Assembly: GCA_020438845.1 (NCBI GenBank)
Contig: JAGQTV010000039.1
Span: 1-64,000 of the forward strand
Source of the DNA: Mycobacterium sp.
GTDB taxonomy: Bacteria; Actinomycetota; Actinomycetes; Mycobacteriales; Mycobacteriaceae
Direction of reading: 5' to 3'
DNA: 64,000 nucleotides
The notes beneath the pieces were generated by a model. The model was not told where the DNA came from, searched no databases, and saw only the letters and a list, made by a program, of their open reading frames with translations. The position numbers and the translations under genes were made by a program. Below are positions 1-64,000 of this stretch, in pieces (positions within the stretch are counted from its first letter, which is position 1; the number at the start of each line of letters is the position of its first letter).

Positions 1-20
1 GGCGCTCTCGGCGTAAGGCT

Positions 21-55
21 CACGGGTCGCGCCGGCCACCCCGGCGCGACCCGTG
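21..55 (+). terminator. Strong GC hairpin, probable terminator of the gene to the left
   Basis: A perfect 15-bp inverted repeat (21-35 against 41-55) encloses a 5-nt loop. It has no T tract, as is common in mycobacteria. A TAA at 14-16 just before it could close a gene that lies mostly outside the window, ending in codons for Ala-Leu-Ser-Ala, but too little is visible to call that gene. The hairpin also separates that gene from ettA. Confidence 0.5.
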
Positions 56-110
56 GCGCCGGCGGGGGAGGCCGGGGAGCCCGCCCCGCCCCGCACCTAG
101 GATGTTGCGC

Positions 111-1787
<1,677 letters not shown>

Positions 1788-1853
1788 TGTCGCGTACTGA
1801 CCAGTGCCAATACCAGCGTCGGTAGGCACTCTGACCCAGGAGCGGCCACTCCG

Positions 1854-4800
1854 ATGACGATCGACGAGGCATACCTAGCCACCTACCGCGGCCCGCATGG
1901 CACTGCCCTTCCGGCAAAGCCATTCATACCGGACCCCGACACCCCATCCGTGCTGCCGGCACTGATCGCCGCCCAGGAGCGGCTAGCCGGGCGACGGCTG
2001 GCGGGGGAGACGCTGGTCGGGTTGTACGCCGCCGACGACCCGGGCGGCTTCGGCCCGGCTCTGCAGGTCGTCACCGACCACGCCGACATGCTGATGGATT
2101 CGATCACCGTGCTGCTGCACCGGCTGGGTATCGCCTATGTGTCGATGATGCACCCGACGCTGAAGGTGCGACGCGATACCGACGGCACACTGCTCGACGT
2201 CTCCACCGACGGCGCTGCCCCCGGATCGATCGATGAGAACTGGGTCCACATCCAGCTGTCCGGATCAGTCAGCAAGCGGGCCCTTGCCGAAGCCGTGGAC
2301 CTGCTACCGCAAGTCGTGGCCGACGCCCGCCAGGTCAATGAAGACGCCCAGAAGCTGACGGCAAACATGCGGGCGTTGGCCCACGAGATCAGCGCCGACG
2401 ACGGCGCCCGGTTTGCGGGCCCCGACCGAATGGACGTGTCCTATCTGCTGCGCTGGCTGTGTGACGGCAACTTCGTCCTACTCGGGGCGCTGCGCTGTGC
2501 AGTGGCCGACGGAGAGTCCACACCAGACGACTCGAGCCGGCTGGGCGTGGCGCGCCTGCGCACCGAGACGCTGCCCGAACTCAGTCGGCCGGGCGAACTG
2601 GTGGTGTTGGCCCAGGCCACCATGCCCAGTTTCCTGCGTTACGGCGCCTATCCCTACATCGTTGTCGTGCGGGAGCAGACGGCCGACGGACCGGTCATCG
2701 AGCACCGTTTCGTCGGACTGTTCACTGTCGCGGCCATGAACGCCAACGTTCTGGACATCCCGTTGATCTCCCGGCGGGTGCAGGGCGCTTTGACGATGTG
2801 TCGGGACGATCCGGGGCACCCCGGTCAGCTGATGCTCGACATCATGCAGACCATCCCGCGCTCGGAGTTGTTCAATCTCACTTCCGAGCAACTGCTGAAT
2901 ATCGCCACCGCGGTGTTGGACCTCGGTTCGCGCCGCCGGACCCTGCTGTTCCTGCGCGCCGACCGGCTCGGCCACTTCGTGTCCTGCCTGGTCTACCTTT
3001 CGCGTGACCGCTACACCACTGCGGTCCGGCTGGCCATGCAGGACATCCTGGTGCGCGAGTTCGGCGGGGCCAGCATCGACTACGCCGCTCGAGTCAGCGA
3101 ATCTCCCTGGGCAGTAGTGCATTTCACCGTTCGGCTGCCGGATTCCGCGGACGGTTCGGTGATCGATACCTCCGAAGCGAACCGCATCCGCATCGAGAAC
3201 ATGCTGACCGAGGCGGCGCGTACCTGGTCCGACCGATTGCGGGGCTCGGTGCAGTTCGGCGCTATCGATTCGGCCCTCGCCGAGCACTACGCCGAGGCGT
3301 TTCCCGAGGAGTTCAAGCAGGCGGTCAAACCTCACGAGGCGATTGCCGACATCGGCTTCATCGAAGGCGTGGGCGAAGAATCTGTGACCTTGCAGATGGA
3401 GCCCGGAGACCACGAACGCGAGGCATTCCTGACCTGGTACCTGGGCGGTGCGAAGGCATCACTGAGCCAGTTGCTGCCCATGCTGCAGTGCATGGGGGTG
3501 GAGGTTCTCGAGGAGCGTCCGTTCCGGGTCGTCCGGCGCGACGGCTTGGTGGTCAGCATCTACCAGTTTGTCGTCCGGACCGACTCCGCCATCCCGGAAC
3601 CGGATTCGCGACAGGAGTGGGATGCCTCCGCGGAGCGGTTCACGGCGGCGGTCACTGCGATCTGGCACAACCGTGCCGAGGTCGACCGGTTCAACGAACT
3701 GGTCCTGCGGGCAGGACTCACTTGGCAGCAGGTGACGGTATTGCGCGCCTACGCGAAATACCTGCGGCAGGCGGGATTTCCCTACAGCCAGTCCTTTATC
3801 GAATCGGTTCTCATCGACAACACGGGGACCGCGCGATCGCTGGTCGCGTTGTTCGAGGCGCTCTTCGACCCCGACTCCAGTGCCAAAGGCCTCGACGGCA
3901 AGGCGGCTGCCATCGCCGTCGCCGCCGATATCAATGCCCTGACCAGCCTGGACACCGACCGCGTGCTGCGGGCATTCGCGGGGTTGATCCAGGCGACGCT
4001 GCGCACGAACTTCTACGTGACCGACCCCGGGTCAGCCCGGGCGCGCAACGTGTTGTCGGTCAAGCTCAGTTCGGAGTTGATCAACGAATTGCCGCTTCCC
4101 AGACCGAAATTCGAGATCTTCGTGTATTCGCCGCAGGTGGAGGGTGTGCACCTGCGATTCGGGCCGGTCGCCCGTGGCGGGCTGCGCTGGTCCGATCGCC
4201 GGGAGGACTTCCGCACCGAGATCCTGGGCCTGGTGAAGGCCCAGGCGGTCAAGAACGCCGTGATCGTCCCGGTCGGCGCCAAGGGCGGGTTCGTGGTCAA
4301 ACAGCCGCCCGCGCCAACCGGAGACGCCGCCGTGGATCGCGATGCCTTCCGTGACGAGGGTGTTGCCTGCTATCGGATGTTCATCGGTGGTCTGCTGGAT
4401 GTGACCGACAACGTCGACCGGGCCAGCGGCCAGGTTGTGAGCCCCCACCGCGTGGTTCGCACCGATGGCGACGACGCCTACCTGGTGGTTGCCGCCGACA
4501 AGGGCACCGCCACGTTTTCCGACATCGCCAATGACGTCGCCAATTCCTATGGCTTCTGGCTGGGCGATGCATTTGCCTCGGGTGGTTCGGTCGGATACGA
4601 CCACAAGGCCATGGGCATCACGGCCAAGGGTGCGTGGGAGGCGGTCAAACGGCACTTCCGGGAGATGGGGGTGGATATCCAGCGCGAGGACTTCACCGCC
4701 GCCGGTATCGGCGACATGAGCGGTGACGTTTTCGGGAACGGGATGCTGCTCTCGGAGCACACCCGCCTGGTGGCGGCCTTTGACCACCGGCACATCTTCG

Positions 4801-6623
4801 TCGACCCCGATCCGGACGCGGCGCGGTCATTCGTGGAACGCCGCCGTCTGTTCGACCTACCACGCTCGAGTTGGGCGGACTACGACACGGAACTCATCAG
4901 TGCCGGCGGCGGAGTGTTCAGCCGCCAGCAGAAGTCCATCCCGGTCACCCCGCAGATGCGCGCGGCGCTGGGTATGGAGGACGACATCACCGAGACGACA
5001 CCGCCGGAACTGATCCGTGCCGTTCTGCGCGCGCCGGTGGATCTGCTGTTCAACGGTGGCATCGGCACCTATATCAAGGCCGAAGCGGAGTCGGATGCCT
5101 CAGTGGGCGACCGCGCCACCGACGCGGTGCGGGTCAACGCGAACCAGGTGCGCGCCAAAGTGATCGGCGAGGGCGGCAATCTGGGGGTGACCGCACTGGG
5201 CCGAGTCGAGTTCGACCTGTGCGGGGGTCGTATCAACACCGACGCCATGGATAACTCTGCCGGGGTGGACTGCTCGGATCACGAGGTCAACATCAAGATC
5301 CTGATCGACTCGCTGGTGAGCGCAGGTCAGGTGGACGGTGCGGAACGCAGCGCGCTGCTGGCGTCGATGACCGACGAGGTCTCGCGGCTGGTGCTGACCG
5401 ATAACACCGACCAGAACGACCTGATGGGAACCAGCCGAGCCGGTGCGCCCGCGTTGCTCAGTGTGCACGTGCGCCAGATCCGTCAGTTGGAGGAGCACCG
5501 CGGTCTCAACCGCGAGCTCGAGGCGTTGCCGTCGGAGAAGGAGATCGCCCGACGCCAGGAGCTCGGTATCGGGCTGACCTCGCCCGAGCTCGCCACTCTG
5601 ATGGCGCACGTGAAGCTGGCGCTCAAGGACGAGGTGCTAGCCAGCGACCTTCCTGATCAGGAAGTCTTCACAGCCGCTCTGCCTGCGTATTTCCCGGCCC
5701 AGTTGCGAGACAACTTCGCCGACGAGATCCGCGCGCACCAGCTGCGCCGGGAGATCATCACCACGATGTTGGTCAACAACGTCGTAGACACCGGCGGCAT
5801 CACCTTCGCCTACCGGCTCACCGACGACGCCGGGGTCGGCTACGTCGATGCAGTTCGGGCGTTCGCTGCCGCTGACGCGATCTTCGGCGTCGGCGAGATT
5901 TGGCGGGCGATCCGTGCCGCCGGTGACACGGGAGTGCCGGCCAACGTCACTGATCGCATGACGCTGGACCTGCGCCGGCTGCTCGACCGGTCCACCCGCT
6001 GGCTGGTGAACTACCGGCCGCAACCGTTGGCGGTGGGAGCCGAGATCAACCGCTTTGCCGCTACCGTCGCCCAATTGACACCGCGAATGTCGGAGTGGCT
6101 GCGCGGCGACGACCGTGCCATTGTGGCCAAAGAGGCCGACGAGTTCACAGCTGCCGGGACACCGGAAAGTCTGTCGTATTTGGTGGCAACCGGCTTGTAC
6201 CGGTTCAGCCTGTTGGATGTCATCGACATCGCCGATATCGCTGAACGTGACCCGGTCGAGGTGGCCGATACCTATTTCGCCTTGATGGATTACCTGGGCA
6301 CCGACGGGCTGTTGACTGCGGTGTCCGGACTGCCTCGAGACGACCGTTGGCATTCGCTGGCCCGGCTCGCCCTGCGGGACGATATCTACAGCTCACTACG
6401 GTCGTTGTGTTTCGACCTCTTGGCGGTCGGCGAACCCGACGAATCGGGGGAGGAGAAGATCTCGGAGTGGGAGCACAGCAACAGTTCGCGGGTCGGCCGG
6501 GCGCACCGCACCCTGACCGAGATCTACGCTCAGGACGCTCGGGATCTTGCGACCCTGTCGGTGGCGGCGCGGCAGATCCGCAGCATGACCCGGACATCGT
6601 CGTCCACCGGTTCGAGTAGTTAA
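1854..6623 (+). CDS. gdh: NAD-dependent glutamate dehydrogenase, large (about 180 kDa) class
   Basis: Oxidatively deaminates L-glutamate to 2-oxoglutarate with NAD+, linking nitrogen and TCA metabolism. At 1589 aa it belongs to the large GDH class (M. tuberculosis Rv2476c is about 1620 aa). The long N-terminal half is regulatory. The catalytic core starts near residue 760, with [15 protein letters not shown] and the Lys-containing AKGGFVVK loop, followed by a Rossmann-type domain ([16 protein letters not shown]). In mycobacteria this enzyme is inhibited by unphosphorylated GarA (established for the family, not visible here). The ATG at 1854 has an AGGAG Shine-Dalgarno at 1838-1842. It follows ettA in the same orientation and is followed 15 bp later by a thioesterase gene, so the three may be co-transcribed. 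Confidence 0.95.
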
Positions 6624-6638
6624 CGGGAACGAGCAGGC

Positions 6639-7058
6639 GTGACGGAGAAAGCCGGTTTCACCACCGGTGTGCGAGTTCGCTGGTCGGACATCGACATGTA
6701 TCAGCACATCAACCACGCGACGATGGTGACGATTCTGGAGGAGGCCCGCGTCGACTTCCTGCGGGAACCGTTCACCGATGACATCGAAACCATCGGGCTG
6801 TTGATTCATGAGGTACAGGTGCTCTACAAAGGCCAACTGCGCCTTGTCGATTCGCCACTTCAGGTGACGATGTGGACGAAACGGCTGCGGGCGGTCGACT
6901 TCACCCTGGGTTACGAGGTTCGTTCGATCAGTGCCGACCCGGACTCCAAGCCGGCGGTGATCGCCGAAACCCAGCTGGCTGCCGTGCATATCAAGGAGCA
7001 GCGGCTGGTCCGATTGTCGCCGACTCATCGGGAGTACCTGCACCGCTTCCTTCGATGA
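6639..7058 (+). CDS. Hotdog-fold acyl-CoA thioesterase (4HBT family)
   Basis: A 139-aa single hotdog domain. The N-terminal motif RWSDIDMYQHINHATM is typical of 4-hydroxybenzoyl-CoA thioesterase-like proteins, in which the Asp and the following HxNH region form the acyl-CoA site, and EEAR follows on the long helix. It matches Rv2475c in size and position. Expected to be cytosolic and to hydrolyse an acyl-CoA, but the substrate cannot be read from the sequence. Starts at GTG 6639, 15 bp after gdh, and is followed by a conserved hypothetical gene with almost no gap, so it is likely part of the gdh transcript. Confidence 0.82.
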   Translation: MTEKAGFTTGVRVRWSDIDMYQHINHATMVTILEEARVDFLREPFTDDIETIGLLIHEVQVLYKGQLRLVDSPLQVTMWTKRLRAVDFTLGYEVRSISADPDSKPAVIAETQLAAVHIKEQRLVRLSPTHREYLHRFLR

Positions 7059-7068
7059 GGTGGTTGCG

Positions 7069-7713
7069 ATGACTACCGTTTCCATCCCGGACGACACCCA
7101 GCGACGGGACCTTGCCGTCTTCATCGAACGGGCGCTGCGCTTGGACGAGGCTGCGGTGGTCAGGCTGCGTACCCGCGCCGACGGCCTGGTAGGAGCCTGG
7201 GTGGTCACGGGTTTCGACGTACTTGCCGCGCGGGTTGTGGCCGGCACGCTACAACCGTCCGATTTCACCTGCGCCGCAGACCAGCTGTGCCGGGGTTTGG
7301 AATCCAGGCCGGAATCGGGCCTGTTTGATCCCGGATATCCCATGGACTCGGCCTGGCGAACCCTGCTGCCACCGGAGACCGGCTTCGTTCACGTCGACGA
7401 TGTTCCCGCCGCGGCGGTGGCCGAACTCGCCCGTCGCGGAGCCGAACTCGCCCGGGAGCATTCCGGGCCGGCCGGCCCGCCGGCTGCGCTGCTCGATCAG
7501 GAGGTGTTGCGCGTCAGCTCGGAGGTCGGCGAAGTGGGGGTGCCGGTGCGGTGTCTGTTGGCTTTGTCGGCAATGGGTTTCGCGCCCGTGCAGGCGTCCG
7601 GTTCGGGGACCGAGGTGGTTCGGGTGCGGATCATGCCGAACTGGCTGCGCATCGACGCCCGATTCGGATCGGTGTTCCGACGGCGGGGTGACCGCGCTCT
7701 GCTCATCGGCTGA
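7069..7713 (+). CDS. Conserved mycobacterial hypothetical protein (Rv2474c-like)
   Basis: A 214-aa protein without membrane segments or a recognised domain. The middle is Ala-rich and amphipathic (about residues 100-140). The C-terminal third is beta-like and basic, ending in FRRRGDRALLIG. It sits directly after the thioesterase gene, as Rv2474c follows Rv2475c in M. tuberculosis. I chose ATG 7069 because GAGGTGG at 7057-7063 gives a well-spaced Shine-Dalgarno. GTG 7060 would add three residues. Function is unknown. Confidence 0.7.
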   Translation: MTTVSIPDDTQRRDLAVFIERALRLDEAAVVRLRTRADGLVGAWVVTGFDVLAARVVAGTLQPSDFTCAADQLCRGLESRPESGLFDPGYPMDSAWRTLLPPETGFVHVDDVPAAAVAELARRGAELAREHSGPAGPPAALLDQEVLRVSSEVGEVGVPVRCLLALSAMGFAPVQASGSGTEVVRVRIMPNWLRIDARFGSVFRRRGDRALLIG

Positions 7714-7839
7714 AGAATTTGCGCCGCAAAGCACCCGCTGTAGGGTGTTGACCGGCTCGCCTTCTGCGCAGCCAGCCGCAGCGTGGTCTTGACCGGGGCC
7801 GAAGAGCATGAACTGCGAGTGAAAAAGGGGAACCGTCGC

Positions 7840-10080
7840 GTGTCGGATCCAAACCAGCAGCCGCTCGACCAAGGGGACCAGTCGCCTGGTGTCGGGACTG
7901 CGGGTCCGCAACCGAGACAGGACACCGCAGGCGCTACCCAGGCGCCGGCGCGATCCGGCCGCCGCGGGCGCCGCGGCCCGCTGGGCCTGGTGAGCATCCA
8001 GTCCAAACTGATCGTGGTTCTGGTGCTGTACTCGGTGTTGACCGCGGTGGTCGTCGGAGTGATCGCCTTCCAGGCGGGCCGTTCCTCGTTGCGGGAGGCG
8101 GCCTTCAACCGACTGACCGAGATCCGCCAATCGCAGACCCAGGCACTGGACAGCGAATTGTCCGACTTGAAGAACTCGTTGATCATGTACACCCACGGTG
8201 TCAATCTCGAGGGCGCCATCCGAGAGTTCACAGCCGGATTCGACGAACTGGCCGGTGCCAAGATCGACCCCGCGCAGTCGCAGGCGATCGACGAGTACTA
8301 CCGAAAATTCACCAAGGCGGCCGAGGAACACAGCGGAAGCCCACTCGACGCCAACGCGCTGTTACCCACGTCGAATGCCCAGCGCTACCTGCAAGCCCAT
8401 TACACCGTGCGGCGCACCGACGGCGACTCTCCGCTCACCGCCGCCCAGGCCCGCGACGACAGCGCCTGGTCCGTGGCGAACGGGCGGTATCAGGACTTCT
8501 TCTCCGAGATCGTCAACCGGTTCGAATTTCAGGATGCACTGCTGCTCGACACCCGCGGCAACATCATCTTCTGCTCCGACCAAAACGTCGACCTTGGTTC
8601 CAATATCGTGACCGGCCCGTACCAGGGCTCCAACCTGCGCGGAGCCTACGAAAGGGCACTGGCTGCGAACTCCGCGGACTACGTCGGGTTCACCGATTTC
8701 GAGTTGTATCAGCCGGCGGGCAACCAGCCCACCGCCTGGATGCTCTCGCCCGTCGCTCCGGACGGCCGGACCCTGGGTGTGCTTGCACTGCAATTCCCCA
8801 TCTCGAAGGTCAATCGCCTCATGACCTTCGACGGGCGATGGCTGGAATCCGGCCTGGGCAAAACGGGTGAAACGTTCATCGTGGGTGTTGATGGACTGAT
8901 GCGCTCGGATTCTCGGCTGTTCTTGGAGAACCCGGAGCAATACAAGCACGACGTCATCGAGGCCGGCACCCCGCCCGACGTGGCCGAGACGGCGATCCGC
9001 TTGGGTGGCACAACGCTGGTGCAACCGGCCGCGTTCGAAGCCAACCGAGCCGCCCAGAAGGGCCAGTCGGGGACCCTGATCACCACCGACTACCTCGGGC
9101 ACGAGACCTTGCAGGCCTACACTCCGGTAGTTCTCAAGGATTCGGGACTGCACTGGTCGCTGATCGCCACGATCAACACCTCGGAGGCCTTCCAGCAGGA
9201 AACGTCATTCACAAACACCATGGTGGTGTCGACGACCGCGATCGTGTTGGCGGCCTGCGTGCTGACCATTCTGCTCGCCCCGTTCTTCGTTCGGCCGATC
9301 CGAAGACTGGAGGAGGGCGCACACCGGATCAGTGCCGGCGATTACAACGTCGTCCTTCCTGTGGAGAGGCGGGACGAGGTAGGTGACCTGACCCAGGCCT
9401 TCAACGAGATGAGCCAGAGCCTCACGGTCAAGGAACAGCTTCTCAACCAACAGCGCAGGGCCTATGAGCAGCTGCTGCATTCGCTGATGCCGGAAGGCGT
9501 CGCCGAGAGGTACCAGCAGGGCGAACAGGTCATCACCAGCCAGCGTCAGAACGCGACCGTCATCTTCGCCGATATCGATGGCCTCGACCGACTGCAGGCC
9601 GAGTTGTCGTCTGAGGAGTCGCTTGCACTGATCAACGACCTGAATCGTCGGATCGACGCCGCAGCCGACGAGGTCGGTATGGAACGGGTGCGTACCGTAC
9701 GTAACGGCTATCTCGCGAGCTGTGGCCTCACGGTGCCGCGTCTGGATAACGTTCGCCGCACCGTCGACTTCGCGATGGAGTGCCAACGCATCATCAGTCA
9801 ATTCAGCTACGAGACCAACCGGCCTCTCAGCTTGCGAGCGGGAATCGACACTGGAGCCGTGAGCAGCGGTCTGGTGGGGCCGTCCACACTCGTCTACGAC
9901 TTGTGGGGAACGGCGGTGAACCTCGCTTTCCAAGTGAAGGGAGGATCGTCGCAGCCCGGCATCTATGTCTCCTCCCGGGTGCGTGACACGTTGCGGGAGA
10001 CCAGGGACTTCACCGCAGCGGGGTCGATCACCGTCGATGGAGACGAGCAGCCCATCTGGCGACTGTCGGAGCGTGGGTGA
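7840..10080 (+). CDS. Membrane class III nucleotidyl cyclase homologue, probably catalytically degenerate (Rv2435c-like)
   Basis: About 746 aa. A Pro/Gln-rich cytoplasmic N-terminus is followed by a membrane segment near residues 57-79, a large extracytoplasmic sensor region (about 80-455), a second membrane segment (about 457-482), a HAMP linker (RPIRRLEEG to DEVGDLTQAFNEM) and a class III cyclase domain from about 565. The first metal Asp is present (IFADIDG). The second metal site, normally GDAY, reads RNGY, and the adjacent purine-specifying Lys is Arg. In WGTAVNLAFQV the catalytic Asn is present but the transition-state Arg is Gln. Activity is therefore doubtful. GTG 7840 has a GGGGA Shine-Dalgarno at 7827-7831; in-frame GTGs at 7783 and 7819 are alternatives. 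The stop overlaps the start of the downstream channel gene, as in the Rv2435c-Rv2434c pair. Confidence 0.82.
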   Translation: MSDPNQQPLDQGDQSPGVGTAGPQPRQDTAGATQAPARSGRRGRRGPLGLVSIQSKLIVVLVLYSVLTAVVVGVIAFQAGRSSLREAAFNRLTEIRQSQTQALDSELSDLKNSLIMYTHGVNLEGAIREFTAGFDELAGAKIDPAQSQAIDEYYRKFTKAAEEHSGSPLDANALLPTSNAQRYLQAHYTVRRTDGDSPLTAAQARDDSAWSVANGRYQDFFSEIVNRFEFQDALLLDTRGNIIFCSDQNVDLGSNIVTGPYQGSNLRGAYERALAANSADYVGFTDFELYQPAGNQPTAWMLSPVAPDGRTLGVLALQFPISKVNRLMTFDGRWLESGLGKTGETFIVGVDGLMRSDSRLFLENPEQYKHDVIEAGTPPDVAETAIRLGGTTLVQPAAFEANRAAQKGQSGTLITTDYLGHETLQAYTPVVLKDSGLHWSLIATINTSEAFQQETSFTNTMVVSTTAIVLAACVLTILLAPFFVRPIRRLEEGAHRISAGDYNVVLPVERRDEVGDLTQAFNEMSQSLTVKEQLLNQQRRAYEQLLHSLMPEGVAERYQQGEQVITSQRQNATVIFADIDGLDRLQAELSSEESLALINDLNRRIDAAADEVGMERVRTVRNGYLASCGLTVPRLDNVRRTVDFAMECQRIISQFSYETNRPLSLRAGIDTGAVSSGLVGPSTLVYDLWGTAVNLAFQVKGGSSQPGIYVSSRVRDTLRETRDFTAAGSITVDGDEQPIWRLSERG

Positions 10081-11483
10081 TGGCTGGGGTATTCGCCTCG
10101 TCGTGGTTCCACTGGGCGGTCGGGATTGCGGTTGGTCTGCCGGTCGCGCTGATCCTGCTCACCGAATGGCAGCAGGTGTTGCGCCGCAGGGGAAGCATAT
10201 TGGAACGCCCGGTGACATTGCTGCGCAACTTCGTGTTGCCGGTTGCCGCGGTCGCGCTGTTGATGCTGGAGGTCAAACAGGTTCCGCCGGAAGCCACCTC
10301 GACGAAGGTGGTCGGGACGGTGCTCGCCTTCGCAGTTTTGGTGCTGCTGCTCTCCGGGCTGAGTGCGGCGCTGTTCCGTGGTGCGCCCGTCGGCTCATGG
10401 CGCAGGCGCATCCCGGCGATCTTCGTCGACGTGGCCCGCCTGGCGCTGATCGCGATCGGCCTGGGGTTCATTTTCGCCAAAATCTGGGGTGCCGACGTCG
10501 GCGGACTGTTCGCCGCACTGGGCGTGACGTCGATCGTCGTCGGCCTGATGCTGCAGAATTCCGTTGGCCAGGTCATCTCGGGTTTGCTCGTGCTTTTCGA
10601 GCAGCCGTTCGAGATCGGAGACTGGCTCCAGACCCCGGATGCGCTGGGGGAAGTCGTCGAGGTCAACTGGCGTTCCGTGCACCTGGAGACGGACAACGGC
10701 CTCCAGGTCACACCCAACTCGGCACTGGCTGATGTCTCGTTCACGAATCTGAGCCGCCCGGTGGGCAAGAACAAGCTGAAGTTGGTCAGCGTCTTTTCAA
10801 TCGATGACCGCCCGGACAAGGTCTGCGCCATGCTCTCCAGGGTGGCGGCGCAGTTACCCCAGCGTCATCCCGATGTCACGCCTGACGCGATTCCGCTGGG
10901 CGGTATCGAGTATGAAACGAGCATTCGGCTGCGATCAGCGTCGGACTGGTCGGATGCGAGAGCGAATTTTCTGCGCTGGATTTGGTACGCGTCGCGCCGT
11001 GAGGGTCTGCACCTGGACGAGGCAGATGACATCTTTCCCACCCCCGAAGAGATCGCCGACGCAGTGGAAAGGGTGGTCGCACCGGTACTGCGACTCAGCG
11101 GAGCGGACAAGGACAAGGTGGCGAAGTACGCCTGGGTGGAACGCTACGGTGCCGGCGAACCCATTCAGCGCCCCGGAGAGATACCCGAGACCATGACGTT
11201 CATCGTCTCGGGTCGGGTGCAAATCACCGCCGACGCCAGTGACGGCACCGAGGTGCCACTGTGTGTGCTCGACGAGGGATCGTTTCTGGGACAGAGGCTG
11301 CTGACTCGCCAGCCGGTGATCGGCTGGGCATATGCCGACGACGAGGTCACCGTCGTGCAGGTGGGCCGCGAGCGCATCGAGGAAGTGGTCTACCAGAACC
11401 CGATCCTACTCCAGGAATTGGGACGGACCATCGAAGAACGCCGTACCGGCATCCTTCGCATGCTGGCCGCTACGGACCAATGA
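10080..11483 (+). CDS. MscS-family mechanosensitive channel with C-terminal cyclic-nucleotide-type domain (Rv2434c-like)
   Basis: 467 aa. About five membrane segments lie in the first 190 residues. The last ([26 protein letters not shown]) is the Gly/Ala-rich pore helix typical of MscS, followed by the beta domain ([11 protein letters not shown]). Residues about 345-460 form a cyclic-nucleotide-binding-like domain ([21 protein letters not shown]). Its phosphate-binding cassette is degenerate: the usual Glu after FG is Gln and the usual Arg-[Ser/Ala]-Ala is replaced by VIGWAYA. Start ATG 10080 overlaps the cyclase stop by 1 nt (TGATG), which implies translational coupling; GTG 10077 is the alternative. 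The 3' end overlaps the convergent glbO by 14 nt. A sensor-channel pair is the natural reading, but the ligand is uncertain. Confidence 0.85.
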
Positions 11484-11889
11484 ACGGCGAGTTCACCATG
11501 GCGTCGGCAGCCATCTCCAAGTAGGCCAGCAGTTCCTGGCGGTGGGCATCGTCGAGGGTCGTCGAGTCGATCGAGGCGACTGCGGTGTGCATGCAGCGCA
11601 ACCAGGCATCGCGTTCGATGAAGCCGATCCGGAACGGTGCGTGTCGCATGCGCAGCCGTGGGTGACCGCGTTGATCTGAGTAGCTCCGTGGGCCGCCCCA
11701 ATACTGCTCCAGAAACATTCGCAGGCGCGCTTCAGCTCCGACCAGGTCATCGTCGGGGTAGAGCGGTCGAAGCACCTCGTCGTCTCGGACTAGTTCATAG
11801 AACCGCGACACGATGGTGCGGAAGGTCTCCGCGCCGCCGACCGCGTCGTAAAAGGTTTGCGGGGTTCCCGACGAGCCGTCAGCCACCAC
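11470..11889 (-). CDS. glbO: Truncated haemoglobin O (group II), GlbO
   Basis: A cytosolic or membrane-associated haem protein of the 2-on-2 group II type, proposed to bind O2 and support respiration. The body matches Rv2470 closely: FYDAVGG at the start, then [11 protein letters not shown], the [11 protein letters not shown] segment that carries the proximal-side His, and [12 protein letters not shown] with the distal-pocket Trp typical of trHbO. About 139 aa from GTG 11889; GTG 11886 is equally possible, and the core from the Phe-Tyr-Asp motif is secure. It converges on the channel gene with a 14-nt tail overlap and is divergent from the HNH gene, so its promoter must lie in the 70 bp between them. 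Confidence 0.93.
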
Positions 11890-11960
11890 ACCATTGGAAC
11901 ACGCCCTAAATCGGCGTGCGATCGGGACCGATCCATGGTGCACTGGTCTGCGGAGGGCGC

Positions 11961-12572
11961 ATGCTTCAAGGCAGGAAAAACACGGCGAAAGTCGGGTCCG
12001 TGACCGGTTCTGCCCTTCATAGCGGCCTCGGTCAGCACAGCACCCCCTCGGACATCTGGGGACGCCGCCGGGTTCTGCTGCTCAATGCCACCTACGAGCC
12101 ACTGACCGCTCTGCCGCTTCGGCGGGCGGTCGTGCTGGTGCTGTGCGGCAAGGCCGACGTCGTGCACGACGACACGGCCGGGCCGGTCATCCATTCCGCC
12201 GCCCGGAGCATCGCGGCGCCCTCGGTGATCCGGTTGCGTACCTACGTCCGGGTGCCCTACCGGGCCCGCATCCCGATGACCCGTGCCGCGTTGATGCACC
12301 GTGACCACTTCCGCTGCGCCTACTGCGGGTCCAAAGCCGACACCGTCGACCATGTGGTGCCGCGCAGTCGAGGCGGGCAGCACGGCTGGGAAAACTGCGT
12401 GGCAGCCTGCGCACCCTGCAACCGTCGCAAGGGCAACAAGTTGCTGACCGAACTGGGTTGGGCGCTGCGGGTGACCCCGGCGGCGCCGAGAGGGCAGCAT
12501 TGGCGTCTGTTGTGCATCACCAAGGAGCTCGACCCCGCATGGGTGCGCTACCTCGGCGAAGGCGCGGCGTGA
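11961..12572 (+). CDS. HNH endonuclease domain protein (Rv2469c-like)
   Basis: About 203 aa. The N-terminal half ([22 protein letters not shown]) is the conserved leader found in this actinobacterial HNH family. The C-terminal half is a complete zinc-supported HNH fold: CAYCG, then [10 protein letters not shown] with the catalytic His, then the N of [12 protein letters not shown] with the second Cys pair, then RRKGNK. Such proteins are annotated as HNH nucleases but are widespread chromosomal genes of unknown role, not part of a visible restriction or phage system here. ATG 11961 has GGAGG at 11952-11956, spaced rather tightly; GTG 12000 is an alternative. Confidence 0.82.
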
Positions 12573-12594
12573 TCATTGCGCTAGGTTGTGCACC

Positions 12595-12813
12595 GTGAAA
12601 ACTGCTCTGCTTCATGGGCTGCCGATACTGGTGGTGATCGGGCTGATGGTGCTGATCTACCTCCGCACGGGCAAGCCTCAAGCTAGCTACAAACTGTCCG
12701 AGGCTTGGACTGGCGCACCGATCCTTTGGGCGGCCACCGACGAGGTCATTCCCGGCGGCGCGCACGGTCAGACGACTCTCGAGGTAGGAGGTGGCGCAAG
12801 TGGCGGGTGGTAA
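12595..12813 (+). CDS. Small single-span membrane protein, probable cytochrome aa3 oxidase accessory subunit (CtaJ-like)
   Basis: A 72-aa protein with one N-terminal hydrophobic helix ([15 protein letters not shown]) and a short polar tail with [14 protein letters not shown]. Size, sequence and position beside the DUF5130 gene and pepN match the small gene Rv2468A, whose M. smegmatis counterpart I recall as an accessory subunit (CtaJ) of the bcc-aa3 respiratory supercomplex. That assignment is from memory and not from a motif. GTG 12595 starts just before the helix. The 3' end overlaps the next gene by 14 nt, so the two are probably co-translated. Confidence 0.62.
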
Positions 12814-13273
12814 GCATTCGGTGGATCGGGTAAGCGAGTCCCGGCTGCCGGCCGGATCCGTGGTTACCGGCAGTGGGCGGATCTCGGTAGCGACCGAGTT
12901 GCTTCTATCGCCGCCGCCGTACCCGTTCGCGACGATGGACCTTATTTCCCTCGATGACACCCTGACCTACGCCAGCCGGCAGTCCAAGGCCCGCTTCGCC
13001 GTGTACATCGGGGACCTCGGTCCTGACGCCGCCGGCCGGGCCCGGGAGATCCTCGCTGAGGTTCCTACCGCTAACAACGCTGTGCTACTGGCTGTTTCGC
13101 CGAACCAGCGGTCCATCGAGGTGGTCTATGGGGCCGACGTGAGCGGTCGGGGCGCCGAGTCGGCGGCGGCGCTTGGCCTTTCAGCGGCGGCCTCGTCGTT
13201 CCGGGCCGGTGACAACCTCATCGACGGTCTGATCAGCGCGATCCGAGTGATGTCTGCGGGGATCGACCGCTGA
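12800..13273 (+). CDS. DUF5130 protein, probable cytochrome oxidase-associated subunit (Rv2468c-like)
   Basis: 157 aa. A disordered N-terminus of about 40 residues precedes an alpha/beta domain resembling TPM-type modules ([36 protein letters not shown]). There is no obvious transmembrane helix. The M. smegmatis equivalent next to pepN is, to my recollection, a cytochrome aa3-associated subunit (CtaI), which fits the overlap with the small membrane protein gene upstream. GTG 12800 is preferred because AGGAGG at 12786-12791 sits 8 nt upstream; GTG 12791 would lie inside that Shine-Dalgarno. The stop codon falls at the first base pairs of a 57-bp tandem repeat array. Confidence 0.68.
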
Positions 13274-13580
13274 CGATGCGGGTCGCTTGCGGCCCGATGA
13301 GGAGGCGGTCAGTCGGGTTGGGTCCGCTGACGATGCGGGCCGCTTGCGGCCCGATGAGGAGGCGGTCAGTCGGGTTGGGTCCGCTGACGATGTGGGCCGC
13401 TTGCGGCCCGATGAGGAGGCGGTCAGTCGGGTTGGGTCCGCTGACGATGTGGGCCGCTCGCGGCCCGATGAGGAGGCGGTCAGTCGGGTTGGGTCCGCTG
13501 ACGATGCGGGCCGCTCGCGGCCCGATGAGGAGGCGGTCAGTCGGGTTGGGTCCGCTGAGGATGCGGGCCGCTCGCGGCAG
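13272..13580. repeat. 57-bp tandem repeat, five full units plus a partial sixth
   Basis: Units begin at 13272, 13329, 13386, 13443 and 13500, with a partial unit at 13557-13580. They differ at only a few positions (GCGGGT/GCGGGC/GTGGGC and TTGCGG/TCGCGG). Each unit contains an inverted repeat around GGGCCGC-TT-GCGGCCC that could form a 7-8 bp hairpin. The array fills the gap between the DUF5130 stop and the pepN stop. As 57 is a multiple of three, two frames stay open through the array, but I do not regard those as genes. Confidence 0.93.
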
Positions 13581-13585
13581 CTTCG

Positions 13586-16162
13586 TCAGCTCTCGTCGAA
13601 AGCGCGGGCCCGCAGGGAGCGTTCCACGCCGGCCCGTCCCTCGAGGACCAGTCGGCGCAATGCCGGCGGCACGTGCAGGCCATCGAGGAACCAGCTGGCG
13701 GTCTCGAGAGCACTGGTGCTGATGTCCCAGGACGGATAGAGGCCCACGACCACGGTCTGTGCCACCTCGCTGGAGCGACGTTCCCAGACTGAAGAGATGG
13801 TTTCGAAGTAGCGCTTGGTGTAAGGCTCGAGCACTTGGTTTCTAGGGCCCTGCCCGGGGTGGACGAACCCGCCGATGATGGCCCGGGCGGTGATGTTGGG
13901 CAGCGTGTCGTCCTCGATGACCTCGCGCCAGGCCCGGTGCTTGACTTCGGCTTGCGGCCTGGCGGCAGCGGCCGCTGCGGCGTGGCGCCTGCCGGCAGCG
14001 GTGGGATCACGCTGGGCCTCAGCGTCGATGAACGGGGTATCGGCGTCATAGGCGTCGATCTGCCCGCCGGCGGCCAGCGCCGTCACGATCCGCCAGCGCA
14101 GGTCGGTGTCTACGACCAGGCCGGGCAGCCCGCTCGCTTCGGCCTCGCCGTCGAGAAGGTCGGCCAGCAATACGAGGTGGCGGGTCGAGAGCACCGACGT
14201 GCACATCGCGTTGACGAATGCCAATTGGTGGTCAGATCCCGGTTCTGCGCCGCGGGCCAGTTCCAGCAGGCGGTCGGCGAATGCCGGCCAGCCCTGCGCG
14301 GCGGCCCAGCCCGGTTCGGCGTAGGAGCCCAGCGCGGTCTGCGCTTGCATCAGGAGCCGCTGTGCGACACCTACCTCGGTCTCGGCGTGCACTCCGCCGG
14401 ACACCAGGGCGACGAAGTCACGGGCCCTGAACTGGGCGTCGCGGGTCATTTCCCAGGCCGCCGACCACACCAGGGTGCGGGGGAGCGGTTCGGCGATATC
14501 GGCGATGCGCTCGGTGGCGACGGACAACGAATCCGGGTCCAGGCGCATCGAGCAATAGGTCAGGTCGTCGTCGTTGACCAGGATCAGTTTTCCGCGTGAC
14601 ACTCCCTGCAACGCAGGAATGTCGGTCAGGTCCCCGGCGACGTCGAGTTCCTCCCGGTGCACGCGAACCAACTTGCCGGAATCGTCGTCGTCGTAGACCC
14701 CGACGGCCAGTCGGTGCACCCGGGTCTCCCCGGCGCCGGGTTTGGCACCGCCCTGACGGATGGCGAACCGGGTGAACCGGCCATCCCCGTCGATGTCGAA
14801 CTCTGGTTGAAGGCTGTTCAGCCCAGTGGTCTTGAGCCATTGCCGGCCCCAGTCGGACAGGTCGCGGCCGGAGGCCCGCTCAAGGGCGCCCAACAGGTCG
14901 TCGAAAGTGGCGTTGCCGAATGCGTGGGCGCGGAAATAATCTCGCAACCCCGCCAGGAAGTGCTCCAAGCCGACGTAGGCCACCAATTGCTTGAGAACGC
15001 TCGCGCCCTTGGCGTAGGTGATCCCGTCGAAGTTCACCTCGACGGCATGGAGGTCGGGGATGTCAGCGGCAACCGGGTGGGTAGAGGGGAGCTGGTCCTG
15101 CCGGTAGGCCCACGATTTCTCCACGTTGGCGAACGTCGTCCAGGCTTCGGTGTACTCGGTGGCTTCCGCCTGGCAGAGAACCGAGGCGAATGTCGCGAAG
15201 GACTCGTTGAGCCAAAGGTCGTCCCACCAGAGCATGGTGACCAGGTCGCCGAACCACATGTGGGCCATCTCGTGCAGCACGGTCTCGGCGCGCCGCTCGT
15301 AGGAGGCGCGGGTCACCTTGCTGCGAAAGACATAGTCCTCCAGAAAGGTCACCGCGCCGGCGTTCTCCATGGCTCCGGCGTTGAACTCCGGGACGAACAA
15401 CTGGTCGTATTTGCCGAAGGCGTAGGGCACCCCGAAATTGCGGTGATAGAAGTCGAAGCCCTGCTTGGTCTCGGTGAACAGTCGCTCGGCGTCCATGTGC
15501 GGGGCCAGCGAGGCCCGGCAGAAAAGTCCCAGAGCGATCTCGCCGTGATCGTCGCGGTAGACGTCATCCCAGCGAGCGTAGGGACCGGCCACCAGCGCGA
15601 CCAGATACGTGCTCATCCTCGCGGTGGTGGCGAAGGTGTGGGTCCTGGTCTTGCCGTGCTCCTGCGTCCCGGTGGCCGCACCGTTGGAGATGACCTGCCA
15701 ATGCGCGGGCGCGGTGACGGTCACGTCGAAGGCGGCCTTGATGTCGGGCTGGTCGAAGCAGGCGAACATCCGCTTGGCGTCGGCGGTTTCGAACTGTGAG
15801 TACAGGTAGATCTCGCCGTCGACCGGGTCGACGAAGCGGTGCAGGCCTTCACCGGTGTGGGAGTAGCGGCAGTCGGCTTCGACCACGAGCACGTTGTGTT
15901 CGGCCAGGCCTTCCAGGGCGATACCGGTGGACTCGTCGTAACCCGAGACGTCGATGGAGTGGCCGTTGAGCACGGCACGATGGACCCGGTCGGCTGCCAG
16001 GTCGATGTAGGTATCCGCGCCCGGCAGGGCCTCGAACTCCACTGTGGTGGTGGATCGGAATTCCTTCTCCCCGATCGTGAGGTCCAATTCGATCCGGTAG
16101 TTGTCGACGGTGACCAGAGCGGCGCGCTCGATGGCTTCGTTACGGGTCAGATTCGGTAGCAC
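13586..16162 (-). CDS. pepN: Aminopeptidase N (M1 zinc metallopeptidase)
   Basis: 858 aa, matching the family (Rv2467 is 861 aa). It removes N-terminal residues from peptides in the cytosol and helps recycle products of the Clp protease and proteasome. The substrate-anchoring GAMEN motif is at residues 263-267. The zinc motif HEMAH is at 297-301, with the third ligand Glu at 320 in NESFA. A long C-terminal helical ERAP1-like domain follows. Starts at ATG 16162, 22 bp from the divergent mycoredoxin-like gene, so the two promoters are back to back. The C-terminus ends right at the 57-bp repeat array. Confidence 0.95.
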
Positions 16163-16184
16163 GCGTCCAACCTATCCTGGTGCC

Positions 16185-16817
16185 ATGACTGAACCTGGAC
16201 CCAAGTCTCTTCCGAAGTCCCGCGCCGATTTCTGGTTCGATCCGCTATGCCCATGGGCCTGGATCACCTCACGGTGGATCCTCGAAGTGGAGAAGGTCCG
16301 TGACATCGACGTGCGCTTCCACGTTATGAGCCTGGCGGTCCTCAACGAGAACAACCCGGACCTGCCCGATCAGTACCAGGAGTTGATGAAGGCGGCATGG
16401 GGTCCGGTACGGGTGGCGATCGCAGCCGAACAAGGCCACGGCGCCGAGGCGCTGAGGCCGCTTTACGCTGCGATGGGCACCCGGATTCACAACCAGGACA
16501 ACAAGGACCTCGGCACGGTCATCGCCGAGTCAGTGGCTGAAGCCGGCCTGCCGCCAGCGCTGGCCGCCGCCGCCGCGGACCCGTCCTACGACCGGGCGTT
16601 GCGGGCCAGTCACCACGCCGGCATGGACCCCGTCGGCGATCAAGTCGGCACCCCGACCATTCACATCAACGGGGTGGCGTTCTTCGGTCCGGTGCTGTCG
16701 AAGATCCCTCGTGGCGAGGAGGCCGGCCGACTTTGGGATGCCGCGGTGACGCTGTCGTCCTATCCGCACTTCTGGGAACTCAAGCGCACCCGCACCGAGC
16801 CGCCAAACTACGACTAG
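16185..16817 (+). CDS. DsbA-like mycothiol-dependent reductase (Rv2466c family) with CPWA active site
   Basis: 210 aa. It matches the Rv2466c family (mycoredoxin-2-like, the mycothiol-dependent nitroreductase that activates some nitro prodrugs) over its whole length, including [17 protein letters not shown] and the cis-Pro loop GTPTIH. The thioredoxin-fold active site is normally Cys-Pro-Trp-Cys. Here it is Cys-Pro-Trp-Ala (codons TGC CCA TGG GCC at about 16247-16258). The nucleophilic Cys is kept and the resolving Cys is lost, so any activity must use a monothiol mechanism with mycothiol. The frame is intact and every other family landmark is present. Divergent from pepN. Confidence 0.85.
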
Positions 16818-16830
16818 CCCGCTGGACTTG

Positions 16831-16893
16831 CTCGAAGTCGACGTTTTGGACGGGATCTGCTTGGACTTTCCCGCCCAAACGTGAGTTTGGGCG
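16831..16893 (-). repeat. Dispersed 63-nt element, copy A (inverted)
   Basis: Read on the minus strand it starts CGCCCAAAC and contains CCAAAACGTCGAC near its end, as do the copies at 46145-46207 and 52960-53022. This copy carries a perfect 9-bp stem (CGCCCAAAC with GTTTGGGCG) around 16872-16893. It ends 27 bp before the rpiB start and is in the opposite orientation to rpiB. It is the most divergent of the three copies and needs one indel to align. Confidence 0.65.
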
Positions 16894-16920
16894 AGGGGTG
16901 GTAAGGCGAGGGTCGGTAAG

Positions 16921-17409
16921 GTGACCGCCATGCGCGTCTACCTCGGCGGCGATCACGCCGGCTACGAATTCAAGAAGGCCATCATCGCCCACCTGGAGAA
17001 AGCCGGCCACGAGCCGATCGACTGTGGGGCATTCGAGTACGACGCGGACGACGACTATCCGGCGTTCTGCATCGCCGCCGCTGTCGCCACGGTCGCCGAC
17101 CCGGGCAGCCTGGGGATCGTTCTGGGCGGCTCGGGGAATGGCGAGCAGATAGCCGCCAACAAGGTGCCGGGTGTGCGTTGCGCACTGGCGTGGAGCGTCG
17201 AGACGGCCAAACTCGCCCGTGAGCACAACAACGCCCAGCTAATCGGCATCGGGGGCCGCATGCACACCGAGGCCGAGATGCTGGCCATCGTCGACGCCTT
17301 CCTGACTACGCCCTGGTCGCAGGCCCCGCGCCATCAGCGTCGCATCGACATCCTGACCGAGTACGAACGCACCCACGTGCCGCCGCCGGTGCCGGGGGCT
17401 CGCGGTTAG
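16921..17409 (+). CDS. rpiB: Ribose-5-phosphate isomerase B
   Basis: Interconverts ribose-5-phosphate and ribulose-5-phosphate in the non-oxidative pentose phosphate pathway. 162 aa, the same length as Rv2465c. Substrate-binding DHAGYE is near residue 11. The GSGNGEQ loop carries Glu75, the catalytic base used by the actinobacterial enzymes, and HxxRRIDIL closes the C-terminal part. GTG 16921 reproduces the usual start. The gene stands alone, with repeat copy A upstream and a convergent membrane-protein gene downstream. The nei2-type gene that follows rpiB in M. tuberculosis is absent. The 166-bp gap after rpiB holds nothing I can name. Confidence 0.95.
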   Translation: MTAMRVYLGGDHAGYEFKKAIIAHLEKAGHEPIDCGAFEYDADDDYPAFCIAAAVATVADPGSLGIVLGGSGNGEQIAANKVPGVRCALAWSVETAKLAREHNNAQLIGIGGRMHTEAEMLAIVDAFLTTPWSQAPRHQRRIDILTEYERTHVPPPVPGARG

Positions 17410-17575
17410 AAGCGTGTCCGGTGGGGTCCGGTGACCGAGAAACCAGGGGGTCCAAGGCGTGAAGAGATCCGCTGATCGGCTCGTCCAGCCGGTATTAAGC
17501 CGCCTGCAACCGTGTTGCGGGTGGCGCCAACCGTGAGCTAGCGCACTGAGTCAGCGCGAAGGCCCTTCAGATGCT

Positions 17576-18427
17576 CTAGAAGTCGAACCCGCCGAAGTCG
17601 CCGCCGCCGAAGTCGCCGAACCCGCCGCCGCCGAAGTCACTACCGCCGCTGTCCCAACCGCCGCCGTCACCCCAGGTGCCATCGCCGGCCGGGTCTGCGC
17701 CCTGATCGAGGCCTTGGTTCAAACCGGCGTCGTAGCCCGAGTCGTAACCCGATCCAAAGCCCTGGTCGAACCCGGAGCCGTAGCCGCTTTCGAACCCGGA
17801 CGCGTTGTAGCCCACTCCGTGCATCCCGGAGAACAGCGCGTCGAACATCAGCACCGATCCCAGACCCCAGGCCCCGGCAACCAGAGCCGGCTTCCACCAG
17901 GGCTCGGAGTACCAGCCCGCCGGCACCGGCCGTCCCGCCACCCGGCCGCCCGGGTAGTAGTTCGGAGTGCGGTTGGTCGGCACCGGGGATGCTTCGATCT
18001 CACGTCCCTCGAACTGGATGCGGCGGTCCTCAGTGACCGTTCCGGCTGACTTCTGGCCGGAGATGCTCTCCAACTCCGGGCCCGGATCCATGCCCATCGC
18101 GGTGCGCGCCGCGCGGACGTAGTACAACCCCTCCAGCGCGCTCTCCTTGGCCAGTTGGGCCTGCTTGACAGTGGTGGCCTGGTCGATCTGCGAGGACGCC
18201 GCGGTGAAGCGTTCCGAGGCATCTGCGAGTGCCTGCTGCGAGGCGGAGTCGGTTCCGTTGAGGTTGAGTACCTGACCACCCAGTCGCTCGATCACCCGGC
18301 GGGCGTCGGCCTTGGCGTCGGCCAGGCTTGCCGCGGTTCGATTACCCGAAGCCCGCGAGGAACTCCACATCGCCAGCGCGATCGCTCCGACGGCGAACAG
18401 AATGAGAATGAGCAACATACCGTTCAT
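17576..18427 (-). CDS. Membrane-anchored protein with Gly/Asp-rich C-terminal tail, function unknown
   Basis: 283 aa. One strongly hydrophobic helix lies at the extreme N-terminus (LLILILFAVGAIALAM). A coiled-coil-like Ala/Gln-rich region follows (about 25-110, of DUF1542-like appearance), then a Pro-rich segment, a second short hydrophobic stretch (about 175-200), and a tail of roughly 80 residues built from Gly-Tyr/Phe-Asp-Ser-Gly repeats ending in FGGGDFGGFDF. The tail is low complexity and probably disordered. ATG 18427 places the helix at the start; GTG 18436 would add three residues. It lies 45 bp downstream of lipP on the same strand and could share its transcript. I cannot assign a function. 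Confidence 0.65.
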   Translation of the reverse strand: MNGMLLILILFAVGAIALAMWSSSRASGNRTAASLADAKADARRVIERLGGQVLNLNGTDSASQQALADASERFTAASSQIDQATTVKQAQLAKESALEGLYYVRAARTAMGMDPGPELESISGQKSAGTVTEDRRIQFEGREIEASPVPTNRTPNYYPGGRVAGRPVPAGWYSEPWWKPALVAGAWGLGSVLMFDALFSGMHGVGYNASGFESGYGSGFDQGFGSGYDSGYDAGLNQGLDQGADPAGDGTWGDGGGWDSGGSDFGGGGFGDFGGGDFGGFDF

Positions 18428-18481
18428 GGCGACCACAGTACCCAGTAGTCAGCCGTGCACAGGCGGCGATGATGCTGCCGG

Positions 18482-19672
18482 TCAGATGACGCCGAGGGCG
18501 CGGTAGACCTCGTCGCTGAGCGCAGTGCTCCGCGGATCGGCGTTGCACTTGGTGGCGTCGAAGTAGTTCATCACGTAGGCGTAGCCGATGCGGTGCTCGA
18601 GGTCGACGAAGCCGTAGGAGCCACCGGAGCCGCCGTGGCCGAAGCTGTTCACGTTCGGCCCTGCCACCAGGCGCTGGTTGAGCATGTATCCCATACCCCA
18701 GCCGTGGTCGGCCACCCGGGGCCCCAGGACTACGTCAGGATCGAAACCGCCCTGCGAAATCCGCACCGAATCGAGGTGACTGCGGGACAGGATCTTCTCC
18801 TGGGCCAGCCCGTTGTAAAAGGTGGCCAGGCCCAGAGCCGACACGTGTGCGTTTGTTCCGGGGAACTCGCAGCGGCGCCACAGCCTCAGGTCGTTGGATC
18901 CCAACTCGTCGTCGGGGACGAAGCCCATGGCCACCGACAGTCCCGCCATGTGATGCTCGTCGAGCGACGCGGGCCGTCCCGGTGCGCCGCCCTTGGCCAG
19001 CACGTCTCGGATGTGTGGCTTGTTGATCATGTCCGCGCAGCGGTGATGTTCGACCGGGGGCAGTCCGATGTGAACGTCGATGCCCATCGGCTCGGCGATC
19101 TCAGTGCGCAGATACTCCCCGAGGGTGCGGCCGGTAACCCGGCGGACCACCTGACCGAGAATGAAGCCGAATGTCACCATGTGGTACCCCTGGGCGGTTC
19201 CCGGCTCCCACCACGGTTCGGAGCGGGCGATGTTCTCACATACCCGGTCCCAGTCGGCGACTTCGCTCCAGTGCATGCGGCGACGCGGACCGATCACCCC
19301 CGAGCGATGCCCGAGCACCATCGCGATGGTGATGTCCTGCTTGCCCGCCTGACCGAATTCGGGCCAGTAGTGCGCCACCGGCGCGCGCAGGTCGATCTCC
19401 GCGCGGTCCGCCAGGAGGTGCAGGCACGTGCTCGTCAGGCCCTTGCTGCCGGAGAAGACACTGGCCAGAGTGTTCTCCCGCCAGCGACGACGGCTGTGAG
19501 GATTGGCCCCGGAATCGGCATATCCGCCCCACAGGTTCACCACCAGGTCGCCTTCGACCCAGATCGCCACCGCGGCGCCGACGTCGCCGTGGTCGGTGAA
19601 ATTCTTCACGAACTTCTCACGTACGGCTTCGAACTCGGGGGCGCAGGTACCGCTGATGGGAGTCGGTGACAT
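18482..19672 (-). CDS. lipP: Serine-beta-lactamase-like esterase, LipP family
   Basis: 396 aa, one residue or so from Rv2463. Class C beta-lactamase/esterase fold. The SxxK nucleophile motif is SGSK near residue 74. The Tyr motif is in GYHMVTFG near 174. The third motif is HGGSGGSYGF near 345, replacing the KTG of true beta-lactamases as expected for carboxylesterases. No signal peptide, so likely a cytosolic lipase/esterase acting on short acyl esters. Starts at ATG 19672. The 197 bp between it and tRNA-Gly contain only a weak GC hairpin at about 19834-19849. Confidence 0.87.
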   Translation of the reverse strand: MSPTPISGTCAPEFEAVREKFVKNFTDHGDVGAAVAIWVEGDLVVNLWGGYADSGANPHSRRRWRENTLASVFSGSKGLTSTCLHLLADRAEIDLRAPVAHYWPEFGQAGKQDITIAMVLGHRSGVIGPRRRMHWSEVADWDRVCENIARSEPWWEPGTAQGYHMVTFGFILGQVVRRVTGRTLGEYLRTEIAEPMGIDVHIGLPPVEHHRCADMINKPHIRDVLAKGGAPGRPASLDEHHMAGLSVAMGFVPDDELGSNDLRLWRRCEFPGTNAHVSALGLATFYNGLAQEKILSRSHLDSVRISQGGFDPDVVLGPRVADHGWGMGYMLNQRLVAGPNVNSFGHGGSGGSYGFVDLEHRIGYAYVMNYFDATKCNADPRSTALSDEVYRALGVI

Positions 19673-19869
19673 CGTGGCCCTCCTGGGTGGGACGTTCCCG
19701 CCCGGCCGGGCGTCAATTTCGGGACGGGCGCGACCGTGATGCGCTAGCAGCGAATCTACGCAGCCGAAGGTACTGAACCAAGCCTCCGGTGAAGTTGCCG
19801 CCGATCTGCGACTGTGCCGTTATCCGGTGCCCGCGCCCCGCCTGGGGCGGGACGTCGGCATCCGTGTGG

Positions 19870-19940
19870 AGCGGGCGACGGGAATCGAACCCGCGTAGCT
19901 AGTTTGGAAGACTAGGGCTCTACCATTGAGCTACGCCCGC
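19870..19940 (-). tRNA. tRNA-Gly(TCC)
   Basis: Read on the minus strand the cloverleaf is complete. The acceptor stem is GCGGGCG (19934-19940) with CGCCCGC (19871-19877) and a T discriminator. The D-arm has TAGCTCAATGGTAGA. The anticodon stem CTAGT/ACTAG encloses loop CTTCCAA, giving anticodon TCC. The T-arm has GGTTCGATTCC. CCA is not encoded. It is divergent from tRNA-Pro, 128 bp away. Confidence 0.95.
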
Positions 19941-20068
19941 GTGCTTTCGCGGGCCCAAATCTACCGGCGTCCGCAAGTCCTTATCCAGTCGGGTCGTAAC
20001 TTGGCTGGACTCGAGTGGGAGATAGCGGGTGTCGGGCCGTAGGATCGCGGGCGCGTCAAGCGCCGCCG

Positions 20069-20142
20069 CGGGGTGTAGCGCAGCTTGGTAGCGCATCCGC
20101 TTTGGGAGCGGAAGGCCGCAGGTTCAAATCCTGTCACCCCGA
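20069..20142 (+). tRNA. tRNA-Pro(TGG)
   Basis: Acceptor stem CGGGGTG (20069-20075) pairs with CACCCCG (20135-20141), with an A discriminator. Anticodon stem TCCGC/GCGGA encloses loop TTTGGGA, giving anticodon TGG. The T-arm contains GGTTCAAATCC. CCA is not encoded. It lies 46 bp before tig, as in other mycobacteria. A TAGGAT hexamer at 20040-20045 could be the -10 box, but I see no convincing -35. Confidence 0.95.
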
Positions 20143-20188
20143 CACGCCCGAAGGCACCGTTGAAGACCGACCATGAGGAGTCCATGAA

Positions 20189-21643
20189 GTGAAGAGCACC
20201 GTCGAGAAGTTGAGCCCGACCCGGGTTCGCATCAACGTGGAGGTGCCCTTCACCGAGCTGCAGCCCGACTTCGACAGGGCCTACAAGGAGTTGGCCAAGC
20301 AGGTCCGGCTGCCCGGGTTCCGGCCCGGTAAGGCCCCGGCCAAGCTTCTGGAAGCTCGGGTGGGCCGGGGAGCGGTGTTGGAGCAGGTCGTCAACGAGGT
20401 TCTTCCAAGCCGCTACTCCGAGGCGGTGACGACAACGAACTTGCATCCGCTCGGCCAGCCGGAGATCGAGGTCACCAGGATTGAGGACGGTCGGGAACTG
20501 GTCTTCACCGCCGAGGTCGACGTCCGGCCCGACATCGACCTGCCCGACCTGAGCGGGCTGAACTTCTCCGTCGAGTCGATAGAGGTGTCCGACGAAGAGG
20601 TTGAGACCGAGTTGACGGCTCTCCGTGCACGGTTCGGCACCCTCAAGGGCGTGGACCGTCCAGCTCAAGTGGGTGATTTCGTCTCGATCGATCTCACGGC
20701 CACCGTTGACGGCGAGGAGATTCCCGACGGCAAAACTGAGGGGATGTCCCACGAGGTCGGCTCGGGCCAGCTCATCGAGGGGCTCGACGATGCGATCGTC
20801 GGGCTGTCGCAGGGCGAGTCGGCGACTTTCACCACCAAGTTGGTCGCCGGCGACCACGCCGGTGAGGACGCTGAGATCACTGTGACCGTGCAGTCCATCA
20901 AAGAACGGGAACTGCCCGAGCCTGACGACGACTTCGCCCAGCTGGCCAGCGAATTCGACACCATTGCCGACCTGCGGAACAACCTGATCAGCCAGGTGGA
21001 GAGGGTCAAGCGGATTCACCAGGCCGAGAAGATCCGCGACAACGCACTGGAGACGCTGCTCGAGCTCATCGAGGTGCCTCTTCCCGAGACGATTGTGCAG
21101 TCCCAGGTGGACGCCGCGTTGCACAACGCAATCCACGGTTTCGACCATGACGAGGCCAAGCTCGCCGCGTCGTTGGAGGCCGAGGGCAGCTCGCGGGAGC
21201 AGTTCGATGCCGAGAGCCGTGAGGCAGCTGAGAAGGCGATCAAGACCCAGTTGCTGATGGACGCGATCGCTGACCACCTGGGTATCGAGGTGGGGCAGAA
21301 CGACCTCAGCGAGCGCCTGGTGTTGATGTCGCGTCAGTACGGCATCGAGCCGCAGCAGTTGGTGCAACTCCTGCAGCAGAACAATCAGCTGCCTGCGGTC
21401 TTCGCCGACGTGCGTCGCGGCCTGACGGTCGCTGCGGTGGTGGAGGCAGCCACGGTCGTCGACACCGCAGGCAACGTCGTGGACACCAGCGAGTTCTTCG
21501 GCACGCCGGGGGAATCCGAGGCTGTTGACGAAGCGGCCGACGAGACCGAGGAGTCGGCCGGCGAGACCGAAGAGGCGACCGAACAGGCTGCTGACGAGGC
21601 TGCCGAAGACTCCCACGCCGAGTCGGCAGCCGAGGACAAATAA
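20189..21643 (+). CDS. tig: Trigger factor, ribosome-associated chaperone and prolyl isomerase
   Basis: 484 aa. The N-terminal ribosome-binding domain contains the exit-tunnel signature GFRPGKAP near residue 44. The FKBP-type peptidyl-prolyl isomerase domain is at about 160-245 ([29 protein letters not shown]). The C-terminal helical chaperone domain follows, then an acidic Glu/Ala/Thr-rich tail of about 50 residues. GTG 20189 is supported by AGGAG at 20176-20180 and by the conserved start MKSTVE. It folds nascent chains at the ribosome and precedes the ClpP1P2 protease genes by 132 bp, a standard actinobacterial arrangement linking folding and degradation. Confidence 0.96.
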
Positions 21644-21775
21644 CGCCGACAGCGAAAGAAGCGTTACGCGGGGAGTGTCTCGCGCGCCCGGTTGGTTAGG
21701 GTCGAGTGGACGCTCCGTTATTGATCGCTATGAAGTCAGTGATGAGCAAACAAGGTTTCGAGAAAGCAGGTAAGT

Positions 21776-22372
21776 GTGACTCACATGCGGTCCGGCATGG
21801 CTGGGTTTAACCTTCAGGACTCGGTTTACGAGCGGTTGCTCGCCGAGCGCATCATCTTCCTTGGTTCACAGGTCGACGATGACATCGCCAACCGGTTGTG
21901 CGCCCAGATTCTGCTACTGGCCGCCGAAGACCCGACCAAGGACATCTCGCTCTACATCAATTCACCCGGCGGCTCGATCAGCGCCGGCATGGCCATCTAC
22001 GACACCATGGTGCTGGCGCCGTGCGACGTGGCCACCTACGCCATGGGGATGGCCGCCTCGATGGGTGAGTTCCTCCTGGCTGCAGGAGCCAAGGGCAAGC
22101 GCTTCGCACTGCCGCACGCCCGGATTCTGATGCACCAGCCGCTCGGCGGCATCACCGGTGGTGCGACCGACATCGCCATTCAGGCCGAACAATTCGCCCT
22201 GATCAAGAAGGAGATGTTCCGGCTCAACGCCGAGTTCACCGGCCAGCCGATCGAGCGTATTGAGGCCGACTCCGACCGCGACCGCTGGTTCACCGCTCAG
22301 GAAGCCCTCGAGTACGGCTTCGTCGACCACATCATCACCCGTGCCCACATCTCCGGAGGTTCCAATGCCTGA
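21776..22372 (+). CDS. clpP1: ATP-dependent Clp protease proteolytic subunit 1
   Basis: 198 aa. Serine protease with the triad Ser95 (MAASMGEF), His120 (ILMHQP) and Asp169 (SDRDRW), matching Ser98/His123/Asp172 of M. tuberculosis ClpP1. In mycobacteria ClpP1 works only as a mixed double ring with ClpP2, fed by ClpX or ClpC1, and is essential. Starts at GTG 21776 with an AGG-containing site just upstream; ATG 21785 is the alternative. The 3' end overlaps clpP2 by 8 nt, which ties their expression. The 132-bp leader would be where a ClgR operator is expected, but I could not identify one with confidence. Confidence 0.95.
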
Positions 22373-23042
22373 TCGTATGGGGCCTGATCGTATGGGGCCT
22401 GATTACACCGACTCGCGGCTGGTTCCGCAGGCGCGCTACATCCTGCCGTCCTTCATCGAGCACTCCAGCTGGGGTGTGAAGGAGTCGAACCCTTACAACA
22501 AGCTCTTCGAGGAACGCATCATCTTCCTCGGCGTGCAGGTGGACGACGCCTCGGCCAACGACATCATGGCCCAGTTGCTGGTGCTGGAGTCGCTGGATCC
22601 CGACCGCGACATCACCATGTACATCAATTCGCCCGGCGGCTCGTTCACCTCGTTGATGGCGATCTACGACACCATGCAGTACGTCCGCGCCGACATCCAG
22701 ACGGTGTGTCTGGGCCAGGCCGCCTCGGCTGCGGCGGTCCTGCTGGCCGCCGGCACGCCGGGCAAGCGCCTGGCGCTGCCGAATGCGCGGGTGCTGATCC
22801 ACCAGCCGTCGCTGGGCGGTGTCATCCAAGGCCAGTTCTCCGACCTCGAAATTCAGGCGGCCGAGATCGAGCGGATGCGGACCCTGATGGAGAACACCCT
22901 GGCCCGCCACACCGGCAAGGACCCCGCGGTGATCCGTAAGGACACCGACCGCGACAAGATCCTCACCGCCGCGGATGCGAAGGAATACGGGATCATCGAC
23001 ACCGTGCTCGAGTACCGGAAACTGTCGGCTCAGAACGCCTGA
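22365..23042 (+). CDS. clpP2: ATP-dependent Clp protease proteolytic subunit 2
   Basis: 225 aa. Catalytic Ser121 (GQAASAAAV), His146 (VLIHQPS) and Asp197 correspond to Ser110/His135/Asp186 in M. tuberculosis. It is the partner ring of ClpP1 and the docking face for ClpX/ClpC1. ATG 22365 has GGAGGT at 22355-22360 and lies inside the end of clpP1. The N-terminus is about 11 residues longer than the M. tuberculosis protein because a 15-bp unit encoding Pro-Asp-Arg-Met-Gly occurs twice in tandem. This also creates further in-frame ATGs at 22377 and 22392. Confidence 0.95.
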
Positions 23043-23289
23043 TCAGTTCGGCCAGGTCTGCCGCGGCGACACGCCACGGACGGTGCGCGCGTCGCCGTGC
23101 CGGATGGCAGTTGACCGGCTATGTTCGGAATCGCAGACCTGAACCAGAACCAGACGAATACCAACGACGCTATTCGCCTTGATCGGTCGAGGCCGACGGG
23201 GCAAAAGGGTAGCGTCGAGACAGACCAAAGACTTAGCGGACTGGCTGACGAAGCGGCCACGCCGACGGCGAAGGAAGTAGGACATCACT

Positions 23290-24570
23290 ATGGCGCGCAT
23301 CGGAGACGGCGGTGATCTGCTGAAGTGTTCGTTCTGCGGCAAGAGCCAGAAGCAGGTCAAGAAACTCATCGCGGGTCCGGGTGTGTACATCTGCGATGAG
23401 TGCATCGATCTGTGCAACGAGATCATCGAAGAGGAACTCGCCGACAACGACGACGTCAAACTCGATGAGTTGCCCAAGCCCGCGGAGATCCGCGACTTCC
23501 TGGAGAACTACGTCATCGGACAGGACACCGCCAAGCGCACATTGGCCGTCGCGGTCTACAACCACTACAAGCGGATCCAGGCCGGCGAGAAGTCCCGGGA
23601 CTCCCGTTCGGAACCGGTGGAACTGGCCAAGTCCAACATCCTGATGCTCGGGCCGACCGGTTGTGGCAAGACCTACCTGGCCCAGACGTTGGCCAAGATG
23701 CTCAACGTGCCGTTCGCCATCGCCGACGCCACCGCCCTGACCGAGGCGGGTTACGTCGGGGAGGACGTCGAAAACATCCTTCTCAAGCTGATTCAAGCCG
23801 CCGACTACGATGTCAAGCGCGCCGAGACCGGGATCATCTACATCGACGAGGTCGACAAGATCGCGCGCAAGAGCGAGAACCCGTCGATCACCCGCGACGT
23901 TTCGGGTGAGGGCGTGCAGCAGGCTTTGCTGAAAATCCTGGAGGGCACCCAGGCCTCGGTTCCCCCGCAGGGCGGCCGCAAGCACCCGCATCAGGAATTC
24001 ATCCAGATCGATACCACCAACGTGTTGTTCATCGTGGCGGGCGCCTTCGCGGGGCTGGAGAAGATCGTCTCCGACCGGATCGGCAAGCGTGGTCTGGGCT
24101 TCGGCGCAGAGGTGAAGTCCAAGGCCGAGATCGACACCCAGGATCACTTCGCCGAGGTCATGCCCGAAGACTTGATCAAGTTCGGGCTGATCCCCGAGTT
24201 CATCGGCCGCCTGCCGGTGGTCGCCTCGGTGACCAACCTGGACAAGGAATCGCTGGTGCAGATTCTGTCGCAGCCGAAGAACGCCCTGGTAAAGCAGTAC
24301 ACCCGGCTGTTCGAGATGGATGGTGTCGACTTGGAGTTCGACGACGACGCTCTCGAAGCCATCGCCGATCAGGCGATCCATCGCGGCACCGGAGCCCGCG
24401 GCCTGCGCGCCATCATGGAGGAAGTGTTGCTGCCGGTGATGTACGACATCCCCAGCCGCGATGACGTCGCCAAGGTTGTGGTGACCAAGGAGACCGTGCA
24501 GGACAACGTGCTGCCGACCATCGTGCCCCGCAAGCACGCCCGCTCCGAGCGGCGCGACAAGAGCGCGTAG
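23290..24570 (+). CDS. clpX: ClpX, AAA+ unfoldase of the Clp protease
   Basis: 426 aa, full length. The N-terminal zinc-binding domain has Cys13/Cys16 and Cys35/Cys38. The AAA+ module has Walker A GPTGCGKT, Walker [13 protein letters not shown] and sensor/arginine-finger region EFIGRLP. The IGF-type ClpP-docking loop region reads KRGLGFG. It unfolds tagged substrates and delivers them to ClpP1P2. The 247 bp between clpP2 and clpX contain no gene; M. tuberculosis carries two extra genes (Rv2459, Rv2458) here. The Shine-Dalgarno AAGGAAG lies upstream of ATG 23290. Confidence 0.96.
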
Positions 24571-24594
24571 CCGCCCGGGCTTGCCTGCGTCGAG

Positions 24595-25488
24595 GTGATT
24601 GACTTACCGCTGGCGATCGACGCCTGCCAGCCGGCACGGTTCGGGCTGCATTCGCCGGCTGACGTCGGGCAGATGATCGGCGCCCTTCTGATCCCGGTTG
24701 TGTCAGTCATAGCGATCGCCGTCATATCCCGTCGAAACCCGACAAAGACTCTGCGGTGGACCAGTCGTCGTGCCACGGCCCTGGCCAACCATGCGCTCGT
24801 GATGCCTGCCGCTTTGCTGACGTTGGCAGTCGGGGTGCTTTCCTACGACGCGAGCATCGTCATCGTCATTCCCGCCGATGCGGCATGCCAAACCGGCCTG
24901 GCTGCGTTGGGTCCGGTGGGTCTGTTACTCACGCTTGTCGGTGCGATGGCGGCCGCTTTCGCCCAAGCGGTGGCCAAGCAGTCGGGCTGGGTGTTGCTGG
25001 CTGCCTTCTTTGCACTCGATGTCTGGATCGTGTTCGGGATGGTGATGATGCATCTGGAAGACGCCCCGCGAGCACCCGATCCCATGCTGCTGTTGGCGTT
25101 CATGATGCATGCGGTCTGTATGGCCCTGACCATGGTGTGGGCGTTTCACGCTCGCAACCTGAGCACAATGGCGCAGGTTCGTGCGGACGAGGCCGGCCGG
25201 TCGATCGGAGCGGTGTGGGTGTTCCTGGCCGCCTACGTACTCGTGGGCTTCTTCCAGCCGACCAAAAGTCCTTTCGAGTCGGCGGCCGGTAGTGCGGTGC
25301 TCTCCGCGCTGACCCTGAGTGCGCTGGCACTGACGATGGGCAGTGGCTATACGAAGTACCGGGAAGTGATGAACGAGGAACGGCCCACGGTCGGGGGACT
25401 GGCGCCCACCTCACCGGAGGAGGCGGTCAGCGCGACTGTAGACGTTCATCGAGTCGCCCCGCAGGAAGGCCACCAGAGTCAGTCCTGA
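24595..25488 (+). CDS. Polytopic membrane protein of unknown function
   Basis: 297 aa with about seven hydrophobic segments: near residues 27-45, 66-85, 100-122, 130-151, 162-182, 205-220 and 232-248. The last 45 residues are soluble and cytoplasmic in style. I recognise no transporter or enzyme motif. GTG 24595 is 24 bp after clpX on the same strand, so it may be read through from clpX. The first in-frame ATG is at 24673 and would remove part of the region before the first membrane segment. The 3' end overlaps the convergent fdhD by 78 bp, an unusually long tail-to-tail overlap. Confidence 0.6.
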
Positions 25489-26235
25489 CTCGGCCGCCAA
25501 ATCGACTGCCAGTGATGACGGCGCGGATACCGCAGCGAGAATGGGTATTCCGGCCATCACTGCCTTCTGCGTCAGTTCGAACGATGCCCGGCCACTGACC
25601 AGCAGCACCGTACCGGTGAGAGGCACTCGGCCGGATTCGAGTGCCCAGCCGATCACCTTGTCCACCGCGTTGTGCCGGCCGACATCCTCGCGGACGGCCA
25701 GCGACTCTCCCTCAACGGTGAACAGTCCCGCGGCGTGCAGTCCGCCGGTGCTGGCGAAAACCTTCTGTGCCGAGCGCATTCGGTTCGGCAGCGTGGCCAG
25801 CGTGGCGGAAGGCACGGCGGTGGGATCGTCGCCGGGGGAGTGCCTGCTCGCCAAGCGCACCGCGTCCAGCGATGCCTTCCCGCACACCCCACACGACGAG
25901 GTGGTGTAGAAGTTGCGGGTGACCTCGGGTACGGGCGGCGGCACGTCGGGACTCAGGGTCACGTCGAGCACGTTGTAGGTGTTCAACCCGTCGGCGCCGG
26001 CGCCTTGGCAATAACGAACGGTGGCAACGTCGTCGCGCCGTCCGATGACGCCCTCGGTCAGCAGGAAGCCCTGCGCTAGTTCGACGTCGGAGCCCGGCGT
26101 GCGCATCGTCACCGTCACCGGGGACCCGTTGACCCGTATTTCCAGAGGTTCCTCGACCACCAGTGTCTCGGCCCGTTCCTCGGTCCCGCCCGTGGTGACG
26201 CGGCTGATGCGCCGGCGGGCGGTCACCCGGCCCAT
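25411..26235 (-). CDS. fdhD: FdhD, formate dehydrogenase sulfurtransferase (accessory protein)
   Basis: 274 aa. FdhD carries sulfur from a cysteine desulfurase to the molybdenum cofactor, which is essential for activity of formate-dehydrogenase-type enzymes. The active loop Cys motif SCGVCGK is near residue 125. The C-terminal domain has [11 protein letters not shown] and the [12 protein letters not shown] segment typical of the family. ATG 26235 is 4 bp after the fdhF stop, with GAGAAGG just upstream inside the fdhF end, so the two genes are co-translated. The 3' end overlaps the convergent membrane-protein gene. Confidence 0.93.
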
Positions 26236-26239
26236 GAAC

Positions 26240-28546
26240 TCATGCCTTCTCGAGCCTGATGACGACCGCTTTCGACGCCGGTGTATTCGACTTGGCGGCA
26301 ACGTGATCCAGCGGAATGAGGGGATTGGTTTCGGGATAGTAGGCGGCGGCGTTGCCAGTCGGAGTCGGGTAGGAGATGACGAGGAAGTCCTCGACGCGGC
26401 GTTCTTCAACGCCGCCGTCGGCGTCGGGAAACTCCGACACCAGATCAACCCGGTCGCCGGCCGCCAACCCGAATGCCTCGATGTCAGCGGGGTTGACGAA
26501 GATCACCCGCCGACCGCCGCTGACTCCGCGATAGCGATCGGAGAGGCCGTAAATCGTGGTGTTGTACTGGTCGTGGCTGCGCAGTGTCTGCAGCACCAGT
26601 CGGCCGGCCGGCACCGGCACCCATTGCACAGGCTCCACGGCAAAGTTGGCTTTACCCGTCGCGGTGGGGAACTCGCGCGAGTCCCGCGGCGGATGCGGCA
26701 ACTGGAACCCGTCGCGGGCTCGCACCCGGCGGTTGTAGTCCGCACAGTCGGGTATCACCGCGGCGATCTCTTCGCGGATGGTGTCGTAATCGGCGGCGAA
26801 CCGCTCCCAGGGCACTGGGTGCTCCGGCCCCAGCAGTGCCCGGGCCAGACCGCAGATGATCGAAACCTCGCTGCGCACCGCTGCGCCGGGTGGTTCCAGA
26901 CGTCCACGGGAGAGGTGCACCATGGACATCGAATCCTCAACCGAAACAACCTGTTTACGGCCGTTCGTCAGATCGCGGTCGGTGCGGCCCAAGGCGGGCA
27001 GGATCAGCGCGGTACGGCCCGGAACGAAGTGGCTGCGGTTGAGCTTGGTCGACACCTGGACTGTCAGCGCGCAGTTGCGAAGTGCGGCCTCGGTCACGGC
27101 GGTGTCCGGTGTAGCCGAGGCGAAGTTGCCGCCCATGCCCATGAACACCGACGCCCGGCCGTCGCGCATGGCCCGGATCGCGTTGACGGCGTCATAGCCG
27201 TGCCGGCGCGGGACATCGATACCGAACCGGGTGGCAAGCGCCGAGAGGAAGCTTTCCGGGGCCCGCTCCCAGATGCCCATGGTCCGATCGCCTTGCACGT
27301 TGGAGTGCCCGCGGACCGGGCACACCCCTGCGCCGGGCTTGCCGATCATGCCCCGCAGCAAGAGAACGTTGGTGGCCTCGGCGATGGTCGCCACAGCGTG
27401 GGTGTGCTGGGTCAGCCCCATCGCCCAGCACACCACCGTGCGCCGGGAGGCCGCCAGCATCGCGGCGACGCGCTGCAGTTGTGTGCGGTCGACACCGGTG
27501 GCCTCGACGACGGTGGCAAGATCGAGCGCACGGGCCGCGGCTGCGTAGTCGTCGAACCCGTGGCAGTGGGTGGCAATGAAGTCATGGTCGAGGACAGTGC
27601 CGGGCGCGCGGTCGTCGGCTTCGAGCAGTAGTCGGGCCAAGCCGCGGAACAGTGCCATGTCGCCACCGAGGCGGATCTGCACGAATTCGTCGGCGATCGG
27701 CACCCCGCGCCCGGCTATTCCGCGCACCGTCTGCGGGTCCTTGAACCGGATGAGCCCGGCCTCGGGCAGCGGATTGACCGCAATGATCCTCGCGCCGTTG
27801 GCCTTTGCCTTTTCCAGCACCGTCAGCATGCGCGGATGGTTGGTACCGGGGTTCTGCCCGGCGACAATGATCAGGTCGGCGTTCTCGATGTCGGCGACGG
27901 TGACCGAGCCCTTGCCTATCCCGATCGACTCCGTCAGGGCCGTGCCCGATGACTCGTGGCACATGTTCGAGCAGTCCGGCAGATTGTTCGTCCCGAAACT
28001 GCGAACCATCAGTTGATAGAGAAAAGCCGCCTCGTTGCTGGTCCGCCCGGAGGTGTAGAACACCGCCTCATCGGGGCTTGTCAGGGCGCGTAACTCCTTG
28101 GCGATCAACGCGAAGGCACCGTCGTCGCCGTCCCAGGGGATCGGCCGATAGTGGTCGTCACCGGGCCGCAGCACCATCGGATGGGTGAGCCGGCCCTGCT
28201 GGGAGAGCCAGTATTCCGATCGGTGTGACAAATCGGCCACCGAGTGGCGGGCGAAGAACTCGGGGGTTACCACCCGGCGGGTGGCCTCTTCGGCGACCGC
28301 CTTGGCGCCGTTCTCGCAGAACTCGGCAAGCCGTCGTCCGGCCGGATCCTCCGGCCAGGCGCAACCGGGGCAGTCGAAACCGTCGCGCTGGTTCACTCGG
28401 GCCAGGGTCTGGGCGGTGCGCACAACCCCCATCTCGGTCAGGCCCCGGCGCAGGGCGACCAGCACTGCGCGAATTCCGGCCGCCTCACTTCGGGGATCCC
28501 CGACCGTCACCTGGTGTTCGTTGTAGTCGCCCGGGTAGTCGGTCAT
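26240..28546 (-). CDS. fdhF: FdhF/YdeP-family molybdopterin oxidoreductase
   Basis: 768 aa, like Rv2900c. A bis-MGD-dependent oxidoreductase of the FdhF/YdeP subfamily. The N-terminal CPGCAWPED segment replaces the four-Cys 4Fe-4S motif of classical formate dehydrogenases. The Mo ligand region is [10 protein letters not shown], with Cys where E. coli FdhF has selenocysteine. MGD-binding motifs include [30 protein letters not shown] and the C-terminal dinucleotide domain. Formate is the traditional substrate, but for this subfamily it is unproven. It forms an operon with fdhD and is divergent from mobA, which makes the guanylylated cofactor it needs. Start ATG 28546, 105 bp from mobA. Confidence 0.9.
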
Positions 28547-28651
28547 GGGTAAAACTTATGCTCCGAAATCCTCGCTCGGGACCGATCGGGGTGAGTCTTC
28601 CCGGCTTATCTTTGCTGGAAGGGTGCATAATCGGAACCTGCGGAGAACAAT

Positions 28652-29374
28652 ATGCCGCGGTTGAAGGACGCTGACGTGGGCACGACGAGTGGCGGGGCTA
28701 ATCCGGCGAGCTTGGAGCAGGTCGGCATCCGGTTCGCTGGCGACTCTGGCGACGGCATGCAACCCACCGGTTTGACCTCGTCACACGATCGGCTCGCGGG
28801 GGTGGTGCTCGTCGGCGGGTCGTCGCGCCGAATGGGCCGCGACAAGGCCACGATGCCGTGCCCGGGCGCACCCGGTTTGACGATGGTCGAACATCTCGTC
28901 GGTGTGGTGGGCTCGCGGTGCGCCCCGGTGTTCGTCCTGGCCGCGCCCGGGCAGTCGTTGCCGTCGGTGGCGGCCGAGGTGATCATCGACGATTTCCCGG
29001 GCTCGGGGCCGCTGGCCGCGGTCGCGGGGGGCCTGCGGGCCGCGGCGACGACCGGTGCCGACCGGGCGTTCGTCTGCGCGGTGGACATGCCGTATCTGAC
29101 TGCCGAACTGATAGACCAACTCGCCCAGATCTGCTGCGACGGCCCCGGGATCGATATCGCGCTGCCCTGGGACGGCCGGGATCATTACCTGGCAGGGATC
29201 TACCGCTGCACCCTGGCCGGTCGCATTGAGGCATTGGTCGCCGCCGGGCGAAGGAGCATGCGGTCGCTTGCCGACGTGGCGGTGACGAGTCGGTTGGTCC
29301 TGGATTCCGGTGCCCGGGTGCTGACCAATCTCAATTTCCCCGGCGAGGTGCCGGAGTCGACCGACCCATCCTGA
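28652..29374 (+). CDS. mobA: Molybdenum cofactor guanylyltransferase MobA with a KorA-derived N-terminal extension
   Basis: 240 aa. From about residue 47 it is a normal MobA: nucleotide-binding GVVLVGGSSRRMGRDKA (first Gly of the usual LAGG is Val), then the Mg-binding Asp in FVCAVDMPYLT, then LPWDGRDHYLAGIY, close to Rv2453c. It transfers GMP from GTP to molybdopterin. Residues about 9-40 do not belong to MobA. They match the start of the 2-oxoacid:ferredoxin oxidoreductase alpha subunit KorA, with IRFAGDSGDGMQ. The frame is open throughout. Translation could begin at ATG 28652, at GTG 28676 (the probable old korA start), at ATG 28757 or at TTG 28772. Confidence 0.85.
   Translation: MPRLKDADVGTTSGGANPASLEQVGIRFAGDSGDGMQPTGLTSSHDRLAGVVLVGGSSRRMGRDKATMPCPGAPGLTMVEHLVGVVGSRCAPVFVLAAPGQSLPSVAAEVIIDDFPGSGPLAAVAGGLRAAATTGADRAFVCAVDMPYLTAELIDQLAQICCDGPGIDIALPWDGRDHYLAGIYRCTLAGRIEALVAAGRRSMRSLADVAVTSRLVLDSGARVLTNLNFPGEVPESTDPS
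28676..28771 (+). pseudogene. korA 5' remnant fused in frame to mobA
   Basis: Thirty-two codons encode the N-terminus of KorA, including the Gly-rich GDSGDGM motif that begins its gamma-type domain. Homology stops after MQPTG, where intact KorA continues MQLTGDRFTS. MobA sequence follows within a few codons. In M. tuberculosis the order is korA-korB-mobA, so one deletion removing most of korA and all of korB explains this junction. Confidence 0.75.
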
Positions 29375-30106
<732 letters not shown>

Positions 30107-30125
30107 TCCACGAAGTGCTCAAGAC

Positions 30126-30161
30126 GGTGGCGCCGGTAATTCCGGCGCCACCTCTTTTGTT
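30126..30161 (+). terminator. Intrinsic terminator between the two rpf genes
   Basis: A perfect 11-bp stem (30126-30136 with 30142-30152, GGTGGCGCCGG and its complement) has a TAATT loop and is followed by TCTTTTGTT. It is the most canonical terminator in the window and begins 19 bp after the first rpf stop. Confidence 0.88.
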
Positions 30162-30190
30162 CCGTGCTCCCGTCCATAAAGAACTGGTGA

Positions 30191-30733
<543 letters not shown>

Positions 30734-30765
30734 GCCCTTCGCGTGTCGGCGGTAAGTTGAGGCCT

Positions 30766-32028
30766 ATGACAGGCCGTGAATCTGACCGTGAATTTGACCT
30801 CGTCCTATACGGTGCCACCGGGTTTGTCGGCAAGCTCACCGCCGAGTACTTGGCCCGGTCAGGCGGGTCGGCCCGCATCGCCCTGGCCGGCCGCTCGCCC
30901 GACCGACTGGCTGCGGTCCGCGCGACCCTCGGTGATGCGGCGGCCACGTGGCCGATCCTCACCGCCGACGCGTCCTCGCCGTCGTCGCTGGATGCGATGG
31001 CGGAGCGGACGCGTGTGGTCGTCACCACGGTCGGCCCGTACAGCCGCTACGGCCTGCCATTGGTGGCCTCGTGTGCAAAGGCCGGAACCGACTACGCGGA
31101 CCTCACCGGGGAGGCGATGTTCGTCCGGCGCAGCATCGACGATTTCCACAAGCAGGCAATCGACACCGGAGCACGAATCGTGCACGCCTGCGGTTTCGAC
31201 TCGATCCCGTCGGACATGAGCGTCTACGAACTGTTCCGTCGCGCGAAGCAGGACGCCACGGGCGAACTGGGTGACACCAACTTCGTCCTGCGTGGCTTTT
31301 CCGGCGGTTTCTCCGGTGGCACGATCGCCTCGATGATGGAGGTCTTCCGAGCCGCCTCCGGTGATCCGGATACCCGCAAACTGCTGGCAGATCCCTACAC
31401 CCTTTCTCCGGACCGGGCTGCGGAGCCCGAACTCGGTCCGCAGCCCGACTTGCCGTGGCGGCGCGGCGCCGAGATCGCTCCGGAGCTGGCCGGGCTGTGG
31501 GCTGCCGGATTCGTCATGGCGCCGTACAACACGCGCGTGGTGCGGCGCAGCAACGCGCTGTTGGACCACGCCTACGGTCATCGTTTCCGCTACGCCGAAT
31601 ACATGGGTGTGGGTCCGTCGGTGCTGGCGCCGGTCACGTCGGCGTTGACGACTGCGACCACCGCCGGCGCCGCAGCGCTGGGAACGCGCTTCTTCCGCTT
31701 CCTGCCGAGTCGGTTGGCCGAATGGGTCGCCCCTAAACCCGGTACCGGCCCCAGCCAGGAGGTTCGGGAGCGGGGTTTCTACCGCGCTGAGACTTATACG
31801 ACCACCACGACCGGCGTTCGCTACGTGGCCACGATCGCGCAGAGCGGCGACCCCGGCTATCAGGCCACCTCGGTGATGCTGGGGGAATGCGGCTTGGCGC
31901 TTGCGCTGGACCGCGACGCGCTTCCGGACCGCTTCGGAGTGCTGACTCCAGCTGCTGCGATGGGCGACGTTCTGCTGGCCCGATTCCCCGGCGCCGGCAT
32001 CTCGCTGGGGTCCGCCCGGCTCAACTGA
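30766..32028 (+). CDS. Saccharopine-dehydrogenase-like / trans-acting enoyl-reductase family protein (Rv2449c-like)
   Basis: 420 aa. An N-terminal Rossmann fold has LVLYGATGFVGKLTAEYL and VVVTTVGPYSRYG, followed by the family segment HACGFDSIPSDM. It is the same family as Rv2953, which acts in trans on polyketide lipid enoyl intermediates, and as Rv2449c at the same locus. Likely an NAD(P)H-dependent reductase of a lipid intermediate at the membrane (hydrophobic stretch near residues 290-310), but the substrate is unknown. Starts at ATG 30766, 32 bp after the second rpf. Confidence 0.82.
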   Translation: MTGRESDREFDLVLYGATGFVGKLTAEYLARSGGSARIALAGRSPDRLAAVRATLGDAAATWPILTADASSPSSLDAMAERTRVVVTTVGPYSRYGLPLVASCAKAGTDYADLTGEAMFVRRSIDDFHKQAIDTGARIVHACGFDSIPSDMSVYELFRRAKQDATGELGDTNFVLRGFSGGFSGGTIASMMEVFRAASGDPDTRKLLADPYTLSPDRAAEPELGPQPDLPWRRGAEIAPELAGLWAAGFVMAPYNTRVVRRSNALLDHAYGHRFRYAEYMGVGPSVLAPVTSALTTATTAGAAALGTRFFRFLPSRLAEWVAPKPGTGPSQEVRERGFYRAETYTTTTTGVRYVATIAQSGDPGYQATSVMLGECGLALALDRDALPDRFGVLTPAAAMGDVLLARFPGAGISLGSARLN

Positions 32029-32133
32029 CAACGGCACTCGCTCACAGCTAAAACCCCTGCACTAACCACTGCGTGCGGACTACTGTCGATTCCGTTCTCG
32101 GCAACTCGAAATCTACAAAGGCGGAACCTCAAC

Positions 32134-32763
32134 ATGGCCGGTCTCGACGACCTTCTGAACCAGATCCCGGTGGCGGATATCGCCAGCAAGCTCGGCGCCG
32201 ACCAGGGTGAGGTGAGTCAAGCCATTCAGGCCCTGGTGCCGACCCTGCTGGGCACCCTGCAGGAAAACGTCGTGTCGGACGACATCGACTCGACCAAGCT
32301 GGAGTCGGCCGTGGTGGCCGAGGGCCAGAGCGATCTTCTCGACGGCGGAGTGAACGTCGACCAGCTCGACGAGGGCCAGGGCAACCAGATGGTCGCGAGC
32401 CTGTTCGGTGGTAACGACACCAGCCAGGTCGCCTCGGCGCTCTCCGGTGCAGGCGCGCCGGGCGGCGACCTGATCAAGCGACTGCTGCCGATGCTGGCCC
32501 CGATCGTGCTGGCCTACGTCGGCAAGCAACTCTCGCAGCGCAGCGGTGCCGGTGCCGGTACCGGGGCGCAGGCGCAGGCCGCTCCCGGTGGCGGCTTGGG
32601 CGACCTGCTGGGCGGCATCCTCGGCGGGGCGGCCGGCGGCGGCGGAGCCGCCAACAACCCGCTGGGCAGCATCCTGGGCAGTGTCCTCGGCGGCGGCCAG
32701 AACAACCAGGCCGGTGCCGCCATCGGCAGCATTCTCGGCGGCCTGCTGCGCGGCGGCAAGTAA
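32134..32763 (+). CDS. DUF937 protein with Gly-rich C-terminus
   Basis: 209 aa. The N-terminal half is a DUF937 domain (LDDLLNQIPVADIASKLGA, IQALVPTLLGTLQENV). A middle hydrophobic helix is at about residues 110-130 (LIKRLLPMLAPIVLAYVG). The last 70 residues are Gly/Ala/Leu repeats of the type LGGILGGAAGG. No enzyme motif is present. The gene stands alone, 105 bp after the reductase and 68 bp before valS; AAAGGCGG precedes ATG 32134. Function unknown. Confidence 0.78.
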   Translation: MAGLDDLLNQIPVADIASKLGADQGEVSQAIQALVPTLLGTLQENVVSDDIDSTKLESAVVAEGQSDLLDGGVNVDQLDEGQGNQMVASLFGGNDTSQVASALSGAGAPGGDLIKRLLPMLAPIVLAYVGKQLSQRSGAGAGTGAQAQAAPGGGLGDLLGGILGGAAGGGGAANNPLGSILGSVLGGGQNNQAGAAIGSILGGLLRGGK

Positions 32764-32831
32764 TTCGAAAATCGGGCGGGTGCGTGTAGGTCGCTCGACG
32801 GCCCGCACGCACCCGTTCCTAGAATCATCGG

Positions 32832-35507
32832 GTGTCCTCCGTTGATCACTCGACCGCCCCTGCCGACCTCACGGCCCTGCCCAAGTCCTGGGATCCCGGC
32901 GCGGTAGAGACCGCGATCTATCAGAGCTGGGTCGAAGCCGGTTATTTCACCGCGAATGCGGCCAGCGGCAAGCCGGCGTATTCGATCGTGCTGCCGCCCC
33001 CGAACGTCACCGGCAGTCTGCACATGGGCCACGCTCTGGACCACACCCTGATGGATGCCTTGACCCGGCGCAAGAGGATGCAGGGCTACGAGGTGCTATG
33101 GCTACCCGGCATGGACCACGCCGGCATCGCGACCCAGACGCTGGTGGAGAAGCAGCTCGGCACTGAAGGCCTGCACAAGGACGACCTTGGCCGGGAACGC
33201 TTCATCGAGAAGGTCTGGGAGTGGAAGCGCGAGTCGGGCGGAACCATTGGCGGCCAGATGCGCCGGCTCGGCGACGGGGTGGACTGGAGCCGGGACCGCT
33301 TCACCATGGACGAAGGTCTGTCCCGGGCGGTCCGCACCATTTTCAAGCGGCTCTACGACGCCGGGTTGATCTACCGGGCCGAGCGGCTGGTCAACTGGTC
33401 GCCGGTGCTGCAGACCGCCATCTCCGACCTCGAGGTCAAATACGAAGAGGTGGAGGGTGAGTTGGTGTCCTTCCGCTACGGCTCTCTTGAGGACGCCGAG
33501 CCCCATCTCGTGGTAGCCACCACCCGCATCGAAACCATGCTCGGTGACACCGCGATAGCCGTGCATCCCGATGACGACCGCTACCGCCATCTGGTCGGTA
33601 CGACCCTGCCGCACCCGTTTCAGGACCGTGAGATCGTCGTCGTCGCCGATTCCCACGTCGACCCTGAATTCGGAACCGGCGCAGTCAAAGTCACCCCGGC
33701 CCATGACCCGAACGACTTCGAGATCGGATTGCGCCATAACCTTCCGATGCGGTCGATCATGGACACCAGGGGCCGGATCACCGACACCGGAACCCAATTC
33801 GACGGACTGGACCGCTTCGAGGCGCGCTACGCGGTGCGCCAGGCGTTGGCCGAGGACGGCCGGATCGTCGCCGAGAAGCGCCCCTACCTGCACAGCGTCG
33901 GGCACTCCGAGCGCAGCGGCGAACCGATCGAGCCGCGGCTGAGCCTGCAGTGGTGGGTCAAGGTCGACTCGATGGCCAAGGCGGCGGGCGACGCCGTCCG
34001 CAATGGCGACATCGTGATTCACCCGAAGAGTCTGGAGCCGCGTTGGTTCGCTTGGGTGGACGATATGCACGACTGGTGTATCTCACGGCAGTTGTGGTGG
34101 GGCCACCGTATCCCGATCTGGCACGGCCCGGATGGGCAGACCGTCTGCGTCGGTCCGGACGAAACCCCGCCGGATGGCTGGGAACAGGACCCCGACGTGC
34201 TGGACACGTGGTTCTCCTCGGCGCTCTGGCCGTTCTCCACCTTGGGCTGGCCGGATTCCACTACGGATCTTGAAAAGTTCTATCCGACAAGCGTTCTGGT
34301 GACCGGCTACGACATCCTGTTCTTCTGGGTCGCCCGGATGGTGATGTTCGGCACCTTCGTGGCCGACGACGAAGCCATCACCGGCGGTGGTCGGCGCGGC
34401 CCACAGGTTCCCTTCGAGAACGTGTTCCTGCATGGACTGATCCGCGACGAGCACGGGCGCAAGATGAGCAAGTCACGCGGCAACGGAATCGACCCGTTGG
34501 ACTGGGTGGAACTGTTCGGCGCCGACGCACTGCGCTTCACCCTGGCCCGCGGTGCCAGTCCCGGCGGGGACCTGTCGATCGGTGAGGATCACGCCCGGGC
34601 CTCCCGTAACTTCGCCACCAAACTGTTCAACGCGACTCGCTTCGCGCTGATGAACGGGGCGGCTCCCGCGCCGTTGCCCTCCCCGGAGGAACTCACCGAC
34701 GCCGACCGCTGGATTCTGGGACGGTTGGAAGAGATTCGGGCCGAAGTGGACTCGGCTCTGGACCGCTACGACTTCAGCAGGGCCTGCGAGGGGCTCTACC
34801 ACTTCGCCTGGGACGAGTTCTGCGACTGGTACCTGGAACTGGCGAAGGTGCAACTGGCCAGCCAGGAAAAGGCGGTCGTCGCCCACACCACCGCGGTGCT
34901 GGCGGCCGTACTGGACACGCTTCTGAAGTTGTTGCATCCGGTGATGCCATTTGTCACCGAGGTGCTCTGGAAGACCTTGACCGGCGGTGAGTCACTGGTC
35001 ATCGCCGACTGGCCCACGTCCTCCGGGATAGGCGTGCATCCCGTTGCCGCGCAACGTATCAACGATGTCCAGAAGCTGGTCACCGAGGTGCGCCGCTTCC
35101 GTAGCGACCAGGGTCTGGCGGACAGGCAGAAGGTGCCGGCCAGGCTGATCGGCATCGAGCAGGCCGGACTGAATGCGCAGGTGGGTGCCGTCACCGCACT
35201 TGCCTGGCTGACTGCCCCTGGTGATGACTTCACACCGACCGCGCAGGTGGAGGTCCGGCTCTCGGGCGGCACCGTCGGGGTCGAACTGGACACCTCCGGC
35301 ACGGTCGACGTCGACGCCGAGCGCCGTCGGCTGGAGAAGGATCTGGCGGCTGCGCAGAAGGAATTGGCTCAGACCACGGCCAAACTCGCTAACGACGCTT
35401 TTCTGGCCAAGGCCCCCGGCGACGTCGTCGACAAGATCCGCGACCGGCAGAAGTTGGCCGGCGAGGAAGTAGAGCGGATCGGCGCACGCCTGGCTCGTCT
35501 GACATGA
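32832..35507 (+). CDS. valS: Valyl-tRNA synthetase
   Basis: 891 aa class I synthetase that charges tRNA-Val. HIGH motif variant HMGHA is near residue 63 and KMSKS near residue 545. Between them is the CP1 editing domain, which removes mischarged Thr ([26 protein letters not shown]). The anticodon-binding domain has [10 protein letters not shown], and a C-terminal coiled coil follows ([17 protein letters not shown]). GTG 32832 gives a start close to the homologues. The last four bases overlap folC (ATGA), the usual valS-folC arrangement. Confidence 0.96.
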
Positions 35508-36922
35508 CACCTGAACCGACGCCCGACGAGATCGCGTCGCTGCTGCAGGTCGAGCACCTGCTTGACCAGCGCTGGCCGGAGACCAAGCTGGAACCCAGCA
35601 CCATCCGCATCGACGCGCTGATGGAACTGCTCGGTTCACCGCAGAACAACTACCCGAGCATCCACATCGCCGGCACCAACGGCAAGACGTCGGTCGCCCG
35701 CATGGTCGACGCCCTGCTGACCGCGTTCAACCAGCGCACCGGGCGCACCACGAGTCCGCATCTGCAATCGGCCATAGAGCGGATCGCCATCGACAACGAG
35801 CCGATCAGCCCGGCTAGATACGTCGAGACCTACCGGGAGATCGAGCCGTTCGTTCACATGGTCGACGAGATGTCGGTGGGCGGCCAGCTAGGTCCGGCCG
35901 GCCCGGTGATGAGCAAGTTCGAGGTGCTCACCGCGATGGCGTTCGCCGCGTTCTCCGACGCTCCGGTGGACGTCGCCGTCGTCGAAGTCGGAATGGGTGG
36001 CAGCTGGGATGCCACGAATGTGGTGGATGCAGCGATTGCCGTGATCACGCCTATCGGCATGGACCACGCCGAGTACCTGGGTGCCACCGTCGGCGAGATT
36101 GCCGCGGAGAAGGCCGGGGTGATCCGCGGGCCGCGTGGTGAGCCCGTCGCAGTCGAGACCATCGCGATCATCGGCCGCCAGCCGCGGGAGGCGATGGACG
36201 TCCTGTTGGCCCACGCGGTGCGGGTAGCCGCCGTTGTGGCCCGGGAGGACTCGGAATTCGCGGTTCTGAGCCGACAGGTCGCGATCGGTGGGCAGATGCT
36301 GGACCTGCAGGGCCTCAGCGGGGTGTACCCGCACGTGTTTCTGCCGCTGCATGGCGAGCATCAGGCGCACAACGCCGCGGTGGCGCTGGCTGCCGTGGAA
36401 GCCTTCTTCGGGGCAGGCGCGCAGCGTCAACTCGACGTCGACACCGTGCGAGCCGGCTTCTCTGCGGTGCGCAGCCCGGGCCGGCTGGAGCGGATGCGCA
36501 GTGCGCCGACGGTGTTCATCGACGCCGCCCACAATCCGGCTGGCGCGGAGGCGCTTGCCGCCGCCCTTGCCGAGGAGTTCGACTTCCGGTACCTGGCAGG
36601 AGTGGTCAGCGTCATGGCCGAGAAGGACGTGGCGGGCATCTTGACGGCGCTGGAGCCGGTATTCGACCAGATAGTGGTCACTCACAACGGGTCGCCGCGG
36701 GCGCTGGACGTCGACTCGCTGGCCTGGCGTGCGGAGGAAGTGTTCGGTCCGGAACGGGTGCTGCGCGCGGATACCCTGCCCGACGCCATCGAGGCCGCGA
36801 CCGCTTTGGTCGAGGACGCCGCGGCCGACGCTGACGGATTCTCCGGAGCCGGCATCGTCATCACCGGGTCCGTGGTCACGGCCGGCGTGGCCCGCACGCT
36901 GTTCGGAAAGGACCCGCAGTGA
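35504..36922 (+). CDS. folC: Folylpolyglutamate synthase / dihydrofolate synthase
   Basis: 472 aa Mur-ligase-fold enzyme that adds glutamates to folates and makes dihydrofolate from dihydropteroate. The ATP loop is [15 protein letters not shown] near residue 55. [13 protein letters not shown] forms the folate/ATP interface. [15 protein letters not shown] and the C-terminal [12 protein letters not shown] motif complete the family set. ATG 35504 overlaps valS by 4 nt, and the stop overlaps the next gene by 4 nt, so valS, folC and the DUF4233 gene are one translationally coupled unit. Confidence 0.95.
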
Positions 36923-37317
36923 CAGCTCCCAATAACTCCGGCGGGCCCAATGACCCCTGGAAGAGCTTTCGTGGCGTCATGGCCGGCGTCCTGATCTTGG
37001 AGATCATTGCGGTGCTGCTGGCCCTGCCGGTCGTGGGCGCCGTCGGCGGAGGACTGACGGCGGGTTCGACCGCATTCCTACTCGGCTTCGTCGTGCTGCT
37101 GGGGCTGCTGGCCGGGATGCAAGGAAGACCGTGGGCCATCTGGGCGAACCTGGCGGCTCAACTCATACTGGTGGCCGGCTACGTCGTCTACCCTGCTGTG
37201 GGTTTCATGGGGCTGCTGTTTCTGGTCGTCTGGGGGATCATCGCCTACCTGCGCGCTGAGGTGCTCCGGCGGCAGCGACTGGGCCAGCTGCCCGGGCAAC
37301 AAGCCTCGCAGGACTGA
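36919..37317 (+). CDS. DUF4233 integral membrane protein (Rv2446c-like)
   Basis: 132 aa with four hydrophobic segments (about residues 18-42, 46-67, 72-93 and 95-110) and a short basic C-terminus. DUF4233 proteins sit between folC and ndk in most mycobacteria; no function is known. GTG 36919 overlaps the folC stop by 4 nt (GTGA). Confidence 0.85.
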
Positions 37318-37385
37318 CCGGTACGCTGACCGCCGTGACCGCGCCTGTGACGATGCAGAGCGCAGCGATGAGGAGGAACGGCACC

Positions 37386-37796
37386 GTGACTGAGCGGACT
37401 CTTGTGCTGATCAAACCGGACGGCGTCGAGCGGCGGGTGATCGGAGAAATCATCGCCCGGATCGAACGCAAAGGCCTCAACATCCTCGCGCTCGAGCTCA
37501 AGCACGTCAGTGACGGGCTCGCTCGCGCCCACTACGCCGAGCATAAGGACAAGGGGTTCTTCGGCGACCTGCTGGAGTTCATCACCTCGGGGCCCGTGGT
37601 CGCCGCTGTCGTCGAGGGGCCCCGTGCGATCGCGGCCTGGCGTCAACTCGCCGGCGGGACCGATCCGGTCGAGAAGGCCACGCCCGGGACCATCCGCGGT
37701 GATTTCGGCCTGGAGACCCAGTACAACCTGGTGCACGGTTCGGACTCGCCGGAGTCGGCTGCCCGCGAGATCGACCTCTGGTTCCCCTCGCTCTGA
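37386..37796 (+). CDS. ndk: Nucleoside diphosphate kinase
   Basis: 136 aa, the family length. Transfers the gamma phosphate of ATP to NDPs through a phospho-His intermediate; the active His lies in YNLVHGSDS near residue 117. Other landmarks are [12 protein letters not shown] at the start and [13 protein letters not shown] 37386 is chosen because GAGGAGG sits 10-15 nt upstream at about 37370-37376 and it yields the conserved start [13 protein letters not shown]. Confidence 0.96.
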
Positions 37797-38091
37797 GGGC
37801 GCGGTCCGACACTGAACTGGGCGGTGCGCCAATACTGCCCGGAAGGTGTGGGATACTGTTGGTCGGTCGCCCGGTAACGGGTGTCCGGAATGAGACTTCA
37901 GACGTGCGCGACCACCGGCAACGGTGCGGCGCGGACCGTCTCCAGCCACATTCAGCCAGGCGCTGAAGGCGTTCATCAGAGCCCTTCGGCGCGAGACCAT
38001 TCGACAAGCCCGGACACAGCGACCCGGGCGAATAGCGGAAGCCCTCGCGTGGCCGCGTCGTAAGACGCGCCCGGGGGCTCAAGGAGAATAC
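37797..38091 (+). promoter_or_regulatory. Long 5' leader of rne
   Basis: 295 bp without a credible gene. GATACT at 37852-37857 is a plausible -10 hexamer, with no clear -35. If used, the rne transcript would have a leader of over 200 nt, in line with the long, feedback-relevant rne leaders known in other bacteria. The reading frame of rne stays open upstream to 37924, but that extension lacks family similarity. Confidence 0.4.
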
Positions 38092-41073
38092 GTGGCCGAC
38101 GATGAGCTCAACCAAGATCTGCCCGAAGCCCATGCACCGTGGGCGCCACCCGCTGCCGATGACCTGCCGGAACGGCTGAGGGTGCACTCGTTGGCCCGGG
38201 TGCTGGGTACTACCAGTAAGCGGGTTCTCGATGCACTGACCGCCCTTGACGGGCGTTCCCGAAGCGCGCACTCCAGCGTCGACCAAGCCGAGGCAGTGCG
38301 AGTGCGTGAGCTCCTGGCGGCTGACGGCGACACTGAGCCGGCCCCAGAAGTGGTGGTCGAGCCTGTCGTGGTGGAGGCCGAGTCGGCGGTTGAGGTTGAA
38401 CCCGATGCGGTGGAGACCGAGCCCGAGTCGCGGCTGATCCTCGAGACCCCAGACCTCCCGGATACGACCGGCTCGACGACCGAGCACGCGACCTATCTTC
38501 CGTTGTTCGTCGCCCCGCAGCCTGTCGTTGCTTATCCCAAACAGGAATCCGACGTAGCCGACGAGTCGGTGGACGAGTCGGCAGACGATTCCGCCGAAGA
38601 AGGCGACGAAACCTCCGGTGGGCGGGCTTCCAACCGGCGTCGCCGCCGGGGCCGCCGGGGCAGGGGGCGCGGCAGGGGTGAGCAGGCTGTCGATGCCGAG
38701 GACGACGAAGGCAGTGACAGATCCGGTGACAGATCCGACGACAGATCCGGTGGGGGACAGACCGCCGAAGAGGGCGAGGAGTCTGACGAAGGCACCGATG
38801 AGGAGACGCCGAGTTCGGAAGGGCCGAACCGCCGCCGGCGTCGCCGCAAGCGTCGCAAGGCCGGTGGGGATTCCGGCAACGATTCGGGCAACGGTGAGAC
38901 CGACGTATCCGACGACCCACCCAACACCGTGGTTCACGAGCGTGCCCCGCGGGACCGATCCGATCGCGATAACGGAGAGATCCAGGGCATCAGTGGATCC
39001 ACCCGGCTGGAGGCCAAGCGCCAGCGTCGCCGAGACGGTCGCGACGCCGGGCGTCGTCGGCCCCCGATCCTGACCGAGGCAGAGTTTCTGGCCCGCCGCG
39101 AGGCCGTCAACCGGGTCATGGTCGTCCGCGACAAGATTCGGACCGAACCACCGCATCAGGGCGCCCGGTACACCCAGATCGCCGTTCTCGAGGACGGAAT
39201 CGTCGTCGAGCATTTCGTGACATCTGCCGCGTCGGCCTCATTGGTGGGAAACATCTACCTGGGCATCGTGCAGAACGTGCTGCCTTCGATGGAGGCCGCC
39301 TTCGTCGACATCGGCCGCGGCCGAAACGGCGTCCTCTATGCGGGTGAAGTCAACTGGGAGGCGGCCGGCCTGGGAGGTGCCAACCGCAAGATCGAGCAGG
39401 CTCTCAAGCCTGGCGATTACGTCGTGGTCCAGGTCAGCAAGGATCCGGTCGGTCACAAAGGAGCGCGACTGACCACCCAGGTTTCGCTGGCCGGCCGGTA
39501 CCTGGTGTACGTCCCGGGTGCTTCCTCGACCGGTATCAGCCGCAAACTGCCCGATACCGAGCGGCAGCGGCTCAAGGACATCCTGCGTGAGGTGGTGCCG
39601 GCCGATGCCGGTGTGATCATCCGCACGGCGTCAGAGGGGGTCAAGGAAGAGGAGATCCGCTCCGACGTCAACCGACTGCAGGAGCGCTGGACCAAGATCT
39701 CTGAGCAGGCCGAGGAGGTCAAGGCCAAGAGAGCCGGCGCAGCGGTTGCCCTCTACGAGGAGCCGGACGTCCTGGTGAAGGTCATCCGCGACCTATTCAA
39801 CGAGGATTTTTCGGGATTGATCGTGTCCGGCGACAGCGCTTGGGACACCATCACCGGTTACGTGGACTCCGTTGCTCCGGAGCTGTTGTCCAAGCTCACC
39901 AAGTATGAGCCGGCAGGCGGACCGGACGGTCCGGACGTGTTCGCGGTGCACCGCATCGACGAGCAGTTGGCCAAGGCGGTGGACCGCAGGGTGTGGTTGC
40001 CCTCCGGGGGGACATTGGTCATCGACCGCACCGAAGCCATGACGGTCGTCGACGTCAATACCGGCAAGTTCACCGGTGCTGGCGGCAACCTGGAGCAGAC
40101 CGTCACCAAGAACAACCTGGAAGCAGCCGAGGAGATCGTGCGTCAGCTGCGGCTTCGCGACATCGGCGGCATCGTGGTCATCGACTTCATCGACATGGTG
40201 TTGGAGTCCAACCGGGACTTGGTGCTGCGCCGGCTGACTGAGGCACTGGCCCGTGACCGTACGCGCCACCAGGTCTCCGAGGTGACCTCCCTGGGCCTGG
40301 TGCAGTTGACCCGCAAACGCCTGGGTACCGGACTGGTCGAGGCGTTCTCGACCACCTGTGCCGAATGCAGTGGGCGTGGAATCCTGCTGCACGCCGATCC
40401 GGTGGACAATGCGCCAGCGACCGCTCGCAAGGCGGAGCCCAGCGGGCGGCGGAACCGACGCAACCGCAGGGTTCGGGCCGAGGAGCCGGCCGCGGCCCGT
40501 GTGCCGACGCACGCGCCGGGGGAACACCCGATGTTCAAGGCGATGGCTGCTGCCAAAGGTGGCGACGAGGAAGACCTTGAAGAAGATCTCGACGAGGCCG
40601 CCGACGGTGAGGGTGCCGAGGAACTGGTCGGCGAGTTCGGGGTGGCTGACCGGGACCTGGTTGAGGCCGACGACGATGAAGACGCGGACGAAGACACCGA
40701 CGATGAAGACACCGACGATGAAGACACCGACGGCGAAGACACCGACGATGAGGACGACGACGCAGACGAGGACGACGACGTCGAACTCGACGAGGTCGAC
40801 GAGGACGTCATCGACGACGAGGCGATCGAGGAGGACGAGAGCCTCGAGATCGTAGACGGCGACGACGACGACGATGACGAAGACGACGAAGACGACGACG
40901 AAGACGACGACGAAGACGACGACGAAGACGACGACGACGACGAGGATCTCGGCGGGGAGAACGACGGGGATCTGGGCGGGGCGGAGGAGATCGTCGAGGT
41001 TGAAACGCCCCCAGTCGTCGTCGGGCGGACGCGCAGGCGAGCGGCGGTGCGTCCGGCCGGGCCGCCGGTTTGA
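38092..41073 (+). CDS. rne: Ribonuclease E/G, central RNA-decay endonuclease
   Basis: 993 aa. A disordered N-terminal arm carries an N-terminal LRVHSLARVLGTTSKRVL motif, acidic runs and Arg clusters (RRRRGRRGRGRG near residue 182; RRRRRKRRK near 245). The catalytic core at about 330-800 has an S1 domain (SLVGNIYLGIVQNVLPSMEAAFVDIG), the RNase H-like and DNase I-like parts with metal Asp residues in VVDVNTGKF and VVIDFIDM, and the Zn-link CAECSGRG. The C-terminal 160 residues include a very acidic run (about 826-960), nearly all Asp/Glu/Thr. GTG 38092 follows AAGGAG. Mycobacterial RNase E is essential for mRNA turnover and rRNA processing. Confidence 0.95.
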   Translation: MADDELNQDLPEAHAPWAPPAADDLPERLRVHSLARVLGTTSKRVLDALTALDGRSRSAHSSVDQAEAVRVRELLAADGDTEPAPEVVVEPVVVEAESAVEVEPDAVETEPESRLILETPDLPDTTGSTTEHATYLPLFVAPQPVVAYPKQESDVADESVDESADDSAEEGDETSGGRASNRRRRRGRRGRGRGRGEQAVDAEDDEGSDRSGDRSDDRSGGGQTAEEGEESDEGTDEETPSSEGPNRRRRRRKRRKAGGDSGNDSGNGETDVSDDPPNTVVHERAPRDRSDRDNGEIQGISGSTRLEAKRQRRRDGRDAGRRRPPILTEAEFLARREAVNRVMVVRDKIRTEPPHQGARYTQIAVLEDGIVVEHFVTSAASASLVGNIYLGIVQNVLPSMEAAFVDIGRGRNGVLYAGEVNWEAAGLGGANRKIEQALKPGDYVVVQVSKDPVGHKGARLTTQVSLAGRYLVYVPGASSTGISRKLPDTERQRLKDILREVVPADAGVIIRTASEGVKEEEIRSDVNRLQERWTKISEQAEEVKAKRAGAAVALYEEPDVLVKVIRDLFNEDFSGLIVSGDSAWDTITGYVDSVAPELLSKLTKYEPAGGPDGPDVFAVHRIDEQLAKAVDRRVWLPSGGTLVIDRTEAMTVVDVNTGKFTGAGGNLEQTVTKNNLEAAEEIVRQLRLRDIGGIVVIDFIDMVLESNRDLVLRRLTEALARDRTRHQVSEVTSLGLVQLTRKRLGTGLVEAFSTTCAECSGRGILLHADPVDNAPATARKAEPSGRRNRRNRRVRAEEPAAARVPTHAPGEHPMFKAMAAAKGGDEEDLEEDLDEAADGEGAEELVGEFGVADRDLVEADDDEDADEDTDDEDTDDEDTDGEDTDDEDDDADEDDDVELDEVDEDVIDDEAIEEDESLEIVDGDDDDDDEDDEDDDEDDDEDDDEDDDDDEDLGGENDGDLGGAEEIVEVETPPVVVGRTRRRAAVRPAGPPV

Positions 41074-41099
41074 CCCTCCGGCGCTGGTCGGAGTAGCCT
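41070..41099 (+). promoter_or_regulatory. Candidate sigma-A promoter for rplU-rpmA
   Basis: TTGACC (41070-41075) and TAGCCT (41094-41099) are separated by 18 bp. The -35 overlaps the rne stop codon. It would drive rplU-rpmA with a leader of about 140 nt. Judged by eye only. Confidence 0.5.
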
Positions 41100-41246
41100 T
41101 GAGCAGTTGTCGCCAGGCCATGCCGGCGGCAGCGGGACCGCCGATCAAGTCCTGCGCGGCCCGCAACCCAGACCCGCACGCGTAACCACCGGGTAGCGCA
41201 TGCCCACGAAACAGCGACGCCACGTCGCCTACTTGGAAGAGGAATC

Positions 41247-41570
41247 ATGGCAAGCGACGCAGCCACCTACGCGATCGTCAAGACTGGCGGCAAGCAGTAC
41301 AAGGTCGCCGTGGGTGACGTGGTGAAGGTCGAGAAGATCGACTCCGAGCCGGGTGCGGAGGTCTCGCTGCCGGTTGCCCTCGTCGTCAACGGCGCCGCGG
41401 TGACCACCGACGCGACGGAATTGGCCAAGGTTGCAGTCACCGGTGAGGTTCTCGAGCACACCAAGGGCCCGAAGATCCGTATCCACAAGTTCAAGAACAA
41501 GACCGGATACCACAAGCGGCAGGGTCACCGTCAGCAGTTGACCGTGCTCAAGGTCACCGGAATCAAGTAG
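41247..41570 (+). CDS. rplU: 50S ribosomal protein L21
   Basis: 107 aa, complete: [17 protein letters not shown] at the start, then the basic [22 protein letters not shown] tract that contacts 23S rRNA (shown here only as its key features). Component of the large subunit. ATG 41247 with GAAGAGG upstream. The 173-bp region between rne and rplU carries a candidate promoter; M. tuberculosis has dctA between these genes, absent here. rpmA follows after 14 bp. Confidence 0.97.
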
Positions 41571-41584
41571 GGAGCGACGAGGAC

Positions 41585-41848
41585 ATGGCACATAAAAAGG
41601 GCGCTTCCAGCTCGCGTAACGGCCGCGAGTCCAATGCCCAGCGACTCGGCGTCAAGCGATTCGGCGGCCAGGTCGTCAAGGCAGGCGAGATCCTGGTCCG
41701 TCAGCGTGGTACGCATTTCCACCCGGGCGTCAATGTCGGCCGCGGTGGCGACGACACGTTGTTCGCGACGGCCCCCGGCGCGGTGGAGTTCGGCGAAAAG
41801 CGCGGGCGTAGGACCGTCAACGTCGTTCGCGTCGCCCGCCCGGAGTAG
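41585..41848 (+). CDS. rpmA: 50S ribosomal protein L27
   Basis: 87 aa. Starts [16 protein letters not shown], so the N-terminal tail that reaches the peptidyl transferase centre is already in mature form, without the cleavable extension seen in Firmicutes. [19 protein letters not shown] is the conserved core. Co-transcribed with rplU; GGGAGCGACGAGG precedes the ATG. Confidence 0.97.
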
Positions 41849-41855
41849 GCCTCTT

Positions 41856-41920
41856 TTCGCGAGTGTGAATCCACTGCGAAATCGAGGTCGATTTCCAGCA
41901 GTAGGTTCACACTCGGCGAA
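41856..41920. repeat. Large imperfect inverted repeat between rpmA and obg
   Basis: Outer arms TTCGCGAGTGTGAA (41856-41869) and TTCACACTCGGCGAA (41906-41920) enclose a perfect inner pair GAAATCGA/TCGATTTC (41878-41895) and a near-match CACTGC/GCAGTA between them. The whole could fold as one long hairpin that starts 7 bp after the rpmA stop and ends 15 bp before obg. It could end the rplU-rpmA message or shape the obg leader. Confidence 0.8.
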
Positions 41921-41935
41921 TGAAAGGACGCTTCG

Positions 41936-43402
41936 ATGCCCCGCTTTGTTGACCGTGTCGTCATTCATGTCCGAGCGGGTAATGGCGGCAACGGCTGTGC
42001 CTCGGTCCATCGGGAGAAGTTCAAACCGCTAGGCGGTCCCGACGGTGGCAATGGTGGGCGCGGCGGCAGTGTCGTCCTGGTGGTCGATCCGCAGGTACAC
42101 ACCTTGCTCGACTTCCACTTCCATCCCAATGTCGACGCGCACTCGGGTAAGCAGGGGGCGGGCAGTAACCGAGACGGTGCGGCCGGTGCCGACCTCGAGG
42201 TCAGGGTTCCGGATGGCACCGTCGTCCTCGATGAGCGCGGCCGGCTGCTGGCCGATCTGGTCGGTGCGGGCACACGGTTTGTCGCCGCTGAGGGGGGGCG
42301 CGGCGGGCTGGGCAATGCCGCGCTGGCCTCCCGGGCCCGCAAGGCCCCCGGGTTCGCCCTGCTCGGCGAGAAGGGCCAGGCTCGCGATCTCACCCTGGAA
42401 CTCAAAACCGTCGCTGACGTCGGGCTGGTCGGCTTCCCGTCGGCGGGCAAGTCCTCGCTGGTTTCGGCCATCTCAGCGGCCAAACCGAAGATCGCTGACT
42501 ACCCGTTCACCACTCTGGTGCCCAACCTCGGCGTGGTGTCGGCCGGTGAGCACACGTTCACCGTCGCCGACGTACCGGGTCTGATCCCCGGCGCTTCGGA
42601 GGGTCGGGGCCTGGGCCTGGAGTTCCTGCGGCACATCGAGCGCTGCGCGGTTCTGGTGCACGTCGTGGACTGCGCGACCCTGGAACCTGGCCGCGACCCG
42701 ATTTCCGACATCGACGCTCTGGAAGCGGAGTTGGCGGCTTACCGGCCCACCCTTCAGGGCGACACCACACTGGGCGACCTCGCTGACCGCCCGCGGGCGG
42801 TGGTGCTCAACAAGATCGACGTCCCCGAGGCCCGGGAACTGGCTGACTTTGTCCGCCCGGACATCGCCGAGCGTGGCTGGCCAGTGTTCGAGGTGTCCAC
42901 GGTGAGCCGGGAAGGCTTGCGGGAGTTGACGTTTGCGCTGTGGGACATGGTTTCCGCCTACCAGGCCGCCCTTCCGCCGACCGTGCCGCGCCGCCCGGTG
43001 ATCCGTCCGGTGCCGGTCGACTCCAGCGGGTTCACCGTCGAACCCGATCCCGACCATCGGGGTGGTTTCGTGGTGCGCGGCATCCGGCCGGAACGCTGGG
43101 TGGCCCAGACCAACTTCGACAACGACGAAGCGGTGGGATATCTCGGGGACCGGCTGGCCCGGCTCGGCGTCGAGGACGAACTGCTGAAGCGGGGCGCCAA
43201 GCCGGGTTGCGCGGTCACCATCGGCGATATGACCTTCGACTGGGAGCCGCAGACACCGGCCGGCGTGGACGTCGTCCCCACCGGCCGCGGCACGGACGTC
43301 CGGCTGGAGCGCAACGACCGGGTCGGCGCGGCCGAACGCAAGGAAGCCCGCAGGCAGCGCAGAGATCACGGTGCCGAAGAACCCGGAGAAGACCAGCGGT
43401 GA
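41936..43402 (+). CDS. obg: Obg/CgtA GTPase, ribosome-associated
   Basis: 488 aa. The N-terminal Obg fold is rich in Gly ([25 protein letters not shown]). The GTPase domain has G1 [10 protein letters not shown] near residue 168, switch [11 protein letters not shown]3 DVPGLIPGA and G4 NKID. The OCT domain is at about 350-430, and a charged tail follows. Acts in 50S maturation and stress/growth control. ATG 41936 with GAAAGGA upstream. The stop overlaps proB (GTGA), so the two are coupled. Confidence 0.96.
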
Positions 43403-44499
43403 GTGCCCACCGGGACACCATCCGTACTGCCCGCAGCGTCGTCGTCAAGATCGGGACCACCGCGCTGACCGATCCGAGTGGACTGTTCGACACCGGGCGC
43501 CTGGCCGAGCTGTCTGACGCCATCGAAGCCCGGATGAAGGCCGGATCCGATGTGGTGATCGTGTCCAGCGGCGCCATCGCCGCCGGAATCGAACCGCTGA
43601 GGTTGTCCCGCCGGCCCACCGACCTGGCAACCAAGCAGGCTGCGGCCAGCGTCGGACAGGTGGCTCTGGTCAGCGCCTGGAGTACCGCGTTTGCCCGTTA
43701 TGACCGCACGGTGGGGCAGGTACTGCTCACCGCACACGACATCTCCCAGCGAGTGCAGCACACCAATGCGCAGCGGACGCTGGACCGATTGCGGGCGCTG
43801 CACGCGGTGGCGATCGTCAACGAGAACGACACCGTGGCCACCAACGAAATCCGGTTCGGTGACAATGACCGCCTCTCAGCGTTGGTGTCACATTTGGTCG
43901 GAGCCGACGCGCTGATCCTGCTCTCCGATATAGACGGCCTGTACGACTCAGACCCCCGAAAGGGGGACGCCCGTTTCATCCCCGAGGTCACCGGCCCGCA
44001 TGACATCGACGGGGTGGTCGCGGGCCAGGGAAGCCGGCTGGGCACCGGGGGAATGGCGTCCAAACTTTCCTCGGCGTTGTTGGCCGCCGACGCTGGTGTG
44101 CCGGTGCTGCTGGCCGCCGCCACCGACGCCGCCCAGGCATTGACCGATGCCACGGTGGGCACGGTGTTCGCGGCCCGGCCACGGCGGATGTCGGCACGCC
44201 GGTTCTGGCTGCGCTACGCCGCAGAGTCTGCTGGTTCGCTGACTTTGGACGACGGTGCGGTCCGAGCGGTGCTGAGTCACCGACGGTCCCTGCTGCCAGC
44301 CGGGATTACGGCTCTGAGCGGCACGTTCTCTGGCGGCGACGTGGTCGAGTTGCACGGCCCGGACGGAGCTACGGTGGCCCGCGGCGTCGTCGCATACGAC
44401 GCCGGCGAATTGACCGCCATGATCGGAAGGTCCACCTCGGACCTGCCGGCAGAACTGCGCCGGGCGGCGGTGCACGCCGACGACCTGGTGGCCGTCTGA
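43399..44499 (+). CDS. proB: Glutamate 5-kinase (proline biosynthesis, first step)
   Basis: 366 aa. Phosphorylates L-glutamate to gamma-glutamyl phosphate for ProA, whose gene lies 4.8 kb further on. The amino-acid-kinase domain has [33 protein letters not shown] and GTGGMASKL. The C-terminal PUA domain (about 275-355) is present. GTG 43399 overlaps the obg stop by 4 nt. The 3' end meets the convergent unknown gene with a single base between stop codons. Confidence 0.95.
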
Positions 44500-44500
44500 G

Positions 44501-45271
44501 TCACTTCCGGAAACGCGTGACCAGTTCCGCAGCCCGGTCGAACGTCGCGCGGATCGCGGCGGCCCGGCGTTCGGCGGCGTCTACCGCGTCGTCGGCGGCC
44601 GGATGGACGACCACACCATGGGCTCGGGCCGTCGACGTTACGCACTCCGCCACCGCGGGATCAGCCAGTATCAGCGCTGCCGGGACACTCGGGGACATGC
44701 GCTTGGAACGCAACAATTTCTTCCAGTACACGTCGGCGGGAATGCGGGCGGCGAACACCCCGTCACTCAGTCGGCCGTCCGCCGCCACCGCGACCGCGGT
44801 GAGCGCGACGTTGGTCAGGGCGTCGATCACCAGAGCTCGCCCGGGAAGCCACCCCATCGGCAGCCTGCTGGCCTGCTTGTCGATCGCGCCGGTCAGCAGG
44901 TAGCCCACCAGTCGGTGGGTGCGTATTTCGGTGACGGCGGTCCAGTCGACCTCGTCGCCGTCGTACTCGACGCCCTTGGGGCTGATCACCACCGACCCGA
45001 ACCGGTTGAGCCGGCGCACGATCGGGCGCAGCAGGTCAGGCACCACGGGAATGTCGGCGGCGAGTTCGCCGACACCCAGGCCCCAGCGTTGGGTGGCCGG
45101 GCCATCCTGTGGGCGCACCGGTTCGAGCGCGGCGTCGCCGAGTTGCACCATGCTTTGGCCGAGGGTTCCGCCGAGTTCGATCGCGCTTCCGGCGAGCGCT
45201 CCGCCGAGTTGGGCCGCGGTGGCGCCGAGTTGCCCGGCGCGCCCCGCCAGGTCGGCGACGAGGGAAACCAT
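44501..45271 (-). CDS. Conserved hypothetical protein, function unknown
   Basis: 256 aa. The first 45 residues are an Ala/Gly/Leu/Gln-rich amphipathic helix (GRAGQLGATAAQLGGAL, IELGGTLGQSMVQLG) that may contact membranes or form coiled coils. The remainder is alpha/beta with a PH-like stretch (GSVVISPKGVEYDGDEVDWTAVTEIR, trimmed to key features). There is no enzyme motif I recognise. ATG 45271. It lies 15 bp downstream of the sirtuin gene on the same strand, probably one operon. Confidence 0.65.
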   Translation of the reverse strand: MVSLVADLAGRAGQLGATAAQLGGALAGSAIELGGTLGQSMVQLGDAALEPVRPQDGPATQRWGLGVGELAADIPVVPDLLRPIVRRLNRFGSVVISPKGVEYDGDEVDWTAVTEIRTHRLVGYLLTGAIDKQASRLPMGWLPGRALVIDALTNVALTAVAVAADGRLSDGVFAARIPADVYWKKLLRSKRMSPSVPAALILADPAVAECVTSTARAHGVVVHPAADDAVDAAERRAAAIRATFDRAAELVTRFRK

Positions 45272-45286
45272 GATGGCGACCCTACG

Positions 45287-46126
45287 TCAACGTTGCGTCG
45301 ACCGACTCCCGACCAATTCTTCGGCCAGCAGGGCGAGGATCGGTGAACAACCGGCCTCAACCTTGACCGCCGCCAGGTCGTCCCCGCGGGTGGCGCCGCG
45401 GTTGACGATCGCAATCGGCATCCCGAGTGCGGCAGCATGGCGGACGAACCGGTAGCCGGAGAACACCGTCAGCGACGATCCCGCCACCAGCAACGCCTCA
45501 GACTCCTCCACCAGTGCATACGCTTGTCGGACGGTTTCTTTGGCAACCGACTCGCCGAAGTAGACGATGTCGGGCTTGAGCATGCCGGCGCACTCGGGGC
45601 AGTCGGCAAACTGAAACGTGGCGGTGTCGGCCACCACGGCGTCGGCGTCGGGAGCCACCGCTAATCCCCCCACCCGTTCGGTGCGTTCCGCGAATCCGGG
45701 GTTGGCGGCCTCCAACTTCTCCGCCAGCGCAGCCCGGGACATGCCGTGGCCGCAGTCCAGGCATACCACTCGTGCGTAGGTGCCGTGCAGGTTGATGACT
45801 CTGCGACTGCCCGCCTTGGTGTGCAGCAGGTCGACGTTCTGGGTGATCACCCCGGTGGCCACACCCGCCCGCTCGAGGGCGGCCAGCGCGCGGTGCCCGG
45901 CGTTGGGTTGCGTGGCTGCCATGTGCCGCCAGCCGAGGTGGTTTCGCGCCCAGTACCGCTGGCGGTACTCGCGGCTTGAGGTGAACTGGCGGATCGTCAT
46001 CGGGTTGGCCGGCGGGGAGTCCGGCCCCCGGTAGTCCGGGATGCCGGAGTCGGTAGAGATCCCCGCGCCGGTGAGCACCGCAAGCCGCCGCCCCGCCAGC
46101 AGTGCGACGAGTTCTGGGGCGTCCAC
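45287..46126 (-). CDS. Sir2-family NAD-dependent protein deacylase
   Basis: 279 aa. Sirtuin with GAGIST (residues 20-25), the NAD-ribose motif TQNVDLLH (95-102), catalytic His114 in NLHGT, and the zinc Cys pairs Cys122/125 (CLDC) and Cys175/178 (CPEC). GSSLTVFSGYRFV and IVNRG complete the NAD pocket. The long insert between the Cys pairs and the sequence RQRYWARNHLGW suggest a class II (SIRT4-like) member. It removes acyl groups from lysines at the cost of NAD+. Divergent from nadE, whose start is 113 bp away, so an NAD consumer and an NAD maker share an intergenic region that also holds repeat copy B. Confidence 0.92.
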   Translation of the reverse strand: MDAPELVALLAGRRLAVLTGAGISTDSGIPDYRGPDSPPANPMTIRQFTSSREYRQRYWARNHLGWRHMAATQPNAGHRALAALERAGVATGVITQNVDLLHTKAGSRRVINLHGTYARVVCLDCGHGMSRAALAEKLEAANPGFAERTERVGGLAVAPDADAVVADTATFQFADCPECAGMLKPDIVYFGESVAKETVRQAYALVEESEALLVAGSSLTVFSGYRFVRHAAALGMPIAIVNRGATRGDDLAAVKVEAGCSPILALLAEELVGSRSTQR

Positions 46127-46144
46127 GCATCCAGCCTACTTTTT

Positions 46145-46207
46145 CGCCCAAACCGCCAAACGGGCGGACAAGTGCGAGAAGAACCCGCCAAAACGTCGAC
46201 CTCGGCG
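46145..46207 (+). repeat. Dispersed 63-nt element, copy B
   Basis: By my alignment it is identical to copy C (52960-53022) at 54 of 63 positions with no gaps. It starts CGCCCAAACCG, has GTGCGAGAA in the middle and CCAAAACGTCGA near the end. The CGCCC/GGGCG ends of the first third can pair. It ends 32 bp before the nadE start, in the same orientation as the gene. Confidence 0.85.
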
Positions 46208-46239
46208 TGGCCGAGGGGCCCCTCAGGCGACAATGGGGC

Positions 46240-48282
46240 GTGGACTTTTTCTCCGCCTACCGGCACGGGTTCGTGCGGGTGGCCGCCTGCACGCATCGCA
46301 CGGCGCTGGCTGATCCGGCGGCGAATGCGGCCTCGGTGCTGCGGATCGCCCGCGAGTGCCACGACGAGAGCGTGGCAGTGGCGGTGTTCCCGGAGCTGAC
46401 GCTGTCCGGCTACTCGATCGACGACATCCTGCTTCAGGACAGCCTGCTCGACGCCGTCGAGGCCGCGCTCGCAGACGTGGTCGCCGGTTCGGCCGGCTTG
46501 CTCCCGGTGCTGATCGTCGGCGCGCCGCTGCGGCATCTGCACCGCATCTACAACACCGCAGTGGTGATCCACCGCGGGAAGGTGCTGGGCGTGGCGGTGA
46601 AGTCTTACCTGCCAACGTATCGAGAGTTCTACGAGCGACGCCAGATGGCTGCCGGCGACGACATGGGCGGGACGATCCGTGTTCTGGGTTCGGACGTGCC
46701 CTTCGGTCCCGGCCTGCTGTTCGCCGCCGACGACGTGCCCGGCTTGGTGCTGCACGTGGAGATCTGCGAGGACATGTTCGTTCCGGTGCCGCCGAGTGCC
46801 CAGGCAGCGCTGGCCGGGGCGACCGTGCTGGCCAATCTCTCCGGTAGCCCGATCACCATCGGCCGGGCGGAGGACCGCGCGCTGCTGGCCCGGTCGGCGT
46901 CCGCGCGCTGCCTGGCTGCCTACCTCTACGCCGCCGCCGGTGAAGGCGAGTCCAGCACCGACCTGGCCTGGGACGGCCAGACCATGATTTACGAGAACGG
47001 CCGCCTGCTGGCCCAATCCGAACGGTTCCCCAGGGGAGACCGCCGTTCGGTGGCCGACATAGACCTGGATCTGCTGCGCGCCGAACGACTTCGGATGGGC
47101 ACCTTCGACGACAATCGCCGTCACCACCAGGCCGGCCTGGACCCGTTCCGTCGCATCGGTTTTCGGCTCGACCCTCCCGGCGGGGACATCGGCCTGTATC
47201 GCGAGGTCGAGCGGTTCCCGTTCGTACCCAGCGACCCGGCCCGGCTGGAGCAGGACTGCTACGAGGGCTACAACATCCAGGTCTCCGGGCTTGAACAGCG
47301 CTTGCGCGCGCTGAACTACCCGAAGGTCGTCATCGGCGTTTCCGGCGGCCTGGACTCCACCCACGCCCTCATCGTCGCCGCCAAGGCCATGGACCGCGAG
47401 GGGCGGCCCCGCAGCGACATCCTTGCCTTCACCCTGCCCGGGTTCGCCACCGGTGAGCGAACCAAGAACAACGCCATACGGCTGTCGAAGGCCCTCGGGG
47501 TGACATTCGCCGAGATCGACATCCGTTCCACGGCAGCGCTGATGCTCACCGAGATCGGGCATCCCTATGCCCGCGGCGAGAAGGTCTATGACGTGACCTT
47601 CGAGAACGTGCAGGCCGGCTTGCGCACCGACTATCTGTTCCGGATCGCCAACCAGTGCGGCGGCATCGTGCTGGGTACCGGTGATCTCTCCGAACTTGCC
47701 CTCGGCTGGTCGACTTACGGTGTCGGCGATCAGATGAGCCATTACAACGTCAACGCCGGCGTCCCGAAAACGTTGATTCAGCACCTGATTCGGTGGGTGA
47801 TCGGCTCCGGGCAGTTCGACGACGAGGTCGGTGAGATCCTGCAGTCCGTGCTCGAGACCGAGATCACCCCGGAGTTGGTGCCCGCCGGGGAGGGGGAGGC
47901 GGTCCAGAGCAGCGAAGCCAAGGTCGGCCCGTATGCGTTGCAGGACTTCACCCTTTTTCACGTGCTGCGATACGGGTTCAGGCCGTCGAAAGTCGCGTTC
48001 CTGGCCTGGCATGCCTGGAGTGACGCCGAACGGGGAAGCTGGCCACCCGGGTTTCCAGTCGGCAAGCGTCCCGCGTACTCGCTACAGGATATTCGCCGCT
48101 GGCTCACCGTCTTTGCACAGCGCTACTACTCGTTCAGCCAGTTCAAACGATCGGCGATGCCGAACGGACCGAAGGTGTCCCATGGCGGCTCGTTGTCGCC
48201 GCGCGGGGACTGGCGGGCGCCCTCGGACATGCCGGCGACGGTATGGCTGACCGAGATCGAACGGGAGATCCCCGAGGGGTGA
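46240..48282 (+). CDS. nadE: Glutamine-dependent NAD+ synthetase
   Basis: 680 aa. Converts nicotinate adenine dinucleotide to NAD+ using glutamine-derived ammonia. The N-terminal nitrilase-fold glutaminase has the triad Glu52 (FPELTLSG), Lys121 (KSYLPTYREF) and Cys176 (EICEDMF), at the same numbers as in M. tuberculosis NadE. The C-terminal synthetase has the PP-loop SGGLDSTHAL near residue 370, and GTGDLSELALGW. GTG 46240 is chosen by alignment to the family start (DFFSAYRHGFVRVA); the Shine-Dalgarno is weak. Carries repeat copy B in its leader. Confidence 0.96.
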   Translation: MDFFSAYRHGFVRVAACTHRTALADPAANAASVLRIARECHDESVAVAVFPELTLSGYSIDDILLQDSLLDAVEAALADVVAGSAGLLPVLIVGAPLRHLHRIYNTAVVIHRGKVLGVAVKSYLPTYREFYERRQMAAGDDMGGTIRVLGSDVPFGPGLLFAADDVPGLVLHVEICEDMFVPVPPSAQAALAGATVLANLSGSPITIGRAEDRALLARSASARCLAAYLYAAAGEGESSTDLAWDGQTMIYENGRLLAQSERFPRGDRRSVADIDLDLLRAERLRMGTFDDNRRHHQAGLDPFRRIGFRLDPPGGDIGLYREVERFPFVPSDPARLEQDCYEGYNIQVSGLEQRLRALNYPKVVIGVSGGLDSTHALIVAAKAMDREGRPRSDILAFTLPGFATGERTKNNAIRLSKALGVTFAEIDIRSTAALMLTEIGHPYARGEKVYDVTFENVQAGLRTDYLFRIANQCGGIVLGTGDLSELALGWSTYGVGDQMSHYNVNAGVPKTLIQHLIRWVIGSGQFDDEVGEILQSVLETEITPELVPAGEGEAVQSSEAKVGPYALQDFTLFHVLRYGFRPSKVAFLAWHAWSDAERGSWPPGFPVGKRPAYSLQDIRRWLTVFAQRYYSFSQFKRSAMPNGPKVSHGGSLSPRGDWRAPSDMPATVWLTEIEREIPEG

Positions 48283-48424
48283 GCCCAACGCTTTGAAAGA
48301 GGACCAGGCCGCTGGACCCGTCGACGCCGGGCTACGATTCCGGCGCCGGCAATGCCGGCACCCACGTGTCGGGCATTCTCACCACTTCGGCCCCGCAACG
48401 GCCGGCGACAAGTAAGGCAGATCC

Positions 48425-49270
48425 GTGTATCCCAACCGCGAGGTTTATTCGCAGCCGCCTGTGGTGATGGTCACCGCGCAGGCAACGTTCATCGATTCGC
48501 CGCGGCTGCGTCAGCCAGAGAATCTGGCATCGCTTAGCGCAGCCCTGCAAGACCGCTTCCCGTTGAGCGATCAGATCAGTATGGGAATGGGTGCGGCGGC
48601 GGCACCCGGTCAGATGCCGCAGATGGTGCCTCAGTTCGCGCAGGTGCTGCGCAATGCCGACGCCACCGAGTCGCTCACCGTCACCTCGTGGTCCATCACC
48701 TACGAGACCACCGCTTACATCGAATTCGACATGTTCCTCACCGGGTTGGTGGCCTCCTGCCATGCCCTCGTCGCTTTGAACATCCGCCCGGCGCTGCGGC
48801 GCATCGGGTTGCGCTACATCAACGAAATTCGGGTGCCCGAACCGATGACAGACATGCGGGACTGGGCCACCTGGATCGACCCGGTGGCGCTCGGCGCGAT
48901 GGCGATCACACCCGACGACGTGCCGGTTCGGACTCTGCAGGGCGCGGTTTCGTTCGACCTCGGCGGCGGCGGCGGGCTCAACGTGGGCTGTGCGGCGATC
49001 CCACAGGGCGGCGCCGTCAATCCCCAGTTCCTGGTCCGGCCGCCCGTTCCTCCCGGCCCCTGCTTTGTCGTCGACCTCGACGGCTACTTCGAAGTGGGCG
49101 AGGGCGTGACCATGCAGTTGAACAACGACGTGGTGGGGGAAACCCTCACCACAGTGCATGGACCCATCGGTACGGCGTTCCAGCGGGTGATCACTGACAA
49201 TGCGCGTTCGCTGTTCCGCGGGGGTCCGGCACGTATCGCGGAAGTGGCCACCGGCCGGCACTCGCTGTAA
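48425..49270 (+). CDS. TIGR04255-family protein, function unknown
   Basis: 281 aa. Similar in layout to the sporadically distributed TIGR04255 family: an N-terminal [12 protein letters not shown] strand, [15 protein letters not shown] in the middle, and a C-terminal [16 protein letters not shown] helix. The central region has a Gly run ([10 protein letters not shown]). No catalytic motif, signal or membrane segment is visible. GTG 48425 with an AAGG-type site upstream. It sits alone between nadE (142 bp before, containing a small GCCGGC palindrome) and proA. Confidence 0.65.
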
Positions 49271-49341
49271 GGGGCCGGGCGGGGTCCACTCCGACAAGAG
49301 TCCCTACCCGCCGGTTGGTGGATAACCGATACGCTGGGTCG

Positions 49342-50589
49342 ATGAGCGTTGATGCCGCGCCGGAACCCGGTCTGCGGGAAACCGTCCACGAGGCCGCTCG
49401 GCGGGCCAGGGCAGCCGCGCGGGTGCTCGGTTGTTTGACCACGACGGTCAAGAACCGGGCTCTGCACGCGGCAGCGGACGCGGTGCTGGCCCACACCCAC
49501 CAGATCCTGACCGCCAATGCCGAAGACCTGACGGCCGCGCGCGCCGCCGGCACGCCTGAGGCGATGCTCGACCGGCTGGCGCTCAACCCGCACCGGGTGG
49601 ACGGGATCGCCGCCGGTCTGCGCCAGGTCGCGGGGTTGCCCGATCCGATCGGAGAGGTGCTGCGCGGAAGCACGCTGCCCAACGGTCTGCAGCTTCGTCA
49701 GCAGAGGGTTCCCCTGGGAGTGGTCGGGATCGTCTACGAGGGCCGTCCCAATGTCACCGTCGATGCCTTCGGTTTGACGCTGAAATCAGGTAACGCCGTC
49801 CTTCTGCGGGGCAGTTCGTCGGCGGCCAACTCCAACGCCGAATTGGTCCGGGTTCTGCGGGGCGCGTTGTGCTCCGAGGATTTGCCGGAGGACATCGTTC
49901 AGTTGCTACCGAGTGCCGACCGCTCCAGCGTCACCCACCTGATCCAGGCCCGCGGGTTGGTCGACGTGGTGATTCCGCGTGGTGGTGCCGGGCTGATCGA
50001 CGCCGTCGTGCGCGATGCGACGGTGCCCACCATCGAGACGGGGGTCGGCAACTGTCACGTCTATATCCATTCCGGGGCGGACCTCGACGTAGCGGAACGG
50101 ATTGTGTTGAACGCCAAGACCCGCCGGCCCAGCGTGTGCAACGCGGCGGAGACCCTGTTGATCGACGCCGCAGTGGCCGAGGCCGCACTTCCGCGCTTGG
50201 TCGGTGCCCTGCAGCAGGCCGGCGTGACCGTGCACGACAACCCGACCGAAGAAGACCTGCGCGCCGAGTATCTGTCGATGGACATCGCGTTGGCCGTGGT
50301 AGACGACATCGACGCCGCAATCGATCACATCAACACCTACGGGACCGGTCATACCGAGGCCATCGTGACCGGTGACCTTGCTGCGGCGCAACGCTTTACC
50401 GAACGGGTCGATGCGGCTGCGGTGATGGTCAACGCATCGACCGCCTTCACCGACGGCGAGCAGTTCGGGTTCGGCGCCGAAATCGGCATCTCCACCCAGA
50501 AGTTGCACGCTCGCGGCCCGATGGGTCTGCCCGAATTGACCTCGACCAAGTGGATCGTCTTCGGCGATGGCCAGATCCGCCCCGCCTGA
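49342..50589 (+). CDS. proA: Gamma-glutamyl phosphate reductase (proline biosynthesis, second step)
   Basis: 415 aa aldehyde-dehydrogenase-fold enzyme that reduces gamma-glutamyl phosphate to glutamate semialdehyde with NADPH. The catalytic Cys is in [30 protein letters not shown] and the C-terminal [19 protein letters not shown] are family marks. ATG 49342 gives the usual length. Separated from proB in this genome, as in M. tuberculosis, and followed after 12 bp by the MoxR gene. Confidence 0.95.
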
Positions 50590-50601
50590 ACGGAGATTGG
50601 T

Positions 50602-51498
50602 GTGACTGATTCCGCTGCCACCCCCGGCGCGCTGGCGCCACTGTTCGCCGATATCGACGACGTCTCGCGCCGGTTGGCCGAGACCGGCTACCTACCCGAC
50701 ACCGCGACCGCGACCGCGGTGTTCCTTGCCGATCGGTTGGGCAAGCCGTTGCTCGTCGAGGGTCCGGCCGGCGTCGGCAAGACCGAACTGGCGCGGGCGG
50801 TGGCCCAGGCCACCGGTTCGGGCCTGGTGCGACTGCAGTGCTACGAGGGCGTGGACGAGGCCCGCGCGCTGTACGAGTGGAACCACGCCAAGCAGATTCT
50901 GCGCATCCAGGCCGCTACCGGTACCGACCATGACTGGGAGCGCACCAAGACCGACGTGTTCAGCGAGGAGTTCCTGCTCTCGCGGCCGCTGCTGACGGCG
51001 ATCCGGCGCACCGAACCCACGGTGCTGCTGATCGACGAAACCGATAAGGCCGACATCGAGATCGAAGGCCTGCTCCTTGAGGTCCTGAGCGATTTCGCGG
51101 TCACCGTGCCGGAATTGGGCACCATCACCGCGTCGCGTAAGCCTCTGGTGGTGTTGACCTCGAACGCCACCCGCGAGTTGTCCGAGGCTCTGAAGCGGCG
51201 GTGTCTGTTCCTGCACATCGACTTTCCTGATCCGGACCTGGAACGCCGCATCCTGCTCTCCCGCGTTCCGGAGCTGCCCGAGCGACTGGCCGATGAGCTG
51301 GTCCGGATCATCGGCGTGCTGCGCGGCATGCAACTGAAGAAGCTCCCGTCGGTGGCCGAGACCATCGACTGGGGTCGCACGCTACTTGCCCTGGGCATGG
51401 ACACCATCGATGACGCCACGATCGCCGCGACGCTGGGGGTGGTGCTCAAGCACCAGTCCGACCAGCAACGCGCCGCCGGTGAGCTCCGGCTGAACTGA
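50602..51498 (+). CDS. MoxR-family AAA+ ATPase (Rv2426c-like)
   Basis: 298 aa. Walker A GPAGVGKTEL near residue 54, Walker B VLLIDETDKAD near 150, and sensor 1 VVLTSNATRELSEAL. MoxR ATPases act as chaperones with VWA-domain partners to insert metals or remodel complexes, and here the VWA gene follows with 1 bp between stop and start. GTG 50602, 12 bp after proA. The actual client is unknown. Confidence 0.9.
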   Translation: MTDSAATPGALAPLFADIDDVSRRLAETGYLPDTATATAVFLADRLGKPLLVEGPAGVGKTELARAVAQATGSGLVRLQCYEGVDEARALYEWNHAKQILRIQAATGTDHDWERTKTDVFSEEFLLSRPLLTAIRRTEPTVLLIDETDKADIEIEGLLLEVLSDFAVTVPELGTITASRKPLVVLTSNATRELSEALKRRCLFLHIDFPDPDLERRILLSRVPELPERLADELVRIIGVLRGMQLKKLPSVAETIDWGRTLLALGMDTIDDATIAATLGVVLKHQSDQQRAAGELRLN

Positions 51499-51499
51499 C

Positions 51500-52939
51500 A
51501 TGGCCGCCCGCAGGATCCGCCCCCCGCAGCCGCTGGCACCCCACGGCCTGCCCGGTCACCTGGTCGGTTTCGTCGAAGCGCTTCGCTCGCAGGGAATCTC
51601 GGTGGGCCCATCGGAAACCGTGGACGCCGGTCAGGTGCTCGGCGTCTTGGACCTTGCCGACCGGGAGGCGGTGCGGGAAGGGCTGGCGTGCGCGGTACTG
51701 CGGCGCTCTGAGCACCGGCAGACCTACGACGCGATGTTCGATCTGTGGTGGCCGGCGGCCCTAGGCGGTCGCACAGTGGTGGCCGACGACGTTCCCGACG
51801 TCCCAGATGGGCAGGATCCGGGGGATCTGGAGGCGATGCGGGCCATGTTGCTGGACCTGCTCGCCGAGAACCCCGATATCGGTGACCTGGACGAGCGGCT
51901 GGTGGCGATGATCGCCCAGATCGTTTCGGCCCATGGCCGCTACACCTCAAGTCGCGGTACCTCCTACTCGTCGTACCAGACGCTCAAGGCGATGGGGCTG
52001 GACCAACTGCAGGGCCGGCTGTTGGCCGGCCTGCTGGCTCCATACGGCGACGACCCTTCGCCCACCCAACAGCAGATTGCGAAAGCTCTTGCTGCGCAGA
52101 AGATCGCGCAGCTGCGGCGGATGGTGGAGGGAGAGACCAAGCGGCGCATCGCCGAACGGCTGGGTCGAGAACACGTGCAGGCCTACGGCATTCCGCAACT
52201 TGCCGAGAACGTGGAGTTCCTGCGCGCCTCCGGCGACCAGTTGCGCCAGATGAGAAGGGTGGTTGCGCCGTTGGCTAGGGTTCTGGCCACCCGGCTGGCC
52301 GCGCGTCGCCGTCGTGCCCGAGCCGGCGCCATCGACCTGCGCAAGACTCTGCGCAAATCGATGTCCACCGGCGGTGTGCCGATCGACCTGGTGCAGCGTA
52401 ACCCGCGTCCGGCGCGACCAGAGCTGGTGGTGCTGTGCGACATGTCCGGTTCGGTAGCCGGATTCAGTCACTTCACCCTGCTGCTTGTGCACGCGCTGCG
52501 CCAGCAATTCTCCCGGGTTCGGGTTTTCGCGTTCATCGACACCACCGACGAAGTCACCCATCTGTTCGGGCCCGACGCCGACCTGGCGGTTGCCATCCAG
52601 CGCATCACCCTGGAGGCCAAGGTCTTCACCCGCGACGGGCATTCCGACTACGGCAATGCGTTCGTCTCTTTCACCGAGAATTTCCCTGGTGTCCTATCGC
52701 CGCGCAGTTCGCTACTGGTCCTCGGCGATGGTCGGACCAATTACCGCAATCCCGCCACCGATGTCCTGTCCCACATGGTGACCGCCAGCCGGCACGCCCA
52801 CTGGCTCAACCCCGAGCCGCAACATCTGTGGGGCAGCGGGGACTCGGCAGTGCCCCGCTACCAGGACGTCATCACCATGCATGAGTGCCGCTCGGCCAAG
52901 CAGCTCGCCGCTGTCATCGATCAACTCCTGCCGGTGTGA
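51500..52939 (+). CDS. VWA-domain protein of the CoxE type (Rv2425c-like)
   Basis: 479 aa. The N-terminal region is helical ([19 protein letters not shown]). The central section is basic ([12 protein letters not shown]). The C-terminal von Willebrand A domain at about 305-479 has the MIDAS motif variant DMSGSVAG, and [10 protein letters not shown] late in the fold. It is the MoxR partner; CoxE-like pairs help mature carbon monoxide dehydrogenase in other bacteria, but no cox genes are nearby, so the target is open. ATG 51500. Confidence 0.88.
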
Positions 52940-52959
52940 CCCTGCGGGTGTGGCCTCCC

Positions 52960-53022
52960 CGCCCAAACCGACAAACGGGCGCGAAAGTGCGAGAAAACAC
53001 CACCAAAACGTCGATCTCGGCG
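52960..53022 (+). repeat. Dispersed 63-nt element, copy C
   Basis: The gap-free partner of copy B at 46145-46207 (54 of 63 positions identical by eye), and more distantly copy A at 16831-16893. It ends 29 bp before the nadD start, in the same orientation as the gene. Confidence 0.85.
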
Positions 53023-53051
53023 CTGATGGCAGTCCAGTAAGCTGGCAACCC

Positions 53052-53690
53052 ATGCACCGCAGGCTCGGCGTTATGGGAGGGACATTCGATCCCATCCACA
53101 ACGGCCATCTCGTCGCGGCCAGCGAAGTTGCCGACCTGTTCGGCTTGCATGAGGTTGTTTTTGTGCCCACCGGGCAGCCGTGGCAGAAGGGGCGCCACGT
53201 CACGCCGGCCGAGGACCGTTATCTGATGACGGTGATCGCCACCGCGTCCAACCCGCGGTTCTCCGTCAGCCGGGTGGACATCGACCGCGGTGGGCCGACG
53301 TACACGAACGACACATTGCGGGACCTGCGCGGGCAGAACCCCGACGCAGAGTTGTACTTCATCACCGGCGCTGACGCGCTGGGCTCGATCTTGACCTGGC
53401 AGGGCTGGGAGGAGTTGTTCACTTTGGCGAAATTCATCGGGGTCAGCAGACCGGGCTACGAACTCACCGATTCCCATGTGGTCGAGGCAGTCGACCAGCT
53501 TTCACCGGACGCGCTGAGGCTGGTCGAGGTGCCCGCGCTGGCGATCTCATCCACCGACTGCCGGAACCGGGCGGCTTCTGGGCGCCCGATCTGGTATTTG
53601 GTGCCCGACGGTGTTGTCCAGTACGTCGCGAAGCGGCGGCTGTATCGCGATGCTGTTCACCAGGTTTCGTCTGCAGGGGTCGGTTCGTGA
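53052..53690 (+). CDS. nadD: Nicotinate-nucleotide adenylyltransferase
   Basis: 212 aa. Makes nicotinate adenine dinucleotide from nicotinate mononucleotide and ATP, the step before NadE. The nucleotidyltransferase motif [12 protein letters not shown] is near residue 9, and the C-terminal [20 protein letters not shown] carries the family's ISSTxxR signature (with Asp-Cys in the middle). ATG 53052 begins just before the GGTFDP motif. The stop overlaps rsfS by 4 nt. Repeat copy C lies in its leader. Confidence 0.95.
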
Positions 53691-54073
53691 CCGCCACCGC
53701 CGAAGCGGTCCAGATGGCTGAAGTCGCAGCCCGGGCCGCGGCGGCCAAACTGGCCCAAGACGTCGTCATCATCGACGTATCCCAACAACTGGTCATCACC
53801 GACTGCTTCGTGATCGCCTCGGCCGCCAACGAGCGGCAGGTCAACGCGATCGTCGACGAGGTTGAGGAGAAGATGCGCCAGGCCGGGTACAAGCCCGCCC
53901 GGCGGGAGGGAGCCCGAGAAGGACGCTGGGTGCTGCTGGATTACGTCGACATAGTCGTGCACATCCAGCACACCGACGAGCGCGATTTCTACGCCCTGGA
54001 CCGGCTGTGGCGCGACTGCCCGCAGATCGAGGTCGATCTCGAGGGCGTTCAGTTCGACGAGGAGCCGTTGTGA
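53687..54073 (+). CDS. rsfS: Ribosomal silencing factor RsfS
   Basis: 128 aa. Binds L14 on the free 50S subunit and blocks subunit joining under nutrient limitation. The conserved core contains [21 protein letters not shown] and [17 protein letters not shown] (abbreviated landmarks: the DCF and HxQ parts). GTG 53687 overlaps nadD (GTGA), and the stop overlaps gpgP (GTGA), so nadD-rsfS-gpgP-octT form one coupled operon. Confidence 0.94.
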
Positions 54074-54738
54074 GGGTGCGTCACCTGGTGCTGCTGCGGC
54101 ACGGGCAGACCGAGTTCAATGCCGGCAGTCGGATGCAGGGTCAACTCGACACCGACCTGAGCGACCTCGGCCGGGGGCAGGCGGTGGCCGCTGCCGAGGT
54201 CCTGGCCAAGCGGCAGCCGTTGGCCATCGTCTCCTCCGACCTGCGTCGGGCCTACGACACCGCGGTGACCCTGGCCGATTGCAGCGAAGTCGAGGTTCGG
54301 GTGGACAAGCGGTTGCGGGAAACCCACCTGGGGGATTGGCAAGGCTTGACCCACCAACAGGTCGATGCCATCGCGCCGGGAGCCAGGCAGATCTGGCGGG
54401 AGGACGCCACCTGCGCGCCGCACGGCGGGGAGAGCCGAATCGATGTCGCCGACCGCAGTGTTCCGTTGGTGGCCGAATTGGTCGCCGGTGAGGCGGGCTG
54501 GGGGGTTGATGATTGCGACCGGCCGGTGGTGCTGGTAGCTCACGGTGGACTGATCGCCGCGTTGAGCGCAGCACTTCTGGACCTTCCGGTGGACAACTGG
54601 CCGGTGCTAGGCGGAATGGGCAATGCGAGTTGGACGCAGCTGTCCGGTCACGGCCCCGCCGACGCCGACCCCGCTGACCTGCGCTGGCGGTTGGACGTCT
54701 GGAACGCCTCGGCCCAGGTCGCCAACGATGTGCTCTGA
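54070..54738 (+). CDS. gpgP: Glucosyl-3-phosphoglycerate phosphatase
   Basis: 222 aa histidine phosphatase of the phosphoglycerate-mutase superfamily. The phospho-acceptor motif [10 protein letters not shown] puts His at residue 11, as in Rv2419c. The second His is in [12 protein letters not shown]. It dephosphorylates glucosyl-3-phosphoglycerate to glucosylglycerate in methylglucose lipopolysaccharide synthesis. The pathway reading is supported by octT overlapping its 3' end by 11 nt. GTG 54070 overlaps rsfS. Confidence 0.9.
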
Positions 54739-55474
54739 CGGCCTTCGACCGCGTCAGGCATTGCTCGTCTTCTGTGACTCGTTGTCCTATTACGGTCCAG
54801 AAGGTGGGCTGCCGGCTGACGATCCTAGAATTTGGCCCAATATCGTTGCAGAACAGCTAGATTGGGATCTGGAACTGATCGGACGGATCGGATGGACCTG
54901 TCGTGACGTCTGGTGGGCGGCCACCCAGGATCCCCGCGCCTGGGCGGCGTTGCCCCGCGCGGGTGCGGTGATCTTCGCGACCAGTGGCATGGATTCGCTG
55001 CCCTCGCCCATTCCCACCGCCGCACGGGAAGGTATCCGTTACATTCGTCCGCCGTGGCTCCGGCGCTGGGTGCGGGACTTTTACGGGTGGCTTCAGCCGC
55101 GTCTCTCGCCAGTGGCGCGTTCGGCACTGCCACCGCAACTGACGGTCGACTACCTTGAGATGACCCGTGGTGCAATCGATTTCAACCGACCCCAAATACC
55201 GATCGTCGCCTGCCTGCCTTCGGTGCACATCGCGCCGACCTACGGCCGGGCTCACCACGGTCGCCCCGGTACGGCCAACGCCATCACGGACTGGGCAGCC
55301 GAGCACCGTATTCCCCTGGTGGATCTCAAGGAAGGGGTCGCCGAGCACATTCTGGGCGGGCGCGGCAATCCCGACGGAATCCACTGGAACTTCGAGGCAC
55401 ACCGTGCGGTCGCCGAGCTAATGCTCAAAGCCCTTGCCGAAGATGGCATTTCACCCCGCGAATCCGGGTGCTGA
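54728..55474 (+). CDS. octT: Diglucosylglycerate octanoyltransferase, SGNH/GDSL fold
   Basis: 248 aa, like Rv2418c. An SGNH-hydrolase fold with nucleophile motif CDSLSYYG (Ser18) and the C-terminal DGIH pair (Asp216, His219). The M. tuberculosis-group enzyme transfers octanoyl to diglucosylglycerate, a primer of methylglucose lipopolysaccharide. ATG 54728 lies inside the end of gpgP. It is the fourth member of the nadD operon and is followed 3 bp later by degV. Confidence 0.85.
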
Positions 55475-55477
55475 TCC

Positions 55478-56332
55478 ATGACGGTCGTCGTGGTGACCGA
55501 CTCCTCGGTTCGGCTTCCGGGCGACCTCTGCCTCCGGATGGGCATCCGGATCGTTCCACTGCACATCCTGCTCGACGGACGTGACCTGCGCGATGGCATG
55601 GACCCGATTCCACCCGAGATTTATCAGCGTCAGGTGACAACGTCAGGGGCCAACCCTGAGGAACTGGCTATGGTCTACCGTGCTGCGCTGGCCGACAGCG
55701 CAGGAGATGGTGTTCTGGCCGTGCATATCTCGGCAGGCTTGTCCAGCACCATGGCCTCCGCGCGGAACGTCGCCAGCGGCTTCAACGGCGCGGTCCGAGT
55801 GGTGGACTCCCGGTGTGCGGGCATGGGCACCGGGTTCGTCGCTCTGGCTGCCGCCCATGCGGCGCGCAAGGGACATGATCTGGATTCCGTTGAGGTCCAA
55901 GCAGAGTCGACTGTTGACCGGGTGCATGCATTCGTCGTCGTGCAACGACTGGAGAACTTGCGCCGCAGCGGCCGGATTGGGGCCGCAGCGTCCTGGCTGG
56001 GCACCGCGCTCTCGGTCAAGCCGCTACTACGAATGGAAGACGGACAGCTGGTTCTCGCCCAGAGGGTGCGTACCACCACCAAGGCGACCGTCGCCATGGT
56101 CGAGCAGGTGCTGGATGTGGTAGGGGAGTGCCGAGCCAAACTGGCCGTTCAGCACGTCGATAACCTCTCCGGGGCAACCGATCTGGCAGCCACGCTGGCC
56201 AGCGCTCTGCCGGGCTGCGGTTCCCCGATGATCGTCGATTTCAGCCCGGTGATCGGTGTGCATCTGGGCCCGGGTGCGATCGGTGTGGTGGTGTGCCTGG
56301 AGGAAATCGTCGGCCCGAACGGCGATCGGTGA
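55478..56332 (+). CDS. DegV-family fatty-acid-binding protein
   Basis: 284 aa. DegV fold with VTDSSVRLP at the start, the TSGANPEE segment that binds the fatty-acid carboxylate, and ISAGLSSTMASARN in the second half of the domain. Such proteins deliver fatty acids to kinases for phospholipid synthesis in Firmicutes; the role in mycobacteria is not settled. Next to octT, a lipid link is plausible. In M. tuberculosis eis follows; here it is missing and 109 bp lead to comEA. Confidence 0.88.
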   Translation: MTVVVVTDSSVRLPGDLCLRMGIRIVPLHILLDGRDLRDGMDPIPPEIYQRQVTTSGANPEELAMVYRAALADSAGDGVLAVHISAGLSSTMASARNVASGFNGAVRVVDSRCAGMGTGFVALAAAHAARKGHDLDSVEVQAESTVDRVHAFVVVQRLENLRRSGRIGAAASWLGTALSVKPLLRMEDGQLVLAQRVRTTTKATVAMVEQVLDVVGECRAKLAVQHVDNLSGATDLAATLASALPGCGSPMIVDFSPVIGVHLGPGAIGVVVCLEEIVGPNGDR

Positions 56333-56441
56333 CTTCCGTGATCCGCTTCCTCTGATCCACACCCTGGGCTTCATCCACAGGCTGCAGGGCTACTGACTTC
56401 TGCGGTCCCCTGCCGTCCGACAACCGATCTACGTTCTGTCC

Positions 56442-57287
56442 ATGCCAACCGAGCAGCCGCTGAGAGCCCTGCACCGCCTGCGGGTGAATCCCGAATCCGA
56501 CGCCGACGGCCGCACTCAGGACGTCGACGACGGCGAGATCCCGGTACCCAGCTGGGTTCCGGACGGGCGGCCGTCACGAGGCTCGGATTGGTGGGCCGCG
56601 ATCCGGGCGGATCCAGGACGGGCCGGGGGCATCGCACTTGGGGCAGTGGCTGTGTTGGCCGTGCTGGTCACCGTATTCACTCTTCTGCGCAGTCAGCCGG
56701 CCGCGGTAGCCTCGGCGAAGTTACCGCCGGTGGAGATGGCTTCCTCCGCGTCCTCCTCTGCCGCCGCCCCGCCCTCCTCGTCGGCTCCGCACTCCAGTTT
56801 GGTCCCGAGCAGCCAGCCCGAGCGTCCGGTCGTGGTGAGTGTCGTCGGCCTTGTGCATCAGCCCGGCCTGGTCACCCTCGCCCCGGAGTCACGCATCGCT
56901 GATGCGGTGACGGCCGCGGGCGGACCGCTCTCCGGCGCCGACACCTTGGGGCTGAATCTGGCACGTCACGTCACCGACGGTGAGCAGGTCGTCGTCGGTA
57001 TCGCGATGCCGGCCGGAAAGCCGCCGGTGCTGGGGAGTTCGGCCGGTGCCGGACCGGCTGCCCCAGCACCGGCAACCACCGGCACCAAACCCGCCGGTCC
57101 CGTCGACCTCAACACCGCCACCGTCGAACAACTCGACGCACTGCCAGGTCTCGGCCCGGTGCGGGCCGCCGCGATAGTCGCCTGGCGGACCAACAACGGC
57201 AAGTTCACCAGCGTCGACCAACTGGGCGAGGTCGACGGGATCGGCCCGGCACGGCTGGAGAAGCTGCGGCCGTTGGTGCGGGTCTGA
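56442..57287 (+). CDS. comEA: ComEA-like DNA-binding membrane protein
   Basis: 281 aa. A cytoplasmic N-terminus of about 60 residues is followed by one membrane helix (about 66-88), a Ser/Ala/Pro-rich spacer, an SLBB-type domain (VVVSVVGLVHQPGLVTL) and a C-terminal pair of helix-hairpin-helix motifs (LDALPGLGPVRAAAIV, VDGIGPARLEKL) that bind double-stranded DNA without sequence preference. Together with comEC (4 bp downstream) it resembles a DNA-uptake module, though natural competence is not established for most mycobacteria. ATG 56442. Confidence 0.9.
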   Translation: MPTEQPLRALHRLRVNPESDADGRTQDVDDGEIPVPSWVPDGRPSRGSDWWAAIRADPGRAGGIALGAVAVLAVLVTVFTLLRSQPAAVASAKLPPVEMASSASSSAAAPPSSSAPHSSLVPSSQPERPVVVSVVGLVHQPGLVTLAPESRIADAVTAAGGPLSGADTLGLNLARHVTDGEQVVVGIAMPAGKPPVLGSSAGAGPAAPAPATTGTKPAGPVDLNTATVEQLDALPGLGPVRAAAIVAWRTNNGKFTSVDQLGEVDGIGPARLEKLRPLVRV

Positions 57288-57290
57288 GCC

Positions 57291-58805
57291 GTGCCCGCCG
57301 CTTTGGACCTCCGGCTGGTTCCCTCCGCGCTGGCCGCGTGGGCGGCGACTGCTGCGGCAATCACCTGGTGCTTAGGGCCGATGATCGCGAGCGGATGTGC
57401 CGTCCTTGCAGCGGGTTGGGCGCTGGCAGGGTGGCGCCTAGGCGGGCGGTACCCGATGTTGCTCGCCTTCCACGCCGGGGTGGTCGGTGCCGCCGTTGTG
57501 GGTGCCGGCTTCGGCCTCGCCGCCGGGCTACGAAGCGATGCCACCCTTCACCATCCGTTGAGCCAACGGTTCGGTGACACCGCCTGGATGACGGCCGCGG
57601 CGGATGAGAGCCCCCACTCCGTGGGCGGCGGCCGGCTGATGTTCCGGGCTCGACTCCTGCGCTTTGAGGACAGGGAGATGGCTTGTTCGGTCACAGTGTT
57701 CGCCGCAGCCCGGGACTTCTCCGAATTGACAGCCGGCCAGCCCGTCCGGTTCCGGGCTCGCATCTCCGGGCCGAAGCGCCGTGACCTGACCGTCGCAGTC
57801 CTGACCGTTACCGGTCGCCCGGAATTCGGCCAGGCCGGCCTGATTCAACGCACGGCTCAGTCGCTGAGGAAGGGATTCAGCGCGTTGGCCCGCGAAGTAC
57901 TGCCCGCCGGCCAGGCAGCGATCCTGCCGGGCCTGGTGCTGGGAGACACAGCGATGGTCGACGCGGCGACCACCGCTGAGTTCCGCACCGCCGGCCTGAC
58001 GCACCTTACTGCGGTGTCGGGTGCCAACGTCACGATTGTCTGCGGTGTGGTTCTGCTCTGTGCAGGGCTGATCGGGCCCCGCACCGCGGTGGTGCTGGCT
58101 GGGCTGGCGCTGGCGATGTTCGTCGTCGTGGTGCAACCCGGTGCCAGCGTCCTGCGCGCCGCGGTGATGGGGTCCATCACATTGCTTGCTGTGCTCACCT
58201 CCCGGCGGCATCAGACCATCCCCGCGCTGGCGGCCACCGTTCTCGCGGTGCTGCTTTGGGCTCCGCAGCTGGCGGTCGACGTCGGGTTTGCTCTGTCCGT
58301 ATCGGCCACCGCGGCGCTGGTGCTGGTGGCACCGGTGTGGTCGGGCAAGCTCGTCGCGCGCGGATGGCCCAAGGTGCTTGCCGATGCGGTGTGCGTGGCT
58401 CTGGCTGCGCACGTGGTGACCGCCCCGCTCATCGCTGCGATCTCCGGCCGTCTGAGTTTGGTTTCCGTACTGGCCAACGTTGTCGTCGCGGTGGTCATCC
58501 CGCCGATCACCGTGCTCGGAACGGCGGCTGCCGCGCTGTCAGCAGTGTGGCCGGGGGCCGCCGGACTGCTGATCCGGTTCACCGGACCGGAGTTGTGGTG
58601 GCTGCTGAGCGTTGGCCATACCGCCGCCGAAGTGCCCGGCGCCTCGGTGCCGGTTCCAACGGGCTGGGCCGGGTTGGCCTGTGTTGGCGCGTTGACCATC
58701 ACTGGGGTTCTGCTGTGGTCTCGATTGTGGTTCAGGAGACTGTGCGCGCTGCTCGCACTCTGTGTGCTGGCATGGTCGGTGTCCGGTCTGGTCGGCCCGG
58801 CGTGA
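57291..58805 (+). CDS. comEC: ComEC/Rec2-family DNA-uptake channel protein, without metallo-beta-lactamase domain
   Basis: 504 aa with about ten hydrophobic segments. The competence domain is recognisable by [28 protein letters not shown] and [17 protein letters not shown]. The C-terminal metallo-beta-lactamase nuclease domain of Bacillus ComEC is absent, as in Rv2414c (514 aa). It would move single-stranded DNA across the membrane if active. GTG 57291 follows comEA by 3 bp; holA starts 13 bp after the stop. Confidence 0.9.
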
Positions 58806-58818
58806 CACCATCGCATGT

Positions 58819-59781
58819 GTGAGTACCAAACCCGGCTTGCACTTGGTCCTCGGCGAGGAGGAACTGCTCATCGACCGGGCCGTCAGCTCCGTCGTGCGGG
58901 CTGCCCGAACTTCGGCCGGTTCGGAGGATGTTCCGGTCAACCGACTCCGGGCGGGCGAAGTGTCGACCAACGAACTCGCCGAGTTGCTCAGCCCGTCTCT
59001 GTTCGCCGACGAACGGGTCGTCGTCCTGGAATCCGCGGCCGAGGCCGGGAAAGACGCTGTGGCGTTGATCGCCGCGGCTGCCGCTGACCTGCCGCTGGGA
59101 ACCGTGCTGGTGGTGGTGCATTCCGGAGGGGGCAGGGCCAAGGCACTGGCGACCCAGCTACGCGACCTGGGAGCGCAGACCCACGAGTGCGCCAAGATCA
59201 CCAAGGCAGCAGAGCGGGCGACCTTCGTCCGCGCCGAATTCCGCGCTCTGAGGGTCAAGGTCGACGATGACACCGTGGCCGCATTGCTTGACGCGGTCGG
59301 CTCCGACATCCGGGAGCTCGCCTCGGCCTGTTCGCAGCTGGTGGCCGACACGGGCGGCCAGGTCGACGAAGCGGCGGTTAGGCGTTACCACAGCGGCCGC
59401 GCCGAGGTCAGTGGCTTCGACATCGCCGACAAGGCGGTGCTGGGCGATGTCGCGGGTTCGGCCGAAGCGCTTCGCTGGGCGATGGCACGCGGGGTACCCC
59501 ACGTCCTGGTGGCCGACGCGCTCGCCGAAGCGGTGCACACGATCGCCCGGGTGGGGCCTCTGTCAGGTGATCCGTATCGGCTGGCCGGCGAGCTGGGTAT
59601 GCCGCCCTGGCGGGTTCAGAAGGCGCAGAAGCAATCGCGCCGCTGGTCAGGGGAGAAGGTCGCCACCGCCATCCGGCTGGTGGCGGCACTCAATGGCGAC
59701 GTCAAAGGCGCGGCAGCCGACGCCGACTATGTCTTGGAGAACACGGTCCGCAAGGTTGCGGAGTTGGTGGCCGGCCGCTGA
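58819..59781 (+). CDS. holA: DNA polymerase III delta subunit
   Basis: 320 aa. The clamp-loader wrench subunit that opens the beta sliding clamp. [16 protein letters not shown] at the start, [15 protein letters not shown] in the first domain, and [14 protein letters not shown] plus [17 protein letters not shown] in the C-terminal collar domain match Rv2413c. It lacks a P-loop, as expected for delta. GTG 58819 precedes the first conserved strand by six residues. Converges on rpsT with 10 bp between stops. Confidence 0.93.
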
Positions 59782-59791
59782 TCCGCGGCGA

Positions 59792-60052
59792 TCAGATCTT
59801 CTTGAACGCCTGTGCCAGCGCCGACTTCTTATTCGCGGCCTGGTTCTTGTGGATCACGCCTTTGGTGGCGGCTTTGTCCAGCTTGCGGCTCGTCGAGGCC
59901 AGCAAGTCCGCCGCCTTGTCCTTGTCGCCCTCGCTGGCAGCGGCGCGGAACGAGCGGATCGCAGTGTGCAGCGACGACTTCATCGACTTGTTACGCAGCC
60001 TGCGGCGCTCGTTGGTGAGGTTGCGCTTCTTCTGCGACTTGATGTTGGCCAC
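59792..60052 (-). CDS. rpsT: 30S ribosomal protein S20
   Basis: 86 aa, complete and very basic: [21 protein letters not shown] at the start (key features: MANIKSQ and RRRLRN), the helical core with [11 protein letters not shown] and the C-terminal [11 protein letters not shown]. Binds 16S rRNA early in 30S assembly. ATG 60052 with GGAACGAG upstream on the minus strand. Divergent from the ATP-grasp gene, with 152 bp between that must hold both promoters. Confidence 0.97.
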
Positions 60053-60204
60053 GCGTGCTCGTTCCTTCGGGTGAAAGCTTATCTTGGTCAGCCGGGGCCA
60101 ATTGCCCTCGCGGCGCTACCCGACGATACCAGCTTGGGTATTGCATGCCCAAAATGAAGCGGGTCAGCCTGCGGAAACGGCAGTTCTGATGCAGCATGTG
60201 AAAG

Positions 60205-61875
60205 GTGACCTCGAGTACCAGGCGGAGCAGCACGCGAACCACGCCACGACCGCAGGCCAAAACCAGCACCGATGACGATGACTCCGACATCTTTGTGGGC
60301 TACCGCGACCTCGGCCCGTACTCGGCCGCGTTCGACGAGATGTTCGATCGGCGGCGCCGGGTGCGGACCCCTTACAAAGGGATCAACACCGAACTCGCGC
60401 CAACGGACTCCGACGAGCTTGAGGCCCGTGCCGACGCGCTCGGGCGGGCGTTCGTCGACCAGGGCATAACGTTCTCGCTCAGCGGCGAGGAAGAGCGGCC
60501 TTTCCCACTCGATCTGGTGCCGCGGGTAATCGCCGCCGCCGAGTGGGCCAAGCTCGAGGCCGGAATCACCCAACGGGTGATCGCGCTGGAACGGTTTCTC
60601 GACGACATCTACGGTGACCAGGAAATTCTGCGCGATGGCGTGCTCCCGCGCCGGCTGGTGACTTCCTGCGAGCACTTCCACCGGGAGGCCGCCGGCATCA
60701 GCCCTCCCAACGGAGTCCGCATCCACGTCGCCGGCATCGACATCATCCGCGACGGTCAGGGCGTCTTCCGGGTCCTGGAGGACAACCTGCGCTCACCATC
60801 AGGGGTGTCCTACGTCATGGAGAACCGCCGGGCCATGACCCGGGTGTTCCCCAACCTGTTCGCCACCCACCGCGTTCGGGCCGTCGACGACTACCCGTCG
60901 CACCTGCTGCGCGCATTACGCAACGCGGCGGCGACCAACGAGGCCGATCCCACCGTCGTGGTGCTGACGCCCGGGCCCTTCAACTCCGCCTACTTCGAGC
61001 ATTCGCTGCTGGCCCGGCAGATGGGTGTGGAACTGGTCGAGGGACCAGACCTGTTCTGCCGCGACAACGCCGTCTACATGCGGACCACCGCGGGCGAGCG
61101 CCAGGTCGACGTGATCTACCGCCGCATCGACGACGTCTTCCTCGACCCCATGCAGTTCCGGCCCGACTCAGTGCTTGGGGTGGCCGGCGTACTCAACGCG
61201 GCGCGCGCCGGGAACGTGGTGATCTCCAGTGCGGTCGGCAACGGGGTCGGCGATGACAAACTCGTCTACACCTACGTTCCGACCATGATCGACTACTACC
61301 TCGGGGAGAAGCCGCTACTGGCCAACGTCGACACGCTGCGCTGCTGGCTCGATGAAGAGCGCGAGGAGGTTCTCGACCGCATCGAGGAACTGGTGATCAA
61401 ACCCGTGGAGGGCTCCGGCGGCTACGGCATCGTCTTCGGCCCCCATGCCTCGGAGAAGGAAATTGCTGCGGTGCGCCGCAAGGTGCAGGCCGACCCGCGG
61501 TCCTGGATCGCCCAGCCGGTGATGCAACTCTCCACCGTTCCGACCAAGATCGGGGACACCCTGGCACCGCGGCACGTTGACCTGCGCCCGTTCGCTGTCA
61601 ACGACGGCGAAAAGGTCTGGGTGTTACCGGGCGGACTCACCCGAGTGGCCCTGGTCGAGGGATCGCTGGTGGTCAACTCGAGCCAAGGTGGCGGATCCAA
61701 GGACACCTGGGTGCTTGCCTCCCGAACCTCGTCGGCAGTCCAGGAACTGGCCGCCGCCAAGGTAGTACGTAAGTTGCCGCCTGCTGCCATCGGCGCCGCC
61801 GACATGCATCCGCTGCACCAACAGTCCGGCCAACAGCAGCAACAACAACAGCAACAGCAGAGCGGAGACCAGTAA
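60205..61875 (+). CDS. Circularly permuted ATP-grasp protein (DUF404/DUF407, Rv2411c-like)
   Basis: 556 aa. Family landmarks are DEMFDRRRRVRTPYKGI, VRIHVAGIDIIRDG, VLEDNLRSPSGVSYVMENR, VIKPVEGSGGYGIVFG and LRPFAVNDGEKVWVLPGGLTR (shown as key segments). This fold is predicted to form peptide or amide bonds. It overlaps the alpha-E gene by 1 nt (TAATG), which in turn overlaps the transglutaminase gene. The first 30 residues are Ser/Thr/Arg-rich, then an Asp run. The last 20 residues are nearly all Gln, encoded by a CAG/CAA run at about 61833-61860. GTG 60205 is the best start I can see, though its Shine-Dalgarno is poorly spaced. Confidence 0.85.
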   Translation: MTSSTRRSSTRTTPRPQAKTSTDDDDSDIFVGYRDLGPYSAAFDEMFDRRRRVRTPYKGINTELAPTDSDELEARADALGRAFVDQGITFSLSGEEERPFPLDLVPRVIAAAEWAKLEAGITQRVIALERFLDDIYGDQEILRDGVLPRRLVTSCEHFHREAAGISPPNGVRIHVAGIDIIRDGQGVFRVLEDNLRSPSGVSYVMENRRAMTRVFPNLFATHRVRAVDDYPSHLLRALRNAAATNEADPTVVVLTPGPFNSAYFEHSLLARQMGVELVEGPDLFCRDNAVYMRTTAGERQVDVIYRRIDDVFLDPMQFRPDSVLGVAGVLNAARAGNVVISSAVGNGVGDDKLVYTYVPTMIDYYLGEKPLLANVDTLRCWLDEEREEVLDRIEELVIKPVEGSGGYGIVFGPHASEKEIAAVRRKVQADPRSWIAQPVMQLSTVPTKIGDTLAPRHVDLRPFAVNDGEKVWVLPGGLTRVALVEGSLVVNSSQGGGSKDTWVLASRTSSAVQELAAAKVVRKLPPAAIGAADMHPLHQQSGQQQQQQQQQQSGDQ

Positions 61876-62858
61876 TGTTGGCGCGCAACGCCGAAGTGTT
61901 GTTCTGGATCGGCCGCTACGTCGAACGCGCCGATGACACCGCCCGCATCCTCGACGTCGCCGTGCATCAACTGCTCGAGGACTCCACCGTCGACCCCGAC
62001 GAGGATTCGCGAGTCCTGTTGCGGGTATTGGGTATCGAGCCACCGGAGACCAAGCTGGACATGTGGTCGCTGACCGATATCGTCGCGTTCCAGCGGGGGC
62101 TGCCGGCCGGTTGTTCGATCGTCGACGCCATCACCGCCGCGCGGGAGAACGCGCGTTCGGCCCGCGAGGTCATCTCCAGTGACATGTGGGAATGCCTCAA
62201 CACCACCTACAACAGGCTTGGCGAGCGTGAGCGTGCCGCCCGACGGCTCGGTCCGCACGAGTTCCTCAGTTTCATCGAGGGCCGTGCCGCCATGTTCGCC
62301 GGCCTGACGGACTCAACGCTGTCCCGCGACGACGGCTACCGCTTCCTGATGCTGGGCCGGGCGATCGAACGGGTCGACATGACGGTGCGTCTGCTGCTGG
62401 CGCGAGTGGGCGATAGGGCCTCGTCGCCGGCGTGGGTCAGTGTCCTGCGGGCCGCCGGAGCCCACGACACCTACCTGCGCACTCACCGCGGGGTGCTCGA
62501 CGCCAACCGGGTTGTCGAGTTCATGTTGCTGGACCGGATGTTCCCTCGGTCGGCGTTCTACTCGCTCAGGTTGGCCGAGCACAGTCTGGACCAACTGATG
62601 CAGGGCTCTGCCGAGCGTGACGGCCCCGGCGCCGAGGCGCGCCGACTGCTCGGCACCGCCCGCAGCGGACTCGAGTTCGTCCGTCCGGGCGAGGTCCTCG
62701 ATGATCTCGAGGGCCGGCTCGCGTCGTTGAAGGTCACCTGCCATGAGGTTGGAGAGGCATTGGCAATGCAGTATTTTCGGCCCATTTTGTGGGTGTCCTG
62801 GACCGATGCGGGCGTTGAGTTGGCCCCCAAAGCGAGGATTGAGGAGGGCCGGATCTGA
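61875..62858 (+). CDS. Alpha-E domain protein (DUF403, Rv2410c-like)
   Basis: 327 aa, all-helical. Starts MLARNAEVLFWIGRYVERADDTARIL (the WIGRYVERA segment is the family hallmark). Also contains GRAIERVDMTVRLLL, SVLRAAGAHDTYLRTH and a C-terminal QYFRPILWVSW. No catalytic residues are known for the family. It is found almost always between a permuted ATP-grasp gene and a transglutaminase-like gene, as here, with 1-nt overlaps on both sides. Confidence 0.87.
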   Translation: MLARNAEVLFWIGRYVERADDTARILDVAVHQLLEDSTVDPDEDSRVLLRVLGIEPPETKLDMWSLTDIVAFQRGLPAGCSIVDAITAARENARSAREVISSDMWECLNTTYNRLGERERAARRLGPHEFLSFIEGRAAMFAGLTDSTLSRDDGYRFLMLGRAIERVDMTVRLLLARVGDRASSPAWVSVLRAAGAHDTYLRTHRGVLDANRVVEFMLLDRMFPRSAFYSLRLAEHSLDQLMQGSAERDGPGAEARRLLGTARSGLEFVRPGEVLDDLEGRLASLKVTCHEVGEALAMQYFRPILWVSWTDAGVELAPKARIEEGRI

Positions 62859-63697
62859 TGTGGCGGATGCGTGTGGTGCACACGACCGGTTATCGTTACA
62901 AAAGCCCGGCGGCTGCGTCCTACAACGAGGCCCGGCTGACGCCACGGTCGGATTCCCGGCAGAACGTGATCGTCAACCGAGTCGAAACTACGCCCGCGAC
63001 AAGGTCGTACCGCTACGTCGACTACTGGAGGACAGCGGTCACGGCGTTCGACCTGCATGCGCCGCACCTCGAATTGGAGGTTACGTCGTCCTCCGTGGTC
63101 GAAACCGAAAGGGCCGAATCCCCAGCTGCCAATGCGAATTGGGACGATCTGGAGTCCGAGGCGATCGCGGACCGGTACGACGAAGTGCTCGCCCCGACGC
63201 CCTACACGCCGAGCAGCAAGCGAATCGACCGGGTGGGCCGTCACCTCGCCAAAGGTCGCGAACCGCATGAGGCCGTCCTGGGCGCGGTCGACTGGGTGCG
63301 CGACCAACTTCAGTACGTGCCGGGCACCACTGGCGTGCACACCTCGGGCTTGGACGCACTCGCAGAGGGTAAGGGGGTCTGTCAGGACTTCGCGCATCTG
63401 TCGCTGATTCTGCTGCGGTCCATGGGGATTCCCGCCCGCTACGTGTCTGGCTATCTGCATCCCAAGGCGAACGCCAGGATCGGTGAAGTGGTCCAGGGGG
63501 AGAGTCATGCCTGGATCCAGGCATGGACCGGCAGTTGGTGGAATTATGACCCCACCAACGACACCGAGATCAATGAGCAATACATCAGTGTGGGCAGCGG
63601 GCGCTGCTACGCGGACGTGACACCACTGAAGGGCATCTATCTGGGTCAGGGCTCCAGCCAGTTGGGTGTCACCGTCGAGATGACAAGGCTCGCTTAG
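62858..63697 (+). CDS. Transglutaminase-like cysteine peptidase family protein (Rv2409c-like)
   Basis: 279 aa. An N-terminal beta domain (MRVVHTTGYRYKSPA) precedes a papain-like transglutaminase core with Cys175 (GKGVCQDFAHL), His217 (GESHAWIQ) and Asp231 (NYDPTND), so the triad is complete. No signal peptide, so it acts in the cytosol. Members of this cluster are predicted to cleave or transfer the peptides that the ATP-grasp partner ligates. Start ATG 62858 overlaps the alpha-E stop. It meets the convergent metallo-hydrolase gene with 4 bp between stops. Confidence 0.9.
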   Translation: MWRMRVVHTTGYRYKSPAAASYNEARLTPRSDSRQNVIVNRVETTPATRSYRYVDYWRTAVTAFDLHAPHLELEVTSSSVVETERAESPAANANWDDLESEAIADRYDEVLAPTPYTPSSKRIDRVGRHLAKGREPHEAVLGAVDWVRDQLQYVPGTTGVHTSGLDALAEGKGVCQDFAHLSLILLRSMGIPARYVSGYLHPKANARIGEVVQGESHAWIQAWTGSWWNYDPTNDTEINEQYISVGSGRCYADVTPLKGIYLGQGSSQLGVTVEMTRLA

Positions 63698-63701
63698 CCT
63701 T

Positions 63702-64000
63702 TCAGGCCACCGATACGCGCAACAAATCGTTGCCGAGTTCCACCGTGCCGTCGAACTCCGTTGCTGCCAGCGCCCGCCATTGGTCCTCCTGGCCGGGCAT
63801 CAGCGGTGGGACGTAGTGGGTCAGGATCAGGGTGTCGACGCCCGTGCGGGCGGCGGTGGCCGCGGCTTGTTCGACTGACGAGTGGTAGTCCAGGATGTCG
63901 CGGATCCGCTGGGCGGGCATCTGCGCAACGAGATCGCCGCGGATCGCGGTGTGCACCAGCGCGTCGGCCCCGCGGGCCAGTTCGTCCAACGACGAGCACG
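63702..64000 (-). CDS. Metallo-beta-lactamase-fold hydrolase, C-terminal part only (Rv2407-like)
   Basis: Only the last 99 or so residues are in the window; the gene runs off the right edge. The visible part contains [39 protein letters not shown] (key features: the HSS-EQAA segment and LILTHY with its metal-ligand His), typical of the RNase Z/arylsulfatase-like branch of the fold. The locus order fits Rv2407 next to Rv2409c. The substrate cannot be told from this part. Confidence 0.75.

Follow-up and report, generated by a model that had tools for sequence, protein, structure and literature searches.

In Mycobacterium tuberculosis, the genes Rv2455c-Rv2454c-Rv2453c correspond to korAB-mobA and, according to passages of PMC2773412, are likely to share an operon. 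The mycobacterial locus studied here, contained in a stretch of 64,000 nucleotides that we refer to as the window, has the same flanking order of korA and mobA sequences, with 32 korA codons left and joined to mobA. The question is whether this junction records a natural loss of korAB that turned mobA into a chimeric gene, as a preliminary description of the sequence had proposed, or whether it is better explained otherwise. The comparisons presented below make it very likely that the locus is the scar of korAB loss, in which a deletion of approximately 2.9-3.0 kb placed a korA remnant in frame with an intact mobA gene, with translation predicted to start at the former korA start and to read through into a chimeric protein.

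The open reading frames of the window include a real korA'::mobA frame of 240 codons (Table 1). Over residues 44-234 it scores 253.9 bits against the MobA model NF001855, above the cut-off of 205; against the broader model TIGR02665 the score is 71.9 bits, below the cut-off of 151.85. In 32 of 36 genomes of the genus, a short N-terminal stretch of the same query also matches elsewhere, with 54-69% identity, at a separate place inside an open frame of 653-722 amino acids; wherever this frame was read, it was KorA. The N-terminal matches mostly end at residue 41-43 (in G029, they cover residues 18-54), and a 50-residue N-terminal piece searched alone matched no NCBIfam model at E-values up to 1. 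Compared with 34 distinct intact segments of korA, the 20 residues LEQVGIRFAGDSGDGMQPTG show just 2-4 differences and, therefore, the likeness is not due to chance. The preliminary description had recognized a KorA N terminus in the first ~40 residues of this MobA and had MobA begin within a few codons of the end of the KorA similarity. Both points hold, with the KorA part now refined to residues 9-40, counted from GTG 28676, and the whole mobA frame following from residue 41, across a junction at 28771/28772.

The position of the junction is informative. Residues 41-47 read LTSSHDR and are followed by the conserved LAGVV of MobA, so that TTG 28772 sits seven codons 5' of the conserved MobA Leu and is itself followed by T-S. 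Candidate mobA starts were tallied in the corresponding regions of 54 relatives, several of which have more than one candidate; candidates most often lie seven codons 5' of this Leu (25 of 54, against 11 for the next position), and in 9 of these 25 relatives the candidate continues with T-S or T-T. Because TTG 28772 occupies the modal start position, the junction probably sets korA codon 32 directly in front of the original start codon of mobA. We also considered TTGACCTCG of the window as a slipped form of korA TTCACCTCG, with which 8 of 9 bases agree, but the sequence is better accounted for by the modal position of the mobA start. Ten bases across the junction, CCGGTTTGAC (28767-28776), recur exactly at 28872-28881 within mobA, 105 bp downstream, a direct repeat that possibly reflects chance rather than a trace of the deletion.

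Table 1. Features of the fused gene and its surroundings (positions in the window).
Feature	Positions	Strand	Remarks
fdhD	25411..26448	-	NF001943, 404.5 bits; FdhD similarity from residue 72
fdhF-type molybdopterin oxidoreductase, divergent neighbour	26240..28546	-	TIGR01701, 1046.5 bits
Promoter-like element GCATAATCGG	28625..28634	+	also at G371; as GC(A)ATAATCGG 5' of intact korA genes
GGAG, possible ribosome-binding site for ATG 28652	28642..28645	+	sequence reading
korA'::mobA fused ORF	28652..29374	+	240 aa; 232 aa if GTG 28676 is used
Eight in-frame codons 5' of the korA start shared by relatives	28652..28675	+	translated only with ATG 28652
GAAGGA, probable ribosome-binding site of former korA, before GTG 28676	28663..28668	+	AAAGGC or GGAAGGC type in relatives
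Former korA codons 1-32 (residues 9-40)	28676..28771	+	includes GDSGDG at 28739-28756
Whole former mobA ORF (residues 41-240)	28772..29374	+	TTG 28772 is the probable old start codon

The extent of the loss follows from the spacing of 2 landmarks. The codons for FAGDSGDGMQ and for the conserved MobA Leu are 63 bp apart in the window, compared with 2949-3118 bp between the korA motif and this Leu in 30 of the 32 loci possessing both, a set in which records may overlap in species; the remaining 2 loci, both from Mycobacteroides, have 4307 and 4583 bp. The loss therefore amounts to ~2.9-3.0 kb, in agreement with the ~3 kb estimated previously. A deletion of this size would take korA after codon 32 together with the entire korB, and would bring the korA remnant in frame onto the intact mobA ORF at the start codon of mobA itself. 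The arrangement is that of a gene fusion by deletion: the 2 genes are separate and on one strand in relatives and are joined here, with the intervening sequence missing.

The genome of the window is a draft of 4,526,814 bases in 118 contigs (completeness 99.78%, contamination 2.41%), and its best matches among named records belong to Mycobacterium and Mycolicibacterium. The records found, which may omit further strains of the species, include no second one, and the junction rests on this one draft assembly; a 3-kb collapse, a misjoin or a binning error might thus be suspected. We consider such an artefact extremely improbable, since no tandem repeat was found in 28500-29400, the junction coincides with the probable start codon of mobA, no KorA-type domain is encoded anywhere in this nearly complete genome, and intact korAB is missing at the same place, beside mobA, in 9 other assemblies of the genus.

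The search of the whole genome also bears on the proposal that the KorAB route was lost unless the genes had been relocated. Neither the POR gamma domain (PF01558) nor the POR_N domain (PF01855) had a single match in the genome, leaving it without a candidate KorA. When 8 of its 11 PF02775 loci (the other 3 being weaker hits) were compared with KorB, the best match was 28% identity over 85 amino acids (E = 0.001 in this small set of loci); the KorB-sized, 305-amino-acid frame at 1 PF02775 locus (L014, on contig C110) gave no KorB match in a small local set, even at E-values as high as 10. Relocation of korAB is rejected on these grounds, and the loss of the route appears to be genome-wide, with a Kgd-type gene remaining in the genome.

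As a control, PF01558 is present in 380 of 396 genomes of the genus, and in 355 of 362 of good quality, where 380 is an upper bound for korA because frames of ~1,200 amino acids among the matches show that other proteins carry the domain. Besides the genome of the window, 15 genomes gave no PF01558 match. A mobA gene without intact korAB at the locus was found in 9 genomes (G371, G218, G277, G151, G233, G206, G236, G282 and G336), and 5 PF01558-negative genomes could not be judged at the locus (G150, G284, G288, G353 and G416). In G135, a contig end truncates korA, leaving KorA residues 444-660 and KorB. Weak PF01558 matches were obtained for G099, G139 and G384, the korA of the latter being truncated by a contig end. 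G099 and G139, of 3.3 Mb in one contig each, have weak POR matches (4.8e-7 and 2.1e-7, respectively); the MobA match of G139 contains 3 internal stops and G099 has no MobA match at an E-value of 0.05, as in reductive decay.

The fusion itself was seen only in the window. No other match spanning residues 1-240 was obtained in a set of 61 genomes, in a set of 18 genomes, or among the matches listed for the 396 genomes of the genus, so that the KorA-derived N terminus is not a general feature of MobA proteins in this material. The alignment of MobA proteins, in which the rows of the relatives are trimmed ~7 codons before the conserved Leu, is hence no test of the tail. G200 and G111 were examined as fused relatives, as their matches reach far N-terminal, but in both the korA motif lies ~3 kb upstream.

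To place the window among its relatives, a tree of 34 loci was inferred by a quick search with SH-aLRT support only; 8 of its rows are less than half filled, and G282 and 12 other loci (too few columns) as well as L088 and L163 were left out. The window is sister to G371 (support 99), and 10 korAB-less loci form one clade with the korAB-bearing G135 (support 100; 10 of 11 members without korAB). The korAB-less label requires 2 changes on the tree. Because G135, within the clade, keeps korB and part of KorA, the loss was incomplete in the ancestor of the clade on this tree. One of the korAB-less contigs, L053 (CAMDFY010000058.1), of which the contig alone was seen, comes from a record titled as a Bifidobacterium breve metagenome-assembled genome, yet groups with this mycobacterial clade.

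The scars left in the relatives differ from that of the window, which consists of korA codons 1-32 and mobA, with no korB remnant seen. In the nearest relative found, G371, the element GCATAATCGG is followed by the korA-start-like GTGGGTCAG and by DRCALQALLRGRDTWTVT with a stop codon, similar to the end of KorB in M. kyorinense (DRAALQSLLRGRDTWTVA, also before a stop codon); mobA then follows in another frame. Thus, the junction is not shared with the sister species, a point that the preliminary description had raised as a check. G277 carries VTRFAGDPVDLM...GTAWTIS and a stop codon, which looks like a korA N-terminal plus korB C-terminal remnant, and in G218 KorB residues 268-319 are left. G151 and L053 have a GAAAGG site shortly 5' of mobA, whereas G233, G282 and G206 share a GACAAT box a few bases 5' of a GTG. 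In G236 and G336, a glutamine-synthetase-like ORF occupies the place of korAB on the mobA strand (L155:3416-5686, 757 aa, and L157:8721-10943, 741 aa, respectively); the protein of G236 scores 57 bits against the glutamate-ammonia ligase model TIGR00653, under the cut-off of 429. Capture of the korA start by mobA is not claimed for G336, because of this upstream ORF and a broken mobA. Like the window, G371, G277, G151/L053 and G233/G282/G206 have lost korAB and kept mobA, but an in-frame fusion of the korA N terminus to mobA occurs in none of them. In G371 (L148/L127), no ATG, GTG or TTG is present in the mobA frame within 27 codons 5' of the conserved Leu; its mobA may start at a CTG or be coupled to the 25-codon korA/korB mini-ORF, unless the draft is in error.

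The scars of the window and G371 cannot be derived from each other, which implies either 2 deletions or trimming of a shared remnant. The remnants in G277 and G371, with a korA-like beginning and a korB end, are what would be expected if an internal deletion had first produced an ancestral korA-N::korB-C frame, from which the lineage of the window later lost the korB remnant and the stop codon. We regard this stepwise decay as rather unlikely, given that G135, in the same clade, retains korB and, as far as its contig reaches, at least residues 444-660 of KorA, and that no korB remnant is visible in the window. The earlier proposal of one deletion therefore stands as the simplest history of the locus, not as a proven one, considering the apparent korA-N/korB-C remnants of the relatives.

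Whether the korA codons are translated depends on the signals in front of them. Of 36 intact Mycobacteriaceae loci, 19 carry a GC(A)ATAATCGG element no more than 300 nt 5' of the korA motif, against none of 49 loci of other groups. The exact element is missing from the other 17 intact loci, and it is present in both the scar of G371 and the window. A generic sigma-70 scan of 28500-29700 returned no promoter. In intact relatives, korA starts with a GTG or ATG behind sites of the AAAGGC or GGAAGGC type, and the equivalent codon of the window is GTG 28676; ATG 28652 lies in frame, 8 codons further 5'. Given 2 possible ribosome-binding sites and an uninterrupted frame, the simplest prediction is that ribosomes read on into MobA, and translation from the korA start into MobA appears the likeliest course. 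Transcription would proceed from the retained korA promoter, and ribosomes starting at GTG 28676 or ATG 28652 would yield MobA with a KorA tail of 32-40 residues, while TTG 28772 may serve as an additional start for some of the protein. The preliminary description had mobA left under the promoter and start signals of korA. A promoter-like element and possible ribosome-binding sites do persist, but control by the korA promoter would be no change, because mobA was probably already in an operon with korAB.

The old start codon could instead be the only one in use, in which case the deletion would be real, the korA codons would be merely a leader and no chimera would be made. TTG 28772 does occupy the modal start position, and the T-S or T-T continuation recurs at that position in the relatives mentioned above, but no ribosome-binding site is discernible by eye just 5' of it, GAAGGA makes a good ribosome-binding site before GTG 28676, and the frame open through the TTG would let ribosomes from upstream read through. 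We judge exclusive use of TTG 28772 unlikely and retain the chimera as the preferred product.

The MobA part keeps all 35 columns that are invariant in 37 other MobA sequences, including the signature GGxSRRMGxDK, and departs in 4 columns shared by 34 of the 37 (residues 54, 106, 170 and 186); the nearest solved structures are 1fr9/1e5k (E about 3e-6). Between the window and G371, mobA differs at 45, 33 and 79 first, second and third codon positions, respectively (183 codons), most often at third positions, and the corresponding numbers for FdhF are 90, 47 and 304 (762 codons), a pattern that points to purifying selection on mobA, looser than that on FdhF. The genome has 10 places matching PF12804; L002, the second best of them, obtains its highest score as a MocA-type cytidylyltransferase, below the cut-off of that model. 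Apart from its own gene, the MobA query hits the L002 region only, which makes the fused gene probably the sole MobA of the genome. MobA (molybdenum cofactor guanylyltransferase) would accordingly keep serving molybdo-enzymes such as the divergently encoded FdhF, a possible user of its product.

In the KorA-derived tail, across the 20 codons of LEKVVIRFAGDSGDGMQLTG, not one second-position difference exists among the 561 pairs of 34 distinct intact sequences, whereas the tail of the window has 2 second-position changes, V to G (residue 25) and L to P (residue 38). First-position differences between the window and the intact sequences number 1-3 and third-position differences 4-12, against maxima of 3 and 15 for intact pairs. 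The tail thus seems to be losing constraint without being scrambled, which would fit either a recent or a weakly constrained sequence. These 2 replacements, at sites that do not vary among the 34 intact korA sequences, suggest a relaxing tail, and it is probably tolerated baggage. GDSGDG is retained (residues 30-35), and we take it to be the GXXGXG motif that passages of PMC2773412 assign to CoA coordination in KorA. That the translated KorA piece, with this motif, now works as an N-terminal element of MobA, in stability, partner binding or CoA/nucleotide sensing, is very doubtful; if true, loss of a TCA-cycle enzyme would have created a new regulated form of a cofactor enzyme.

The finding is of value chiefly in that it points to a mycobacterial clade naturally without KOR. 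A PF01558 protein is encoded in none of the 10 korAB-less clade genomes searched. The Kgd-type domain PF16870 was found in the genome of the window and in 14 of 15 genomes searched, and in 9 of 10 korAB-less clade genomes, G233 being the exception in both counts. Oxidation of 2-oxoglutarate would proceed in the window lineage without KOR, probably via the Kgd-type enzyme. Isocitrate lyase matches were obtained in all 35 genomes searched, including the 10 korAB-less ones, and the idea that loss of the glyoxylate shunt made korAB dispensable is therefore unsupported. With Kgd-type and isocitrate lyase genes at hand, the clade would allow comparisons between species to test how KOR and Kgd share their tasks. 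The isocitrate lyase frames (PF00463) vary in length: the genome of the window and G371 have the short form only (438 aa), G218, G151, G233, G206 and G336 the long form only (775-804 aa), as does the korAB-bearing G135, G236 and G282 have both lengths, and G277 has one frame of 408 aa. Eight of the 9 korAB-less relatives, as well as G135, have assemblies of 2.8-3.8 Mb (several of them 83-89% complete), small for the genus, and those of G371 and the window measure 5.0 and 4.5 Mb, respectively.

Passages of PMC2773412 describe korAB of M. tuberculosis as intact and active as KOR, and report a laboratory delta-korAB strain, in which a cassette replaces korA codon 50 to korB codon 334, and state that the loss could be tolerated. 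The stretch missing from the window is similar, but the loss is natural and cassette-free, reaches the mobA start and yields an in-frame fusion. MobA is also found behind an N-terminal partner in the bifunctional models MobA/MobB (NF011059) and MoaC/MobA (NF011070), at profile positions 177-359 and 164-273, respectively; by their names, the partners there belong to the same pathway, as enzymes or adaptors, whereas in the window MobA follows a stub of 32 codons from an unrelated enzyme. Judged by title and the beginning of the abstract, no report of a korA-mobA fusion was found among the open PMC papers listed, and by title no paper on the korAB-less clade was found in the literature on small-genome freshwater mycobacteria. 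Fusion by deletion is a known kind of event, of which the present instance is new. It represents clean natural erosion of an operon: the start of the first gene passes to the last one, giving an in-frame chimera. What the loss of genes has produced here is a chimeric gene, not a new system.

Downstream of the fused gene, 29651-30106 and 30260-30733 (+) contain 2 tandem genes that we take to be resuscitation-promoting factor-like. Their products are 57-60% identical over 108-120 amino acids, and pairs also occur at 13 of the 16 other loci compared.
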